From an uncultured Candidatus Melainabacteria bacterium (GTDB lineage: Bacteria; Cyanobacteriota; Vampirovibrionia; Gastranaerophilales; Gastranaerophilaceae): a DNA stretch of 64,000 nt. The notes below the pieces were generated by a model that did not search any database, was not told the origin of the DNA, and saw only the letters and a program-made list of their open reading frames with translations. The position numbers were made by a program, and so were the translations under genes. Shown in pieces: positions 1-64,000 of this stretch. Each line of letters begins with the position of its first letter. Positions within the stretch are counted from its first letter, which is position 1. The stretch covers positions 62,001 through 126,000 of the forward strand of contig CATKZI010000002.1 in the NCBI GenBank assembly GCA_949841365.1. Reading direction: 5' to 3'.

Positions 1-1054
<1,054 letters not shown>

Positions 1055-1444
1055 TTATTCTATTATCTCCCCTCCCGATTCCACTCCCGGCAGACAAACC
1101 CCAAACTGGCAGTTGGAATTGTAATCCGCAGTCGGTGCACCTTTAGTTGAAGCACTTTCAGTATTAATTAATGCATCATGGTAAGGTTCAAAGTAATTTG
1201 GTTGAAAAGCATCGGTTCTTTGCAGATTTTGAAGTCTGTTTGGCAGATATTTTTGCTGTAAAGGAGTGGAATCCCAGTTTGAAGAAGCAGTACAAGCTCC
1301 GCCGTCTATCGGGCAGGAGGCAAGAAGGGGAGCGAACAAAAGTGAGCGACTGACTATAAAATCATAAGTTCTTTCAATTTTGTTCGACAGGGCAAATACA
1401 GACAACGGCAGTAACAATGATAATATACATAAAATCTTTTTCAT
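1055..1444 (-). CDS. Small secreted protein, function unknown
   Basis: 129 residues starting MKKILCILSLLLPLSVFA, a clear Sec signal peptide with likely cleavage after FALS or FA. The mature part is short, with four cysteines in two pairs (CPIDGGAC and CQFGVC), suggesting disulphides outside the cytoplasm. An AAAGG ribosome binding site precedes the ATG. The codons for residues about 31-39 are made by the antisense of a 25-base sequence (1328-1352) that recurs at 23954-23978 in non-coding DNA, so part of this protein may be repeat-derived. No family recognised. It is divergent from the gene at 1565. Confidence 0.6.
   Translation of the reverse strand: MKKILCILSLLLPLSVFALSNKIERTYDFIVSRSLLFAPLLASCPIDGGACTASSNWDSTPLQQKYLPNRLQNLQRTDAFQPNYFEPYHDALINTESASTKGAPTADYNSNCQFGVCLPGVESGGEIIE
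1328..1352. repeat. 25-base dispersed repeat, copy 1 (inside a small gene)
   Basis: The sequence begins GGGAGCGAACA and ends GAGCGACTG. It matches 23954-23978 at 23 of 25 positions, in the same orientation. Here it lies inside the coding region of the small secreted protein on the minus strand; the other copy is intergenic. Confidence 0.6.
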
Positions 1445-1564
1445 AAGTTTAACCTTTCATATTATTCTACATAATCAGATTAAACGACAATGCACAATTT
1501 TTCATTGCCCAAAAGTAGCAAAAAAATTTTTCAGCAGTTTTAATAAATCACAAGGAGTTAACAT

Positions 1565-2107
1565 ATGAATAATATTAGTTTTCAAGGAAAAACAAACGTT
1601 ATATTTAACGATTCACTATATGAGCAAGTGATAAACAGACAAACTCGCGGAGGGGTTACAAATCTCAATTTGTCAATAAGCAAAAACTACAAAATTCATA
1701 ATGCCAGACGCACTGCTTACAACCCCAATGAAAGCACAGAACCTGCCGTTTTAATTTTAAATGAAAAAGGCGGAGTATTTTTTCACGATGCAGAGAGTAA
1801 AATATCTGAAATCTTTGAATATATTGAAAAACTGCAAACGACAGCAAAAGATAAACTGACAGCATGGATTATAGGCGGTCAGGGTGGAGAACAAACAACA
1901 AGAAAAGTTAATACAATTGCAGAAGTTCTGTGCGACAGACCCGACATTGATACTTCTATAATTGCAGGACAAAAATCAATTGCTCCAAACTTAACTATAT
2001 ATCCGACAACCGAAAAACTTGATATAACAATAGGTTTGCCTAAAAAAGATGATTTGGAAAACTATTTTGACATAGTTGAATTAAACAATACCAAATTTAC
2101 CGCTTAG
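1565..2107 (+). CDS. Hypothetical protein with an N-terminal ISFQGK motif
   Basis: 180 residues beginning MNNISFQGKTNVIFNDS; no signal peptide or membrane segment. The central part (LTAWIIGGQGGEQTTRKVN then DRPDIDTSIIAGQKSIAPN) looks like a compact alpha/beta domain, but I cannot assign a family. Start chosen at ATG 1565 because CAAGGAGTTAACAT gives an excellent ribosome binding site. The 3' end overlaps the convergent YkgJ-like gene by 11 bases. The short N-terminal [F]-[QT]-[GS] motif recurs in other unknown proteins of this window (27688 and 46421 starts). Confidence 0.65.
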   Translation: MNNISFQGKTNVIFNDSLYEQVINRQTRGGVTNLNLSISKNYKIHNARRTAYNPNESTEPAVLILNEKGGVFFHDAESKISEIFEYIEKLQTTAKDKLTAWIIGGQGGEQTTRKVNTIAEVLCDRPDIDTSIIAGQKSIAPNLTIYPTTEKLDITIGLPKKDDLENYFDIVELNNTKFTA

Positions 2108-2510
2108 ATTTGGAAACCTTATCTAAAACTTCACTAAAAGGAATTATAGGTTCCATTTTATAACCGCAATCATCTGACAGCGCACCACCCATGGAAAATA
2201 ATTCTTCCTGAGGATAACGTCTGCATATTCCGGGACGATTTTTATGAATTTTACACTTATGAGTTTCAGGATCAAGATTTTGACATTCAAAAACCAATCC
2301 TATATCATCTTTTCCAATAACTTTCAAATAAGAATAAAACCTATGCAGATATTGAAGTTTTTCAAACTCTTTTTCATCTTGAATAACATGCTTGTAATGT
2401 TTTACATAAATATGTGTACAACATTTTCCGCAAGCATTGCATTTACCCGTCCTGTAATACTTTCGGCGTAAGATTTTTGATAAAAAGAATTTTCTTAATT
2501 TATCAATCAT
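2097..2510 (-). CDS. YkgJ/UPF0153-type cysteine-cluster protein
   Basis: Has the CxxCGxCCT cluster (CNACGKCCTHIYV) and a later C-x6-C-x8-C set (CQNLDPETHKCKIHKNRPGICRRYP), the hallmark of the zinc/iron-chelating YkgJ family. Function of the family is not established; a metal-binding role is inferred. I place the start at MIDKLRKFFLSK (2510, 137 residues) rather than further upstream. A TATTAT -10 box ends exactly 6 bases before this ATG (2517-2522) and there is no ribosome binding site, so the mRNA is probably leaderless. It overlaps the convergent gene by 11 bases with no terminator between. Confidence 0.75.
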   Translation of the reverse strand: MIDKLRKFFLSKILRRKYYRTGKCNACGKCCTHIYVKHYKHVIQDEKEFEKLQYLHRFYSYLKVIGKDDIGLVFECQNLDPETHKCKIHKNRPGICRRYPQEELFSMGGALSDDCGYKMEPIIPFSEVLDKVSKSKR

Positions 2511-2516
2511 ACTTAC

Positions 2517-2522
2517 ATAATA
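2517..2522 (-). promoter_or_regulatory. Predicted -10 box (TATTAT) of the YkgJ-like gene
   Basis: TATTAT lies 6 bases before the ATG at 2510. A weak -35 (TTAAAT-like) lies about 18 bases further up. Transcription would begin at or next to the A of the ATG. Confidence 0.45.
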
Positions 2523-2643
2523 ACATAAAGTTTTGTAAACATTTAAAGAAAAATAAGCAAAACTAAATCTTGAGAGCAATTATAAATTGTGTAAAACGAA
2601 AACCAATCATAATTACTATAACATAACCAAAATAACCAACCTT

Positions 2644-2670
2644 GACCTTGCTACAGCAAGGTCTTTTTTT
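2644..2670 (+). terminator. Orphan intrinsic terminator
   Basis: GACCTTGC-taca-GCAAGGTC forms a perfect 8-9 bp stem followed by seven T. No plus-strand gene ends nearby (nearest stop at 2107), so it may end a short unannotated transcript started between about 2520 and 2640, or be the relic of a lost gene. Confidence 0.6.
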
Positions 2671-2865
2671 GTGGACGAAGTCCACTCCTACACATTGGGA
2701 CTGTTTTGTAAATAACGCTATTTCAATACTAGTCAAATATTTTACAAGTTTTGAGAATTGCGCTAGTCACAATTTTGGTAATTGGGGTTTGGAGAATGTA
2801 AGCAACATTAATTCAACGCAGTCTGAGCCTACAGGGAATAATATAAAACTGATAATAATTCTCAC

Positions 2866-2894
2866 TTTACAAAAATTTTTGCTTGATATACAAT
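2866..2894 (+). promoter_or_regulatory. Predicted promoter of the rubrerythrin gene
   Basis: TTTACA (2866-2871), 17-base spacer, TACAAT (2889-2894). This predicts a leader of about 22 bases containing an AAGAAAGGTGG ribosome binding site. By eye only. Confidence 0.5.
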
Positions 2895-2923
2895 AAACTA
2901 GTATTTAAGAAAGGTGGTAGAAA

Positions 2924-3463
2924 ATGGCTAAATTTGTATGTACAGTTTGCGGTTGGTCTACAGAAGCTGATAAAGCTCCTGAAAGATGCCCTTTATGCGG
3001 TGCAACTACATTTAACGAAATTAAAGACGGCGTTAAAACTTACGCTTGCGAACATAATGTAGGCGACGGAAAAGTTGAAGATGCTGAAGTTATGGAAGGT
3101 TTAAGAGCTAACTTTATGGGCGAATGCACAGAAGTAGGTATGTATCTTGCAATGGCAAGAGTTGCTGAAAGAGAAGGATATCCTGAAGTTGCAGAAGCTT
3201 ACAAAAGATATGCGTTTGAAGAAGCTGAACACGCTTCAAAATTCGCTGAATTGTTAGGCGAAGTTGTAACAGATTCAACAAAGAAAAACCTTGAATTAAG
3301 AGCAGAAGCTGAACATGGTGCATGTGCTGGCAAACTTGCTATTGCAAAACGCGCTAAAGAATTGGGTTATGATGCAATTCATGACACAGTTCACGAAATG
3401 GCTAAAGATGAAGCTCGTCACGGTAAAGGTTTTGACGGACTTTTGAAAAGATACTTTTCATAA
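2924..3463 (+). CDS. Reverse rubrerythrin (N-terminal rubredoxin domain)
   Basis: 179 residues. A rubredoxin-like iron site comes first (CTVCG at about residues 6-10 and CPLCG at about 22-26), then a four-helix di-iron domain with the paired motifs E-x-M...[22 protein letters not shown] and KDEARHG. This domain order is that of reverse rubrerythrin, which reduces peroxide to water in the cytoplasm of anaerobes at the expense of NADH via electron carriers. Good ribosome binding site (GAAAGGTGG) and single-gene transcript ending at a strong hairpin. It fits the oxygen-sensitive hydrogenase encoded elsewhere in the window. Confidence 0.92.
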
Positions 3464-3477
3464 ACAATAAAAAAAAA

Positions 3478-3505
3478 GACCTCTCATAAGAGAGGTCTTT
3501 TTTTT
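3478..3505. terminator. Bidirectional terminator
   Basis: GACCTCTC-ataa-GAGAGGTC with T8 on the plus side and A9 on the other. It separates rubrerythrin from the convergent small gene ending at 3510. Confidence 0.85.
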
Positions 3506-3509
3506 ATGC

Positions 3510-3797
3510 CTAAATTCTGTTATGCCAAACTCCGCCTTTACGGTCTACAAAAGCATCATAGCAAGACCAAAATCTGAATACGCCTGTCAAACCTAAAATA
3601 GCGTGTGTTGCATTTTTCTCAACAGGGTTATCAAGAATTAATTGTCCCAAACCCGGCCAAACCAATAATGATACAGCCGCAGCTCCTACAGATTTTCCTG
3701 AAACTTTTCCCGGCTGTCCTTCAGTTCCGCCTGCAAATGCAGGTGTAGATAATCCAACAATTGCAATTAATAATGCTAAAATTGTAATCTTTTTCAT
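3510..3797 (-). CDS. Small exported protein, function unknown
   Basis: 95 residues starting MKKITILALLIAIVGLSTPAFA, a textbook signal peptide with an AFA cleavage site. After a Gly-rich stretch there is a second hydrophobic segment (GAAAVSLLVWPGLGQLIL) and a tail rich in aromatic residues (GVFRFWSCYDAF). Start at 3797 is set by the AAGGAG ribosome binding site; the longer open frame upstream runs into the neighbouring gene and lacks one. It lies 10 bases downstream of the acyl-CoA synthetase and is probably co-transcribed with it. No family recognised. Confidence 0.7.
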   Translation of the reverse strand: MKKITILALLIAIVGLSTPAFAGGTEGQPGKVSGKSVGAAAVSLLVWPGLGQLILDNPVEKNATHAILGLTGVFRFWSCYDAFVDRKGGVWHNRI

Positions 3798-3807
3798 TCT
3801 TAACTCC

Positions 3808-5481
3808 TTATACTTGTGCCAACGCCTTAACTTCTTTGCGTTTAACTTTATTTGTCGCAGTTCTCGGCAGCGGTGATGTTGAAACAATTATATTTACAGG
3901 GCGTTTGTATGCCGTAACATGTGACGATAATTGTTTAACTTCTGCTCTGATAACTTTTTCAAGTTCATCATTATTGTATTTATCAATAATTTCCTGTTTT
4001 GGAACAATAACAGCAGCAATTTCTTCCGTACCGTCTTTTGAACCGAAGGTTCTTGAAAGTCCGAACACACAAACTTCTGAGAACAATGAGCTTTTTTCCA
4101 ATACAGCTTCAACTTCTTCTGGGAATACTTTTTTACCGCCCGACAGTACAATCATATTTTTAATTCTGCCTGTAATGTATATATGTCCGCCGTTTTTAAT
4201 TTCAGCAATGTCGCCTGTATGGAACCAGCCGTCCTCATCAATAACTTCTTTGGTAAGTTCGGGCTGATTATGGTAACCCTTCATAACAGACGGACCTTTA
4301 AGCAATAATTCACCTGTTTCGGGATCTATTTTTGCCTGAAAACTTTTAATAGGCTTTCCAACTGATGCAATATCAGTATGTCTGTCAACATTAATTGATG
4401 CAACAGGGCTTGTTTCTGTCAAACCGTAACCCTGGAAAACTCTAACACCAATTCTCTGAAAAAATGTTCCGACATTAATATCCAGCGGAGCACCGCCTGA
4501 AAGACATCCCATAAAGCGTCCGCCAAATTTATCATGAACTTTTCTAAACATGAATTTTTTAATTCTGTATGACGGAATAAATTTTGCAATATGAAATTTT
4601 ATATTAAATTTGAATTGATCAATTTTAGAATCATTATGAATTTCAGCTTCAATAGTTGATTTTAAAAGTTTCAAAAATGCAGGTACAACAATCATAAATT
4701 GTATGCGTTTTTCTTTCATAATACTTAAAATATCTTTTGGTTTTAAACTTGGTGTATAATATAGAGAACATCCGAAATTTAAAAAAGTTGAAAAACCTAC
4801 TGTCATTTCAAACAAATGGTTCATAGGCAAAATTGAAAGCAAATTAATATTTTTAAAAGGCAAAATTTTATCAAGCGCAAATTTTATATCATCAAGCTGA
4901 GTAAGCATATTTGTAAAAGTTGTTTCAACCCCTTTAGGCATGCCCGTAGTACCTGATGTATAAATAATTAAAGCAGTTGATTTAGAGCTTCTGACTCTCC
5001 ATTTTGCATCATAATTATCAGGAAGCTGATAAATACTTGTTTCATCAATATTATAATAAGGTTCATCCATAACAAGAATGGTTTCTAGTGATGAAATTTC
5101 CTGTTTTAAAAATTTTGCCATTTCAAGATGTTTTCTTGAAACCAAAATTACTTTTGGCAGACAATCTGACAGAATTGATTTCAATTCATATTTTGTTAGT
5201 TTAACATCCAATGGCACTGTAATTGTACCCGCTAGAATTGATGCAAAAACGCATGCTCCGAATTCTGGTTTTGATTCAGATAAAATGGCGATTTTTTCAC
5301 CCTTTTCAACTTTTAATTCGTTAATCAAATAACAAGCAAGTTTTCTTGACAAGTTTCCGACACCTGAATATGTCATCTCTTTCCAGCCGTACTGGTTTTT
5401 CATACCCAACGCTACTTTTTCCGAATAATTTTCTGTTCTGTTTTTTAATAATGTTAATATACTCTGTTTCTTAGATTCCAT
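3808..5481 (-). CDS. AMP-dependent synthetase/ligase, probable long-chain fatty-acid--CoA ligase
   Basis: 557 residues with the ordered motifs of the adenylate-forming family: ALIIYTSGTTGMPKGVE (P-loop-like, about residue 170), QGYGLTETSPVASIN (about 355), GWFHTGDIAEI (about 415), GRIKNMIVLSGGKKVFPEE (hinge) and a C-terminal lysine region PRTATNKVKRKEV. The family activates carboxylates with ATP, forming an acyl-AMP and then a thioester. Length and the GLTE motif suggest a FadD/Lcf-type enzyme acting on fatty acids for membrane lipids; an acyl-ACP or other acyl substrate is possible. An AAAGGG ribosome binding site precedes ATG 5481. Divergent from miaB. Confidence 0.88.
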   Translation of the reverse strand: MESKKQSILTLLKNRTENYSEKVALGMKNQYGWKEMTYSGVGNLSRKLACYLINELKVEKGEKIAILSESKPEFGACVFASILAGTITVPLDVKLTKYELKSILSDCLPKVILVSRKHLEMAKFLKQEISSLETILVMDEPYYNIDETSIYQLPDNYDAKWRVRSSKSTALIIYTSGTTGMPKGVETTFTNMLTQLDDIKFALDKILPFKNINLLSILPMNHLFEMTVGFSTFLNFGCSLYYTPSLKPKDILSIMKEKRIQFMIVVPAFLKLLKSTIEAEIHNDSKIDQFKFNIKFHIAKFIPSYRIKKFMFRKVHDKFGGRFMGCLSGGAPLDINVGTFFQRIGVRVFQGYGLTETSPVASINVDRHTDIASVGKPIKSFQAKIDPETGELLLKGPSVMKGYHNQPELTKEVIDEDGWFHTGDIAEIKNGGHIYITGRIKNMIVLSGGKKVFPEEVEAVLEKSSLFSEVCVFGLSRTFGSKDGTEEIAAVIVPKQEIIDKYNNDELEKVIRAEVKQLSSHVTAYKRPVNIIVSTSPLPRTATNKVKRKEVKALAQV

Positions 5482-5548
5482 ACAACTAACCCTTTAATCT
5501 ACAATAAATAGGATATTATTATTATGTTCAAATGTCAAGTTTTTATAG

Positions 5549-5554
5549 TATAAT
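5549..5554 (+). promoter_or_regulatory. Predicted -10 box (TATAAT) of miaB, leaderless
   Basis: Perfect TATAAT ending 7 bases before the miaB ATG. The -35 is weak (TTCAAA-like near 5527). No room for a useful ribosome binding site. Confidence 0.6.
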
Positions 5555-5561
5555 TAGGGTT

Positions 5562-6881
5562 ATGAAAGTATATATAGAAACAATGGGATGCCAAATGAAT
5601 AAATCAGATACCGAAAGAATGCTCGGTATGTTATCTCATTTTGGTTATGAAGAAACAAAAACTCAGGAAAATGCAGATTTATTAATAGTTAACACCTGTT
5701 CAATAAGACAATTGTCAGAGGATAAAGCATTCAGCCAATTAGGTGTCTGGGGCAAATGGAAAAAGAATAAAAATATAAAAATCGGTATCACAGGATGTGT
5801 TGCACAGCAAAAAGCAAGACAAGTATTTTCTCGTGCGCCTTATGTTGATTTTGTTCTCGGAACGCACAAAATTTACTCGCTTCCGGATGTTATAAAAAGA
5901 ATTGAAAAAGGAGAAAGAGTTTGTGAATGCGAAGAAACAAACCTTGCAACCGCAAACGAAAAAGGTTATCCGATTAACCGCGTAAAATCAACAAATGCCT
6001 GGATTAATATCACAGAAGGCTGTAACAATTTCTGCACATATTGTATCGTACCTTACACAAGAGGCAGAGAACGTTCACGCCTGCCCGAAGTTATTATAAA
6101 AGAGGTAAAAGATGCGTTGGCAGACGGATTTAAAGAGATTACACTGCTCGGACAGAATGTTGACAGCTACGGTAAGGATTTCAAAGATAAAACTTATCGC
6201 CTTGCGGATTTGCTAAAAGAAGTTAATGCACTTGAAGGCAATTTCAGAATTCGTTTTGTAACATCTTATCCTACAGACATAACTGACGAATTAATCGAAA
6301 CAGCAAGAGATTTAGATAAGGTGTGTGAATACTTCCATATACCGATGCAATCGGGAAGTTCAAGAGTTTTAAAAGCCATGAACAGACGCTATGATAGAGA
6401 AACTTATGCAAAAATCGTTGAAAAGGTTCGCAAAATGATACCTGATGTAACAATAACAAGCGACTTTATTGCAGGTTTCCCCGGTGAAACAGAAGAAGAA
6501 TTTGTTGAAACACTAACTGCAATCGACGAATTTGAACTGGATTATTCAAATGTTGCGGCATATTCACCGCGCGAAAAAACAGTTGCGGCAAAATGGGTTG
6601 ATAAATTCATTCCCGAAGATGTTAAAGATGAGAGATTTCAGCGCTTGAATTTGAAAGTTCAGGAAAATTGCCTGAAATCAAATCTTAAATACGTAGGACG
6701 TGAAATGGAAGTTTTGATTGAAAATTTCTATGAACACAAAGGTAAAATGATTAATACAGGTAAAACAAGAAACTTTAAAACCGTTCATATTCCTTGTGAC
6801 GAAGATTTAACGGGACAATTTGTAAATGTAAAAATATCAGGCGCAAAAACCTGGTATTTGAAAGGAGTGCTACGCACGTAG
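5562..6881 (+). CDS. miaB: tRNA-2-methylthio-N6-isopentenyladenosine-37 synthase MiaB
   Basis: 439 residues from MKVYIETMGCQMNKSDTERM. Domains in order: N-terminal methylthiotransferase domain with the first [4Fe-4S] cysteines (GCQMN, NTCSIR, GCVAQQ), radical SAM core with GCNNFCTYCIVPYTRGRERS (CxxxCxxC), and a C-terminal TRAM domain. It adds the methylthio group to i6A37 of tRNAs. An earlier in-frame ATG exists at 5532, but homologues begin at the MKVYIETMGCQ position, and the TATAAT box sits just before it. The last codons overlap a small hairpin (GCTAC-gcac-GTAGC). A prepilin gene follows after 25 bases. Confidence 0.95.
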   Translation: MKVYIETMGCQMNKSDTERMLGMLSHFGYEETKTQENADLLIVNTCSIRQLSEDKAFSQLGVWGKWKKNKNIKIGITGCVAQQKARQVFSRAPYVDFVLGTHKIYSLPDVIKRIEKGERVCECEETNLATANEKGYPINRVKSTNAWINITEGCNNFCTYCIVPYTRGRERSRLPEVIIKEVKDALADGFKEITLLGQNVDSYGKDFKDKTYRLADLLKEVNALEGNFRIRFVTSYPTDITDELIETARDLDKVCEYFHIPMQSGSSRVLKAMNRRYDRETYAKIVEKVRKMIPDVTITSDFIAGFPGETEEEFVETLTAIDEFELDYSNVAAYSPREKTVAAKWVDKFIPEDVKDERFQRLNLKVQENCLKSNLKYVGREMEVLIENFYEHKGKMINTGKTRNFKTVHIPCDEDLTGQFVNVKISGAKTWYLKGVLRT

Positions 6882-6906
6882 CCAAAAAGATATTGGAGGA
6901 TTTTAT

Positions 6907-7793
6907 ATGTTAAAAATTAATGCTAAAAATTGCCCCCCCCCCGACAAGCCGCTTTTCGTTTTGATTGTAAGCGGTGTCGTTTATCGCGAGGCGCAGGTTT
7001 GGCATTTACACTTGCAGAAATTTTAATTACTTTAGGTATTATCGGAGTTGTTGCAGCAATTACAATGCCTACACTTATCGGCAATCATCGTGAAAAAGTT
7101 ACGGTCACACGACTAACCCAAACTTACAGCCTGCTTTCTCAAGCAATAGAAAGGATGATTCAGGACCAAAGTGATTTAACTATACAATACTGGGGAGAAA
7201 ATGCAGATGCAAGACGAGCAAAATTTGAAGAACTACTACCTAAATATGTTCAAATTATTAAAACCTGCAAAAAAATGCAAAGAGGATGTATTTCTCCAAC
7301 CGGTTATACCCCGGGAGTTATAGGAGCACCAAGCGGAATTTGGATAGCCGGAAGTTCTGCAATAACAAACAGTTATCTGCTTAAAAATGGTGTGGGAATA
7401 AGAGTAAGCACAGGCGGATATTGCCAGCAAGATACCACTTTAGAAAAAAAAGTTTGCTCAGAATATGATCCATATTGCACAAACAGCAAACCTAGTTTAG
7501 ATTACGGAACATATAACAATAGCTGTATATCTCTGTTTGTAGATATCAACGGACCGGCAGGGCCTAACAAAACCGACATTGATGCTTTTGAATTCATAAT
7601 AGTACAAAACGGTATAGTTCCTGCAGGCTCACCAAAAGAAATTATTTGGACACAAAGATTTGATAGCGGGTGTGCTAAGTTTGAACAAAATGTCAATGGC
7701 AAATGCACGGCATGGGTTATTTATAACAAAAACATGGACTATCTGAAATGCCCGGACAAACTCGGCTGGAACAAAGCATCAAGCTGTAAATAA
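6907..7793 (+). CDS. Type IV pilin-like prepilin, frame broken at a C10 tract (phase-off copy)
   Basis: GGAGGA lies 6 bases before ATG 6907, but from that ATG the frame reads MLKINAKNCPPPDKP and hits a stop near 7024. One more C in the run at 6933-6942 (11 instead of 10) joins it to a long frame that continues PPPRQAAFRF, then GLA-FTLAEILITLGIIGVVAAITMPTLI, the class III cleavage site with Phe1 and Glu5, and a roughly 255-residue pseudopilin ending at 7793. The globular part has about ten cysteines and the DINGPAGPNKTD motif common to such pilins. Cleaved by a PilD-type peptidase and assembled outside the inner membrane by analogy. Phase variation, a real mutation or a homopolymer error are all possible. 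Confidence 0.75.
6933..6942 (+). repeat. C10 homopolymer tract in prepilin leader
   Basis: Ten C residues flanked by AAAAATTG on the left. In such AT-rich DNA a run of this length is strikingly improbable by chance, and the only other runs of at least 10 in the window lie at the same place in the two other prepilin genes. Confidence 0.85.
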
Positions 7794-7799
7794 AAAAAT

Positions 7800-7829
7800 G
7801 GCTGAATTTTTCAATTCAGCCTATATTTT
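7800..7829 (+). terminator. Intrinsic terminator of the prepilin gene
   Basis: GGCTGAATT-tttc-AATTCAGCC, 9 bp perfect stem (7800-7821), followed by a T-rich run. Confidence 0.75.
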
Positions 7830-7863
7830 TTTGGTGAAAAAAATATTAATTTTATATTTATAT

Positions 7864-8376
7864 TTATGCATCCGTCCTAAGAACGTTATGCGTAAAGCCT
7901 GTTAAGAAACCTACACCCGCACCTGCAACAAGGAACGGAATTACAGGTCTTTTTATTTTAAGCATCATACGATATGCTGTATTCCATCTCTTTAGCATTT
8001 GAGCAGAAGATTCATTTACTGTTCTGATAATTCCTCTGAATTCTTTACCTGCAACTGAATTTTCTCCGCCTAAAGCTTCTACTTTTTGAGCAAGCTTATC
8101 AAATTGAAAAGCTTCTTTATCTCCGGATTCAATCATTTTAACAAAACAGTCCTGAGCTTTAGTTTTAACACCCATTTCGTTAAATTCTTTTACCTTTGCT
8201 CTGTTAGTAAGTTTGTGACAATAATTTGTCATAACTTTAGTGTTAAAGTCGTCCTCCTGCTTAGTTACAGGATAAAGATATTTCAAAGCATATCCTGTTC
8301 CCGCACCTACGGCTGTTGATGTAATAATCGTACCAATGTTTGAATGTTCGTTCTGTCCTACTGCACGTATTGTCAT
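7864..8376 (-). CDS. Hypothetical protein with two hydrophobic segments
   Basis: 170 residues from MTIRAVGQNEHSNIG. A hydrophobic glycine-rich stretch (IGTIITSTAVGAGTGYAL, about residues 14-31) and a second near the C-terminus (VIPFLVAGAGVGFLTGF) flank a charged helical middle. Two membrane-associated helices with a cytosolic or periplasmic domain are plausible. The start at ATG 8376 is set by GAGGTG placed 6 bases upstream; a GTG three codons earlier overlaps that site. No family recognised. Confidence 0.65.
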   Translation of the reverse strand: MTIRAVGQNEHSNIGTIITSTAVGAGTGYALKYLYPVTKQEDDFNTKVMTNYCHKLTNRAKVKEFNEMGVKTKAQDCFVKMIESGDKEAFQFDKLAQKVEALGGENSVAGKEFRGIIRTVNESSAQMLKRWNTAYRMMLKIKRPVIPFLVAGAGVGFLTGFTHNVLRTDA

Positions 8377-8520
8377 AATAAACACCTCGCTATCAAGTTC
8401 TTTAACTTGATTTTAAAAACTATATGGCAGATTTACACTTAAATATTTTGAACATCTTTCCCGTGAAAACGACAAGGCTCAAAACTGAGTAATTAAATCC
8501 ACACGCATTTTAACACATAT

Positions 8521-9552
8521 TTATTTCTTTGTCAACATTTTAATTAAATTAAGAAGAAACATTACAACAACAATTGCCAAAATTGCAATAGAATACTGTT
8601 TAATAGTTGCACCGCCTGTAATCAAAACAGCCAACCCGCCTGCAATAATTGCTACAGATGTCAAAATCATAACGGTTTTCTTTTGAGAAAATCCCGCATG
8701 AAGCAGCTTATGGTGAATATGTTCAGCATCGGCTACAAATGGAGATTTGCCCTTAGCAATTCTTCTTAATGATGAAAAAGTAATATCCATAATAGGTACA
8801 GCAAGAACCAGGAACGGTAAAAGGATAGCCAGAGTTGCCGCTTTCATAACTCCTGTAATAGATATTGTTGCAAGCAAAAAACCTGAGAACAACGCTCCGC
8901 TGTCACCCATAAAGATTTTTGCAGGGTTGAAGTTATAAGTTAAAAACGCCATCATAGAACCCGCAAGGATAAAACCGATTAATGCGCTTATAGGACTTGG
9001 CGGATTCATAGCAACCGCAATAATCGCAAGTGTAACAGCATTAACGGTTACAACAGAGCCCGCAAGCCCGTCAACTCCGTCAATAAAATTCAAAGCATTG
9101 GAAATTCCGACAATCCACAAAAGTGTTATCGGATATGAGAAAATTCCGATATCACCGATAAACGGAATATGATTTATTTGAACGCCCAAAAGATAAACTA
9201 ATGTTGCAATAGCAATCTGCAAAAACAATTTAAATTTCGCATTCAAATTATAAATATCATCAACAAGTCCTAATAAGAACATCAAAGAACCGCCGAGCAA
9301 AATTCCCGATAATAAACTTCCATACGGATAATAGCTCATAAACACAAGACACAGGAAAGTAAGCATTGTGCTTGCCCAAATTGCAACTCCTCCGATTCTG
9401 GAAATCGGTGCAGTATGAATTTTTCTTTCGTTCGGAACATCAACAAGTCCCTCTTTTTTTGAAAAACTGATTACCATTGGTACAAGGCATACCCCGATAA
9501 GGTACGCTATTACTGTTCCTATTATATGTGCATGATTGAGTTTTATTAACAT
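8521..9552 (-). CDS. WecA/TagO-type undecaprenyl-phosphate sugar-1-phosphate transferase
   Basis: 343 residues, about ten transmembrane helices. Family motifs: GLVDDIYNLNAKFK (Asp-Asp pair), NALNFIDGVDGLAG, FMGDSGALFSGF, and the cytosolic HIHH loop (ADAEHIHHKLLHAGFS). These mark the glycosyltransferase-4 (MraY/WecA) superfamily; the HIHH loop and absence of MraY-specific signatures point to WecA/TagO, which loads GlcNAc-1-P (or a related sugar) onto undecaprenyl phosphate to begin O-antigen or wall polymer synthesis. Last gene of the rml operon, 3 bases after glyA, so probably made with the rhamnose pathway. Confidence 0.88.
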   Translation of the reverse strand: MLIKLNHAHIIGTVIAYLIGVCLVPMVISFSKKEGLVDVPNERKIHTAPISRIGGVAIWASTMLTFLCLVFMSYYPYGSLLSGILLGGSLMFLLGLVDDIYNLNAKFKLFLQIAIATLVYLLGVQINHIPFIGDIGIFSYPITLLWIVGISNALNFIDGVDGLAGSVVTVNAVTLAIIAVAMNPPSPISALIGFILAGSMMAFLTYNFNPAKIFMGDSGALFSGFLLATISITGVMKAATLAILLPFLVLAVPIMDITFSSLRRIAKGKSPFVADAEHIHHKLLHAGFSQKKTVMILTSVAIIAGGLAVLITGGATIKQYSIAILAIVVVMFLLNLIKMLTKK

Positions 9553-9555
9553 AAT

Positions 9556-10797
9556 TTATCCTTTATAAATGGGATATTTTTTACAAAGTTTAAGTGAACG
9601 TTCTCTCAAATTTTGTAATCCCAATTCATTATCTGACGAAAATATTGCAGATGCAATAATTTTTGCAACTTCAATCATATCTTCCTCTTTGAACCCGCGG
9701 GTAGTCACTGCGGGAACACCTAATCTTATACCGCTTGTAACAAACGGACTTTGCGGATCGTTTGGAACTGTATTTTTATTTGCAGTAATTCCGACGCGTT
9801 CCAAAACATTCGCCATATCCTTGCCAGTTTTGCCTGTTTTTCTTAAATCAAGCGTCATAAGGTGGTTTTCTGTCATTCCGCCGACAATATCCATTCCTTC
9901 ATCCATTAAACCCTGCGCTAAAGCCTTTGCGTTCTTAATAATTTGTTCGCCGTAAGCTTTGAATTCAGGTTTAGATGCTTCATATAAAGCAACTGCCTTA
10001 CCTGCAATAATGTGTTCCAAAGGTCCGCCCTGCATTCCGGGGAAAATTGCCTTATCAATGCCTTGAGCATGCTCCTCGTCACACATAACAATACCGCCTC
10101 TCGGACCTCTTAAAGATTTGTGGGTAGTAGTTGTTACAAATTGAGCATAACCTGCAGGCGACGGATGCAAACCTGTTGCAACAAGTCCGGCAATATGCGC
10201 GATATCAGCCAATAGATATGCGCCGACTTCATCTGCGATTTCTCTAAACTTTTTAAAATCAATGATTTTGGAGTAATTGCTTGCACCGCAAATGATTAAT
10301 TTCGGTTGGTGCTCATGAGCCATTTTACGGACATTTTCATAATCAATATTGCCGTTTTCATCAACTCCGTAGCTTTTTACGTCAAAATAAAGTCCTGAAA
10401 AGTTAACAGGCGAACCATGAGAAAGATGTCCGCCGTTTGACAAATCCATACCCAAAACTTTGTCACCGGGTTTTAAAAGATACATAAACACAGCCATATT
10501 TGCCTGAGCACCGCTGTGTGGCTGAACATTCGCATGATCCATTCCGAAAAGTTCACAGGCACGTTTTTGGCAGATTTCTTCAATAACATCAACATGTTCA
10601 CAACCGTTGTAAAATCTTTTGTGAGGTTTACCTTCTGCGTATTTATTTGTCAAAACACTTCCGCAAGCTTCCATTACAGCTTCGGACGTAATATTTTCCG
10701 ATGCAATAAGCTCAATTGTGTTTTGCTGTCTCTCAAATTCTTTTTCTATCTGCTCCGCAACTATAGAATCAACTTTTTTTATATTTTCTAAATTCAT
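9556..10797 (-). CDS. glyA: Serine hydroxymethyltransferase
   Basis: 413 residues, the usual length. PLP-binding lysine in [14 protein letters not shown], and the conserved [14 protein letters not shown] and [20 protein letters not shown] near the N-terminus. It interconverts serine and glycine, feeding one-carbon units to tetrahydrofolate in the cytoplasm. Clear ribosome binding site (AGAGGGG). It sits between rmlA (45-base gap) and the WecA-like gene (3-base gap) in one minus-strand run, a metabolic gene inside a surface-polysaccharide operon. Confidence 0.97.
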
Positions 10798-10842
10798 TTT
10801 TCCCCTCTTTCCCCAATTTTGTAAAGTCTTTCGCGATTTTGG

Positions 10843-11724
10843 TTAAAAGTTATCTCTCCCAATCATCTCTCTCACATAATTATAATAATCGTTATTTGAA
10901 TATTTGGCAATATGTTTTTCTAAATTTTCTTTTGTAACAAACCCCATTCTGTATGCAACTTCCTCAAGACAGGCAATTTTTATGCCCTGATTTTCCTCAA
11001 TAGTGTGAACATACTGGCTTGCCTGCAATAACGAATGGTGAGTTCCCGTATCAAGCCATGCAAAACCGCGTCCGAGAAGCTCTACATTCAATTTTCCTTC
11101 CTTCAAATAAATATTATTTAAGTCGGTGATTTCCAATTCACCGCGTTTGGAAGGTTTCAAACTCTTTGCATACTCAACAACCTTGTTATCGTAGAAATAC
11201 AAACCTGTTACCGCATAATTTGATTTAGGGTTTTGCGGTTTTTCCTCAATTGATATTGCGCTTCCGTTTTCATCAAATTCCACAACTCCAAACCTTTGCG
11301 GGTCTTTTACATAATATCCGAAAACAGTTGCTCCACCGTTTTTGGTATTTTCGACAACATTTTTCAATTTGCCCGAAAATCCGTCGCCGTAAAAGATATT
11401 GTCGCCCAAGACAAGTGCAACATCGTCATTTCCGATAAATTCCTCACCAAGAATAAAAGCTTGCGCCAAACCATCGGGCGACGGCTGTTCTTTATAGAAA
11501 AATTTCACACCAAACTGGCTTCCGTCACCGAGAAGTCTTTGAAAGTTCGGCAAATCAGCAGGTGTAGAGATTATTAAAATTTCTCGAATTCCCGCAAGCA
11601 TCAAAACCGAAATCGGATGATAAATCATCGGTTTATCATAAATTGGTAAAAGTTGTTTTGAAACCGCAATTGTTGACGGATGTAACCTTGTTCCCGCACC
11701 ACCTGCTAATACAATACCTTTCAT
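10843..11724 (-). CDS. rmlA: Glucose-1-phosphate thymidylyltransferase
   Basis: 293 residues beginning [20 protein letters not shown], the nucleotidyltransferase signature, with [12 protein letters not shown] (metal/nucleotide site) and [15 protein letters not shown] near the C-terminus. First step of dTDP-L-rhamnose synthesis (Glc-1-P plus dTTP). GAGAGG ribosome binding site; 2 bases separate it from rmlD. Translationally close-packed with the other rml genes. Confidence 0.97.
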
Positions 11725-11726
11725 AA

Positions 11727-12545
11727 TTATACCTCTCTAAGTTCCAAGTAATCTTTCAATGCAGCCTGCCATTTTCTACATAACCCGCCGTTATCCATTA
11801 CGCTGAATTTCGGACGTTTTGCAGGTCGCGGAAATTCATCGGTTGTACAAGGTTTCAAGTTAACATCCAACCCTGATTGCGCAAAAATTTCCTTTGCAAA
11901 CCCATACCATGTCGTAAACCCTGATCCGCAGACATGATATGTTCCGTAAGGTTTTGAAAATAATTTTACAATACCATTTGCAAGTTCACATGTCCAAGTC
12001 GGACATCCGACCTGATCATCTACAACATTAACTTCGTTTCTGTCAGCAAGTCCAATCATAGTTTCTACAAAGTTTTTACCGTGATGTCCGTATAGCCAGC
12101 TTGTTCTGACAACATAATATTTTTCGCAAAGACTTCTGACAGCTTCCTCACCTTCGTATTTTGTCGCGCCGTAATTATTTATCGGGTTAGGCAAATCCTC
12201 TGTTGTATAAGGTTCAACCGTTTCGCCGTCAAAAACATAATCAGTTGAAATATAAACAAGTACAATCCCTAGTTTTGCGCAAGTTTCTGCAATATTTTCA
12301 GTACCGGTAACATTGATTAATTCAGCAGTTTTCAAATCCTCTTCAGCTTTATCAACATTGGTATAAGCCGCACAATGAATTACCATATCGGGTTTTTCAT
12401 CTGTCAAAACTTTTTTTACCTGTTCAACATTTGTAATATCAAGTTTATCAACATCAGTTTCAACAACTTCATGCCCGCAATCTTCCAATATAGGACACAA
12501 ATCCTGTCCGAGCATTCCGTTTGCACCTGTTACTAATATTTTCAT
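11727..12545 (-). CDS. rmlD: dTDP-4-dehydrorhamnose reductase
   Basis: 272 residues. Rossmann motif [15 protein letters not shown], catalytic YxxxK in [12 protein letters not shown], and VVRTSWLYG. Last step in making dTDP-L-rhamnose (NAD(P)H-dependent reduction). The start overlaps the stop of rmlB by 4 bases (ATGA), typical of translational coupling. Confidence 0.96.
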
Positions 12546-13519
12546 ATCAATTCCTTTTTAGCCTCAATAGATTTCATCCAATTCTGATTATTCAAATACC
12601 AATCGATTGTAAGTTTTATACCTTCTTCAAATGTCAAAGACGGTTTCCAACCAAGCTCAGATTGGATTTTGTCGTTACAAATCGCATAACGTTTATCATG
12701 CCCGAGCCTGTCCTCAACATATTTTATAGAACTTTCATCTTTACCCATTGCATCAAGGATTAGATGCGTAATTTCCATATTAGTTTTTTCGTTATGTCCG
12801 CCAATATTGTAGACTTCGCCAACTCTGCCTTTGTGAAGTACCGTATCAATTGCAGCACAATGGTCATAAACATATAACCAGTCGCGAACGTTCATTCCAT
12901 CCCCGTATACAGGAACTTTTTCGCCTTTTAACAATTGTGAAATAAAGAACGGAATTAATTTTTCAGGATATTGATAAGGTCCGTAGTTATTCGAACATCT
13001 TGTTGTCAAAACAGGCATTTTGTAAGTTTCAAAATATGCTCTTACAAGCATATCGGCAGAAGCCTTTGAGGCAGAATACGGACTGTTTGGCGCAAGCGGA
13101 GTAGTTTCCGTGAAATATCCCGTTTTGCCTAATGTTCCGTACACCTCATCTGTAGAAACCTGTAAATATCTGTCGATTTTAAATTGTTTTGCAGCTTGCA
13201 AAAGATTTAATGTACCCTTAACATTTGTTTCAATAAAAATTTCAGGCCCTGTAATCGAACGGTCAACATGAGATTCTGCCGCAAAGTTTACAACAGCATC
13301 AACCTGCTCCACAATTTGAGGAACTAATTTCTTATCGCAAATATCGCCGTGTACAAATGTATAATTAGGGTTATCTTTGATATCATCAAGGTTTTCGATA
13401 TTACCCGCATAAGTTAATGCGTCAAGATTTATAATTTTATAATCGGGATGCTCATTAAGCATTCGTCTTACAAAACAACTCCCGATAAACCCTGCACCAC
13501 CTGTGACCAAAACTCTCAT
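12542..13519 (-). CDS. rmlB: dTDP-glucose 4,6-dehydratase
   Basis: 325 residues. NAD-binding VTGGAGFIGSCFVRRML at the N-terminus, STDEVYGTLG (active-site Thr-Asp-Glu) and YSASKASADMLVRAY (YxxxK). Second step of dTDP-rhamnose synthesis. Slightly shorter than many RmlB proteins but all core motifs are present. The ATG overlaps the rmlC stop by one base and has a GAGGTG ribosome binding site. Confidence 0.97.
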   Translation of the reverse strand: MRVLVTGGAGFIGSCFVRRMLNEHPDYKIINLDALTYAGNIENLDDIKDNPNYTFVHGDICDKKLVPQIVEQVDAVVNFAAESHVDRSITGPEIFIETNVKGTLNLLQAAKQFKIDRYLQVSTDEVYGTLGKTGYFTETTPLAPNSPYSASKASADMLVRAYFETYKMPVLTTRCSNNYGPYQYPEKLIPFFISQLLKGEKVPVYGDGMNVRDWLYVYDHCAAIDTVLHKGRVGEVYNIGGHNEKTNMEITHLILDAMGKDESSIKYVEDRLGHDKRYAICNDKIQSELGWKPSLTFEEGIKLTIDWYLNNQNWMKSIEAKKELI

Positions 13520-14061
13520 TAAAACACCTCTTTCAAAGTCGGCTGATTTTTATCTTTTTCTGACAAAATCGGCTCAAAATCAATTTCCCAATCTATATTA
13601 ATATCCTTGTCGCACCATAACAACCCTCTGTCAGCCTGTGGATTATACTCACCGCTTGCCTTATAAAGAAGCTCAGCCTCATCAGACAGCACCACAAACC
13701 CGTGTGCAAAACCTTCAGGGATGTATAACATGTGCTTATTTTCTTGCGAAAGTTCAACTTTCACATACTGCCCGAAAGTTTCTGATTGTGGTCTGATATC
13801 AACCGCAACATCATAAATTCTTCCGCGCCCGCATCTGACAAGTTTTGCCTGTCCGTATGGGCTTTCCTGATAATGCAAACCTCTTAAAACATGTGCAGTG
13901 GATTTTGAATGGTTATCCTGATTGAATTCCACATCAATACCGTTTGCAAAAAACTCGGATTTTTTGTAAGTTTCCATAAAAAAACCGCGATTATCACCGA
14001 AAACTTTCGGTTTAACTAAAATTACATCTTTAATTTTCTGTCTTTCAAATTCAAATGGCAT
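13519..14061 (-). CDS. rmlC: dTDP-4-dehydrorhamnose 3,5-epimerase
   Basis: 180 residues, cupin fold. Motifs: DNRGFFMETYKKSEF, VLRGLHYQ (catalytic His), YIPEGFAHGFVVLSD and YKASGEYNPQADRGLLW. Third step in dTDP-rhamnose synthesis and first gene of the operon rmlC-B-D-A-glyA-wecA-like. No ribosome binding site precedes the ATG; instead a perfect TATAAT ends 6 bases before it, predicting a leaderless mRNA for the whole operon. Confidence 0.96.
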   Translation of the reverse strand: MPFEFERQKIKDVILVKPKVFGDNRGFFMETYKKSEFFANGIDVEFNQDNHSKSTAHVLRGLHYQESPYGQAKLVRCGRGRIYDVAVDIRPQSETFGQYVKVELSQENKHMLYIPEGFAHGFVVLSDEAELLYKASGEYNPQADRGLLWCDKDINIDWEIDFEPILSEKDKNQPTLKEVF

Positions 14062-14067
14062 ATAAAT

Positions 14068-14096
14068 ATTATACTACAAATTTTATGACTGGCCAA
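14068..14096 (-). promoter_or_regulatory. Predicted promoter of the rmlC operon, leaderless
   Basis: Minus strand: TTGGCC (14096-14091), 17-base spacer, TATAAT (14073-14068), then 6 bases to the rmlC ATG. Confidence 0.7.
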
Positions 14097-14153
14097 ACAG
14101 GTAATAGATTTATTTATACTAACGGGTTAAAAAACTGGTAGAGAGGATTTGAA

Positions 14154-14636
14154 ATGAAAAAATTATTAACAATCTTATTACTTATGATACCTTTGACAGG
14201 AGCTGCTATGGAAAACAAAATTAAATTTGACAATGAAACTTATAATCTGTCCGTAAATACAGAAAATGGGTATAATTATTACCCGAAAGGCGAAAATGCC
14301 GACAACTGGCATTCAAAAATAACAATAAAAAAACTTCCGTCAGGCACAAACCCCGTTGAAGCATCGGCAGAATTTGCACACCAAATCCAATCAGAACACC
14401 CCGGAGCATCAGTTTTAGTTTATCCTGATGCGGGAATGGTAGGATACCTTTTGCCTTCAAAAGATTTTTACGAATACAACACAGCATATTTTCAAAAAGA
14501 CAGTGAATTCACATACGGCAGACGTTTTTACAACTCAGACGGAGATGCACGCAAAAAAGCAATTGAATTTGCAGAAAAATACAATAAAAAATACATGGAA
14601 CTTGTAGACAAAGAAGCTCCTAAGTATAAATTGTAA
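14154..14636 (+). CDS. Secreted hypothetical protein
   Basis: 160 residues with signal peptide MKKLLTILLLMIPLTGAAM. The mature part is charged and rich in Tyr/Lys/Asn, no cysteines, with a C-terminal helix rich in lysine (KKAIEFAEKYNKKYMEL). GAGAGG ribosome binding site sits 7 bases before the ATG. No family recognised. Gene-alone unit 75 bases upstream of gyrA, with no visible terminator between them. Confidence 0.65.
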   Translation: MKKLLTILLLMIPLTGAAMENKIKFDNETYNLSVNTENGYNYYPKGENADNWHSKITIKKLPSGTNPVEASAEFAHQIQSEHPGASVLVYPDAGMVGYLLPSKDFYEYNTAYFQKDSEFTYGRRFYNSDGDARKKAIEFAEKYNKKYMELVDKEAPKYKL

Positions 14637-14711
14637 AGATTATTTTAACATTTTCAAAAAACATGTGTTTGTGATACAATACTCTTAAGAGATTAGACTT
14701 GGAGAGTATTT

Positions 14712-17255
14712 ATGAGCAATCAGCAAAGCATGTTTAATGACGGAAAAATCGTTCCCGTTAATATTAGAGAAGAAATGAAACGTTCATATATCGACTATGC
14801 GATGAGTGTTATCGTAGGTCGCGCGTTACCGGATGTTCGTGACGGTTTAAAACCCGTACACAGACGTATTTTATACGCAATGAACGAACTTGGTATGACA
14901 CCGGACAAACCGTTCAAGAAATGTGCTCGTATTGTTGGTGAAGTTCTCGGTAAATACCACCCGCACGGTGATACTGCCGTTTATGAAGCCCTTGTCCGTA
15001 TGGCTCAAGACTTTTCAACTCGTTATTTAACAGTTGACGGTCACGGTAATTTCGGTTCTGTTGACGGTGACGGAGCAGCCGCAATGCGTTATACAGAGGC
15101 TAGAATGCACAAAATTACTCAATCTATGCTTGCTGATATCGACTGCGAAACTGTTGAATTTGAACCAAACTTCGACGGTTCATTACAAGAACCTTCCGTA
15201 TTGCCCGTAAGACTTCCGATGCTTTTGTTAAACGGTGTTTCAGGTATTGCTGTTGGTATGGCAACAAACATTCCGCCTCACAACCTTTGCGAAATCGTTG
15301 ACGGTACAATCGCTCTTATCGACAATCCGCAGATTACGGTTTCTGAATTAATGGAATATGTTAAAGGCCCTGATTTCCCGACAGCCGCAACTATTATAGG
15401 TTTAAGCGATATTAAACAGGCTTACGAAACAGGCAGAGGCTCTATCAAAATGCAAGCCGTTGCTAACTTTGAAGAAATTGCAGGCGGCGGCGGACGTCAG
15501 GCTCGTACTGCTATCGTTGTTACAGAAATTCCTTATCAGGTTAATAAATCCGCTTTAATCGAAAAAATTGCGGAACTTGTTAAAGACCAGAGAATTACAG
15601 GTATCTCAGATATTCGCGACGAATCCGACAGAGAAGGTATGAGAATCGTTATCGAACTTAAACGCGATGCTAAACCTGATGTTGTTAAAAATAACTTATT
15701 CAAATTTACGCAACTTTCAACAACTTTCGGCGTAAACAACGTTGTTCTTTGCGGAAAACAACCGAAATTATTAAACTTGTATGAAATTCTGTCAGAATTT
15801 GTTGAACACAGGGTTGAAATCGTTACCAGACGTACAATTTTCTTCCTTAAAAAAGCAAAAATCAGAGCTCATATTTTGGCAGGTTTGATTATCGCTTTGG
15901 GTTCAATTGATGAAGTTATTGAACTTATCAAAAAATCAAAAACAACAGATGATGCACGTGTCGGTTTGATGAGCAGATTCGGGCTTGACGTTGACCAATC
16001 AAACGCAATTTTGGAAATGCAATTAAGACGTTTGACAGGTTTGGAACAAGATAAGGTTAAAGCTGAATACGACGAACTTATCAAGAAAATCGCAGAATAC
16101 GAAGAAATTCTTGCAAGCCGTCAAAAAATTCTTGACATTATCAAAGGCGAACTTCTTGAAGATAAAGAAAAATACGGCGATGACAGAAAAACTCAAATTT
16201 TACCCGAACAGGGTGAAGTTACAATTGAGGACTTAACTCCAAATACTCCTATGGCAGTATTTATCACACATCAGGGATATTTGAAACGTATTTCATTAGA
16301 TACATTTGAACGCCAAAACCGTGCAACTCGCGGTAAATCAGGTATGAAAACAAAAGAAGATGATGATATTCAACACTTCTTCACAGCAATGATGCACGAC
16401 AAAGTATTGTTCTTCTCATCTAAAGGAACGGTTTACAGCTTGAACGTATACGACTTCCCTGAAGGCGGACGTCAGGCAAAAGGCTTGCCGATTGTAAACG
16501 TTCTCCCGATTGAACAGGACGAAAGAATTACGGCAGTTGTACCTGTAAGCACATTCTCACATGATTTGAACCTGATAATGCTTACTAAAAAAGGCTACAT
16601 TAAACGTATAGAACTTGATAACTTCTCAAATATCAGAAGAAACGGTATTATCGCAATCGGTTTGGAAGAAAATGATGAATTGAACTGGGTAAAACTTGCA
16701 ACCGCACGTGACGAAATCATCATCGGTACATCTTGCGGTATGGCAATCCGCTTCCCGATTGAAGATTTAAGACCGTTGGGAAGAAGTGCACGCGGTGTAA
16801 CTTCAATGAAATTGAGAACAGGTGACGAACTTGTCGGTTGCGATATTGTACCGAGAGATTATGATGCAGATTTGCTTGTTGTAACATCTGACGGTTTCGG
16901 CAAACGTACAAAATTATCAGAATTCAGAAGCCAAAACAGAGGCGGAATAGGTTTGATTGCAACTAAGTTCAAATCATCAGCATCAAGACTTGTAGCCTTG
17001 ACAATAGTTCAGGATTCTGACGATATTATGATGGTAACTGCAAACGGAGTTGTAACAAGACTGAATGCAGGTTCAATCTCACGTCAGGGCAGACCTGCGA
17101 CAGGGGTTAGAGCACAGAACCTTGTTGACAACGATACAGTTGTTTCGGTTAACAAAATCGTAAACCCTGATGAAGATGAAACGGTTAAAAAAGATGTTGA
17201 GGCAATGGATACTCAAGAATCCACCCAAACAAGTCTTTTAGATAATAACGAATAA
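14712..17255 (+). CDS. gyrA: DNA gyrase subunit A
   Basis: 847 residues. N-terminal breakage-reunion domain with [31 protein letters not shown] and the catalytic Tyr in [12 protein letters not shown]-terminal beta-pinwheel of six blades (repeated patterns such as [32 protein letters not shown]). With GyrB it introduces negative supercoils. At the GyrA-box position the sequence reads [13 protein letters not shown], a diverged form of the usual QRRGGKG; the surrounding [10 protein letters not shown] text still aligns with GyrA. GGAGAG ribosome binding site; gyrB is not adjacent. Confidence 0.93.
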
Positions 17256-17280
17256 AAAAAGAGGCGAATGCCTCTTTTTT
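17256..17280. terminator. Bidirectional terminator
   Basis: AAAAAGAGGC-gaat-GCCTCTTTTTT between the ends of gyrA and the convergent protease gene; T-run on both strands. Confidence 0.8.
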
Positions 17281-18430
17281 ATTTGATACTTTTTATAACA
17301 ATAACACCCTGTTGTCTGTCGGCATAATAATCAGTTTTTTCAAGAATATCATTACCGATTATTCCGTCAAATAATTTATTTTCCGCAGGCATTATATGCG
17401 TCGGAAGGTTGTTAAACTCCATACTGCCGAGTTTTAAATTCAAATTCGCAATAGGAACAACTGACTTTGTTCCGTTAGCAGATGTTGTAATCCCAAATAC
17501 ATTTGTTTTTACGGGAATTTGTTTATTCTTTATAAAGTTTGCATATACAAGAGAAGATGTTGCACCTGTATCTATCAAAAAACTTGCAGGGACACCGTTA
17601 ACTTTAACGTTTACAATCATCAGCCCGTTGACGTTTTTGAACGGTATTGTTTCGCTTTTAAACTGAGGTGCAGAATGATAAGGTTTACCGGTAAGAGCAA
17701 AGTATTTAGTTCTGGCATCAGTATTTTCATTCACATCAAGTTTTGCAGTCTTTGCATAATATTCGGCAGCTTCGTCTTTTTTGCCCGTTTTTTCGTACAA
17801 TTTTGCAAGCATATATAAGTCATAGGCATTATCGCTGAATTTTTCAGCCGCTTCTTTGCGGTATTTTAAAGCATTTTCTAAATCATTTTTATTTTCATAA
17901 ATAGTTGCAATTGATGCGTATGCAATTTCATAACCCGGAATTAAATCTTTAAGCTCTTTATATAATTTTATAGCCTCATCATCTTTCCCGTAATTGCCGT
18001 AACAGTTGGCAAGATAAATTTTATAATCAACATTTTCGGGAGAAAATTCAACCGCATTTTTGAGATATAATTCGGTTTTTTCTCTTTCGTCAAGATTAAA
18101 ATATACCAGACTGAGCAGATAATTATAAAACGCATCTTTCGGATTAATTTTCAAGAGCTGTAAAGCAGTTTGCTCTGCCTGATACAATTTATTCAAATTC
18201 ATTTCTACATTATATTTAAGCAGATAAAATTCTTTTTCAATATCACGCGGAGGCTTACCCTCAAGAAGTTTATCAGCTTGCTTGAGGTTTGAATTTCTGA
18301 ATGCATCCTGCGCTTCAATATAATTTTCATGCATCTTAATATTGTTTTGATATACTGAATACCCGCTAAACATGCCGGCTATACCCAAAACAATTACACA
18401 GCTGATAATTAAAGACTGTTTAAAATCCAT
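17279..18430 (-). CDS. Membrane-anchored TPR protein with retropepsin-like aspartic protease domain
   Basis: 383 residues. One transmembrane helix near the N-terminus (SLIISCVIVLGIAGMFSGY), then several TPR units (about residues 35-240), then a single-domain clan AA aspartic protease: VNGVPASFLIDTGATSSLVY carries the DTGA active-site motif and GIIGNDILEKTDYYAD the second conserved part. Such single-domain proteases work as homodimers. Start at ATG 18430, overlapping by context the TGA of the lipoprotein gene and with GGAGA before it. Substrate unknown; likely periplasmic. Third gene of a TPR-lipoprotein-TPR/protease operon. Confidence 0.8.
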   Translation of the reverse strand: MDFKQSLIISCVIVLGIAGMFSGYSVYQNNIKMHENYIEAQDAFRNSNLKQADKLLEGKPPRDIEKEFYLLKYNVEMNLNKLYQAEQTALQLLKINPKDAFYNYLLSLVYFNLDEREKTELYLKNAVEFSPENVDYKIYLANCYGNYGKDDEAIKLYKELKDLIPGYEIAYASIATIYENKNDLENALKYRKEAAEKFSDNAYDLYMLAKLYEKTGKKDEAAEYYAKTAKLDVNENTDARTKYFALTGKPYHSAPQFKSETIPFKNVNGLMIVNVKVNGVPASFLIDTGATSSLVYANFIKNKQIPVKTNVFGITTSANGTKSVVPIANLNLKLGSMEFNNLPTHIMPAENKLFDGIIGNDILEKTDYYADRQQGVIVIKSIK

Positions 18431-18431
18431 A

Positions 18432-18857
18432 TCATTCTCCAACTCTAAATTCCGCAGACGTAAGAACTTTTTGCGGATTATCTTTTGAATAAACCTTCAT
18501 TATATAAAACCCCTTTTCATTCAAAACAAGGTAATCGGTAAAATAATTTACTTCCTCATCTTTAAGCCGTACATTTTTCGACCAAATAAGATTGTACCCC
18601 AGACGTCCGTAGGAATTATCTTTTTTGATTACCTGAATATAAATATATCGGGACTGGATTTTTTTCGGAACTAAAACCAGATAATAAATCCTTGCACCGA
18701 CAGGAAAAATTACCGAATAATCATAGACATTCTGCTCACTTATCGGGTGTCTGTTAAAAAGAATTGCAGGTTTATCCGCATTTGTACAACCGCAAACAAT
18801 AAAAGCCGTTAATATCAGTAAGCTAATTATTTTTTTCAAGCTGTTTAACCTTTTCAT
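18432..18857 (-). CDS. Probable lipoprotein, function unknown
   Basis: 141 residues from MKRLNSLKKIISLLILTAF. The signal region ends in VCGC, a plausible lipobox with Cys after residue 22. The mature part is mostly beta (YIYIQVIKKDNSYGRLGYNLIWS). The ATG at 18857 overlaps the 3' end of the upstream TPR gene by 35 bases, with AGGA upstream; an earlier ATG at 18881 is possible but would add eight charged residues before the signal. Middle gene of a three-gene operon. Confidence 0.65.
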   Translation of the reverse strand: MKRLNSLKKIISLLILTAFIVCGCTNADKPAILFNRHPISEQNVYDYSVIFPVGARIYYLVLVPKKIQSRYIYIQVIKKDNSYGRLGYNLIWSKNVRLKDEEVNYFTDYLVLNEKGFYIMKVYSKDNPQKVLTSAEFRVGE

Positions 18858-20835
18858 GAACCGCTTTTCCTGTCGCTTCATCTTTATTATGAACTAAGAA
18901 AATTTTGTAATTATTCAAAGCTTCTTTTTCATTGCCGTCCTGCTCATAAGCAAGTCCGAGTGCATAATAAGCATAACCGTAATTCGGGTTTAAAGAGATT
19001 ACGCGGTGGAAACATTCTTTTGCTTTGTTGTTGTTTTTATCGTTTGCATAAACAAGTCCGAGATTGAACCAGCCGTCTGCATAATTAGGATTTACAACAA
19101 TCGATTTTTTGTAGAAACTAATCGCATTTTTATTGTCGTTTTTAATTTTATAAATATTGCCCAGTTTCAACAGAGTAACTTCATCGGCAGGGTTAACTTT
19201 TAACGCATCCTGATAATCTTTTATTGCAACATCATAATTTTTATTTTTATAATTTTCGTCGCCTTTCAAAATCAAATCTTTGTTATCATCCTGACCGTAA
19301 TCCATTGTCAGCACAACTTCCTGAATACCGTTTGAAGTATCGGAAATTTTTACTTCCGATTTGCTTGTAGCAGAGATAAATTCTGCAAATTCCTGACTGT
19401 ATTCGGCTCTATCAGGTGACATTGCAATAGCTTTTTCAAAATATTCCGTAGCCTTGTCATTTACGTCACATGCACGGTAACTTTGAGCAAGAGCGAAATA
19501 TGCATAACTGTCATTAGTTCCGCGCTCAATTGCTTTTTCAAGCATTTCCGTTGCAAGCGAATAATTATGAGCTTTCAAATATTCATCGCCCTGTGCAATA
19601 TATGCCGAAGTTAAGTTTGCTTCTAAAGCATCATTGCTTTTTACCTTCAAAAGTTCATTATACAAAGCAATAGCATCATTGTATTTATTCATTGAATGCA
19701 AAATTACGGCTTTGTTATATTTAACATCGTAGTTATCAGGGTTTGAAGCCAAAACCTCATCATAATATTTAAGTGCATTTGTATAATCTTTGTTTAAGTA
19801 ATAGCACTCTGCCAAATCACTTACGAGCGCCAAATCTCTTTTATCTTTTTGTAACTCTAAAGCTTTTTGATAATTTGCAATCGCATCATCAGTCTTAAGC
19901 AAGCGTTTGTAAACTATAGCAATATTTTGGTAAGCTCTTGCATCTTGCGGATAATTTTCTATATAAATTTTGTAGTTTTCGATAGAAGCTTCTTCCTTAC
20001 CCATTTCTGCAAGCAAATTCCCGTAATCGAAACGCAGAGAATGCAAAGACGGCTGTTGTCTAAAAACTACATCATATTGAGAAAGAGCCAGATTATTTTT
20101 GCCAAGTTCCTGATAAGAAAGTGCAAGATTTATATGTGCAGAAGAGTTATCAGGGTCTGCATCAACAGCTTTTTCCAAAAATTCAACCGCTTTTTCATAA
20201 TTTTTAATCTCAAACAGAGCAAGTCCGTATTTTGAATAATCTTTAAAAGCAGAAGGATTTTTTGAATAAATATTTGCATACTCATTGACGGCTGATTGAT
20301 AATTACCATCACTCAAATAAGATGCCGCAAGGTTTTCACGTGCTTCTCTGTGCTGAGAATATGTAGACAAAAATTTGTTATAATTTTCAATAGCGTCTTT
20401 ATAATTTCCAAGCTGATATTGGACATTTCCGATATTCAAATAATTATATAAATATTCGGGACACATTTCCATAACTTTGTTATACGCAGAGAGAGCTTCT
20501 TTGTATTTTCCCTGATTTTCATAAATACTTCCGACACTGATATAAATATACCCGTCAGCAGGTTTCAATTCGGCAACCTTTGCATAAGCTCCCAAAGCTT
20601 TGTCGTATTCACCCATTTCAGAATATACGCCTGCAAGTTTTATATAAATCATTACGTCATTAGGTGAAACCGCAAGTGCTTCGGTCAATTTTTCAACCGC
20701 AGTTTTATAATCCTCTTTATATTCCGCAGAACAAGCCTGTTGATATAAAGAGTTTGCCTGCGGTGTCATAGCCTGAACCTGAACACCTGCAAGAACTACA
20801 GACAATAATGCTAAAATTAATACCCTCTCTCTCAT
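18823..20835 (-). CDS. Exported multi-TPR protein
   Basis: 670 residues. Signal peptide MRERVLILALLSVVLAGVQVQA, then about 17-18 tetratricopeptide repeats (34-residue units with the W/Y-G-Y-A-P pattern such as YLNIGNVQYQLGNYKDAIEN and AYYALGLAYEQDGNEKEALN). A break of weaker repeats lies around residues 490-530. TPR arrays are protein-interaction scaffolds; this one should be periplasmic or surface-linked. No ribosome binding site; TATAAT ends 6 bases before the ATG, so leaderless. First gene of the operon with the lipoprotein and TPR-protease genes. Confidence 0.85.
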   Translation of the reverse strand: MRERVLILALLSVVLAGVQVQAMTPQANSLYQQACSAEYKEDYKTAVEKLTEALAVSPNDVMIYIKLAGVYSEMGEYDKALGAYAKVAELKPADGYIYISVGSIYENQGKYKEALSAYNKVMEMCPEYLYNYLNIGNVQYQLGNYKDAIENYNKFLSTYSQHREARENLAASYLSDGNYQSAVNEYANIYSKNPSAFKDYSKYGLALFEIKNYEKAVEFLEKAVDADPDNSSAHINLALSYQELGKNNLALSQYDVVFRQQPSLHSLRFDYGNLLAEMGKEEASIENYKIYIENYPQDARAYQNIAIVYKRLLKTDDAIANYQKALELQKDKRDLALVSDLAECYYLNKDYTNALKYYDEVLASNPDNYDVKYNKAVILHSMNKYNDAIALYNELLKVKSNDALEANLTSAYIAQGDEYLKAHNYSLATEMLEKAIERGTNDSYAYFALAQSYRACDVNDKATEYFEKAIAMSPDRAEYSQEFAEFISATSKSEVKISDTSNGIQEVVLTMDYGQDDNKDLILKGDENYKNKNYDVAIKDYQDALKVNPADEVTLLKLGNIYKIKNDNKNAISFYKKSIVVNPNYADGWFNLGLVYANDKNNNKAKECFHRVISLNPNYGYAYYALGLAYEQDGNEKEALNNYKIFLVHNKDEATGKAVHEKVKQLEKNN

Positions 20836-20841
20836 ACCTAC

Positions 20842-20870
20842 ATTATAACAGAAAATTCAATTTAATGCAA
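20842..20870 (-). promoter_or_regulatory. Predicted promoter of the TPR operon, leaderless
   Basis: Minus strand TTGCAT (20870-20865), 17-base spacer, TATAAT (20847-20842), then GTAGGT and the ATG at 20835. Confidence 0.65.
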
Positions 20871-21082
20871 AGCCAATCGGGCAATTGAAAAAAACGAACA
20901 ATAGGGTTAAGATGCAGGTATCGTTTTTGCATCAAAAAAAATCTTTACAAAAATTTACATCAAATTTTATTAGATATAGAGCAAATTTTGATATGTTCGG
21001 GTTTTAGTGCCACTAGAAAAAAATATCACTATTTGTTATAATGCAAAAAAATATGTGTACTAATGGTAAAAGGAGAATGTCT

Positions 21083-21238
21083 ATGTTAACTACAAAAGTA
21101 ACAAAAGAAAAAATGACAAAATCCAAATTCAACGACGAATTTGAAAATTATTTAAAAACACAATGTTTAAAAACAACATTTAACGGAATAGAACTTGAAA
21201 CGTTCTCCTGGTATAGAAAAGTTTTAGGACTTGTATAA
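21083..21238 (+). CDS. Small protein of 51 residues, function unknown
   Basis: MLTTKVTKEKMTKSKFNDEF at the N-terminus, ending WYRKVLGLV. It is charged and soluble, with a single Cys. The start at 21083 is chosen because AAAAGGAG lies 7 bases upstream; a TATAAT box at 21036-21041 gives a leader of about 35 bases. A strong terminator follows. Single-gene unit with proper signals, so I consider it real. Confidence 0.6.
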   Translation: MLTTKVTKEKMTKSKFNDEFENYLKTQCLKTTFNGIELETFSWYRKVLGLV

Positions 21239-21248
21239 ATAATTTAAT

Positions 21249-21278
21249 AAGACCCGCCTGTCATCGAAAGGCGGGTCT
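21249..21278. terminator. Bidirectional terminator
   Basis: AAGACCCGCCT and AGGCGGGTCTT form an 11 bp stem around an 8-base loop, between the small protein gene and the convergent prepilin gene. Confidence 0.75.
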
Positions 21279-21283
21279 TAATA

Positions 21284-22042
21284 TTAGTAATCCATCTTCC
21301 AGCCGTCATCCATGATTTTGGATAAACAACCACTGCCATAATTTGCATTAGAATCACCGCATGAATCTGCCCATGAGCTAACATACCCTTCGGCAACTTT
21401 ACCGTCACTGTATAAGTCTGCACTAAACAAATCTCTGCCCACAATATTCGGTCCTTGTGAACCATTTACATCTATATACATCCAATATGAACCATGCAAA
21501 GTATACTCTCCATTGCTATAAGAATCACTACCCAAAGTAGAGTCTAAGCATATAGCTGCACCACTTGCCAATGATACACAAGGGTTATTGGCATCTACTC
21601 TAAATCGCCATTTATTAAAAACAGTACCATCTAAATTCTTGTATTCATTTGCAAAACAAGGAGTACGTGAACTTGTACAGGTTTGAACAACTTTAAAATA
21701 CCTTCTCAAAAATTCAAGAGGAGAACTTGTATATGGCGTTTCACTCAATGTAACAGCATGATGCTCCTCAATGGCAGTTTCAACTGCCTGCGAAAGCTCA
21801 GTAACTACTTTTTGCAACTGCGTAACATAAACCTGTCTTTGGTGATTTTTGACCAGTGTCGGCAAGGTCATTGCAGACACTACACCAATAATTCCAAGTG
21901 TAACCAAAACCTCAGCTAATGTAAAACCCAAGCGTGCCGCTTGATCCGCCACATGGGTGCTGGATAAACTTTCAAGAAACGAGGACTTGCTTAAATTGCC
22001 CCCCCCCCCGAAGGTGTTTAATAATGTTTCATGTTCTTTCAT
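21284..22042 (-). CDS. Type IV pilin-like prepilin, in frame through a G11 tract (phase-on copy)
   Basis: 252 residues. Reads MKEHETLLNTF-GGGG-NLSKSSF, then AARLG-FTLAEVLVTLGIIGVVSAMTLPTLV: prepilin cleavage after Gly, Phe1, Glu5, and a hydrophobic helix. The globular part has eight cysteines and the motif DVNGSQGPNIVGRDLF. The leader before FTLAE is about 38 residues, far longer than ordinary prepilin leaders, and contains a run of eleven G (coding strand) at 21999-22009 that must be 11 (or 8, 14) to stay open. Good AGGAG ribosome binding site. Pilus assembly genes are not in this window. Confidence 0.85.
   Translation of the reverse strand: MKEHETLLNTFGGGGNLSKSSFLESLSSTHVADQAARLGFTLAEVLVTLGIIGVVSAMTLPTLVKNHQRQVYVTQLQKVVTELSQAVETAIEEHHAVTLSETPYTSSPLEFLRRYFKVVQTCTSSRTPCFANEYKNLDGTVFNKWRFRVDANNPCVSLASGAAICLDSTLGSDSYSNGEYTLHGSYWMYIDVNGSQGPNIVGRDLFSADLYSDGKVAEGYVSSWADSCGDSNANYGSGCLSKIMDDGWKMDY
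21999..22009 (-). repeat. G11 tract (C11 on plus strand) in prepilin leader
   Basis: Eleven C on the plus strand preceded by AAATTG, the same flank that precedes the C10 tracts at 6933 and 48897, but here the gene runs the other way so the tract codes Gly instead of Pro. Confidence 0.85.
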
Positions 22043-22094
22043 AAATCCTGCTCCTTTTATTACTTTATTATTATAACGTATTTTAAATTCGATT

Positions 22095-23843
22095 TCAAGA
22101 TATAGCCCGTATCATTTCTTGTGCTTCTTCACACTCAGGGAATGTTTCAACTATCTTATCAAGAGTTTCCAGAGCTTCGTCTTTTTTGCCAAGTTTTTCA
22201 TAACATTTTGCACTGCATAACAAAAGATTTACATTCAAAGGACTCTGTCCAAGCAAATGTTTGAATATTCCGTTTGCCTGCTCATAATCTTCAAGCTCAA
22301 AATAACACATGCCGAGCATATGCTCAGTATCCATAGCTTTTTCCAACTCGTAAGATTTTATGTAATACATTTTTGCATCCTCATAATTTTTTTGAAGATA
22401 CTTAATTTTACCTGCGATAAAATACATAAAACCGTCATTTGAAACTTTATTCAAAACCTGTTCAATCATTGAATTTGCAGTATCTAAATCACCTAAAAGC
22501 ATTTTATTCAAAGCACAAAAACCGACAGCTTCGTAGTTATTCGTACTGATTGCCAAAGCTTTTTCATAATACTCATCAGCCTGCTTAAAATTTGTTGTTG
22601 CATGCAAAAAGTTTGCATATTCAAACAAAGAACCAAAATCATTAGGATCTGCTTTCAATGCCAGCTTAAATTCATCTTCCGCATAATCAAACAAGCGTTT
22701 TTCAAGATAAATTACTCCCAAATCTTTATGCGCCGGTGCAAATTCTGGGTTAAGCTCAATAACTTTTTTCAAAATCTTTTCAGCTTTATCGCTGTCATTT
22801 GTTTTGGCACAAATATGAGCAAATTCATAATAAATCTCATGAGAAACATTACCTTGACGAATAATTTTTTCATAAAGTTCTTTAGCATTCAAAAATTTTC
22901 CGATTTTAATATAAATATTTGCAAGCTTTCTCGACATTGAAACCGATTTCGGATTTAAAAGCACCAGCTGTGCAAGTATTGCAATCGCACTTCCATACTC
23001 ACCGACAGCATCATAACAACATGCAAGATTATATTGAAAATTCGGTTTTTCAGGATGGTGGGAAGCCAGAGTTTTATAGTGTGTAATAGCATCATATAAT
23101 TGATTTGATTTAACCTCTGAAAGTGCTAACGCCGTCAAATAATTATCCTGCGGATCAAGCACATAAGCTTTTTTGAAAAACACGCATGCTTCCTCGTGTT
23201 TACCCTGCATCTGCAAAATTGATGCAATATTAAAATATGTTATTGAATTATCAGGATTGTATTCGCTTGCTTTTAAAAAGTTATCATAAGCTTTGTTCAA
23301 ATCACCCGTCGAAACATAACAAGTTCCAAGATTATTATAAAGTTGCGAATGTTCTGGATTAAGTTCAAGAGCTTTTTCAAAGAATTCCAGTGCTTTTGCA
23401 AAATCCTTCAAAGCCATACAAGCAGTTCCCGCAATGTAATAAACCGTATAATCATCAGTTACATAATCTAATGCCCTTTGTGCGGTTTCAATAGCCTTTT
23501 GCGGTTCTTGATTTTTAACATAAACAACCGCCAAATTTTTATACGCATCACAATATCCGCTTCGCATTCTCAAAACTTCTTCATAAGCTGCGATTGCATG
23601 AAGGAAATCGTCTTGATTATCATAGCAATTTGCAAGATAAAACCAGCTTGTTGCATCATCGTTATATTTAACAACAGTTTCAAAAACACCCTGTCCTTCT
23701 TTAAATTCACCAAGATTTACATGGCAAAGTCCGAGAAGTTTGAGGGCTTCAATATTTTTTTCATCTTTATCTAAAATTTTTAATAATTCTTGTTTTGCAA
23801 GTGCAAATTCTTTATTATTTATAAGCTCATTAATCTTTTCCAT
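22095..23843 (-). CDS. Cytoplasmic multi-TPR protein
   Basis: 582 residues from MEKINELINNKEFALAKQEL. It is built almost wholly of TPR units, about 16 (examples: ALKLLGLCHVNLGEFKEGQG, LYNNLGTCYVSTGDLNKAYD, HKDLGVIYLEKRLFDYAED). No signal peptide or membrane helix, unlike the exported TPR protein nearby. Start set at 23843 because a TATAAT box ends 6 bases before it with a TTGAAA -35; the longer open frame would start upstream of the transcription start. A scaffold role is inferred only from the fold. Confidence 0.82.
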   Translation of the reverse strand: MEKINELINNKEFALAKQELLKILDKDEKNIEALKLLGLCHVNLGEFKEGQGVFETVVKYNDDATSWFYLANCYDNQDDFLHAIAAYEEVLRMRSGYCDAYKNLAVVYVKNQEPQKAIETAQRALDYVTDDYTVYYIAGTACMALKDFAKALEFFEKALELNPEHSQLYNNLGTCYVSTGDLNKAYDNFLKASEYNPDNSITYFNIASILQMQGKHEEACVFFKKAYVLDPQDNYLTALALSEVKSNQLYDAITHYKTLASHHPEKPNFQYNLACCYDAVGEYGSAIAILAQLVLLNPKSVSMSRKLANIYIKIGKFLNAKELYEKIIRQGNVSHEIYYEFAHICAKTNDSDKAEKILKKVIELNPEFAPAHKDLGVIYLEKRLFDYAEDEFKLALKADPNDFGSLFEYANFLHATTNFKQADEYYEKALAISTNNYEAVGFCALNKMLLGDLDTANSMIEQVLNKVSNDGFMYFIAGKIKYLQKNYEDAKMYYIKSYELEKAMDTEHMLGMCYFELEDYEQANGIFKHLLGQSPLNVNLLLCSAKCYEKLGKKDEALETLDKIVETFPECEEAQEMIRAIS

Positions 23844-23849
23844 ATTCAA

Positions 23850-23877
23850 ATTATAGCACATACTTTACAGATTTCAA
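23850..23877 (-). promoter_or_regulatory. Predicted promoter of the TPR gene, leaderless
   Basis: Minus strand TTGAAA (23877-23872), 16-base spacer, TATAAT (23855-23850), then TTGAAT and ATG at 23843. Confidence 0.7.
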
Positions 23878-23953
23878 ACACACGTGATATAATATTATAT
23901 GCCTTTTGAAATTCACTAAATTTTTGTCCTTTAACAATAAGAGAGGATAGAAC

Positions 23954-23978
23954 GGGAGCGAACATAAGCGAGCGACTG
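23954..23978. repeat. 25-base dispersed repeat, copy 2 (intergenic)
   Basis: Matches 1328-1352 at 23 of 25 positions, same orientation. It lies in the leader of the gene at 24027. Confidence 0.6.
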
Positions 23979-24026
23979 TCCAATCCTTAATAAGTCCGGC
24001 CAAAGTCGGCGGAAAGGATAAAAGAA

Positions 24027-24725
24027 ATGGGAAAATCTTCAAAATATCCTGCGTATTCAGCGGGAACAATTAAAGTAAACGGTCAGACAAAAGCCCAAAC
24101 TTACAAAAGGGGGAATAATGTAATAACAGATTATAATATGTCTGATGCCGAAAAACGTGCTTATGACTATGTACAAAATTCATTTGCGGATTCACTGCCG
24201 TCAATAAATGTTTTTGATGATAAGACGCGCAAAAACCTTCAAGCACAACTTGATGCTTATACCGCGCAAGGTGAAAAAATGGTCAACAGCATTTATACTC
24301 CGATGCTGAAGGACTTAAAAACTGATGTTGCATCACGTTTTGGCAATTTTGACAATTCTGTATTTATGGATAACTTAAATGCAATAGAATCAAACAGAGC
24401 ATATGCAATAAGTAATCTTGCACAAGATATTACTGCAAAACGCTCTGAACTTATTAATAACGAATTATCACAAAGATATACTTACTTGAATTTCTTACAG
24501 GATATCCAAAATCAAACAAATTCAAATATTTTAAATTTTGCGAACAGCTCACAAGCAAACAGCAACTCAGGAAACAGCTACAATGCTCAAGCCTATGCCG
24601 CAAAACAATCTTCCGGCGGCGGACTTGGTTCGTATGCAAATCTTGCATCAGGGTTATTAAGTACAATGGGGCCTTACGGTATGGCAGCATCAGCAGCACT
24701 GCAAATTGCAAAAAATTACAGGTAA
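24027..24725 (+). CDS. Hypothetical protein, helical, low-complexity C-terminus
   Basis: 232 residues. N-terminal MGKSSKYPAYSAGTIKVNGQ, a long predicted helical region (about 55-165), an Asn/Ser-rich linker (NSSQANSNSGNSYNAQAYA), and a hydrophobic Gly/Ala tail (LASGLLSTMGPYGMAASAAL). No cysteine, no signal peptide. The order helix, linker, hydrophobic tail is reminiscent of virion or secretion-translocator proteins, but no family is recognised and no phage genes lie nearby. AAAGGA ribosome binding site; a terminator follows at once. Confidence 0.6.
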   Translation: MGKSSKYPAYSAGTIKVNGQTKAQTYKRGNNVITDYNMSDAEKRAYDYVQNSFADSLPSINVFDDKTRKNLQAQLDAYTAQGEKMVNSIYTPMLKDLKTDVASRFGNFDNSVFMDNLNAIESNRAYAISNLAQDITAKRSELINNELSQRYTYLNFLQDIQNQTNSNILNFANSSQANSNSGNSYNAQAYAAKQSSGGGLGSYANLASGLLSTMGPYGMAASAALQIAKNYR

Positions 24726-24730
24726 AAAGA

Positions 24731-24753
24731 AGGGCTTTAAAAAGCCCTTTTTT
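24731..24753 (+). terminator. Intrinsic terminator overlapping the mnmE promoter
   Basis: AGGGCTTT-aa-AAAGCCCT followed by T6. The T-run is part of the spacer of the mnmE promoter. Confidence 0.75.
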
Positions 24754-24757
24754 GATA

Positions 24758-24763
24758 TATAAT
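24758..24763 (+). promoter_or_regulatory. Predicted -10 box (TATAAT) of mnmE, leaderless
   Basis: TATAAT ends 6 bases before the mnmE ATG at 24770. The likely -35 (TTTAAA near 24736) falls inside the terminator hairpin of the upstream gene. Confidence 0.6.
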
Positions 24764-24769
24764 AAATCT

Positions 24770-26104
24770 ATGAACATTATCCAAGAATTTGACACAATAA
24801 CAGCAATAGCAACTCCAATCGGCACAGGGGGTGTCGGTGTAATTCGTATATCAGGCGACAAGAGTTTTGAGATTATTGATAAAATTTATTCAAAACATAA
24901 TCTTGAAGCAGGAAGGATTTCTCATGGCTGGATTGTAGACGATAACAAAAAAATCGACGAAGTTATTGTACTTCCGTTTAAAAATCCGAACAGTTTTACA
25001 GGCGAAGATGTTATTGAAATTCACTGCCACGGCGGAGTTAATGTCGTCAGAAACATTCTTGATATTGTTTTGAAAAACGGCGCAAGAATGGCAGAACGCG
25101 GAGAATTTACAAAACGCGCATTCTTGAATAAAAAACTTGACCTTTCGCAAGCTGAAGCCGTTGCAGACCTGATTCATGCGAAAACAAAAGATTTTGCAAA
25201 ACATTCGGCAAAAAACCTCTCGGGAGTTTTAGGTGCAAAAATTAAAGAAATAAGAAATGATATTTTTAATGTGTTATCTAAAATTATCGCAGGAATTGAT
25301 TTTCCCGAAGATGTTGCAGAGCCTGAATATGAATATTTAATCACAGAATTTGAAAAAGCACTTGCCAAAATCAACAATATTTTGGATAGTGCAAACTCAT
25401 CAAACATAATGCGTCAGGGGATTAAAATTGCAATAGTCGGTAAACCTAATGTCGGCAAATCATCATTGTTTAATACCCTGTTGAATGTTGAACGCGCAAT
25501 TGTAACAGATATTGCAGGTACAACCCGAGATGTTTTGACTGAAACCCTTGATTGGGATGTCGCAATCACACTTGTTGATACTGCAGGTATCCGCGACGGT
25601 GAGGAAGTCGGAAAAGTCGAAGAAATAGGTATTGAATTTTCAAAACAATCCGCTGATGAAGCAGACCTTGTATTGTTCCTCTATGATGCATCTAAAGGGA
25701 TGAATGACGAGGACAACGCGATTTTGGAACTTATCAAAGATAAAAATCATATCGTTATTGCAAACAAATCCGATTTAACACAAAATCGCGAACCCGATAC
25801 CTTCTATCTTTCAACTGTTACAAAAGAAGGATTGGACGAACTTAAAAACAAAATAAAACAGACAGCATATAATTTCTCGCTTGAGGATACAGAATTTGTA
25901 ACAAACAACCGCCAGCAAGACTGTCTTGCAAAATGCCGTGAAAGTTTAATTCAAGCTCTTGAAGCTGCAAAAATCAACGAACTTCAAGACCTTATCTCAA
26001 TTGATTTGAAATCTGCACTTCTGTATCTTGATGAAATTACGGGCGAAGTAATTACGGATGATATTTTAAACAATATCTTTGACCATTTCTGTATCGGTAA
26101 ATAA
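24770..26104 (+). CDS. mnmE: tRNA uridine-5-carboxymethylaminomethyl(34) synthesis GTPase MnmE
   Basis: 444 residues from MNIIQEFDTITAIATPIGTG. N-terminal folate-binding domain, helical domain, and inserted G domain with GKPNVGKSSLFNTL (P-loop), DIAGTTRD, DTAGIRD and NKSD, ending in the invariant C-terminal FCIGK. With MnmG it modifies U34 of tRNAs reading NNA/NNG. Start chosen at the ATG right after the TATAAT box; an upstream TTG would add six codons that overlap the promoter. Convergent with the next gene, 3 bases between stops and no terminator seen. Confidence 0.96.
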   Translation: MNIIQEFDTITAIATPIGTGGVGVIRISGDKSFEIIDKIYSKHNLEAGRISHGWIVDDNKKIDEVIVLPFKNPNSFTGEDVIEIHCHGGVNVVRNILDIVLKNGARMAERGEFTKRAFLNKKLDLSQAEAVADLIHAKTKDFAKHSAKNLSGVLGAKIKEIRNDIFNVLSKIIAGIDFPEDVAEPEYEYLITEFEKALAKINNILDSANSSNIMRQGIKIAIVGKPNVGKSSLFNTLLNVERAIVTDIAGTTRDVLTETLDWDVAITLVDTAGIRDGEEVGKVEEIGIEFSKQSADEADLVLFLYDASKGMNDEDNAILELIKDKNHIVIANKSDLTQNREPDTFYLSTVTKEGLDELKNKIKQTAYNFSLEDTEFVTNNRQQDCLAKCRESLIQALEAAKINELQDLISIDLKSALLYLDEITGEVITDDILNNIFDHFCIGK

Positions 26105-26106
26105 AA

Positions 26107-26979
26107 CTATACAAAAGGCATAAAGCCGAATTCGCTTAACACTTCTTTTTGAGCATTAGGTGAATAAAGAAATTTTTCATATAAAGGAATAAATTCCTCT
26201 GCATTACTGTCAGGGCCCATATAAGGCATTACGGAAGATGTTAAAAATTTGTGTGAACGTATAAGCGGCATATTACTATCGTCAAGATTACATTCGGGCA
26301 GAACTTTTGCAGTAATAATGCAGTCCCTTCCACCCCTGCCGCTATTATTGATAAACTCATTAAACTCATATAACCCATGTTTTGATGAAAATAACGGAGC
26401 AAAAATAACATTTATATTCTTTTTCTCACAAGAATTATCATACACAGCCATTGTTTCATAAGGGAATTGCTCACGCTTCATAGATTGACCGGAAAGTAAA
26501 TAGTCATCAAGGATTATCAATGTCGAACCGTCAGGCATATTTTTCAAATCTAAACCTTCAGGCGAAATTGAATTTCTTGATAAAATATAATTCTGCATTT
26601 TATCAATATTATTTGCCTTTTTGTATTGGTAATTTATGAGAGCAAAACTTTTATTTTTATTAGGAACAACATAATATACTTTATCAAAATCCCTGTCATG
26701 ATTTTTTAAATATTTAACAATTTTCTCATGTAATACCTGCAAATCTTTAGATAGACGTTTAGGTGTGACAGCATCAAACATTAAATTCATTGAATTAATT
26801 ACGTATTTTTCACCATTTGCTTTAGAATTAAAATATTCTATTGAAATTTTGTTTAGAATTTCGTGAAAAGTTTCATAATCAGGCATTATCGGATTTAAGT
26901 TATCAGCAATTTTTTCAGGTGTTGCAATATTTTTTTGTTTAATAACATGAATATGCCCCCCCGCCCGAAATTGCATCAA
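26107..26979 (-). CDS. 3' part of a frameshifted gene: phosphoribosyltransferase-like domain
   Basis: About 285 residues, continuing the frame opened at 27688 if one G is removed from the G7 run at 26956-26962. It contains STLIILDDYLLSGQSM, which closely matches the PRPP-loop pattern (hydrophobic run, Asp-Asp, then SG-x-S) of type I phosphoribosyltransferases, and before it a strand like that of the fold (KVYYVVPNKNKSFALINYQ). Substrate unknown. An internal ATG at 26979 exists but has no ribosome binding site, so independent translation is unlikely. Confidence 0.6.
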   Translation of the reverse strand: MMQFRAGGHIHVIKQKNIATPEKIADNLNPIMPDYETFHEILNKISIEYFNSKANGEKYVINSMNLMFDAVTPKRLSKDLQVLHEKIVKYLKNHDRDFDKVYYVVPNKNKSFALINYQYKKANNIDKMQNYILSRNSISPEGLDLKNMPDGSTLIILDDYLLSGQSMKREQFPYETMAVYDNSCEKKNINVIFAPLFSSKHGLYEFNEFINNSGRGGRDCIITAKVLPECNLDDSNMPLIRSHKFLTSSVMPYMGPDSNAEEFIPLYEKFLYSPNAQKEVLSEFGFMPFV

Positions 26980-27688
26980 TATTTTCCATTACACGTCCGT
27001 TCAAAGCATACCTGACATTATATTTAAAATCTTTGCCCGTATAGTTTTTCAAAGTTTTTACTTTTTCAATAAAATCAATAGTAAAATCTTCAAAACTCAT
27101 ATTTTGATTTAAAAAATTATACCCGTTTTCAAAATTTGCAATATAAAATAATTCGTTATTCCGTCCTGCATAAAATTCATCATCATTTAAAGCAATATCA
27201 ATCAGGTTATTATCAATAAAAAGTGCTTTCTTATCAGATTCTTTACAATTATAATCGGATTTAAAACCAAAATTTTTCAAAGAAATATATTGCAAAACAT
27301 TTGTCAAACATAAAGGAGTTCCGCAATTATTTTTTTTATAATACAAACCCAAACTGTTTATAGCTTTAATATCCCGTTTTTTTAGTTCATCTTCAATAAC
27401 TCCAAGACTTTTATAACTTGAATACTGACTTAAAATCCCCATTGTATCGTAAACATCATCAAGAGGTACACCTGTCTTTTTAGAAACTCTGTTTGCCTGC
27501 TTAATAATATCTTGAGGAGTTACAACCCCCATAGATTTTTCAAGTTTTGAATAAAGTATCTTACATTCATTATCAAAATTAAATTCAGACTTTTCAAAAC
27601 TGTCAGGACGAGTAACAGGCTGATTGCGTTCAGTCCTTTTCGCAGAAGTAAATATAGGTTTGCATGCTTGAATTATACTAACTCTCAT
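26939..27688 (-). CDS. 5' part of a frameshifted gene, function unknown
   Basis: 249 residues as it stands, starting MRVSIIQACKPIFTSAKRTE and ending early after AISGGGAYSCY. At the G7 run the sequence passes into the frame of the downstream segment; with six G it would read SGGGHIHVIKQKN and give one protein of about 530 residues. The N-terminal half is helical, without signal peptide, and has the short I-F-T-S/A-K N-terminal motif seen in other unknown proteins here. Neither a clear ribosome binding site nor a consensus leaderless promoter precedes ATG 27688. Phase-variable gene, pseudogene and sequence error are all possible. Confidence 0.6.
   Translation of the reverse strand: MRVSIIQACKPIFTSAKRTERNQPVTRPDSFEKSEFNFDNECKILYSKLEKSMGVVTPQDIIKQANRVSKKTGVPLDDVYDTMGILSQYSSYKSLGVIEDELKKRDIKAINSLGLYYKKNNCGTPLCLTNVLQYISLKNFGFKSDYNCKESDKKALFIDNNLIDIALNDDEFYAGRNNELFYIANFENGYNFLNQNMSFEDFTIDFIEKVKTLKNYTGKDFKYNVRYALNGRVMENIDAISGGGAYSCY
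26956..26962 (-). repeat. G7 tract at the frame break of a split gene
   Basis: Coding strand GGC followed by seven G and CAT. Loss of one G restores one continuous reading frame of about 530 codons. Confidence 0.7.
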
Positions 27689-27722
27689 ATATTACATACA
27701 AAACCCGTAAAAAAATTTTTTG

Positions 27723-28028
27723 CTAGTATTGAAAATACCTGTCAAAATCCACATCGTCAAAACTGCAAAGAAGTCTGTAAACCTCATCATCCTCATCCAT
27801 TCTTTGAAAAGAATAGTTGTCAAACTTCCAATATTTCGGATTTATCCCTTTTACCCTGATTATTCCGGCATCTTTTAAAATAACGAGTTTTTTCTTAACA
27901 ACATCAAGCGGTATTTCTACCATCTTGGCAAGTTCCACAGCAGTAACCCACTCATCACCCGAGCTTTTTTCGGGAGTCATAAACATAAGTTCCAGTCCTA
28001 CTTTTTTTAACTCATTATCTTCGCACAT
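27723..28028 (-). CDS. Small winged-helix-like protein
   Basis: 101 residues. The part WVTAVELAKMVEIPLDVV-KKKLVILKDAGIIRVKG fits a winged helix-turn-helix (helix, helix, recognition helix, wing), followed by an acidic tail (FDDVDFDRYFQY). A DNA-binding regulator is inferred. No ribosome binding site; a TAATAT box ends 6 bases before the ATG, a weaker form of the leaderless arrangement. It lies 35 bases downstream of hydF in the same direction, which might link it to hydrogenase maturation, though the link is only positional. Confidence 0.65.
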   Translation of the reverse strand: MCEDNELKKVGLELMFMTPEKSSGDEWVTAVELAKMVEIPLDVVKKKLVILKDAGIIRVKGINPKYWKFDNYSFQRMDEDDEVYRLLCSFDDVDFDRYFQY

Positions 28029-28062
28029 ACATATATATTAATGCCAAACAAGAAAAATTTTA

Positions 28063-29238
28063 TCATATTTTTGTATTAAATATCTTGACAGCACGAGGTA
28101 AAATTCCCAAACAATATGAAATCGCAACACCATAATTTGTAATCGGCACTCCCGCCTTATCTGCCAAAAGAATTCTCGACAAAACCTCACGTCTGTTGGT
28201 CATACACGCACCGCAATGAATTATAAGTTTATAATCCTTGATATCAGGGAAATCATGTCCCGCATAATTATGGATTACAAGATTTTTACCCGTTCTTTTG
28301 CGCAAAAGATTTGGAATTTTCACACGCCCGATATCATCTTCTATAGCGTGATGCGTACAGCTTTCAAGGATTAAAACCATATCGCCGTCTTTCAAATTGT
28401 CAATCGCCTCTGCACCTTTTACAAACTCATCCAAATCACCCTTCAATCGGGCAAATAAAATCGAAAAAGAGGTCAGAGGAATTTCATCAGGCACAATTTC
28501 ACTTACTTTTCTAAATGCCTGACTATCGGTAATAACAAGCGCAGGCGGAATTTTTAAGTTATCCAGAGCCTGTTTTAATTCCGTTTCTTTTACCACATAA
28601 GTCAAACAATCGCTGTCCAACAAATCGCGTAATGTTTGAACCTGCGGTAAAATAATCCTTCCCTTAGGCGCTTCTTTATCAATCGGAATTACAAGAATAA
28701 CCGTACTTTTCGGCTCAACCAAATCCCCTGCAATTTTTGGAGAATTTACAAAATCATCAGGCAGAAGTTTTACAAGCGCATCTTTAAATTTAAACACTAA
28801 TTGTTCATCGTCCTTAACCGATGTGTAAAGTGCATCTCCGTCAAGTTCAGGTTTTTCAATATCACATTTGTTAACCACAATAAAGTAAGGGATTTTCAGC
28901 TCATCAAGTTTTTTAATAAGTTCATTCTCATATTCGCCCAACCCCCTGTTATCGCAGACGATTACTCCGACATCAATACGGTTCAAAACCTTCATAGTTT
29001 TTTCAACACGCTGAGCACCGAGTTCCGTACTATCATCAAGCCCCGCAGTATCCAAAAAAGTTACGGGTCCGACAGGTAAAAGCTCCATTGACTTTTCAAC
29101 AACATCGGTCGTAGTTCCCGCAACATCAGAAACAATAGAGATTTCCTGATTTGTAATTCTGTTTAATAACGATGATTTACCGACATTTGTTCTGCCGAAA
29201 ACCCCGATATGCAAACGCATTGATTTAAGTGTTTTCAT
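28063..29238 (-). CDS. hydF: [FeFe] hydrogenase H-cluster maturation GTPase HydF
   Basis: 391 residues. N-terminal Era/TrmE-like GTPase with GRTNVGKSSLLNRI, DVAGTTTD, DTAGLDD and NKCD, dimerisation domain, and C-terminal cluster-binding domain with SCTHH and HCGACMTNRRE (CxH...HCxxC), the scaffold on which the 2Fe subcluster is built before transfer to the hydrogenase. AGGAG ribosome binding site. HydE and HydG are not in this window. Follows rpsO after a terminator. The hydrogenases it serves lie about 3-9 kb away on the other strand. Confidence 0.95.
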   Translation of the reverse strand: MKTLKSMRLHIGVFGRTNVGKSSLLNRITNQEISIVSDVAGTTTDVVEKSMELLPVGPVTFLDTAGLDDSTELGAQRVEKTMKVLNRIDVGVIVCDNRGLGEYENELIKKLDELKIPYFIVVNKCDIEKPELDGDALYTSVKDDEQLVFKFKDALVKLLPDDFVNSPKIAGDLVEPKSTVILVIPIDKEAPKGRIILPQVQTLRDLLDSDCLTYVVKETELKQALDNLKIPPALVITDSQAFRKVSEIVPDEIPLTSFSILFARLKGDLDEFVKGAEAIDNLKDGDMVLILESCTHHAIEDDIGRVKIPNLLRKRTGKNLVIHNYAGHDFPDIKDYKLIIHCGACMTNRREVLSRILLADKAGVPITNYGVAISYCLGILPRAVKIFNTKI

Positions 29239-29253
29239 AAAACTCCTACTAAA

Positions 29254-29273
29254 AAAGGGTCTTTCGACCCTTT
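29254..29273 (-). terminator. Terminator of rpsO
   Basis: AAAGGGTC-gaaa-GACCCTTT followed by T's on the minus strand, between rpsO and hydF. Confidence 0.8.
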
Positions 29274-29277
29274 AAAA

Positions 29278-29541
29278 CTAACCTCTAATTCCTAACTTTT
29301 TAATCAATTCTCTGTATTCGTCAAGATTTTGAGATTTCAAATAAGAAAGTAATCTCTTTCTTTTACCTACCATCATCAAAAGACCTCTTTTAGTAGCGAA
29401 ATCTTTTTTATTAGATTTAAGGTGTTCAGTAAGTTCAGAGATTTTTTTGCTCATCATAGCAACTTGAACAGCTGTAGAACCAGTGTCTTTTTCGTTCTTG
29501 CCGTATGCTTTAACGATTTCTTGTTTGTTTTTTAAGTTCAT
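29278..29541 (-). CDS. rpsO: 30S ribosomal protein S15
   Basis: 87 residues from [20 protein letters not shown], the usual length, with the S15 signature around [20 protein letters not shown] and [17 protein letters not shown]. Binds 16S rRNA at the platform. Start set by AAAGGAAATT upstream; an open frame 14 codons longer has no support. No pnp gene follows; a terminator closes the unit. Confidence 0.97.
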
Positions 29542-29640
29542 TGTAATTTCCTTTACTTGTTGAGTGATTATTGGCGTAAGCACTCTACAAACTGCATGAT
29601 AATATATAAATGAAAAAATGCAAGCGAGATGTTAAAATTT

Positions 29641-30111
29641 CTAAACTATTCTGTGAGTTTGATAATTAGCAGTCTGCAATGCAGAAATAAATGCACTGTA
29701 AGCTTCACTTACAGAGTTTGCGGATTTATTATAAATTCCTTGGTCATAAAAAGAATTTTTTTCATTCATAGCAGTCAATAAATCATTATTTGATGAAACA
29801 CCATATTTTGAAAACAAAGCATTATTTAAAGAGGTTTGTTGTCCTAAAAGAGCCTTATATTGTGCTTCAAGTTCCTGATAATTAGCAATTAACCTTTCAG
29901 ATTGAGCATTATGTGCATCATAAGCCTGCATTCTCATATTAAAAAATGCTTCGGCAGGATTAAAGGTATAATTAGGATTCTCTTTGGCAAAAGTAAAAGC
30001 TGATTGAGTTCCAAGTTGAGCCCTCATAAAATTTTCATAAGAACCATACTGAGATTTTAACTCAGGTGTCTTTTCAAATTGTTCTTTTGAAACATATCCG
30101 ACTTTTGTCAT
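29641..30111 (-). CDS. Hypothetical helical protein
   Basis: 156 residues from MTKVGYVSKEQFEKTPELKS. Mostly alpha-helical, coiled-coil-like middle (AHNAQSERLIANYQELEAQY), rich in Asn, Gln and Ala, with no cysteine, signal or membrane segment. AGAGAGGA ribosome binding site. Its leader contains a strongly folded element (30130-30232). Style resembles the protein at 24027 (structural, low complexity). No family recognised. Confidence 0.6.
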   Translation of the reverse strand: MTKVGYVSKEQFEKTPELKSQYGSYENFMRAQLGTQSAFTFAKENPNYTFNPAEAFFNMRMQAYDAHNAQSERLIANYQELEAQYKALLGQQTSLNNALFSKYGVSSNNDLLTAMNEKNSFYDQGIYNKSANSVSEAYSAFISALQTANYQTHRIV

Positions 30112-30129
30112 AATTATCCTCTCTGTCTT

Positions 30130-30232
30130 GGATTTGCTCCACGCTCACAGAGTTTCACTCTCTGCACATTCGTGCATTCCGCTCAATCTGTTCGCTATCC
30201 GGACTCGTTTTACTCCGTCCGTCCGCAAATCC
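30130..30232 (-). other. Structured leader element upstream of the gene at 30111
   Basis: An outer pair GGATTTGC/GCAAATCC (30130-30137 with 30225-30232) encloses inner hairpins AGAGT/ACTCT (30149-30161, GAA loop on the minus strand) and TGCAC/GTGCA (30163-30176). G+C content is higher than the surroundings. It lies just before the ribosome binding site of the minus-strand gene; an RNA regulatory element or a small repeat are both possible. Confidence 0.45.
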
Positions 30233-30290
30233 GCTATATATATAAAGTATTTACTTTGTAAATAATTGCCTTTTTTGTAAAGTTTTGTGA

Positions 30291-30296
30291 TAAAAT
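30291..30296 (+). promoter_or_regulatory. Predicted -10 box (TAAAAT) of purB, leaderless
   Basis: TAAAAT ends 6 bases before the purB ATG; TTGCCT (30266-30271) with a 19-base spacer is a possible -35. Confidence 0.5.
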
Positions 30297-30302
30297 AAAA
30301 AT

Positions 30303-31592
30303 ATGATTGAAAGATATTCACGCGAAGAAATGAAAAAAATTTGGGATTTGCAGTCAAAATTCCAATACTACCTTGATGTTGAAATTGCCGTGGCACAAGC
30401 GTATGCACAAAACGGTGATTTCCCGAAAAATGAAATAACAGAACTTGCTAAAAAAGCAAAATTCAACCTTAAACGTATTGATGAGATTGAGGTGGAAGTC
30501 CGCCACGACGTAATCGCATTTTTAACCTGCGTCAATGAAAGCCTCGGCGGTCTTGCAAAATATATGCACGTCGGAATGACAAGTTCTGATGTAATAGACA
30601 CTGCTTTTGCACTGCAAATTCAAGACAGCGGAAAAATTATCCTGAAAGATTTGGACAACACTATTCAATCGTTGAAAGATTTGGCAAAAAAACACAAAAA
30701 TACAGTCTGCATAGGACGCTCGCACGGAATTCACGCAGAAGTTATGACATTTGGTGTAAAAATTTGTAACTGGATTGATATTCTTGAACGCCAAAAAGAA
30801 AACTTTACCCACGCGCTCGAGCAAATTCGCGTCGGTCAAATTTCAGGTCCTGTCGGTACTTACAGCAATATTTCGCCTGTTATAGAAAAAATTACCTGCG
30901 AAAATCTCGGGCTTAAACCTGCAAGGATTTCAACACAAATTATCGCAAGAGACTACCATGCATATTTTATGCAGTCACTGGCTTTGATTGCATCTGTAAT
31001 CGAACAGTTTGCAACAGAAATAAGACATTTGCAAAGAACGGAAGTTTTAGAAGCTGAAGAGGGTTTCGGCAAAAATCAAAAGGGATCATCCGCGATGCCT
31101 CACAAGAAAAATCCTGTTTTATCGGAAAATTTATGCGGGCTTGCGCGTGTTGTCAGAGCAAATTCAATCGTTGCACTTGAAAATATTCCGTTATGGCACG
31201 AAAGAGATATTTCTCACAGCTCAGCGGAGCGCATAATTTTCCCTGACAGCTTAACTCTTGTAGATTTTATGCTGAATAGATTTAATTCGGTTGTCCAAAA
31301 TCTTGTCGTACATGAGAAAAATATGCTCAAAAATACCGACAAATTCGGCGGAATAGTTTTTTCTCAAAAAGTTTTATTAAAACTTGTCGACAAAGGTTTG
31401 ACACGTGAAGAAGCATATCGTTTGGTTCAAAGAAATGCTTTAGATGCCTTTGAAAACGACGGAGATTTCAAGGCTAATCTTTTGAATGACAAAGAGATAT
31501 CGCTTACCCCGCAAGAGATTGAGGAGATTTTCAATAAAGAAGAATTCTTGAAAAATATTGACGAAATATACTCAAGAATACTTGCTTTATAG
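30303..31592 (+). CDS. purB: Adenylosuccinate lyase
   Basis: 429 residues. Fumarase/aspartase superfamily signature GSSAMPHKKNPVLSENL, with TSSDVIDTA and GRSHGIHAEVMTFG. Catalyses two steps of purine synthesis (SAICAR to AICAR and adenylosuccinate to AMP). No ribosome binding site is seen and a -10-like TAAAAT lies 6 bases before the ATG, so it is a candidate leaderless gene. The hydrogenase cluster begins 37 bases downstream. Confidence 0.97.
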   Translation: MIERYSREEMKKIWDLQSKFQYYLDVEIAVAQAYAQNGDFPKNEITELAKKAKFNLKRIDEIEVEVRHDVIAFLTCVNESLGGLAKYMHVGMTSSDVIDTAFALQIQDSGKIILKDLDNTIQSLKDLAKKHKNTVCIGRSHGIHAEVMTFGVKICNWIDILERQKENFTHALEQIRVGQISGPVGTYSNISPVIEKITCENLGLKPARISTQIIARDYHAYFMQSLALIASVIEQFATEIRHLQRTEVLEAEEGFGKNQKGSSAMPHKKNPVLSENLCGLARVVRANSIVALENIPLWHERDISHSSAERIIFPDSLTLVDFMLNRFNSVVQNLVVHEKNMLKNTDKFGGIVFSQKVLLKLVDKGLTREEAYRLVQRNALDAFENDGDFKANLLNDKEISLTPQEIEEIFNKEEFLKNIDEIYSRILAL

Positions 31593-31629
31593 CGCGAAAT
31601 ACTATAGAATATAATAGAGGAAGTTGTAA

Positions 31630-31869
31630 ATGGCAAAAATTAATATAACCGTATGTATGGGAAGTTCGTGTTTTGCACGAGGTAATCAGGAAAATTTAGC
31701 ATTTATTGAAGCTTTTATACAAGAGCATAATATGGATGCAGACATTGACCTTGCAGGCACAAGATGCGAAAATAAATGTGCACATGGTCCAAACGTCATA
31801 ATCAACGGCGTTGAATATAACAGTGTTAATGAAGAAAAATTAGAAGAAATTCTAACAAAATTACTATAA
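31630..31869 (+). CDS. Thioredoxin-like [2Fe-2S] ferredoxin (NuoE/HydC C-terminal type)
   Basis: 79 residues with the four-cysteine pattern CMGSSCF and RCENKCAHGPNVIING, the thioredoxin-fold [2Fe-2S] domain found in NuoE and in the small subunits of multimeric [FeFe] hydrogenases. Electron carrier in the cytoplasm. GAGGAAG ribosome binding site, 20 bases before the sensory hydrogenase gene, so one operon. Confidence 0.85.
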   Translation: MAKINITVCMGSSCFARGNQENLAFIEAFIQEHNMDADIDLAGTRCENKCAHGPNVIINGVEYNSVNEEKLEEILTKLL

Positions 31870-31889
31870 AATCTGCTTTAGGAGTAAAC

Positions 31890-33596
31890 ATGAATAATCA
31901 GTATCCGGTCTACACGCTGACAAATGAATGTCACGATTGCTACAAATGTATCAGGGAATGTCCCGTAAAAGCGATTAAAATCGAAAACGGACACGCATCG
32001 GTTATACCCGAAAAATGCATCGCTTGCGGAAACTGTGTTAAAACCTGCCCGTCAAACGCAAAACGCGTAAGATGCGATATTGACAAGGCTCAAGCACTTA
32101 TCAGAGCGCAAAAAGATGTTTATGTATCTTTAGCACCCTCATGGCGTGCGTCTTTTGAAAACTCTGCAGAAAAAATGATTGCACTTTTAAAACAACTGGG
32201 TTTTAAAGAAGTTTCTGAAACCGCACTAGGCGCACAGGAAGTTTCTATAAAAACAGCACAAATGCTTAATAATGCTGAAAAAGGTTTGTTTATCTCAAGC
32301 GCCTGCCCCGTAATCGTTGATTACATAAGAAAATATATGCCCGAGTTTACAAAATACATAACACCAATCGGGTCGCCTTTAATGACACATTCAAAAATGC
32401 TCAAAGAAACTTTTGGCGATGATATTTCAATCGTTTTTGTAGGTCCTTGTATCGGTAAGAAAAACGAAGTTACATACTCTGGACTTTTTGACGTTGCATT
32501 GACTTTTGAAGAACTCAGAATGTGGTTTAACGAAGAAATTATTGATATTACAAAAGTTGCACGCGATAACAAATTCAAATTTGTACCGGAATCCGCTTAT
32601 GAAGGAACACTTTACCCGATTGACGGCGGTATGAACCAAACAATCAGAAAATCAGGGATAAATGATAATGTTCAGCTTTTAGAAGTCTGCGGATTAAGCG
32701 CATTACAGCGTGCATTAAAAAATCTTGATCCCGAAAAACTTGATAAAACAATATTTATAGAAGCTTTAGCCTGCGAAGGCGGATGCGTCGGCGGTCCTTG
32801 CATTTCATCAGAAAAAGCAGGGATTACAATGGTGTCGGATATTTTAACCAAAGAGAAAAAACGCGACGAAATTCCCGCAGAACCCAAGGTCGTTGTAGAT
32901 TATAATATCGAACCTAAAAAGGTTGTGGGTTCTGAGTATCCGCTTGAAGAAATCCTCAAAACACTTAAAAAAATCGGCAAACACACAATTGATGACGAGC
33001 TTAACTGTGGCGGATGCGGTTATGCAACCTGTCGTGACCTTGCAAAAGCACTGCTTGACGGTGATGCGGAAACTTCAATGTGCGTATCTTATATGAGAAA
33101 AATCGCAATGAGAAAAGCTGCCGCAATGATTAGATGTATGCCGTCAGCAATTGTTATGGTAGATAATGACCTTAATATTTTGGAAGCAAATGACAGCTTT
33201 ATGAGAATGTTCACAGGCGATATGTATGAAGTGTTTAAGGCTCGTCCTGACGGACTTACAGGCGCTGCGCTCGACAGAATTGTAGATTTTTCGGATATTT
33301 TCAAAACAATTCTTAAAACAGGAAAAGACCTTCACAAAGAACGCTACAACGTAAAAGGCAGACTATACGATATTTCAGCATTCACAATCGAAGAAAACGA
33401 AATTGTCGGCGCAGTAATTACAGACGTAACTTCTGCCGAAACCAACAGAGAAAAAATTTCTCAAAAAGCACATGAGGTTATCTCCAAAAATATTTCTATT
33501 GTACAAGAAATTGCCTGCCTCTTGGGCGAACACATGGTAGAAACAGAAACACTTTTGAGTTCTATTGCAGAAGACTACGAGGATAAAAACGAATAA
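31890..33596 (+). CDS. hydS: Sensory-type [FeFe] hydrogenase with PAS domain (HydS/HfsB-like)
   Basis: 568 residues. Two [4Fe-4S] motifs at the N-terminus (CHDCYKCIRECP, CIACGNCVKTCP), an H-cluster domain with L1 SSACP, L2 VGPCIGKKNE and L3 EALACEGGCVGGPC, an extra Fe-S motif (LNCGGCGYATCRDLAKALLD, about residue 370), then a PAS domain (IVMVDNDLNILEANDSFMRMF). The altered L1 and L2 motifs and the PAS domain are those of group C (HydS) enzymes, proposed to sense H2 or redox state rather than make H2. The stop overlaps the next ATG (TAATG), tying it to the SpoIIE-type phosphatase. Confidence 0.88.
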   Translation: MNNQYPVYTLTNECHDCYKCIRECPVKAIKIENGHASVIPEKCIACGNCVKTCPSNAKRVRCDIDKAQALIRAQKDVYVSLAPSWRASFENSAEKMIALLKQLGFKEVSETALGAQEVSIKTAQMLNNAEKGLFISSACPVIVDYIRKYMPEFTKYITPIGSPLMTHSKMLKETFGDDISIVFVGPCIGKKNEVTYSGLFDVALTFEELRMWFNEEIIDITKVARDNKFKFVPESAYEGTLYPIDGGMNQTIRKSGINDNVQLLEVCGLSALQRALKNLDPEKLDKTIFIEALACEGGCVGGPCISSEKAGITMVSDILTKEKKRDEIPAEPKVVVDYNIEPKKVVGSEYPLEEILKTLKKIGKHTIDDELNCGGCGYATCRDLAKALLDGDAETSMCVSYMRKIAMRKAAAMIRCMPSAIVMVDNDLNILEANDSFMRMFTGDMYEVFKARPDGLTGAALDRIVDFSDIFKTILKTGKDLHKERYNVKGRLYDISAFTIEENEIVGAVITDVTSAETNREKISQKAHEVISKNISIVQEIACLLGEHMVETETLLSSIAEDYEDKNE

Positions 33597-34759
33597 TGTT
33601 CATTGATATTGATTGCAGTCAAATGAAAAAATATAACCAGAACGCTTACGGCGATTACTTTGTATCCAAAAGATATCCCGATGAAGCGAAATTGATTGCT
33701 GTCTTGTCTGATGGTTTGGGAAGCGGTATTAAGGCAAATATTCTTTCCTGTATGACTGCCACTATGCTTTTGAAATTCATTGAAGGCGAGCAAATTCCAA
33801 TCAGCAAAGCCGCAGAAATTATCATGAACTCTCTACCTGTCTGCAAAGTAAGAAGAATAAGTTACTCAACATTTTCGGCAATTGAAGTAAACGACGACGG
33901 TAATGCAAAAATTGTTGAAGAAGGCAATCCTGAATTCATTTGGATTAGAGGCAATGAAATAATGCAGCCCGAATATGAGGCTATTCCTTCCAAAACCTTC
34001 AAAAACAGATGTTTAAAAGTTTATAAAATACAATTAAAACTCGGTGACAGACTGGTTTTCTGCTCGGATGGCGTAACCCAATCAGGACTTGGCGGAGGCA
34101 GATTAAAACTCGGTTTAAGACGCGAAGGACTAATTGTTCTTCTAAAAGACAAATTAAAAGAATGCCCTGACATTTCAAGTACCGAACTCTCGCAATACAT
34201 TGTAAATCAAGCAAGAAATATTGAAACCGACAGGCTGCCCAAAGATGATATATCATCGTGTGTTTTATATTTTAGAGAACCCAGAGAAGCTCTTGTTTTC
34301 ACAGGCCCGCCTTATCATCAGCAAAAAGATAAAGAATACGCCGAAATGTTTGCAAATTTCAAAGGCAAAAAAGCAATCGCCGGCGGAACAACAGCAAACC
34401 TGATTTCGCGCGAATTAAATCGTCCGATTACAATGGATACAACAATAAGCATTGGCAAACTCCCGTCCTGCTCTTATATGGAAGGAGTTGACCTTGTAAC
34501 TGAGGGAATTTTAACTTTAACAAAAACTTTAGAATACTTAGAAAACGGCACATCAGATATTGACAACGCGGCAGGTAAACTGGTAAAATTCTTATTAGAC
34601 AGTGACTGCATCAATTTCATGGTCGGTGCAAAACTTAATCAGGCTCACTATGATCCAGCTTTACCGATTGAAATTGAAATCAGAAAAAACATAATCAAAA
34701 AAATAGCCTGCGTACTTCAGGAAAAATATTTTAAAAAAGTAAACGTACAGTATATGTAA
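33596..34759 (+). CDS. SpoIIE/PP2C-type serine phosphatase of the hydrogenase cluster
   Basis: 387 residues. PP2C motifs VLSDGLGSGIKAN, FCSDGVTQSGLG and DDISSCVLYF (metal-binding Asp residues), then a C-terminal region of about 150 residues (KKAIAGGTTANLISRELN and on). In known HydS-type clusters (for example hfs of Thermoanaerobacterium) a phosphatase of this kind accompanies the PAS hydrogenase, suggesting a relay from redox sensing to protein dephosphorylation. Start overlaps the hydS stop. No partner kinase or anti-sigma gene is adjacent. Confidence 0.85.
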   Translation: MFIDIDCSQMKKYNQNAYGDYFVSKRYPDEAKLIAVLSDGLGSGIKANILSCMTATMLLKFIEGEQIPISKAAEIIMNSLPVCKVRRISYSTFSAIEVNDDGNAKIVEEGNPEFIWIRGNEIMQPEYEAIPSKTFKNRCLKVYKIQLKLGDRLVFCSDGVTQSGLGGGRLKLGLRREGLIVLLKDKLKECPDISSTELSQYIVNQARNIETDRLPKDDISSCVLYFREPREALVFTGPPYHQQKDKEYAEMFANFKGKKAIAGGTTANLISRELNRPITMDTTISIGKLPSCSYMEGVDLVTEGILTLTKTLEYLENGTSDIDNAAGKLVKFLLDSDCINFMVGAKLNQAHYDPALPIEIEIRKNIIKKIACVLQEKYFKKVNVQYM

Positions 34760-34783
34760 GGAAGTTTGTAGAAAGGATAAAAA

Positions 34784-35044
34784 ATGGCAGAAAAAATTAG
34801 TGTTAAAGTATGTTTAGGAACAACATGTTTTGTAATGGGTTCATCAAATTTACAAGAATTAATTGAAACAGTTCCCGCAAAATACGGTGATAAAGTAGAA
34901 GTATCAGGCGTTCCTTGTTTAGGTTTATGCTCAATCGACTGGGAATTTTCAAAAGCACCTTATGTAAAAGTTGATGACGAAGTTATCAAAGAAGCAACAG
35001 TCGAAAAAGTTTTATCGGCAATCGATGCACACTTGAAAAAATAG
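34784..35044 (+). CDS. Second thioredoxin-like [2Fe-2S] ferredoxin
   Basis: 86 residues with CLGTTCFVMG and VPCLGLCSID, again the four-Cys NuoE-like fold. Only 24 bases after the phosphatase gene, with GAAAGGA before the ATG; ends the first part of the hydrogenase operon at a strong terminator. It differs enough from the 31630 gene that each probably serves a different partner. Confidence 0.8.
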   Translation: MAEKISVKVCLGTTCFVMGSSNLQELIETVPAKYGDKVEVSGVPCLGLCSIDWEFSKAPYVKVDDEVIKEATVEKVLSAIDAHLKK

Positions 35045-35048
35045 AAAA

Positions 35049-35073
35049 GAAACCCAGAAGGGTTTCTTTTTTT
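35049..35073 (+). terminator. Intrinsic terminator closing the hydS operon
   Basis: GAAACCC-agaa-GGGTTTC followed by seven T. Confidence 0.85.
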
Positions 35074-35088
35074 ACATTAGTTAATTGA

Positions 35089-35116
35089 TTGACAGAAAAT
35101 CAAATAATTATATAAT
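35089..35116 (+). promoter_or_regulatory. Consensus promoter of a small membrane protein gene, leaderless
   Basis: TTGACA (35089-35094), 16-base spacer, TATAAT (35111-35116), then GTGTTT and the ATG at 35123. Both hexamers are perfect consensus; no room for a ribosome binding site. Confidence 0.75.
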
Positions 35117-35122
35117 GTGTTT

Positions 35123-35362
35123 ATGAAGTATTTAGAAGAAGAAAATAAAAATTTAATCAGTTTAAGAACAAGTTTAATTGCTATTGTCGCACTTTTAACA
35201 GGTGGAATTGTAGGTATTGCAATAACAGATATGAATATAATTTTCAAAATATTTTTACTTATATTTGGAATATATTTTGAAATACTTTTTATTAACAATA
35301 TTACAAATATGAATAAAAAAATTGATAACAATATAGGAGTAATGAAAAATGAATGCAAATGA
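35123..35362 (+). CDS. Small membrane protein, two helices
   Basis: 79 residues from MKYLEEENKNLISLRTSLIA. Two hydrophobic segments (LIAIVALLTGGIVGIAI and IIFKIFLLIFGIYFEILFI) joined by a short loop, then a polar tail with Asn/Lys. Preceded by a perfect promoter whose -10 lies 6 bases before the ATG. Its end overlaps the start of an even smaller membrane protein gene by 14 bases. Function unknown; size and topology would suit a regulatory or toxin-like membrane peptide, but nothing more supports that. Confidence 0.65.
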   Translation: MKYLEEENKNLISLRTSLIAIVALLTGGIVGIAITDMNIIFKIFLLIFGIYFEILFINNITNMNKKIDNNIGVMKNECK

Positions 35363-35459
35363 TATTATTTCTTTAGCTGGAATTATAATTCTTGGACTAG
35401 TAGGAGTTTATTTCAGTTTCAAAGTCAAACAAGTAGAAAAACAATCAAAAAATATATAA
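35349..35459 (+). CDS. 36-residue single-helix membrane protein
   Basis: Reads MNANDIISLAGIIILGLVGV, then YFSFKVKQ and a lysine-containing tail ending KNI. One transmembrane helix, N-out or N-in not clear. TAGGAG lies 9 bases before the ATG; start overlaps the previous gene (shifted frame), and an intrinsic terminator begins right after the stop. Good signals for such a short frame. Confidence 0.55.
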   Translation: MNANDIISLAGIIILGLVGVYFSFKVKQVEKQSKNI

Positions 35460-35460
35460 A

Positions 35461-35482
35461 AAAGAACCTTAAAAGGTTCTTT
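35461..35482. terminator. Bidirectional terminator
   Basis: AAAGAACC-ttaaaa-GGTTCTTT with T-runs on both sides, between the small membrane protein genes and the convergent regulator gene. Confidence 0.8.
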
Positions 35483-35483
35483 T

Positions 35484-35813
35484 TTATACATCTTCTACCA
35501 AATCCCTAAGGATTTTGTAAATTTTCTCAAGCATTCTGTTATCATCTTTTGCAGTATTAATATAAAAATTTATCTGTGAAATAAGTTCATCATTCGTTTT
35601 GATATGGTCATTTGCAAAAAGTTCTTCTGTTGTAACCCCGAGTGCAGCCAATAATTTTTCAAGAGTTTCGGCTTTAACAAAACAGTCTCCAACTTCAATT
35701 TTGCTCAAATTTCTTGGAGAAATATCAATCACTTCAGCAAGCTGTTCTTGCGTTAAATTTCTCTTTTTTCTTAATCGCTTTACTTTTTCTCCAAAAGATT
35801 TTTTTACGTCCAT
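35484..35813 (-). CDS. XRE-family helix-turn-helix regulator
   Basis: 109 residues. A canonical Cro/CI HTH in the first 65 residues (KRNLTQEQLAEVIDISPRNL is helices 2-3), then a short helical C-terminal part that may dimerise. AAAGGG ribosome binding site. A perfect 12-base palindrome lies 21-32 bases before the ATG, a likely self-operator. It faces away from the protein gene at 36010 and converges on the small membrane protein genes, suggesting it governs this small module. Confidence 0.85.
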   Translation of the reverse strand: MDVKKSFGEKVKRLRKKRNLTQEQLAEVIDISPRNLSKIEVGDCFVKAETLEKLLAALGVTTEELFANDHIKTNDELISQINFYINTAKDDNRMLEKIYKILRDLVEDV

Positions 35814-35833
35814 ATAAACCCTTTACATTGAAT

Positions 35834-35845
35834 TTTTGTACAAAA
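35834..35845. promoter_or_regulatory. Candidate operator of the XRE regulator
   Basis: TTTTGTACAAAA is a perfect 12-base palindrome in the space between the regulator and the divergent gene at 36010, close to the regulator start. Confidence 0.4.
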
Positions 35846-36009
35846 TAGATGTTCCATATCATAATATATTAATTTATGTAAACCTGTAACGACAAGCAAT
35901 ATCTGTATTTTAAGTTTTTTCTATATTTTATATCTAAAAATTAAGCAATTTTAGATGACAAAATGTTTTTATATAAGAGTAATAACAAAGAGTATAAAGG
36001 AGAGTATTT

Positions 36010-36618
36010 ATGTTCAATTTTAGTATTAATGGTAGCCCATGCACACAAGGCACAAACCAGTCACAAAAATCAGACAGACAACCGGAAGCACAAGTACCAA
36101 AAGGAGCACAAGGCCCAAGTGTATTTACCGTTAGATTTCAAAATAAAGGATACTGTGTAGACGGCAACGCAACAAATACAAATCTTCAACACAGAGATGA
36201 CGGCACTCTTGCCATAACCGGAAAAGACAATGGTACAATAATACTTAGACCGGATGAACAAAAAGATGGAGCAGCCATAACTTTTGACCCGCAAACACGT
36301 ACCACTCAATTGGTTGACATTGAACATGCAACTGTTTTAGATGCAGAAACAGTCGGCAGTAATAGATTCGCAATTTCAGGCAGTAACAGTGTAAGAGTTG
36401 ATTTAGATTCCACATATAATCCGAAAACAGGCTCAATAGCCCCAAATGCAACAGGTGATAATGATGCTGTTGCAATAACAGACGGTTCATATGGTATTAC
36501 AGGACAAGGTACAGATTGCTATATTCAAAGAGGACAAGATGATGCTAATCCGTTTTTCATAAACGGAAATAAAGGGTTTTCTAACGGAGATACAAAAGGA
36601 TTTAATATTGATCAATAA
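36010..36618 (+). CDS. Acidic beta-rich repeat protein, function unknown
   Basis: 202 residues. An N-terminal polar linker rich in Gln, Ser and Pro, then repeating short beta segments with Gly/Asn/Asp turns (DDGTLAITGKDNGTIILRPD, SNRFAISGSNSVRVDLDS, SYGITGQGTDCYIQRGQDD) that suggest a small beta-solenoid or beta-sandwich. No signal peptide. AAGGAGAG ribosome binding site 7 bases before the ATG. It sits inside the hydrogenase region, divergent from the XRE regulator; no family recognised. Confidence 0.6.
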   Translation: MFNFSINGSPCTQGTNQSQKSDRQPEAQVPKGAQGPSVFTVRFQNKGYCVDGNATNTNLQHRDDGTLAITGKDNGTIILRPDEQKDGAAITFDPQTRTTQLVDIEHATVLDAETVGSNRFAISGSNSVRVDLDSTYNPKTGSIAPNATGDNDAVAITDGSYGITGQGTDCYIQRGQDDANPFFINGNKGFSNGDTKGFNIDQ

Positions 36619-36721
36619 TTATTAACGACGAATTTACATCCGTCGTTTAATTTTTGAAAAAATCTTATGTTTATGTAATAATTCTGTCAAGGTGATATTA
36701 ATAATATAAGGAAGTTGAAAA

Positions 36722-38191
36722 ATGGCAATAAATACCCCTAAACAGACATCACATTTGAAAAGAGAGATTTTGGTAAGACTTATCAGATCTTTTTTAAGTG
36801 ACAATTTTGAAGAAAATACAAGATTAATTCCATACGATATGCGTCCGAAAGGTCACGAAGTACCTTACAGATGCTGTATTCACAAAGAACGTGCGATTTT
36901 ACGCGACAGAGCAATTGCAGGCTTGGGCTGTTCTATTGAAGAAACAGACGACAGCGTATTACTTTCAACCGTTGCTGAACAAGCACTTGAGAGAAAACAA
37001 CCCGAAGAAAATCCGCTGACAGTTTTAACAACCGCTTGCAAAGGCTGTGTACCGTCAAGAATTTACGTAACAGACCTTTGTCAGGGTTGTGTTGCAAGAC
37101 CTTGCGAAAACACTTGTAAATTCGGGGCTATAAAAGTTGTTAACGGCAAATCAGTTATTGATCCCGAAAAATGTAAAAATTGCGGAATGTGCGCACAAGT
37201 TTGCCCTTATCAGGCAATCCAAAAAATTATTGTTCCGTGCGAAAATGCTTGCCCTGTAGGCGCAATTGCTAAAAACGAAGAAGGTTTTGCTCAAATTGAT
37301 TTTGAAAAATGTATTTCTTGCGGAAAGTGTGTTGCGGCTTGCCCTTTCGGCGCAGTTCACGAAAAAAGCCAGATTATTGATGTATTAAAGAACATAAAAA
37401 GTGGCAAAAAAGTAATAGCAATGGTAGCTCCTGCGATCATGGGGCAATTACCATGTACACCACAGCAATTAAGACAGGCAATTTTAAGCCTTGGTTTTGC
37501 TGATGTTTATGAAGTTGCTCAAGGTGCAGATGTTACAACAAAAACAGAAGCGGCTGAATTTGTTGAAAGACTTGAAAACGGTGCAGAATTTATGACAACA
37601 TCTTGTTGTGCAGGTTACAACGAGCTTGTTGACAAACATATTCCTGAAATGAAACCTTTCAGATCAGATACAAAAACTCCGATGTACTACACTGCTGAAA
37701 TCGTAAAACGTGAACATCCTGATGCAGTTACGGTATTTTTCTCACCTTGCGTTGCAAAACGCCGTGAAGCTTTGAAAAACCCGAATGTTGACTACGTTCT
37801 GAACTACGAAGAAGTAGGCGCTTGGTTTATCGCACACGGAATTCAGGTTGGCGAATGTGAAAGCAGTGAATTTAAAACAGAAGCTTCAGCAGAAAGCAGA
37901 AAGTACTGTGTAACCGGCGGTGTTGCGGAAGCTGTTGCAACACAGGTTCCTGAGGAAATTCCGCTTCACCCTGTTGTAATCGACGGCTTGAATAAACAAA
38001 GTATTCGAGATTTGAAAAAATACGCTAAAAACGGAATGTGCGAACTTGGCAACCTGATTGAAGTAATGGCATGTCAGGGCGGATGTTTAGGCGGTAACGC
38101 AACAATCAACGCCTATAAACCTGCATTGAAACAGGTATCAGCATACGTTACAAACAGTAAACCGATGTCAGAGCAGGCGAAAGTCGAATAA
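36722..38191 (+). CDS. [FeFe] hydrogenase, catalytic, group B type
   Basis: 489 residues. N-terminal region with extra cysteines (CRYCCIHK-like start, CKGC, CQGCVARPCENTC), two further [4Fe-4S] motifs (CKNCGMCAQVCP and CISCGKCVAACP), then the H-cluster domain: L1 TTSCCAGYNEL, L2 FFSPCVAKRRE, L3 EVMACQGGCLGGN. The TSCCAGY and SPCxAK variants are those of group B monomeric enzymes. Reduces protons with electrons from ferredoxin in fermentation. AAGGAAG ribosome binding site. It is cut off from the hydS operon by the 1.6-kb accessory module. The stop overlaps dxr (TAATG). Confidence 0.92.
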   Translation: MAINTPKQTSHLKREILVRLIRSFLSDNFEENTRLIPYDMRPKGHEVPYRCCIHKERAILRDRAIAGLGCSIEETDDSVLLSTVAEQALERKQPEENPLTVLTTACKGCVPSRIYVTDLCQGCVARPCENTCKFGAIKVVNGKSVIDPEKCKNCGMCAQVCPYQAIQKIIVPCENACPVGAIAKNEEGFAQIDFEKCISCGKCVAACPFGAVHEKSQIIDVLKNIKSGKKVIAMVAPAIMGQLPCTPQQLRQAILSLGFADVYEVAQGADVTTKTEAAEFVERLENGAEFMTTSCCAGYNELVDKHIPEMKPFRSDTKTPMYYTAEIVKREHPDAVTVFFSPCVAKRREALKNPNVDYVLNYEEVGAWFIAHGIQVGECESSEFKTEASAESRKYCVTGGVAEAVATQVPEEIPLHPVVIDGLNKQSIRDLKKYAKNGMCELGNLIEVMACQGGCLGGNATINAYKPALKQVSAYVTNSKPMSEQAKVE

Positions 38192-39279
38192 TGAAAAAAA
38201 TCAGCATAATAGGCTCAACGGGTTCTATAGGAACTCAGGCGTTGGAAGTTATAGAAAAATTAAGGGACAAGTTTGAAATTATCGCACTTGCAGGCGGTCA
38301 CAATAAAGAACTCCTTGCAAAACAAGCTGAAAAATTCAAGCCTAAATATACTTGCCTTGGCGAGGAAGGTTTGGAAAAAATTTGTTCCGACAAAGAAAAC
38401 GATATTATTCTTGTTGCATGTTCAGGCAAAATCGGTTTAAAACCGACGCTTACGGCAATCAGAAACGGCATTGATATAGCCCTTGCCAATAAAGAAACAC
38501 TTGTAATGGCGGGTGATATTGTAATGGCGGAAGCTAAAAAACACGGTGTAAAAATAATCCCTGTTGACAGTGAACACTGTGCAATCCACCAGTGCATAAA
38601 AGATATTAATCAGGTTGAAAAACTTATTATCACAGCATCAGGCGGCCCTTTCCTTCATAAATCCGTTGAAGATATGAAAAACGCCACTGTCGAACAGGCT
38701 CTTGCTCATCCGAGATGGAATATGGGTAAAAAAATTACCGTCGACAGCGCAACTTTGATGAATAAGGGGTTGGAAATTATTGAAGCGCACCATCTTTTCG
38801 GGTTTGATTATGACAAAATTGATGTTGTTGTACATCCGCAAAGTATTGTACATTCTGCAATTGAGTACAAAGACGGCAGTGTAATCGCACAATTAGGCTT
38901 GCCGAGTATGCATATCCCAATTCAGTATGCAATCACTTATCCCGAAAGATTTGAGGGAATAAAATCAAAAAGTTTCAGTTTTGCAGATATTGCAAGATTG
39001 GATTTTGAAAAACCTGATTTTGAAAAATTTCCGACTGTGAAACTGGCTTATGAAATGGGAAAACTTGGCGGAACAGCAACAGTTTGTCTTAATGCCGCTA
39101 ATGAAGAAGCTGTATTTGCATTTTTGGACGGAAAAATTAAACTTTATGACATTTACAAAATCACTAAAAAAATGTGTGACGAACATAAAGTTATCAAAAA
39201 TCCGACAATTGACGAAATTTTTGCGGTGGACAAAGAAGTTCGCGAAGCTACAAGATGTCTAATGGGTCAACATCAATAA
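38191..39279 (+). CDS. dxr: 1-deoxy-D-xylulose-5-phosphate reductoisomerase
   Basis: 362 residues, slightly short for the family. NADPH site IIGSTGSIGTQALEVI, metal and substrate motifs VDSEHCAIHQC, ITASGGPF, and MNKGLEIIEAHHLFG. Second step of the MEP isoprenoid pathway. Starts inside the hydrogenase stop codon. Its 3' end overlaps the convergent priA gene by 32 bases, with no terminator between. Confidence 0.97.
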   Translation: MKKISIIGSTGSIGTQALEVIEKLRDKFEIIALAGGHNKELLAKQAEKFKPKYTCLGEEGLEKICSDKENDIILVACSGKIGLKPTLTAIRNGIDIALANKETLVMAGDIVMAEAKKHGVKIIPVDSEHCAIHQCIKDINQVEKLIITASGGPFLHKSVEDMKNATVEQALAHPRWNMGKKITVDSATLMNKGLEIIEAHHLFGFDYDKIDVVVHPQSIVHSAIEYKDGSVIAQLGLPSMHIPIQYAITYPERFEGIKSKSFSFADIARLDFEKPDFEKFPTVKLAYEMGKLGGTATVCLNAANEEAVFAFLDGKIKLYDIYKITKKMCDEHKVIKNPTIDEIFAVDKEVREATRCLMGQHQ

Positions 39280-41440
39280 CCATTTTGATATCTTTCGGCA
39301 GAGTAATTTTATTTAAGAAACTTGAAATAAACTGGTGACCTTTTTCTCCCAGTTTATTTTTTATGAGAATTTGAAAACGGTATTGGCTGTTAATACGTTC
39401 AATCACACATGGTGTCGGACCGAGAACTTCTAAACGTTCTGATATCCCGAATTTTTCAATCATAGTACAAAGCCTAAGTGCAATTTCCTGTGCGGATTTT
39501 TCAGCGCGGAAATTATTTTGCGAACTTAAAACCAGTCTTGCTATTTGACTGTAAGGCGGGTAATCAAATTCCTCACGCGCTGCAATTTCAGTTTCGTAAA
39601 ACTCCGCATAATTCTGTTCTTTCGCACTCGCAAGTGCATAAAAATCAGGGTTGTAAGTTTGGAATAGAACTTTTCCCGAAAATTCACCGCGTCCCGCTCG
39701 CCCCGCAACCTGTGTTAAAAGCTGAAAGCCACGTTCTGATGCTCTAAAATCTGGAAGGTTAAAACTTGCATCCGCAGAGATTACACCGACAAGCGTGACA
39801 TTCGGGTTATCCAACCCCTTTGCAATCATCTGAGTTCCGACAAGAATATCAATTTCTTTGCGCTGAAAACGTTCCAAAAGTCTTATATGTTCACCTTTTC
39901 TGGTTAAAATGTCACTGTCGATACGCTCAATTACATTATCAGGAAAAATATCTTTAATGTACTGCTCGATTTTTTGCGTTCCAGTTCCGCTGTTTTTCAA
40001 AGCGTCCGAACCACATTCGGGACAAAAATCGGGAAAATATTCAGCATGGTTGCAATAGTGACATTTAAGCATCTGGTCTTTTGCGTGCCATATCATCGGA
40101 ATTGCACAATTCGGGCATTCAATAACATGCCCGCATGCCTGACACTGGGTGAATGTCGAAAACCCGCGTCGGTTGATTAATAAAATCACCTGCTGACCTT
40201 TTTCAAGCGTTTCCTTAATCTTTGTCTGCATTGGAATTGAAATAACGTTTTTATATGCCGCACGTCCGTGCTCCTGCATATTTATAACCGTTACAGGCGG
40301 AACTTTCGCATTATTGTAGCGATTTTTAAGTTCAAACAAGTTTCCTTCATTCACAGCTCTGTAATATGATGAAATATCAGGGGTTGCAGAACCCAATAAT
40401 AACGGGCATTTATGAAACTCTGAAAGTTTTCTTGCAACGGTTTTTGCATCATATCGCGGTGCGGGAGTTGTCTGTTTGTAAGCACTTTCATGCTCCTCGT
40501 CAATTATAATCAGTCCGATATTTTGCAAGGGGGCAAAAACGGCTGAACGCGCACCTGCAAGGATTTTAATCTCGTTTTTATAAAGTTTTTGCCACACATC
40601 ATACCGTTCGCCGTCTGAAATACTGCTGTGCCAGATTGCAACATCATCTGTTCCGAATTTTTTGGCAAGACGTTTTGTTAATTGTGATGCTAAAGCGATT
40701 TCAGGCGCAAGAAAAAGAACATTTTTACCTGATTTTATCGTATCATCAATAAGCTTAAAATAAACCTCGGTTTTTCCTGATGCCGTAACCCCATGAAGTA
40801 AAATCTGACCCTGTTTTATCTTTGAAATTCCCTCATAAACTTTTTTCTGTTCACCCGAAAGTTCAAACAAAGGTTCGCGCTCTTTTATTTGCAAAATATC
40901 CAGAGGGTTTCTGTATAATTCTTCTTGGGAAAGTTTTACACAACCCGTAGCTTCAAGTTTTTTAATCGTAGCTCGTGTTGTTTTTGCATATTTTTCAAAC
41001 AAAATCAAAGGCATTTTGCCCGATTTTTTAAGCAGTTCAAGAACTTCTATCTGGCGTTTTGTTGCCCCGTCAAACGATACAAATTCTACAAGTTGTTCTG
41101 TTTTGGAAGCCTTTTCAATAAGTTTCAAAGGGATTGCGGCATTCAGAACTGTTACCAAATCACAGCAGTAATAATTCGCAACCCATTCCAAAAGTTTAAG
41201 ATAATCAATTGAAAAAAGCGGGGTTTCATCAAGGATTTTGTTGATTTTTTTAACCTTAAAATCCCCCGGCAAATAATCCGAAAACCCCACACAAAAAGCA
41301 TTAACAAGCCCCTGTCGTCCAAACGGAACAAGAATTGCCTGTCCGATTTGGATTTTGTTTTTCATCTCGTCAGGGATTAGGTAGCTGAATGTCTTAACCC
41401 CCAAACCTTTGATATTAACAAGAGCCAGTGCATATTTCAT
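39248..41440 (-). CDS. priA: Primosomal protein N' (PriA helicase)
   Basis: 730 residues. N-terminal DNA-binding domain, helicase core with HGVTASGKTEVYFKLID (Walker A) and IIIDEEHESAY (DEEH box), zinc-binding cysteines (CQACGHVIECPNC, CHYCNH, CPECG) inserted before the second helicase half (QMIAKGLDNPNVTLVG). Restarts stalled replication forks. The ATG overlaps the stop of the upstream PC4-like gene (TAATG), so the two are coupled. Confidence 0.96.
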   Translation of the reverse strand: MKYALALVNIKGLGVKTFSYLIPDEMKNKIQIGQAILVPFGRQGLVNAFCVGFSDYLPGDFKVKKINKILDETPLFSIDYLKLLEWVANYYCCDLVTVLNAAIPLKLIEKASKTEQLVEFVSFDGATKRQIEVLELLKKSGKMPLILFEKYAKTTRATIKKLEATGCVKLSQEELYRNPLDILQIKEREPLFELSGEQKKVYEGISKIKQGQILLHGVTASGKTEVYFKLIDDTIKSGKNVLFLAPEIALASQLTKRLAKKFGTDDVAIWHSSISDGERYDVWQKLYKNEIKILAGARSAVFAPLQNIGLIIIDEEHESAYKQTTPAPRYDAKTVARKLSEFHKCPLLLGSATPDISSYYRAVNEGNLFELKNRYNNAKVPPVTVINMQEHGRAAYKNVISIPMQTKIKETLEKGQQVILLINRRGFSTFTQCQACGHVIECPNCAIPMIWHAKDQMLKCHYCNHAEYFPDFCPECGSDALKNSGTGTQKIEQYIKDIFPDNVIERIDSDILTRKGEHIRLLERFQRKEIDILVGTQMIAKGLDNPNVTLVGVISADASFNLPDFRASERGFQLLTQVAGRAGRGEFSGKVLFQTYNPDFYALASAKEQNYAEFYETEIAAREEFDYPPYSQIARLVLSSQNNFRAEKSAQEIALRLCTMIEKFGISERLEVLGPTPCVIERINSQYRFQILIKNKLGEKGHQFISSFLNKITLPKDIKMVIDVDPLDIL

Positions 41441-41670
41441 TACTCAGCCATGAATTCCTGTCTTGCAGCCTGAATAGCTTCTTCCAACAAATCCAACTGA
41501 TCAGGTGCAAAAGTAACGCCTTTTTTAGTAGGAAGCCAAGTTGCGCCTTCATCTGTTGTATAGAATATTCTCATATTCAAATAGCTTCTGCCTTTGTATT
41601 CGCTTACAGAAATCTGTAATTGTTCAGTGTCGCTTCTTTCAATAGTAGCTAAAATTTTTGCATCTGCCAT
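41440..41670 (-). CDS. PC4/p15-like single-strand DNA-binding domain protein
   Basis: 76 residues. The pattern ISVSEYKGRSYLNMRIFYTT then WLPTKKGVTFAPDQLDLLEE matches the YdbC/PC4 fold (four beta strands and a C-terminal helix), a small ssDNA-binding domain. Coupling with priA by an overlapping stop/start suggests a role near replication restart or transcription. AAGGAGAG ribosome binding site. Assignment from sequence pattern only. Confidence 0.7.
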   Translation of the reverse strand: MADAKILATIERSDTEQLQISVSEYKGRSYLNMRIFYTTDEGATWLPTKKGVTFAPDQLDLLEEAIQAARQEFMAE

Positions 41671-41735
41671 AATCTTCTCTCCTTATAAAATTTACTTTTT
41701 TATGGTATCATAAAAATAACAAGGAGAGAAAAATT

Positions 41736-42485
41736 ATGATTAAAGTAGCAGTATGCGGAGCATTAGGAAAAATGGGGCAGGAAGTTTGTCAGGCTGTGAC
41801 AGATTGTCCCGATACAGAACTTATTGCAAAAATTGATATAGCATCAGACCATATGTATCACACAATTGAAGAAGCTCACAGGGTTGAGGATATTGATGTA
41901 TTAATTGATTTTACACAACCGAAATCAATCTATGAAAACGCATTGTACTGCTTAAATAACGGAATAAAAATCGTAATCGGCACAACAGGTTTGACAGATG
42001 AACAAATTGCGGAATTAAAAAAACTTTCCGAAGAGAAAAATACAGGCTGTTTAATTGCTCCAAACTTTTCTACAGGTGCTGTTTTGATGATGATGTTTGC
42101 ACAACAGGCAGCAAAATACTTTGATAATGCAGAAATTATCGAACTTCACCACAACCAAAAGAAAGATGCCCCCTCAGGTACGGCAATAAAAACAGCATTG
42201 ATGATGTCTGAAGCAAAAGAAACTTTCAAAAAAGGCAACTGCGCGGAAACCGAAACAATTGAAGGTTCACGCGGCGGAACATCTTATTCTGATATCCAGA
42301 TACATTCTGTAAGAATGCCCGGATACATCGCATCACAGGAAGTAATTTTCGGTTCATCAGGGCAAATTTTCAAAATCAGACACGATTCAATGGACAGAAA
42401 ATGCTATATGGACGGCGTTTTGCTCGCAGTAAAACATGTCGCTGAAAAAAATGATTTTGTTTACGGATTAGAGAATATTTTATAA
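41736..42485 (+). CDS. dapB: 4-hydroxy-tetrahydrodipicolinate reductase
   Basis: 249 residues. Nucleotide site VAVCGALGKMGQEV, and the substrate/catalytic motif ELHHNQKKDAPSGTAIK. Step in lysine and diaminopimelate synthesis for peptidoglycan. AAGGAGAG ribosome binding site. First gene of the plus-strand run dapB-asd-hldE(C)-lpxD-lpxC-fabZ, joining wall and lipid A precursors. Confidence 0.97.
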   Translation: MIKVAVCGALGKMGQEVCQAVTDCPDTELIAKIDIASDHMYHTIEEAHRVEDIDVLIDFTQPKSIYENALYCLNNGIKIVIGTTGLTDEQIAELKKLSEEKNTGCLIAPNFSTGAVLMMMFAQQAAKYFDNAEIIELHHNQKKDAPSGTAIKTALMMSEAKETFKKGNCAETETIEGSRGGTSYSDIQIHSVRMPGYIASQEVIFGSSGQIFKIRHDSMDRKCYMDGVLLAVKHVAEKNDFVYGLENIL

Positions 42486-42496
42486 TAGGAGAAGTT

Positions 42497-43516
42497 ATGG
42501 AAAACAGACCGAACATTGCAATATTAGGCGCTACAGGCGTTGTAGGCAGAGAGATTACAAAAATCGTTGACGAATTGAAAATCGATTTCAACGAAATCAA
42601 ATTTTTATCAAGCCCGAAATCAGCAGGCACAAAGCTTGAATTTCAAGGCAAAACCTACACGGTAGAAGAAGCAAAGCCCGAAAGCTTTGACGGCATAAAT
42701 ATTGTACTTGCTTCAGCAGGCGGTTCAACATCTCAAAAATTTGCTCCCGAAATCGTAAAACGCGGAGGCGTCCTCATAGATAATTCATCTGCTTTCAGAA
42801 TGGAAAAAGATGTTCCGCTCGTTATCGCTTATGTTAACGATGAGGATTTGAGAAAGCACAAAGGGATTATTGCAAACCCCAACTGCTCAACTTCTCAATT
42901 GATGCTTGTTTTAAAACCGCTTCACGAAAAAGCAAAAATCAAAAGACTTATCGTATCAACTTATCAGGCTGTTTCAGGCGCAGGTTTAGCGGCAATCAAT
43001 GAACTTCGTGACGACACAAAAGCAAACCTTGCAGGCGAAAGTTTTGAAAACAAATGTTTCAAAAAACCGATTTCATTCAACGTAATCCCGCAAATCGACG
43101 TATTCTGCGAAAACGGTTACACAAAAGAGGAAATGAAAGTTGTCAAAGAAACTAAAAAAATTCTTCACCTTGATGAGGAAACACCGATTTCCTGCACAGC
43201 AGCACGCGTTCCCGTATTTAACGGACACTCTGAAGCTGTCGACATTGAGTTTGAAGAAAACATTACACCTGATGAAGTTCGCGAAATCTTGGAAAATTCA
43301 TTCGGTATAAAAGTTATCGATAATCCCGAAAACTTTGAATATCCTACAACACGTGACGCGTCAGGAGTTGACCCTGTATTTGTCGGCAGAATTCGCAAAA
43401 ACCTCGCATTCAAAAACGGCATAACACTTTGGTGTGTTGCAGATAACTTAAGAATCGGCGCTGCACTCAACACTGTAAGAATTTGTCAAAAAGTTATTGA
43501 AATGGGGCTTTTCTAA
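42497..43516 (+). CDS. asd: Aspartate-semialdehyde dehydrogenase
   Basis: 339 residues. NADP motif ILGATGVVGREI, catalytic Cys in NPNCSTSQLM, and the later ARVPVFNGHSEAV with the active-site His. Supplies aspartate semialdehyde to the DAP/lysine and threonine/methionine branches. AGGAGAAG ribosome binding site 11 bases after dapB. The stop overlaps the next start (TAATG). Confidence 0.97.
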   Translation: MENRPNIAILGATGVVGREITKIVDELKIDFNEIKFLSSPKSAGTKLEFQGKTYTVEEAKPESFDGINIVLASAGGSTSQKFAPEIVKRGGVLIDNSSAFRMEKDVPLVIAYVNDEDLRKHKGIIANPNCSTSQLMLVLKPLHEKAKIKRLIVSTYQAVSGAGLAAINELRDDTKANLAGESFENKCFKKPISFNVIPQIDVFCENGYTKEEMKVVKETKKILHLDEETPISCTAARVPVFNGHSEAVDIEFEENITPDEVREILENSFGIKVIDNPENFEYPTTRDASGVDPVFVGRIRKNLAFKNGITLWCVADNLRIGAALNTVRICQKVIEMGLF

Positions 43517-43980
43517 TGCTTATCAAACGCGAAGAAATTAAAGATTTAATTGATAAAATTCACAAAAGCGGTAAAACAGTAGTAACAACCAACGGCTGTT
43601 TTGACATACTTCATGTCGGACATGTCCGGTACTTAGAAAAAACAAAGACTTTTGGAGATTACCTAATAGTATTGTTAAATTCCGACAAGTCCGTCCGTTC
43701 AATTAAAGGCCCGACGCGTCCGATTAATTGTGAAGAAGATCGCGCAGAAATATTAAGTGCTTTGAAATGTGTGGATTATGTGGTATTATTTGATGAAGAC
43801 AGTCCGAGAAATCTCTTGGATGAAATGAAACCCGATGTCTATACAAAAGGCGCAGACTATACACTTGCGACGCTTCCAGAGGCAGACATTATGCGCAAAA
43901 ACAACACAAGGGTTGAGTTTATAGAATTTGTTGAAGGGAAATCAACTACAAATATAATTAATAAAATGAATAAGGAGTAA
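43516..43980 (+). CDS. D-glycero-beta-D-manno-heptose 1-phosphate adenylyltransferase (RfaE2/HldE C-terminal type)
   Basis: 154 residues. Nucleotidyltransferase HxGH motif in [30 protein letters not shown] and [20 protein letters not shown] match the adenylyltransferase half of HldE as a stand-alone protein. Adds AMP to heptose-1-phosphate for ADP-heptose, the LPS inner-core precursor. The kinase half, and other hld/gmh genes, are not in the window. Overlaps the asd stop by one base; no clear ribosome binding site, so translational coupling is likely. Confidence 0.87.
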
Positions 43981-43985
43981 TAAAT

Positions 43986-45089
43986 ATGCCAACTTTTACA
44001 TTAGAAGAAATTACACATATCACAGACGGTATGTTGACTAAGGTTGAAGATGCAAAAATTACACAAATTGCACCGCCTTTACTTTCAGATGAAAACACTC
44101 TTGCACTTGCTCTTGGTGAAGAAGAAATTGCAAACCTTGCAAAATCAAAAGCAAAAGCAGCACTTGTACCATTGGGAGTTCAAATTCCTAACCTTACAAC
44201 TATTGAAGTTGAAAGACCTCGTCTTGCAATGATGAAACTTATTAATATGTTCTATGTTCCGCCTGTTGTAAACAAAGGTGTTCACCCGACAGCAACAGTT
44301 CACGAAACCGCAAAGTTAGGCGAAAATGTTCAAATCGGACCGAATGTTGTAATTTCTCATGATGCAGTAATCGGCGATAATACAAAGATTTTGGCTAACT
44401 GCTACGTTGGCGGCGGCGCTGTTGTCGGTAAAAACTGCTTATTCCACGCAGGCGTAAATATCGGCGACAGAGTTCAAGTAGGCAACGACGTAATCTTGCA
44501 TCACGGCGTATCTTTAGGTGCTGACGGATTCAGCTTTGTTACCGAAAATCCCGACAACATCGAACAGGCAAGAAAAGACGGAGAAATTAAAGAAGCAAAC
44601 GCAAAACATGTTATCTTTAAAATTCCTTCAATCGGTTCAGTTGTAATCGGCAATAATGTAGAAATCGGTGCAAACACAGCAATCGACCGCGGAACAATCG
44701 AAAATACGGTAATCGGAAACAATACAAAAATCGACGACCTTGTTATGATTGGTCACAACTGCAAAGTCGGCGAAGGCTGTTTAATCGTTTCTCAAGTAGG
44801 TATTGCAGGAAGCTGTGTAATCGGCGACAGAGTTGTAATCGCAGGTCAAGCAGGTCTTGCAGACCACATTGAAATCGGTTCTGATACAATTATCACTGCA
44901 AAAGCAGGGGTTACAAAATCATTCCCTGAAAAATCAATCGTTGTTGGTATTCCTGCAATGCCGAGAAAAGACTTTATCAAACAGCTAAAAACAATGAAAG
45001 ATGCTCAGGAAATCTTTGCTAAATTCAGAAAATATGAACCGCTTTTAAGAGAATTTGAGGAAAATATTAATAATGACCACAATTCTTAA
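43986..45089 (+). CDS. lpxD: UDP-3-O-acyl-glucosamine N-acyltransferase
   Basis: 367 residues. N-terminal uridine-binding domain, then a long left-handed beta-helix of hexapeptide repeats (for example [20 protein letters not shown]), with the catalytic-His region [14 protein letters not shown], and a C-terminal helix. Third step in lipid A synthesis. AAGGAG ribosome binding site. The end overlaps lpxC by 17 bases. Confidence 0.95.
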
Positions 45090-45891
45090 GGAAATTTCAA
45101 TAACAGGTAACGGCTTGATGAAAAACAAGCCGTGCACTGTTAAATTTGTTCCGTCAAAAGAGGGCAAAATAAGATATTTTGTAGGTGATGAAACATTTGA
45201 AGCTACTGTCGACAATGTTCTTGCAACAGACCATTGTGTTGTGATGGGTAAAAACAAAAAGAATTCAGCGATGCTTACAGAACACTTGAGTGCGGCTCTT
45301 GCTTTTTGCGGAATTGACAGTATCGACATTTATATGGACGAAACAGAAGTTCCCGCACTCGACGGAAGCTCTAAAGAGTGGGTTGAACTATTTAAAAAAG
45401 CAGGAATTGAAAAACACTTCTTTTCAAAACCAAAGCAATATACAGTTTCAGAACCTGTTTATTACTTAAACGGTAAAACAAGCCTTGTAATCCTTCCGTC
45501 TGACGAGCTTTATATCTCTTATGCAGTTAATTATGACCATAAAGATTTGACAAGACGCTGGGTTGCATATAATCCGAAAAATCAACAGGAAATTATTGAA
45601 GCAAGAACTTTCGGATTTTATAAAGATTTGAAAAAATATCAAATGCTTGGTTTTGCACAAGGGGTGACTATTGAAAACACTTTGGGCTTGACAGATGAAG
45701 GTTATACATCAGATTTGCGTTCTGAACACGAACCGATAAAACATAAAATTCTTGATCTTATAGGCGATTTATATTTGACAGGGGTAAACCCGTTAAATCT
45801 TAAATGCCAAATTTTAGTAAAAGAGGCAGGACATGCAGTTCACATCAAAACAGCCAAGATGTTAAAAGAAAAATTAATGGAACATAAATAA
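45073..45891 (+). CDS. lpxC: UDP-3-O-acyl-N-acetylglucosamine deacetylase
   Basis: 272 residues from [20 protein letters not shown]. Motifs of Lpx[10 protein letters not shown] (zinc His), [17 protein letters not shown] (family signature), and [19 protein letters not shown] (zinc His/Asp). Committed step of lipid A synthesis. It is a single-domain enzyme, not fused to FabZ. Start at 45073, inside the lpxD end; GAGG lies about 12 bases upstream, so coupling to lpxD probably helps. Confidence 0.95.
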
Positions 45892-45904
45892 TAAGGAGAG
45901 AAAA

Positions 45905-46357
45905 ATGACAGAAGAAACTAAAACAGAAGCTTTAAGCTTTGACATTATGGAAATCATGGAAATGATTCCTCACCGTTATCCGTTCTTACTTGTAGACAGA
46001 ATTACAGAATGTATCCCAGGCAAAAGCTGTAAAGGCTACAAAAATATGACAATGAACGAAGGATTTTTCCAAGGTCACTTCCCAAACAACCCAATTATGC
46101 CCGGCGTATTGCAATTGGAAGCTATGGCACAATGTTCAGCACCTATCTTGATGACAATGCCTGAATACAAAGGCAGATTGACACTTTATGCAGGAGTTGA
46201 CGGTGTAAGATTTAAAAATATTGTTCGCCCCGGTGACAGATTTGATATGGAAATCGAAGTTACAAAGGTAAAAGGTCCTATCTGTAAAGCTCACGGTGTC
46301 GGAAAAGTAGACGGCAAAGTTTGTGTAGAAGCTGATATGACTTTCGCATTCAAATAA
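45905..46357 (+). CDS. fabZ: 3-hydroxyacyl-[acyl-carrier-protein] dehydratase FabZ
   Basis: 150 residues. Hot-dog fold signature IPHRYPFLLVDRI (catalytic His) and GHFPNNPIMPGVLQLEAMAQ (catalytic Glu). Dehydrates beta-hydroxyacyl-ACP, competing with LpxA/D for hydroxyacyl chains. AAGGAGAG ribosome binding site 13 bases after lpxC. Ends the operon at a terminator; the usual next gene lpxA has been moved 1.7 kb away. Confidence 0.97.
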   Translation: MTEETKTEALSFDIMEIMEMIPHRYPFLLVDRITECIPGKSCKGYKNMTMNEGFFQGHFPNNPIMPGVLQLEAMAQCSAPILMTMPEYKGRLTLYAGVDGVRFKNIVRPGDRFDMEIEVTKVKGPICKAHGVGKVDGKVCVEADMTFAFK

Positions 46358-46360
46358 AAA

Positions 46361-46382
46361 AATCCCCTTAGGGGGATTTTTT
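46361..46382 (+). terminator. Intrinsic terminator after fabZ
   Basis: AATCCCC-tta-GGGGGATT followed by T's. Confidence 0.8.
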
Positions 46383-46420
46383 ATTAGCAAAAAAATTTTT
46401 TCACGGATTTTATAAAGAAT

Positions 46421-47998
46421 ATGAGAATTACGAATATACAACCCCAATTAACACAAACATATAACAGATACCAAACTAACCCCCGACAAAATCAAACATT
46501 ACCGCAATGTTATGATGGAAAACTACCTTCAACACAGCAATATCTGGCTTTTACCGGCGGTTACAGCCTTGATTTAACACAAACTGTCAGACAGTTAGAT
46601 AAACTTGCCGAAAGAAATTCATCAATTTATCCGCCAAATATCCGCGAATGGCTCGGACTTGCACTTGAAGAAAGCAATAAGGCAACAGAAACACTTATAA
46701 CCGTTCACAAAAAATATTTCTCAAGCCTTAAAAATTTCTTTACACTTGATGAGATTAAAGCAAGATTTCCAGAATTCCAAGATGTTATACCCGCAAGCAG
46801 TATAAAACCTCAAGAAGGCTCTTTTCTTGATAAATTTCAAAAGGGAGAATTGGAATTTTTCGATAATGATGAAGATTTATCGGTTCAGTTGATAAAACTT
46901 TACTGGGGTGAAGGATTTTCACTAAACGACTTGAAACGCTATGCAGGCGGAACTGATTTATACCATACAATGAAAAGATTAGGTATTCCAAGAGTAAGTC
47001 CTGATTATGGTCATTATTTGAAATTCTCCGACCCGCAGTACAATGAACGACTTACTGCAGAAATGACAGAAAAACGCATGCAAGCACTTGACAGACGCGC
47101 TCAAATCCAAGAGGGTGAACCCGTGCACATTCCGCGCGGTCCGCTTTCAGAACAACATAAAAAAAGAATTTCGGAAGGTTTGAAACGTTTTCATCAGGAA
47201 AATCCCGAAGCCGTTTATCAAATGTCTGAAAGACAAAAAGAATTTTACAGACAAAATCCCGAACGCGCAGAAGAATTAACAAGAGTTCTGAAAAAAGCCT
47301 GGGGAATAAACGGCGGTGAAAATATCAGAAAAGCAATGGGCAGATTTTTCAAAGGCAGAAAAATTCCGATGTTTGATCCGGAAAATCCTATGTCAATGAC
47401 GAAAGAACAATCCAGAACTATGAGAGAATTCTGGGGCGCAAATCCTTGGGCAAAAAAATCGTGGTCCAAAGCTATGGAATACGGGTGGAAAAAAGTTCGA
47501 GAAGAAAATGAAGCAGTATTTATTATACGTCTTTGCCCTGATGAAATAATCAGATATGTAGAACAAAAAGCAGGAGTTGCAGAAGGGTCACTCGACTTTG
47601 ATACAAGATATAATCCTTATCTGCGAACAAGCAGTTTAGATACTCATAGTGCAGAACTTTTTAAAAAGTATACTGACATTGAAGGTATTAATAATTTAAT
47701 GGCAGACACTTATCAAATGTCACTTTTACATATGCTCCATCACCTTCAAAACATGCCAAAACACAAACCGACTCGCAATGAACATGATTTTGAAATACTT
47801 TTAAAAGGAATTCTTTTCCGCAATAAAACCGACAAAGGATATGCAATCCAAACAACCGAAGAAGCTCGTGATGATTTTCTCATGCTTGCGCAGCTTGCAG
47901 CAGAAAGCAGAGATCAAAGGCTGATAGACATTGTAAATAAATCACTTAACGAAGCCTATGAATCTGCAAAAGGATTCCACAACTTCATATTAAAATAA
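46421..47998 (+). CDS. Large uncharacterised protein with NUMOD3-like motif, lodged between fabZ and lpxA
   Basis: 525 residues. A polar N-terminal tail (Gln/Asn/Thr-rich) leads to YLAFTGGYSLDLTQTV, then a helical domain (to about 200), then a basic part with SEQHKKRISEGLKRF (about residues 241-255), which resembles the NUMOD3 DNA-binding motif of homing-endonuclease-type proteins, and two further similar helices (SERQKEFYRQNPERA, KEQSRTMREFWGANP). No nuclease motif is seen. C-terminal third is helical. No ribosome binding site; TATAAA lies 4 bases before the ATG, so the start or the leaderless pattern is less neat here. Function unknown. Confidence 0.65.
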   Translation: MRITNIQPQLTQTYNRYQTNPRQNQTLPQCYDGKLPSTQQYLAFTGGYSLDLTQTVRQLDKLAERNSSIYPPNIREWLGLALEESNKATETLITVHKKYFSSLKNFFTLDEIKARFPEFQDVIPASSIKPQEGSFLDKFQKGELEFFDNDEDLSVQLIKLYWGEGFSLNDLKRYAGGTDLYHTMKRLGIPRVSPDYGHYLKFSDPQYNERLTAEMTEKRMQALDRRAQIQEGEPVHIPRGPLSEQHKKRISEGLKRFHQENPEAVYQMSERQKEFYRQNPERAEELTRVLKKAWGINGGENIRKAMGRFFKGRKIPMFDPENPMSMTKEQSRTMREFWGANPWAKKSWSKAMEYGWKKVREENEAVFIIRLCPDEIIRYVEQKAGVAEGSLDFDTRYNPYLRTSSLDTHSAELFKKYTDIEGINNLMADTYQMSLLHMLHHLQNMPKHKPTRNEHDFEILLKGILFRNKTDKGYAIQTTEEARDDFLMLAQLAAESRDQRLIDIVNKSLNEAYESAKGFHNFILK

Positions 47999-48063
47999 TA
48001 TAAATAATAGTGAAATTGCGAAATTTTATACTATAATTGAATTTATAGAGAGAGGATAAAAAA

Positions 48064-48870
48064 ATGAGTATAGACAAAACCGCAATTATTCACCCGTCAG
48101 CAAAAATCGCTGATGATGCAATTATAGGGCCTTACGTAGTTATAGGTGAAAACGTAACAATCGGAGCAAGAACAAGAGTAATCTCAAATGCTCATATTGA
48201 ATTTGCCGAAATTGGCGAAGACTGTACAATTTCTCCGTTTGCCACAATCGGTTCAGAACCTCAAGACTTAGGCTACAAAGGTGAACCTACAAAAGTTGTA
48301 ATAGGTGACGGTACAATTATCAAAGAAAACGTAACTGTTCACAGAGGTGCTGCCTGCGGTGATTTTACTACAAGAATTGGTAAAAAATGCTTATTAATGG
48401 TAGGCTCTCACGTTGCTCACAACTGTGTGCTTGATGATCAGGTAATTTTAGCAAACCTTGTAACATTGGGCGGACACGTTCATGTAGGTTTTGGTGCATT
48501 TGTAGGTGGAATGAGCGTATTCCATCAAAACATCAGAATCGGTGATATGGCGATTATCAGCGGCTTTTCAGCATCTCGCCAAGATATCCTTCCATATTCT
48601 AAAGGTGAAGGCAGACCTCCTGTTCCACGTGGTTTAAACGTAATTGCAATGAAACGCAGAGGAGTTTCTCAAGAAATCAGAACTGCTACAAACGAAGCTT
48701 TCAAACTATTAATTTCAGAGGATTTGAACACAACTCAAGCTATCGAAAAAATTAAAGCAGAAATCCCAATGAACGAATATATCGAAAAAATGATTGAATT
48801 TATTCAAACATCAAAACGCGGAGTGCTCTTAAAATCACACAAGAGCGGTCACGAATCATTAGAGGATTAA
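48064..48870 (+). CDS. lpxA: Acyl-ACP--UDP-N-acetylglucosamine O-acyltransferase
   Basis: 268 residues. Hexapeptide-repeat beta-helix (DKTAIIHPSAKIADDAIIGP), with catalytic His region GSHVAHNCVLDD and GGHVHVGFGAFVGGMSVFHQ, and a helical C-terminal part. First step in lipid A synthesis. TATAAT at about 48034 and GAGAGGA before the ATG show it has its own promoter, apart from lpxD-lpxC-fabZ. A prepilin gene begins 3 bases after its stop and uses the end of lpxA for its ribosome binding site. Confidence 0.96.
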   Translation: MSIDKTAIIHPSAKIADDAIIGPYVVIGENVTIGARTRVISNAHIEFAEIGEDCTISPFATIGSEPQDLGYKGEPTKVVIGDGTIIKENVTVHRGAACGDFTTRIGKKCLLMVGSHVAHNCVLDDQVILANLVTLGGHVHVGFGAFVGGMSVFHQNIRIGDMAIISGFSASRQDILPYSKGEGRPPVPRGLNVIAMKRRGVSQEIRTATNEAFKLLISEDLNTTQAIEKIKAEIPMNEYIEKMIEFIQTSKRGVLLKSHKSGHESLED

Positions 48871-48873
48871 TTT

Positions 48874-49616
48874 ATGGTTATAAAAGCTAAAAATTGCCCC
48901 CCCCCCAACAGGATAGCCACACAACAAGGCTTTTCGCCTTTACGTTAGCTGAAGTTTTAATTACTTTGGGCATTATTGGCGTGGTAGCAGCAATCACCAT
49001 ACCTGCATTAATCCAAAATTATAAAAAACATGTCACTATCAATCAGCTTAAAGCGTCATATTCAATACTTTCGCAAGCTGTTAATTCAGCAAAGCAAGAA
49101 CATGGTGATATCTCAAACTGGGATTTTGAACTTAGTAATACAGATTTTGCAGACAAATATATATTACCGTATTTAAAAATTAGTAAAACAATTTCCGGAC
49201 TTAATGATAAATTTTACTGGCGCATGAATACTCTTGGAACAAAAAATATATTTACCAGCTGGGCTTGGGACGGAGGACAAGGAAATAACGTTACAAAAAA
49301 TCCTATATATATACTTTCTAACGGATCAGCAATAACTATTTCGCATTTTTTTGACTTACAGATGCGTGTAACTATTGATATTAATGCCCGAAAAGCTCCT
49401 AATATGATGGGAATAGATGGTTTTGTTTTTTATTTTGACAAAAAATCCAATCAATTACGACCTGTAGGTTTTGGATACGACAGAAGCACAATGCTAAATG
49501 AAAACAATGGTTATTCTTGTACAAGAAGAGATTCTCCGGATTATTATCAAGGCAGTTGGTGTGCAGCTCTCATAATGCTTGACGGTTGGCAAATAAGTAA
49601 AGACTACCCCTGGTAA
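48874..49616 (+). CDS. Type IV pilin-like prepilin, frame broken at a C10 tract (phase-off copy)
   Basis: The ATG at 48874 has AGAGGA upstream and reads MVIKAKNCPPPNR, then stops at about 48948. With 11 instead of 10 C at 48897-48906 it would read NCPPPQQDSHTTRLFA-FTLAEVLITLGIIGVVAAITIPALI and run on to 49616 as a pilin of about 247 residues. Cleavage would be after Ala, with Phe1 and Glu5. The globular part ends with SCTRRDSPDYYQGSWC and has the DINARKAPNMMGIDGF motif. Leader sequence before the tract (AKNC) is the same as in the 6907 gene. Co-transcribed with lpxA by position. Confidence 0.75.
48897..48906 (+). repeat. C10 homopolymer tract in prepilin leader
   Basis: Ten C preceded by GCTAAAAATTG, the same flank as at 6933. 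One C more would open the pilin frame. Confidence 0.85.
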
Positions 49617-49652
49617 TAACTTTATGCTAAAATAAAAACAGGAGGTCAGAAT

Positions 49653-50756
49653 ATGAAATCAATTTGGGATAAATATGCAGAAGTTTTGGTTGATTATTCA
49701 ACAAACGTACAAAAAGGCGATTTGGTACAAATCAGAGCAACAAGCATTTATGCAAAAGATTTGGTTAAAGCCGTCTATAAACGCGTAATCGAAAAGGGCG
49801 GACATCCGATTATGAGAACATCTTTTGAAGATTTCTCCGATATTTTTATCAAATACGCTTCTGATGAGCAATTGGATTTTATTGACCCGATTATTGAGCT
49901 TGAATATAAAACAATTGATAAATTTATCTCAATCGGTGCGCCTATGAACACAAAAAACATGGCACGCGCAGATTTAAACAAACTCTCAAGACGTTCAAAA
50001 GCATCACAAGGTTTGTCAAAAACTCTAATGGAACGCTCGGCAAAAGGTGAAGCATCCTGGGTTGTGGCAGATGTTCCGACACATGCTCTTGCGCAGGAAG
50101 CTAAAATGTCATTTGATGAATACTCAGAATTTCTTTTTAATTCTTGTTACTTGAATTTAGACGACCCTGTTGCAAAATTGAGAGAACTTGATGAAAAACA
50201 AAGCAGATGGGCAAACTATTTGAACGACGTTAAAAAAGTTCGTATAGTAGGCGAAAAAACAGATATTACCTTTGGCGTTGAAGGGAGAAAATGGATTAGC
50301 TGTTCAGGCTTAAACAACTATCCTGACGGCGAAGTTTTCACATCACCTGTTGAAGATGATATTAACGGCGAAATCTACTTTGATTTTCCGCAAAACTACC
50401 GCGGAAACAGTGCAACAGGCGTTCACTTATGGATAGAAAACGGACAGATTGTAAAATTTGAAGCCGAAACAGGCAGAGACTATTTGGAAGCTATGTTCAA
50501 TATGGATGAAGGTTCTAAAGGAATCGGCGAAATTGCAATCGGAACAAACGATGAAATCCAAGAAGTTACGGGTAATATTTTATTTGACGAAAAAATCGGC
50601 GGATCAATTCATATGGCAGTCGGTGCATCATATCCAGAAACTGGCGGAAAAAATGTATCAGGACTTCACTGGGACATGATTAAAAATATGAAAAACGGCG
50701 GCAAAATCTTTGCCGATGACACGCTTATCTATGAAAACGAAAAGTTTATAATATAA
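49653..50756 (+). CDS. M29-family aminopeptidase (AmpS/thermophilic aminopeptidase type)
   Basis: 367 residues. Signature regions of peptidase family M29: TSPVEDDINGEIYFDFP, GIGEIAIGTND, and SIHMAVGASYPETGGKNVSGLHWDMI with metal-binding Glu, His and Asp. A cytoplasmic metallo-aminopeptidase that trims N-terminal residues from peptides. Excellent AGGAGG ribosome binding site. It follows the prepilin gene but a functional tie is not evident. The end lies 10 bases inside the convergent holB region. Confidence 0.9.
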   Translation: MKSIWDKYAEVLVDYSTNVQKGDLVQIRATSIYAKDLVKAVYKRVIEKGGHPIMRTSFEDFSDIFIKYASDEQLDFIDPIIELEYKTIDKFISIGAPMNTKNMARADLNKLSRRSKASQGLSKTLMERSAKGEASWVVADVPTHALAQEAKMSFDEYSEFLFNSCYLNLDDPVAKLRELDEKQSRWANYLNDVKKVRIVGEKTDITFGVEGRKWISCSGLNNYPDGEVFTSPVEDDINGEIYFDFPQNYRGNSATGVHLWIENGQIVKFEAETGRDYLEAMFNMDEGSKGIGEIAIGTNDEIQEVTGNILFDEKIGGSIHMAVGASYPETGGKNVSGLHWDMIKNMKNGGKIFADDTLIYENEKFII

Positions 50757-51597
50757 GCTTAAAACTCAAAGTTTCGATAATCGTCTGAATATTCATATTC
50801 AGGCGGTTTTCTTTTTTTGCCTGTTCAATAGCCTTCAAATCCGCAATTAACTTAACTTTCAGTCCCATATTATCAAGGTTTGCACGAAGCAGACTTTCAA
50901 TATAATTCTGCATCTGAGTGAAAACTTCCTCAGCATCAGTCATTTTTGCAATCTCTAAAATTTTATCGTAAAAGTCCAAAACTTCACCGCGTTCAAGCTC
51001 CAAATATCCGTCCATTGCATCTTTAACAAGCGAAAAATCTCTCTCATCATCCTTCATCGAAGGCACATAAAAACACTGCGCACGCGAAACAACAGTCGTA
51101 ATCATATCGGATTTATCTTTTGTCAAAAATATAAATGTTGTATTTTCGGGCGGTTCTTCAAAAGTTTTCAACAATGCATTTGCGGAATCTGCCTGAAAAA
51201 CCTGTTGATTTAATCCTCTGATATTGCCGTCTTTGTCGCGGTCACAAAATATTAAAACCCTGTGATAGTCAGAAGTTACAAGCAGGTCGTTTTTAATCAT
51301 TCTTGCCTGTTCAATAGAAATAACCGTTTTTGATGTATCATCAGCAGGTTTGTTATCAACTTTGGAAACAGTCAAGACTGCAGGGTGTTTATTTTCTCTT
51401 ATCCAATTACAATTCAAGCATCCGCACTCCGGAGTGTGAGTACCTTTGCAGTTAAGCATTCTTGCAATTTCAAGCGCAAGATTATACTGCGCCTCAATAT
51501 CAGAGCCGTAAAACAAAATACAGTGAGCCATTTTCCCGCTTTCGACACCTGATGTAAAATATTTAGTTAAAAACGGATAATTATCTAAACAAGGCAT
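50746..51597 (-). CDS. holB: DNA polymerase III subunit delta'
   Basis: 283 residues from MPCLDNYPFLTKYFTSGVES. AAA+ clamp-loader fold: ILFYGSDIEAQYNLALEIAR (a degenerate P-loop, as in delta'), four zinc cysteines (CKGTHTPECGCLNC), and SANALLKTFEEPPENTTFIFLT (the SRC/sensor region). Part of the clamp loader with HolA and DnaX. Start at 51597 is preceded by GAGGTGG and overlaps holA by 17 bases. Confidence 0.92.
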   Translation of the reverse strand: MPCLDNYPFLTKYFTSGVESGKMAHCILFYGSDIEAQYNLALEIARMLNCKGTHTPECGCLNCNWIRENKHPAVLTVSKVDNKPADDTSKTVISIEQARMIKNDLLVTSDYHRVLIFCDRDKDGNIRGLNQQVFQADSANALLKTFEEPPENTTFIFLTKDKSDMITTVVSRAQCFYVPSMKDDERDFSLVKDAMDGYLELERGEVLDFYDKILEIAKMTDAEEVFTQMQNYIESLLRANLDNMGLKVKLIADLKAIEQAKKENRLNMNIQTIIETLSFKLIL

Positions 51598-52534
51598 TTT
51601 CCACCTCTTTTTCAACATCAAGCGCGAGCCCTGCCTTAATACGATATTCCGCATCAGTTAAATTTTGTTTTAACTTTACCAAATCTTTAAGGTTTGTATT
51701 TTTAAGCTTTTGTAAATTGAGTTTTACAACATACTCATGCATTCCCGTCATTCTTGAAAGCTCCATTGAACTTGATGTTTTTGCTTTTGACTTCAAGATA
51801 ATCCAGCGTCTTAGCATTGTCTGCAATGTCGACAAAATCTCCAAAGGATAGCGTGTATCAAGAAGTTTTCTGTATTCAAGCAAGGCTTTGTCCTTACGGT
51901 TTTCCATCAAAAAGTCAGAAAAAGCAAACAAATCCTCGTTAGAGATACAAATTTCGCGAACCATTGGAGCTGTTACAACATCTTTCGGATACGCAAAAAG
52001 TTTGAGCTTATCAAGTTCTTTATCAATTTGGCGAAGATTGTTTCCGATTTGAGAAATCAGTGCGGTCATCGCATCTTTATCAAGTTTAACCCCTTTATCT
52101 TTAGCGATTTTTGTAATTCTTGCTTCAAGCTCTGCGGTTTTGTAAGTCGGAATTACGGCGCATTCTTTAGCATTCTGTTTAGATAAAAGTTTAAAGAATT
52201 TTTTACGGCTGTCAAGTTTCTTGCCCTCACCTCTCGGAAGCTGTGCAACAAAGACTATATCAAGGTTTTCATTGTTATCCTCAAGCGCTTCTTGAATTTG
52301 TTTCATCTCTTTATCTTCAAAAGTTTTTGAAAAATAATCAAGACAATTGATTACGATAAGCATCTTGCCAAACATCATCGGCTGAGAACGCAGGATAGAA
52401 ATTAAGTCGGGAAACTTTGGATTATCAAAGGTTTTGAAACTCATTTCAAGGAAATTTTTATCAAGTCCTTTTTTAAGTTTCCCAATCTCATTTTCTATAT
52501 CAAAATCTTCTTCGCCGTAAAAAAAGTAAATCAT
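51581..52534 (-). CDS. holA: DNA polymerase III subunit delta
   Basis: 317 residues. Starts MIYFFYGEEDFDIENEIGKL, the delta-subunit opening, with QIGNNLRQIDKELDKLKLFA and ENRKDKALLEYRKLL typical of the family. Opens the sliding clamp in the clamp loader. It begins 2 bases after the ROK kinase stop without its own ribosome binding site, so it depends on coupling; holB follows with overlap. Confidence 0.92.
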   Translation of the reverse strand: MIYFFYGEEDFDIENEIGKLKKGLDKNFLEMSFKTFDNPKFPDLISILRSQPMMFGKMLIVINCLDYFSKTFEDKEMKQIQEALEDNNENLDIVFVAQLPRGEGKKLDSRKKFFKLLSKQNAKECAVIPTYKTAELEARITKIAKDKGVKLDKDAMTALISQIGNNLRQIDKELDKLKLFAYPKDVVTAPMVREICISNEDLFAFSDFLMENRKDKALLEYRKLLDTRYPLEILSTLQTMLRRWIILKSKAKTSSSMELSRMTGMHEYVVKLNLQKLKNTNLKDLVKLKQNLTDAEYRIKAGLALDVEKEVENALFR

Positions 52535-52536
52535 TT

Positions 52537-53490
52537 CTAACTTTCAATCAATAAGCTTGCGCCGATTACACCTGCTGTGTTGCCTAATTGTGCATGAACA
52601 ACTTCAACGGTTTCACCTGCAATTTTCATTGCGCGTTTTTTCAATGTTTCAACAAGAGGTTTGATAAGCAAATCACCTGCATCTGCAACACCGCCGCCGA
52701 TAATAATTTTTTCGGGGTTAAGAAGGTTAACGACACCTGCCATACCGATTCCGATATATTCACCCATAATAGTAAAAATTCTCTGCGCAACAGGATCGCC
52801 TGCCTTTGCGGCTTCACACACAATATAAGGTGTCAAAGGTGTTCCGTTTGCCATTTCTCTGTATTTGGTTGATTTTCCGCCTTTAATATAATCCTCTGCC
52901 ATAGCAACAATAGCAGGACCTGACGCAAAAGCTTCCATACATCCTGTATCACCGCATCCGCAAATCGGGCCGTCATGCATTTGAAGTTTGATATGACCGA
53001 TTTCGCCTGCCGCATTTGATGCGCCGCGAACCAATTTACCGTTAACGATTAAACCTGAACCGATACCTGTTCCGACAGTAATACAGATTAAGTTTTCGCA
53101 TCCTTTGCCTGCGCCATAATTAAGCTCGCCCAAAGCTGCGCATCTTACGTCGTTGTCAACGCGTGTCGGAATATGAAATTCTTCCTCAAATATTTTTGCA
53201 ATGGGAACTTCAACCCAACCAGGAATATTTGGAGCATTTCTGACAATACCCTCTTTATAATCAACCTGACCCGGGAAACCAAAACCGATACCTTCAATAT
53301 CTTTTGCTTCAAGTTTTGTTTCTTTCAAAAGGTCATAAATAGCTTGTTTTATATTATTAACCGTAAATTCATAACCCATTTCGGCACGTGTCGGAACAGA
53401 GTTTGAATAAATAATCTGCCCTTCATCATTTACAAGAGCAATCTTAACATTAGTTCCGCCTACATCAATCCCAATTCTGTTTAATGTCAT
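52537..53490 (-). CDS. ROK-family sugar kinase, probable glucokinase
   Basis: 317 residues from MTLNRIGIDVGGTNVKIALV. ROK features: phosphate-binding DVGGTN, catalytic Asp in RVDNDVRCAALGE, ITVGTGIGSGLIVNGK, and the zinc motif GHIKL-x(5)-CGCGDTGCMEAFAS (CxCGxxGCxE). Length and motifs fit bacterial glucokinase; other hexose substrates are possible. GGGAG ribosome binding site sets the start nine codons inside a longer frame. First gene of a unit with holA-holB, and divergent from PPi-PFK, the next glycolytic gene. Confidence 0.88.
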   Translation of the reverse strand: MTLNRIGIDVGGTNVKIALVNDEGQIIYSNSVPTRAEMGYEFTVNNIKQAIYDLLKETKLEAKDIEGIGFGFPGQVDYKEGIVRNAPNIPGWVEVPIAKIFEEEFHIPTRVDNDVRCAALGELNYGAGKGCENLICITVGTGIGSGLIVNGKLVRGASNAAGEIGHIKLQMHDGPICGCGDTGCMEAFASGPAIVAMAEDYIKGGKSTKYREMANGTPLTPYIVCEAAKAGDPVAQRIFTIMGEYIGIGMAGVVNLLNPEKIIIGGGVADAGDLLIKPLVETLKKRAMKIAGETVEVVHAQLGNTAGVIGASLLIES

Positions 53491-53878
53491 ATTTTTTCTC
53501 CCTATAATCTTATACATCTATAATATGACAAAAATAAAATTTTTCATAATAAATATTATAAGTATGTGGGGACTCTGCATCCCCACACCCCGCAGCAGTA
53601 GTTCTTTCTCTTTCTTGCGATGGAAAGAGAAAGAACTCTGCACAAGAAAGAGAAACACGCTAACCGTTTAATCACTACTAAACTCAACCTAAGTCAGTCA
53701 AACTCGCTGCGCTCAAACAATGACTGACCCGTTATCGTTTCGTTAAGTAGTGATTGCCGTTAAAATTTATACAAAATTTAATGTGGCGGGTCGAGCGGCA
53801 CGGTCGATAATATTTATTATGTAAAAATTATTTTTTATTGTACAATGTTGTCGTAGACAAATATAAAGGAAGAGAAAT
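53491..53878. other. Gene-free spacer with nested inverted repeats
   Basis: Between divergent ROK kinase and PPi-PFK genes. Hairpin A: GTGGGG/CCCCAC (53566-53586). Hairpin B: AGTTCTTTCTCTTTC with its exact complement, a perfect 15 bp stem and 8-base loop (53600-53637). Hairpin C: a 14-base outer pair starting AATCACTACT (53670-53683 with 53742-53755, one mismatch) around an inner GTCAGTCA/TGACTGAC (53693-53700 with 53721-53728). The region is too rich in structure to be ordinary promoter DNA; mobile repeat remnant or structured RNA. Confidence 0.65.
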
Positions 53879-55540
53879 ATGGAAAAACTTTCACCATTAC
53901 AAATCGAAAGATTAAAGTATCAGCCGAAACTTCCATCAAGCCTTGCTTCAGGCATCAATTGTCTTGAAATGGCAGAAGGTTCAGCTACTCAATCAGTTAG
54001 AGACCAGGAACAAATTCAAGAATTATTCAAAAATACTTACGGCAAACCTGTCGTAACTTTCAAAAACACTTCTTCTTCTCATTCATCTGAAGTTAGAAAT
54101 GTCGGCGTAATCCTTTCAGGCGGACAAGCTCCCGGCGGACATAACGTTATCGCAGGCTTGTATGATGCTTTGAAAAGCGCAAATTCAGCTAACAAACTTT
54201 ATGGTTTCTTAGGCGGTCCTTCCGGTATTATCGAAGGAAAATACGTTGAATTTACAGACGAATTCATGAACGCATACAGAAACACAGGTGGTTTTGATAT
54301 CATCGGTTCTGGCAGAACTAAACTTGAAACTGAAGAACAATTCAAATCATCTTTGGAAGTTTGTAAAAAATTAAACATCTCTGCCGTTGTAATCATCGGC
54401 GGTGACGATTCAAACACTAACGCAGCGCTTTTGGCTGAATGGTTTGTTAAAAACAATACAGGCATTCAGGTTATCGGTTGCCCTAAAACTATCGACGGCG
54501 ATTTGAAAAACGAACAAATCGAAATTTCATTCGGTTTTGATACAGCTACAAAAACTTATGCAGAACTTATCGGAAACATTCAACGCGACGCAAATTCTGC
54601 TAAAAAATACTGGCACTTTGTAAAAATCATGGGTCGTTCAGCTTCTCACGTAGCTTTGGAAGCAGCTTTACAAACTCAGCCGAACGTAACTTTAATTTCA
54701 GAAGAAGTTGAAGAAAAGAAAATGTCACTCGAAAGCATTATTAATTATATGTGTGACATTATTGCAAGACGTGCAGAAATGGGCAAAAACTTTGGTATCG
54801 CAATCGTTCCTGAAGGCTTAATCGAATTCATTCCTGAAATGAAATCAATGATTTCAAACTTGAACGATGTTATGGCAAGAATGGAAAAAGAAGGCGTTGC
54901 AGTAAGTTTTGAAGCTGTTGAAAGCAGATTAGACGCTTCAAACGCTAAAGTTTACAGCTCACTTCCGACATTGATTAAATCTCAATTGCTTGCTGACCGC
55001 GACCCTCACGGTAACGTTCAGGTTTCAAAAATCGAAACAGAAAAACTTTTAATTGAAATGATTTCTGCAAGATTATCTGAAATGAAAGCAAAAGGAAGCT
55101 ATTCAGGTAAATTCAATGCGCAGTCTCACTTCTTCGGTTACGAAGGCAGATGTGCATTCCCGTCAAACTTCGACGCTGATTACTGCTACTCATTAGGCTA
55201 CAACGCATTTGCATTAATCAACTTCGGTTTGACAGGCTACTTGTCATCAGTAAGAAACCTTACACAACCTGCTGACCAATGGATTGCAGGCGGTATTCCT
55301 CTTACAATGATGATGAACATGGAAAAACGCCACGGCGAAATGAAACCTGTTATCCAAAAAGCATTGGTAAAACTTGACGGTCCTGTGTTCAAACAGCTTG
55401 AACAAAACAGAGAAGACTGGGCAATGAATGATAAATATTTATTCCCCGGAGCAATCCAATACTTCGGACCATCTTGCGTATGCGACGTAACAACTTGCAC
55501 GCTTCAACTTGAAAGAGCAAAAGAACTGGCAAGTGTTTAA
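53879..55540 (+). CDS. Pyrophosphate--fructose-6-phosphate 1-phosphotransferase, long type
   Basis: 553 residues. [36 protein letters not shown] and [11 protein letters not shown] (Lys before TIDGD, with the GGDD Asp pair, the mark of PPi use), [19 protein letters not shown] and [10 protein letters not shown]. Makes fructose-1,6-bisphosphate with PPi in place of ATP, a reversible step useful to fermenters. AAGGAAGAG ribosome binding site. Longer than ATP-PFK (about 320) and like the long clade found in plants, spirochaetes and some gut anaerobes. Ends at a terminator. Confidence 0.95.
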
Positions 55541-55556
55541 GTTAAATAACTAAAAA

Positions 55557-55582
55557 AACAGCCTCTTAAAGAGGCTGTTTTT
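55557..55582. terminator. Bidirectional terminator
   Basis: AAACAGCCTC-ttaaa-GAGGCTGTTT with T-run; ends PPi-PFK and the convergent small gene. Confidence 0.85.
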
Positions 55583-55788
55583 TATTTGATAATACTTTTA
55601 ATAAATTTTATTGCACCTTCTCTAGTGAAAATTAAAAAATTTTTATTCTCCCCGTTAAATTGAGCATATTTACCATCTAAATTAATAGATCTAACCCCTG
55701 CTTGTCTTAATTTTGCAAAGTCGATTTGTGCCGGTAGTACATTGTTTAATTTTGCAGTTTGCGGTCTTGTACCAATTTTACTTATCAT
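55582..55788 (-). CDS. Small hypothetical protein of 68 residues
   Basis: Starts MISKIGTRPQTAKLNNVLPA and ends in a basic hydrophobic stretch (FLIFTREGAIKFIKSIIK). No signal peptide, no cysteine. Pattern VRSINLDGKYAQFNGENKNF hints at a small beta hairpin. GAAAGAAGG ribosome binding site and a shared bidirectional terminator support a real gene. No family recognised. Confidence 0.6.
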   Translation of the reverse strand: MISKIGTRPQTAKLNNVLPAQIDFAKLRQAGVRSINLDGKYAQFNGENKNFLIFTREGAIKFIKSIIK

Positions 55789-55892
55789 ATTTTACCTTCT
55801 TTCATTATTACTCTACACTATTATGTAAAAACCCAAAAAGAAATTTTTGTCTATTAAAACAACATTATTTACATTTTATTACATTAAATAAA

Positions 55893-55921
55893 TTGCAAGA
55901 AAACAATAAATGAAATATAAT
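55893..55921 (+). promoter_or_regulatory. Predicted promoter of the histidine kinase gene, leaderless
   Basis: TTGCAA (55893-55898), 17-base spacer, TATAAT (55916-55921), ATTATT, then the ATG at 55928. Confidence 0.7.
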
Positions 55922-55927
55922 ATTATT

Positions 55928-57526
55928 ATGAAAAAGTTTGATTTTTTCAGGCAGTTTAGGGATGCTGTATTAATTATCAATAAAAAAAACGATGTTGTGT
56001 ATCGTAACCATACTTTTAAAAGGTGGTTTAAAGATTTTTCAAACCTGAAAAAATTCTCGCACAACTCAAATTTTGATATCTGTCCGCTTAACTCCGAAAA
56101 CATCGAAATCTATTCTCCTATCTATCATGCAGTCGTATCCAAAGAAGATTTTTTTGCAAGAATTTCTTATCAGTCGGAATTAAACCGCATATATTATTAC
56201 GATTTGCAAGCCATTAAAAAAGGTAATTACACAATAATTTTCTTTACTGATGTAAGCGCGCAAAATAAACTTCAAAACGCTAACAAAGAAAATGAAAAGC
56301 TTCAAGAAAAGTATGAAAAACTTCTTGAAGAAAATCAGGATTTACAAAAAATAAAACAAAAAGCACAAAGTCAGGCAATCCGAATTGCGCTTATAAACAA
56401 AGTTTCAAACAATATTAGGGAAAGTTTGGAACTGTCGCAAATCATTCAATCAGCTTTGAAAGAACTTGCAATAATGTTCAATGCATTCAAAGCTTACTAC
56501 GCAAAAGCTGAAGGGGACTATTTTATAGTCGAAAAAACAAATACTAAAATCAGCTTTGATACTATTGATACAAGAGAGATTGCGGTATCTAATGTATTGA
56601 TGGAATACACGGGAGCAAAACCTTTTAAACAGCCCGTAATGCGAATAACCGTTCCGATTTATAATGCCCAAAACCTAAAAGGCATCATAGTTTTACTCAG
56701 TTACCAAAAACGAGAATTGACGGAGGAAATAGAAATTCTTGAAGCAATTTCAACTCAACTTTCAAACGCAATTACAACAGCAGAACTCTATCAAAAAAAT
56801 ATTCAAACCATCAAAGAATTGAAAGAAACTCAAATTCAATTAATAAATTCGGAGAAAATGGCATCACTGGGTCAGCTTGTTGCAGGCGTTGCCCACGAAA
56901 TCAACACACCCGTCGCCTCAATAAAATCAAATAACGGAATAGTCGCAAAACTGCTTGGCTCAATAGAAGACACTGAATTAAAAGAAATGCTTACAGACAT
57001 TAATGAAGTGGACAAAGAAGCCATAAGCAGAATTAGCAATATTGTAACTTCTCTGAAAAGATTTGTTCGCCTTGATGAAGCAGAACAGCAGGAAGCTGAT
57101 ATTAACAAAGAGCTTGATTTGACGTTAGACTTAATCCGACACGAAACAAAAAACCGTATCGAGATAATTAAAAACTACGGCAAAATCCCAATGGTGAAAT
57201 GCTTTCCGAACATGCTCAATCAAGTATTTATGAACATTCTTGTTAACGCATGCCAAGCAATTGAAGGTAGTGGAACTATTACAATTACAACAGAATTTAT
57301 TGACAAAAAGCTTGTTGTAAAGATAAAAGACACAGGCAGAGGAATACCCCAAAACCAGCTCGACAAGATATTTACAGCAGGTTTTACGACCAAAAGTTCG
57401 GGGGTTGGAACAGGGCTCGGTTTGGCGATTTGTACAAAGATTATTGAAAAGCATAAAGGTGAAATTACTGTAAACAGTGAGGTTGGCAAGGGTAGCGAGT
57501 TTATTATTACTATCTGTAGTGAGTAG
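55928..57526 (+). CDS. Soluble sensor histidine kinase (PAS-coiled coil-GAF-HisKA-HATPase)
   Basis: 532 residues from MKKFDFFRQFRDAVLIINKK. A PAS-like domain (about 1-115), a coiled coil (NANKENEKLQEKYEKLLEEN), a GAF domain (about 165-290), then the H-box GVAHEINTPVASIKSN with phospho-His, N-box NACQAIEGSGT, G1 DTGRGIP and G2 GVGTGLGLAI. No transmembrane helix, so it should sense an intracellular cue. No response regulator or receiver domain adjoins, so it is an orphan kinase. Start set by the TATAAT box 6 bases before; an upstream ATG at 55910 overlaps the promoter. Confidence 0.9.
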   Translation: MKKFDFFRQFRDAVLIINKKNDVVYRNHTFKRWFKDFSNLKKFSHNSNFDICPLNSENIEIYSPIYHAVVSKEDFFARISYQSELNRIYYYDLQAIKKGNYTIIFFTDVSAQNKLQNANKENEKLQEKYEKLLEENQDLQKIKQKAQSQAIRIALINKVSNNIRESLELSQIIQSALKELAIMFNAFKAYYAKAEGDYFIVEKTNTKISFDTIDTREIAVSNVLMEYTGAKPFKQPVMRITVPIYNAQNLKGIIVLLSYQKRELTEEIEILEAISTQLSNAITTAELYQKNIQTIKELKETQIQLINSEKMASLGQLVAGVAHEINTPVASIKSNNGIVAKLLGSIEDTELKEMLTDINEVDKEAISRISNIVTSLKRFVRLDEAEQQEADINKELDLTLDLIRHETKNRIEIIKNYGKIPMVKCFPNMLNQVFMNILVNACQAIEGSGTITITTEFIDKKLVVKIKDTGRGIPQNQLDKIFTAGFTTKSSGVGTGLGLAICTKIIEKHKGEITVNSEVGKGSEFIITICSE

Positions 57527-57816
57527 TAATTGTGAATTTTTATGAAAAATTTTGCTCTAATATAATTGAAAGAGCGCAAATTTTAAAAAAACAAACAGCA
57601 TGTTTTTTACAAATTTTGTTCCAATTTAACACAAAATATAAAAAATATGTTATATTGATAATATAAAGTGTTAGTTTTACCCTTAAAAAAATAACTGCAC
57701 TAAGTGGATTGTTAATAAAATTTAACAAAAGTAGGTAAAAAAGGCAATATTTTATTCTCAAAATTTTTTATAAATAAGTGTAGTGGAATATCTTATTGTG
57801 TCGGAGGAAAAATTTA
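57527..57816. other. AT-rich spacer upstream of the HEAT-repeat gene
   Basis: 290 bases, very AT-rich, no gene. Several TATAAT-like boxes (for example near 57650-57665) make the promoter hard to place; any used there would give a leader longer than 130 bases. No clear terminator for the kinase gene is seen. Confidence 0.35.
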
Positions 57817-58674
57817 ATGACAATTAGTGTGAACAGCAAGAAAAAACAAGTTAAAAAATCTTTTGATGAATTATTAGTTGATTTGAAAACAAGCAATTCT
57901 GAAAAAGTCAGATATAATGCAGCACGTGTTCTTGGTGAAATGGGCGATTCAAAAGCTGTTGAGCCGTTAATTGAAGTTTTGAAACATGACAAAAACGGTT
58001 CTGTAAGATTATACGCAGCCCGCGCTCTTGGCGAATTAGGCGATTGCAAAGCTACAGTTCACTTGATTGAATCATTACGTGAAGACAGAAACGTTGACGT
58101 AAGAGTTCGTGCAGCTCGCGCATTGGGCCGTTTGGGCGGTGAAATCGTTGTTGAACCTTTGGTAGAAGCATTAAACGACGAAAACCCTCAAGTTTGTATT
58201 ACAGCAACAGATGCATTGATTGAAATCGGTGATGTTGCAACAGATGCATTGATGGAATCTCTTGACCACGAAAAAGTTAACGTAAGATGCGATGCAACCC
58301 GCGCTTTGGGTGAAATCGGCAATAAAAAAGCTGTTGATAAAGTAATTAATATGTTGTATGACGAATGGGTAAACGTAAGAATTTATGCAGTAACTTCATT
58401 GGGTAAATTGAACGATGCAAAAGCAGTTCCCGCATTGATTGACGTTATGAAAAACCGTTCTGAAAATGAATTGGTAAGAGCAGGTGCAGCAGCTGCATTG
58501 GGTGTTCTTAGAGATCAAAGAGCATTATTACCGTTAAGAGAATTGATTATGGAAGCAGAAGAACTCGGCGAATTGGAAGACACTGCTTTGAAATCATTCA
58601 AAAAAATCATGGCAGCAAACTGGCAATCAATTCCGGGTGCTACAGCTCAAAAGAAACCAGCTAACGTAATGTAG
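57817..58674 (+). CDS. HEAT-repeat (PBS lyase-like) protein
   Basis: 285 residues from MTISVNSKKKQVKKSFDELL. About seven HEAT/EZ-type repeats of 31 residues with the pattern VRYNAARVLGEMGDSKAVEP, VRLYAARALGELGD, VRVRAARALGRLGG and so on. This repeat type is found in phycobilin lyases of Cyanobacteria and in many other scaffolds; no bilin-lyase-specific feature is visible and the lineage is non-photosynthetic, so a binding role is inferred. Strong GGAGGAAAA ribosome binding site. Codon use is rich in GTT/GCA and more optimised than neighbours, suggesting good expression. Confidence 0.85.
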   Translation: MTISVNSKKKQVKKSFDELLVDLKTSNSEKVRYNAARVLGEMGDSKAVEPLIEVLKHDKNGSVRLYAARALGELGDCKATVHLIESLREDRNVDVRVRAARALGRLGGEIVVEPLVEALNDENPQVCITATDALIEIGDVATDALMESLDHEKVNVRCDATRALGEIGNKKAVDKVINMLYDEWVNVRIYAVTSLGKLNDAKAVPALIDVMKNRSENELVRAGAAAALGVLRDQRALLPLRELIMEAEELGELEDTALKSFKKIMAANWQSIPGATAQKKPANVM

Positions 58675-58745
58675 GGGCGTAGCCCCCGCCACATTGGGTG
58701 TTGGAAAAATTTCAAAGTAGGCGAAAAAACAAAAAGGATTAAATA

Positions 58746-58775
58746 AAAAACGACCTCTGTTAGAGGTCGTTTTTT
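58746..58775. terminator. Bidirectional terminator
   Basis: AAAAACGACCTCT-gtt-AGAGGTCGTTTTT between the HEAT gene and the convergent glycosyltransferase gene. A further small hairpin (GGGGC-gta-GCCCC) lies at 58675-58687. Confidence 0.85.
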
Positions 58776-59559
58776 ATTTGAAATAATATTCAATTTCTGT
58801 ATCCAAGTCCAATTTCTTTGCATCAGGTTTAAAGATTTTGGATTTCAAACCCCATTTTGCAAGTCGGTATTTCAAGCTGACTGCCAAAACTCCAAGTCCG
58901 TATTTGCATGAACGGACAAAGTTTATTGATGATGCTTCTTTAAAATACTTTGTAGGACAAGAAACTTCACCTATTTTGTAGTTATTAAAAAACAAAAGTG
59001 CAATCATTTCATTATCAAAAATAAAGTCATCATCACATTCGGCAAGCGCAAGGTTTTCTAAGACTTCACGCGTAAAACCTCTAAAACCTGTGTGGTATTC
59101 TGACAATTTTTCGCCTGTAAAAAAGTTTTCAAATCCTGTTAAAAACTTGTTCGCAATAAATTTATACAAAGGCATTCCGCCTTTGAGCGCGGAATTTCCG
59201 AGCATACGGGAAGCTAAAACCGCATCATATTGTTCAAATGCCATCATGCAGACAATTGCAGGAATAAGTTTCGGTGTATATTGATAATCAGGATGAAGCA
59301 TTACAACAATATCAGCGCCTGCTTTAAGAGCTGCCTTGTAGCAGGATTTTTGGTTGCCGCCGTAACCCTTATTTTCTTTATGCACAATAGTCGTAATATT
59401 CAGCTCTTTAGAGACAAGTTTAGTGTTATCCTGCGAATTGTCATCAACAAGAATAACCTCATCAACAAAATCCTTGTAGATTTCGTCATAGGTTTGTTTA
59501 AGAGTTTTTTCCGCATTATATGCGGGCATTATTACAACTACTTTTTTACCGTTAATCAT
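58774..59559 (-). CDS. Glycosyltransferase family 2 (DPM1/polyprenol-type)
   Basis: 261 residues. GT-A fold: VVVIMPAYNAEKTLKQTYDE, VDEVILVDDNSQDNT, then VMLHPDYQYTPKLIP (DxD-like HPD) and SEYHTGFRGFTREVLENL. Resembles polyprenyl-phosphate sugar transferases, but has no C-terminal membrane segment. Transfers a sugar from a nucleotide donor, possibly onto a lipid carrier for surface polymers. AAGGTC ribosome binding site. Downstream of hpf, separated by a terminator. Confidence 0.85.
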   Translation of the reverse strand: MINGKKVVVIMPAYNAEKTLKQTYDEIYKDFVDEVILVDDNSQDNTKLVSKELNITTIVHKENKGYGGNQKSCYKAALKAGADIVVMLHPDYQYTPKLIPAIVCMMAFEQYDAVLASRMLGNSALKGGMPLYKFIANKFLTGFENFFTGEKLSEYHTGFRGFTREVLENLALAECDDDFIFDNEMIALLFFNNYKIGEVSCPTKYFKEASSINFVRSCKYGLGVLAVSLKYRLAKWGLKSKIFKPDAKKLDLDTEIEYYFK

Positions 59560-59568
59560 TTTTGACCT

Positions 59569-59592
59569 TAAAAAAGGGGCTTACGCCCCCTT
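59569..59592 (-). terminator. Terminator of hpf
   Basis: AAAGGGGGC-gtaa-GCCCCTTTTTT on the minus strand, just after the hpf stop. Confidence 0.75.
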
Positions 59593-59597
59593 TAAAT

Positions 59598-59954
59598 TTA
59601 TTCTTCTACAACCGCTTCTTCCTGAACTTCTGTTCTGATAGAAGCTTTGTCTGAACTTAAGCTTTTTTCTTTGAATTTTTTAACTTGTCTGTCCAGTTTA
59701 TCAGCAAGCAAATCAATGCTTTCATACATAGAATCTGCTGATTCTTCACAGCGGACAACATCTCCTGAATTCAATTTACAGCTTACTTCAGCTACGTGTT
59801 TTCCGGAAGCGGAAGGGTTTTTGATAACTGACAATACAACGTCAATTCCTTGGATTTGGTCGTAGTGGTTAACTACTTTACCGATTTTTTCTTTCACATA
59901 AGCTTTAATAGCATCAGTGATTTCAATGTTTCTTCCGTTAACGTGAATGTGCAT
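59598..59954 (-). CDS. hpf: Ribosome hibernation promoting factor, short form
   Basis: 118 residues. MHIHVNGRNIEITDAIKAYV and the later YESIDLLADKLDRQVKKFKE are typical of the HPF/YfiA S30AE domain. It lacks the C-terminal dimerisation domain of long HPF, so by family rules it would need a second factor for 100S dimers; the acidic C-terminal tail (EVQEEAVVEE) is unusual. Strong AGGAGG ribosome binding site. Confidence 0.92.
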   Translation of the reverse strand: MHIHVNGRNIEITDAIKAYVKEKIGKVVNHYDQIQGIDVVLSVIKNPSASGKHVAEVSCKLNSGDVVRCEESADSMYESIDLLADKLDRQVKKFKEKSLSSDKASIRTEVQEEAVVEE

Positions 59955-60023
59955 GTGAACCTCCTATAACATAATGCTTTTATATTATAGCACATATTTT
60001 TGAAAATTTAAAGCCCTTTTGCC

Positions 60024-60368
60024 CTAATCTTCTATAATAAATTGCTGTAATTCAACGTTAGGAGTTCCGATAACTCTTACAAGTTCAAGCACAGATGCTT
60101 TCATTTGGCATTTTTGAGAAGAACCGCTGAAGAAATCTCTATAAAAACAGCCTTCGCAATTACATCCGCGTTTATAACATTCCAATGCAGTTGGTGTCCA
60201 TCTTCTAACCGCAACTGCTCTGCCCATATCCCTACTTCTAAACAATTTATAAAATCTCCAATTAAAATATCTTACCCAAGTATGGTAACCGTGACTTTTT
60301 ACCATGCAATAAGCATGCGGATTTCCCGCTCCGGTTTCGCCCCAAGCCCCATTAGTGAAGTGTTTCAC
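60024..60368 (-). CDS. Cysteine-rich small protein, function unknown
   Basis: About 114 residues if the GTG at 60368 is the start. The C-terminal half has a tight cysteine cluster CYKRGCNCEGCFYRDFF followed by SQKCQMKASVLELVR, which suggests a metal or Fe-S site. The basic middle (VRYFNWRFYKLFRSRDMGRAVAVRR) could bind nucleic acid. The start is uncertain: GAGAGG directly abuts the GTG, and the next in-frame ATG (60305) lacks a site. TATAAT lies 14 bases before the GTG. No family recognised. Confidence 0.55.
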   Translation of the reverse strand: MKHFTNGAWGETGAGNPHAYCMVKSHGYHTWVRYFNWRFYKLFRSRDMGRAVAVRRWTPTALECYKRGCNCEGCFYRDFFSGSSQKCQMKASVLELVRVIGTPNVELQQFIIED

Positions 60369-60593
60369 CTCTCTATACTTTAATTATAAAAAATCAGAAA
60401 ATTATTTCAAGGGCAGAACATGTTATTGTGAATATTTGTAACAAACCCTTTAAATACAAGCAATACAGCCGTTTTCAAAAGTCAATCATGCTAAAATTTA
60501 AGCTGTGACATGATTTGAGCAGTTTAAACCATGAAATCATGCTCATGGCATGCGTTTCCATGATTTTAACACGTATTAAGAATTGTAAAAGAT
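60369..60593. other. Spacer with repeated CATGAT motifs
   Basis: 225 bases without a credible gene. CATGAT or its complement ATCATG occurs at least four times between 60485 and 60566, including an inverted pair AATCATG/CATGATT (60535-60541 with 60559-60565). Candidate protein-binding sites upstream of the minus-strand gene at 60368. Confidence 0.4.
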
Positions 60594-61133
60594 TTAAATA
60601 ATTGCACTGATTGCCATTACTATAAGGATTATTCCGCCTGCAATTTCCAAAAATTTTGACGGAAGTTTTTGGAAAAATACCGCAAGCCAAAAACCTTTTA
60701 AAGACATCCACCATGACATTAAACCTATAATGACTGCGGATAATAAAAGCGGAGTATGTGTGAGTTTGAGCGTAATCCCCGAGGCAAAAGCATCAATACT
60801 TGTTGCAATTCCCATTAACATAAGACATTTAAAATCTATACAACAAATTTTTTCCTCTTTCTCTTGAAAAGCCTCATATATAAATTTTACACCCAGAAAC
60901 ATAAATATTGTAAAGACAAGCCACTTGCTGTATGGTGCAACGTATTTGCTTATCATTTCCGTTCCCAAATACCCGAAACAAGGCATTATTCCCTGACACA
61001 AACCCATTGTAAGCGCAAGAGCAAGAGAATTTTTCAGGCGATTAGAGTTTAAAACCAGACCTTGTGAAAAGGAAACAACCATACAATCAATGCCCATTGC
61101 AACCGCAAGGGCTATAATCTCAACTAAGCTCAA
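60594..61133 (-). CDS. MntP/YtaF-type membrane transporter, probable manganese efflux pump
   Basis: About 179 residues, six transmembrane helices. Two repeats with conserved charged motifs: AVAMGIDCMVVSFSQG in helix 1 and MGIATSIDAFASGITL in helix 4, the paired D-x-(hydrophobic)-S/A of the MntP family (exports Mn2+). The start is probably the TTG at 61133 (GAGGTGGAAG before it), overlapping the upstream DUF4127 gene by 14 bases; a later ATG at 61088 would lose part of helix 1. Confidence 0.8.
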   Translation of the reverse strand: MSLVEIIALAVAMGIDCMVVSFSQGLVLNSNRLKNSLALALTMGLCQGIMPCFGYLGTEMISKYVAPYSKWLVFTIFMFLGVKFIYEAFQEKEEKICCIDFKCLMLMGIATSIDAFASGITLKLTHTPLLLSAVIIGLMSWWMSLKGFWLAVFFQKLPSKFLEIAGGIILIVMAISAII

Positions 61134-62412
61134 CTTCCACCTCAAACAATCTGTCCCACGGGAAGCTGTAATTGACATTGTACTTTATGCCTAATTGTGC
61201 AAATACTCTATCCTCAAAGGGTTTCATCAAACCTTTTATATCCATAGTGCCGGCTTGGCGCACATTTGCCTGATAAGCCCAGTCATCAAGCAAACGAACG
61301 GCTTGTAATCTTTTGAAAGCATCATTGTTATCTGCTTTGATTTTCACCCCGCAAATAAGACTTCCGAGACTGTTTGCAGAAGTGTTCCATGCCGAATATC
61401 CGCAAAAATTTTCACCGAATCCGGTTTCAAATAATTTTTCCACAAACGCATTATCCGCCCCGTTTGCAAACCTTACATCTGCAATCATATAGGGCTTATC
61501 GGGTTCAAACCAGTCACCTGAAAACGGTTTTGTATCAACTTTCATAACAATTTCGCCCTGATGATTTTCAAAATTGTTCACATAGAGGAGAATATCAGCA
61601 TCATCAGGTTCACAAACCCTGCATCCTGCAAGCTCCAACTGTCCGAGAACAGATTTTTCGATAGAAACATCTTCGTAATTTGAAATAAGGTGTTTATGTT
61701 CGGGAGCAAGGAAAATCGGAGCGACTTTTAAATCTTTTTTAATTGCACGCGCAAGAAGTGTCATCGGGATTTCATCAGCACCTGTTTTGGTCAGCCCGCC
61801 GAGCTTTTCAAGCTCGCGGGCTTCTTTAACATTCAGCCCGTATTCGGCGCAATCATCTTTTGAAAAGACAAGTGTGTCTAAATTCCAATCCAAATACAGC
61901 TTGTTTATTTCAAAGTTTCTTTTGCGGGTTTCAAGATAGTCCTGTAAAATCTCGTCGGGAATATCATTTTCAGGCTCTGAACCGAACTTATCAAAGTGAT
62001 AAGAATATTCAAAAATCTTTTTACCGTAATCTGCCCAATATTCTTTTTCCTCTTGATTAATGTTGTTATTGGAAATTCGCATAATACTTGAGAATGCGTA
62101 AACTTTTTTACCGTCGAGCAAATTTTTAAATCTTTCAACACGTTTTTTAATTTGCTCAAATGTATCATTTGAACGGCGTGAAGGGATAAGTCCGCCATAA
62201 GCAATCGTATCAAGACACATTACAACAGCATCTATATCACGCAAGTTCTTAAACCAATCAAAAATCCCGTCAACATCAGCAATTTTTGTTAGTCCGCCAA
62301 GCATTCCGCGCTCGGGCATAAAAAGGTTTATATTGTTATTCATTGCGCAAATCTGCTCAGGCAAGGTATAGCAGACAGGACGATTATCTATAGGAATAAA
62401 AGCTATGTTCAT
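61120..62412 (-). CDS. DUF4127 family protein
   Basis: 430 residues from MNIAFIPIDNRPVCYTLPEQ. The opening IDNRPV, then DAVVMCLDTIAYGGLIPSRR, and later YEDVSIEKSVLGQLELAGCR match the DUF4127 family, of unknown function and common in sugar-using Firmicutes; an enzyme fold is presumed. Start at 62412 is chosen because a TATAAT box ends 6 bases before it with TTGCTT 16 bases further up; the longer open frame has no support. Coupled with the MntP-like gene. Confidence 0.82.
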   Translation of the reverse strand: MNIAFIPIDNRPVCYTLPEQICAMNNNINLFMPERGMLGGLTKIADVDGIFDWFKNLRDIDAVVMCLDTIAYGGLIPSRRSNDTFEQIKKRVERFKNLLDGKKVYAFSSIMRISNNNINQEEKEYWADYGKKIFEYSYHFDKFGSEPENDIPDEILQDYLETRKRNFEINKLYLDWNLDTLVFSKDDCAEYGLNVKEARELEKLGGLTKTGADEIPMTLLARAIKKDLKVAPIFLAPEHKHLISNYEDVSIEKSVLGQLELAGCRVCEPDDADILLYVNNFENHQGEIVMKVDTKPFSGDWFEPDKPYMIADVRFANGADNAFVEKLFETGFGENFCGYSAWNTSANSLGSLICGVKIKADNNDAFKRLQAVRLLDDWAYQANVRQAGTMDIKGLMKPFEDRVFAQLGIKYNVNYSFPWDRLFEVEVELS

Positions 62413-62418
62413 AATTTC

Positions 62419-62446
62419 ATTATATGTTAATATTAAAATTAAGCAA
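62419..62446 (-). promoter_or_regulatory. Predicted promoter of the DUF4127 gene, leaderless
   Basis: Minus strand TTGCTT (62446-62441), 16-base spacer, TATAAT (62424-62419), GAAATT, then ATG at 62412. The -35 overlaps the ribosome binding site region of the divergent ubiE/menG gene. Confidence 0.7.
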
Positions 62447-62460
62447 AAAGGTAACAAATT

Positions 62461-63123
62461 ATGAAAACACCCGAAGCTATTCATACAATGTTCAATATGA
62501 TTGCCAAAAGATACGATATGATAAATAACATTATGTCGTTTGGGACACATTTGGGCGTAAAATCAGCGTGCATAAAAAGTCTTGATATAAAACCGCATGA
62601 CAATGTACTTGATTTGTGCTGCGGTACGGGTGATTTGGCAGGATTAATAAAAAAAATACAACCTCAAGCCTGCGTTACGGGAATTGATTTTTCCGAGAAT
62701 ATGCTTGATATTGCAAAAGACAAGTATACGAACGTACAGTTTTTTCAAGGTGATGCTACAAGTCTGCCATACGAGGACAATACGTTCGATATCGTAACAA
62801 TGGGGTTTGGACTGAGAAATATTCAAAACGCAGAAAAAGCCGTAGAGGAAGTTTACAGAATTCTAAAACCGAACGGAAAATTTCTCCACCTTGATTTTGG
62901 CGAAAAAAATCTTATCAGCAAAATTTATGACAAACTGACACCCTTGATTGTTTCAAGATTTACCGACAACGCTCCGGCTTATTCTTACCTGATAAAGTCA
63001 AGGCAAATTTTCCCAATACCTGCCGAATTAATCAAAGATTTTGAAAGCAAAGGTTTTAAGCTGTATAAAAGAAAAGATTACCTTTTCGGGGTAATCTCCT
63101 CACAGATTATGGTTAAATCATAA
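62461..63123 (+). CDS. Demethylmenaquinone/ubiquinone methyltransferase UbiE/MenG type
   Basis: 220 residues. Family signatures FNMIAKRYDMINNIMSFG, SAM-binding VLDLCCGTGDLAG, and VTMGFGLRNIQNAEKAVEEV. Methylates a quinone ring, the last or near-last step of menaquinone synthesis. Whether this organism makes menaquinone cannot be told from here, as no other men genes are present. AAAAGG ribosome binding site; divergent from DUF4127, and converges on the dehydrogenase gene with a 6-base overlap. Confidence 0.92.
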   Translation: MKTPEAIHTMFNMIAKRYDMINNIMSFGTHLGVKSACIKSLDIKPHDNVLDLCCGTGDLAGLIKKIQPQACVTGIDFSENMLDIAKDKYTNVQFFQGDATSLPYEDNTFDIVTMGFGLRNIQNAEKAVEEVYRILKPNGKFLHLDFGEKNLISKIYDKLTPLIVSRFTDNAPAYSYLIKSRQIFPIPAELIKDFESKGFKLYKRKDYLFGVISSQIMVKS

Positions 63124-64000
63124 ATTTTTAAACTCGCTGCCGCCTTGAATACAGTCTTGAATACCTTTGAAAGTCATTTCCAAAAGGTAATCTACGGCAT
63201 CTTGAGTTTCATAGGCAATATGAGGCGTTACAATAACATTTGGCATTTGAGCGAGTTTTTCAACTGTTTCAGCCTCTCTCATACATGTCATATCTTCACC
63301 TAAACGTTTTGCAAATTGGTTGCATTTAAAACTGTAGGTTTCACAAGAAACTACATCTAACCCCGCACCTGCAATTTCACCTGATGTAATTGCATCATAC
63401 AAAGCAATAGTATCAAGGATTTCTCCGCGTGAAGTGTTTATAATATAAGCATCTTTTTTCATCATTTTAAATTGCTCTGCCGATATCATATTTTGATTTT
63501 CACCGGTGTATGGAACATGCAGAGTAACAACATCAGATTCTCTGATTAGTTTATCAAAATCAACATATTCGACTACTTCCAGAAGTTCCTGTCTGTGAAC
63601 CAAATCGTAAGCCAAAACCTTCATATCAAGCGCATGAGCAAGCTTACATACAGCAGCACCGATAGACCCCGTTCCGATAACACCGATTGTAAGTTTTGAA
63701 ATATCACGGCCTAAAAATGAGTCGCACGCACTGTCTTTATTCAATACATAACGTGATGCAGGTATAATTTTTCTTATTAAAGCAATCATCAAACCCATTG
63801 TATATTGCGCAACAGACCTTGCCCCATAAGTTCCTACATTAATGACATCAATATTTTTATCAACACACGCCTTGTGGTTAATATGATCAATTCCCGTTGA
63901 ACGTGTTGAAACAGTTCTTAAATTCTTAAATTTGTCGATGACAGCCTGAGTAACTTCCGAATCTATAAAAACACTTATGACAGCAGTCTGTTCCAGTTGC
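63118..64000 (-). CDS. D-2-hydroxyacid dehydrogenase (probable D-lactate dehydrogenase), 5' end beyond the window
   Basis: About 294 residues are present; the open frame continues past base 64000, so the N-terminus is missing. NAD site GVIGTGSIGAAVCKLAHALD, substrate/Arg region INTSRGEILDT, catalytic His region NVIVTPHIAYETQDAVDYLL, and an early TRSTGIDHINHKACVDKN typical of D-LDH (LdhA). Reduces pyruvate to D-lactate, fitting a fermenter; a wider 2-hydroxyacid specificity is possible. Confidence 0.9.
   Translation of the reverse strand, partial: QLEQTAVISVFIDSEVTQAVIDKFKNLRTVSTRSTGIDHINHKACVDKNIDVINVGTYGARSVAQYTMGLMIALIRKIIPASRYVLNKDSACDSFLGRDISKLTIGVIGTGSIGAAVCKLAHALDMKVLAYDLVHRQELLEVVEYVDFDKLIRESDVVTLHVPYTGENQNMISAEQFKMMKKDAYIINTSRGEILDTIALYDAITSGEIAGAGLDVVSCETYSFKCNQFAKRLGEDMTCMREAETVEKLAQMPNVIVTPHIAYETQDAVDYLLEMTFKGIQDCIQGGSEFKNL

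Follow-up and report, generated by a model that had tools for sequence, protein, structure and literature searches.

Prepilin genes with ten-base G/C runs in their leaders, oriented by replication strand, in gut relatives of cyanobacteria: a candidate phase-variable pilin repertoire

Results

Three prepilin genes with homopolymer runs

The window, a 64,000-nucleotide stretch of one contig from a Gastranaerophilales genome, carries three prepilin genes in which a run of G or C lies within the leader peptide:

21284..22042, minus strand: prepilin gene, 252 aa, with a 39-aa leader followed by the FTLAE cleavage/methylation motif; predicted ON
21926..22042, minus strand: complete leader of this gene, from ATG to cleavage site
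21999..22009, minus strand: G11 run in this leader (C11 on the plus strand), Gly-type, its G-run lying on the strand inferred to be leading
6907..7793, plus strand: prepilin gene whose leader is Pro-type (MLKINAKNCPPP...); predicted to be OFF, as 11 C are required
6933..6942, plus strand: C10 run, flanks AAAATTG-C10-GACAAG
48874..49616, plus strand: prepilin gene whose leader is Pro-type (MVIKAKNCPPP...); predicted to be OFF, as 11 C are required
48897..48906, plus strand: C10 run, flanks AAAATTG-C10-AACAGG

The product of 21284..22042 consists of the leader MKEHETLLNTFGGGGNLSKSSFLESLSSTHVADQAARLG, the cleavage site and the mature part FTLAEVLVTLGIIGVVSAMT. Its ATG, preceded by a Shine-Dalgarno (SD) sequence, is in frame with FTLAE across the G11 run, which encodes Gly4; the reading frame and run coordinates thus confirm what a preliminary description of this DNA had proposed. 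The protein carries the cleavage-methylation motif and hydrophobic N-terminal helix of a type IV pilin or pseudopilin, and a profile search placed the TIGR02532 prepilin domain above its cut-off and Pfam N_methyl slightly under (20.7 versus 21.2 bits). The pilins at 6907 and 48874, both with C10, are each one base short of frame, so that the earlier count of two genes off and one on is borne out by the frames at C10, C10 and G11. In a relative of the same genus (G028) the ortholog of the 21284..22042 pilin has a tract-free leader of 9 aa (MRDLLKRNG), and in a further genome (G011) the flanks of the locus align with approximately 8 bases between them, the pilin being absent.

Runs across the genome and its relatives

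The genome from which the window was taken (G000; 1.69 Mb, 19 contigs) holds 50 runs of at least eight C, 48 of them preceded by G, and 48 of the 50 reach 10 bases or more. Approximately 3.3 C/G runs of at least 8 and 0.11 of at least 10 would be expected by chance, and chance or base composition as their source is therefore ruled out (0.11 expected versus 48 found). Runs of 8 or more within reading frames lie far above chance, as in contingency genes. The genome-wide count that the preliminary description had called for yielded 58 FTLAE prepilin matches in all, at least 39 of which (approximately 70% of the matches having a tract) carry a run between an SD-preceded start codon and FTLAE. Two further runs (C1:7 and C3:195152) look like pilins truncated at contig ends, seven lie inside longer non-pilin genes (six of these genes are open throughout at C10, and the seventh, at C11, would be so at 10), and the remaining two have no preceding G.

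In 116 genomes sampled around G000, most species of the genus have abundant runs, as do some of the family's other genera, and the rest of the order has few. A pattern derived from the flanks retrieved 73 matching stretches in GTDB genomes, mostly labelled Gastranaerophilales; the scattered single matches outside this order look like chance. Prepilins number 9 and 17 in two tract-poor relatives versus 58 and 103 in two tract-rich genomes, and the leaders of tract-poor genomes are known from six short ones. G041 and G045, which belong to other genera of the family, have C10/C11 runs whose conserved flanks are of another kind, and many of these lie close to short reading frames for which no link to a pilin was found.

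Run length and reading frame

Tract length is exactly 10 in 42/50 cases in G000, 73/77 in G007 and 44/48 in G025, and is more varied among 30 sampled tracts of G028 (19 at 10, 7 at 11). Judged from the frame, 34 of the 39 tract prepilins of G000 are predicted OFF and 5 ON, and over five species of the genus 170/191 tract pilins are OFF and 21 in frame, far below one third (binomial P = 7e-13, a value that treats genes as independent, which they are only in part). Nearly all pilins need 11, and most of the out-of-frame ones need one base more. Thus, the idea of a set of switchable pilins is well supported by the census, while these skewed counts suggest a default OFF state for most members and not a free alternation. 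Frame analysis shows that a one-base change in the run moves the gene in or out of frame, as expected of a contingency gene, and between species of the genus orthologs differ both in on/off state and in leader.

In 16/191 of the spacers between run and FTLAE there is a putative internal start that has an SD-like site (9 being ATG), and many spacers of G025 contain a TATAAT-like box and then an ATG; a minority of 'OFF' genes may therefore be expressed without the tract. The spacers in G007, G025, G018 and G000 also hold further repeated hairpin-like sequences that are read in frame, of which TATAATAGTGATATGAAACATCAC is an example; this sequence is also similar to a -10 box with an internal start after it.

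Orientation of the runs and the sequence around them

Within each contig of G000 the G-preceded runs face one way, with the exception of one switch in C1. The pattern is the same in G007 (two switches), G025 (two) and G028 (one), and among the runs listed for G018 orientation is constant as in G000. By hand count, there are approximately six switches over approximately 195 adjacent pairs in G000, G007, G025 and G028, four species of one genus. GC skew is negative on the C-strand at 37/45, 34/39, 28/34 and 6/7 sampled loci, and in the four switches examined, plus-to-minus changes lie near the cumulative-skew minimum (origin-like) and minus-to-plus changes near the maximum (terminus-like), the 40 kb stretch used for skew at the G000 switch being noisy. 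Taken together, the skew signs and the position of the switches place the G-run on the leading strand. GC skew was used for this purpose because dnaA, considered as an origin marker, lies away from the points where polarity changes in G007 and G025. Skew alone as the cause of the rule was rejected, since its size (approximately 0.03-0.11) would be too small for near-total polarity.

Since it is always the leading strand that carries the G-run, the 'opposite orientation' formerly ascribed to the tract of 21284..22042 is correct relative to its own gene and does not hold on the chromosome, where all three tracts of the window are C on the plus strand. Pilins themselves lie both ways, and four sampled species have 120 Gly-leader (leading-strand) and 47 Pro-leader (head-on) pilins. 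On a tree of 157 mature pilins the leader class changes 31 times versus a shuffled mean of 38 (minimum 30). Leader class is thus almost unrelated to mature-pilin phylogeny, and follows strand far more than ancestry. The rule is weaker or absent in the other genera checked (with exceptions in G041, mixed orientation in G045). Effects of G homopolymers on mutation are known to depend on replication strand (reviewed in PMC10710837), and the dependence of orientation on that strand suggests that the process at work is replication and not transcription.

When sites were scored with a flank profile built from the Gly-leader ones, 81% of the Pro-leader sites and 75% of those remaining fell within the top tenth of the background. 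Read on the G strand, the run is followed by C in 117/120 Gly, 46/47 Pro and 15/16 remaining sites, and preceded by TC in 113/120, 22/47 and 13/16, respectively, where the 16 remaining sites contain some unclassified pilins. Counted from their flanks, eight clear non-pilin sites have C after the run in 8/8 and TC before it in 7/8 cases. A C-G10-C core, commonly TC-G10-CA, is hence common to pilin and non-pilin sites. AGCTT occurs in 54/120 Gly and 31/47 Pro sites (background 1.3%) and in 0/16 sites not classed as pilin. It was consequently rejected as part of a general motif, which is restricted to C-G10-C, often with TC ahead of it and CA behind; at pilin sites it may reflect common descent of the leaders.

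Discussion

We consider it probable that the tracts form a family of contingency loci through which a pilin repertoire, OFF by default, undergoes strand-specific slipped-strand phase variation. In each genome, approximately 40 to 75 prepilin genes have a G10/C10 run within the leader peptide. Slippage during replication, taking a run from 10 (usually OFF) to 11 (ON) or back, would switch the pilins independently of one another, and one cell would show few of many. As the motif suggests, prepilin peptidase would cut the leader off, and the run and surrounding repeats, being located before the cleavage site, would leave the mature pilin unchanged. The run itself behaves as a DNA-level element, defined by the C-G10-C core and the placement of the G-run on the leading strand, with coding following from it: a gene on the leading strand has a Gly leader and a head-on gene a Pro leader. 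Orientation is presumably kept because the replication strand affects how readily the run slips or how stable it is. With the position, lengths and frames of the tracts, their strand rule and their shared core directly observed, phase variation by slippage would explain the facts at gene level; the strand rule, the near-fixed length of 10 and the shared core exceed ordinary phase variation, and the first two are also absent from the preliminary description. Counting against slippage is the near-uniform length of 10, tighter than usual for slipping tracts. The sites, moreover, are not independent, as the leaders of any one genome are linked through common descent or gene conversion. It is conceivable, if unlikely, that a dedicated replication-coupled system recognises the leading-strand C-G10-C and either keeps it at a length of ten or returns it to that length, with every pilin OFF by default and rare one-base excursions to ON.

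Other explanations must account for the same lengths and frames. If the true length were 11 and assemblies under-called it by one, the pilins would simply be in frame, as most of them would be at 11. However, six mid-gene non-pilin tracts of G000 and one of G025 give full-length genes at 10 and at no other length, evidence that the lengths are not miscalled; moreover, a number of pilins called at 11 are in frame, and the NODE-style names of the G025 and G007 records point to short-read assembly, where homopolymer under-calling is unlikely. We thus regard miscalling as highly improbable. A uniform one-base offset is also what would be needed if genes were fixed out of frame and transcriptional polymerase slippage or ribosomal frameshifting restored a constant low product. 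Transcript slippage depends on the RNA strand, yet orientation tracks replication and not gene sense, and mRNAs with G-runs and with C-runs both occur; in addition, some loci are at 11 and in frame, and this reading appears quite unlikely. Lastly, the run and its flanks could make up a small repeat, mobile or recombining, whose insertion is biased by replication strand, on/off states being a by-product. The flank core common to different contexts, the swapping of leaders independently of the mature pilin and the presence of other hairpin-like repeats in leaders would all fit such an element, but it should also fill intergenic DNA, whereas nearly all G-preceded runs are in genes, in frames that matter; we give it little credence.

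SSR contingency genes of Campylobacter jejuni are mainly poly-G surface genes, and we know of no replication-strand rule of this kind in that species. The phase variation proposed here resembles that system as a set of SSR-switched genes, theirs numbering two dozen or so (23 in strain NCTC11168; PMC11868660). In Neisseria, pilC, pglA and lgtA are phase-variable homopolymer genes in which, as would be the case here, G or C runs in the frames of pilus or surface genes give ON/OFF states by slippage (PMC5953494); unlike in those genes, the run here lies in the leaders of pilin subunits, among 40-75 paralogs, is nearly always 10 and one base short, and is oriented by replication strand. The pilE/pilS system with its upstream G4 (PMC3547852) likewise joins a repertoire of pilins to a G-rich element close to the 5' end of the pilin; it feeds one expression locus by gene conversion, while each gene here has its own start, ribosome-binding site and tract. 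The tract pilins differ from silent promoterless cassettes serving one expression locus in having a start codon and an upstream SD-like sequence, and among them no arrangement of silent cassettes was noted.

Literature searches returned no report of this system, nor of phase-variable pilins in these gut relatives of cyanobacteria, and the strand rule is the part for which no published description was found. If true, the repertoire would be among the larger switchable pilin repertoires described, hosted by gut relatives of cyanobacteria, and the strand rule provides a natural experiment in which the effect of replication direction on the mutability of contingency loci can be followed. One and the same DNA element codes for Gly or Pro according to gene strand, and what selection appears to preserve is the orientation of the DNA and not the peptide.

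Outside pilins, the tracts of G000 are nearly all in surface or glycan genes, including glycosyltransferase-like and acyltransferase-like ones, names that were assigned by eye from translations without profile search. An exception to the usual context is a T-preceded C10 at C2:217681, between two recombinase-like reading frames and with no long gene around it. Two long genes (C1:226704 and C1:259565), both in frame at C10, have a prepilin-like FTLAEMM start followed by VAIGS...A-type repeats that, by eye, resemble trimeric autotransporter stalks. Two glycosyltransferase-like genes approximately 950 bases apart (C1:360420 and C1:361367) carry one run each, one being C11 and out of frame, where 10 would restore it, and the other C10 and in frame.
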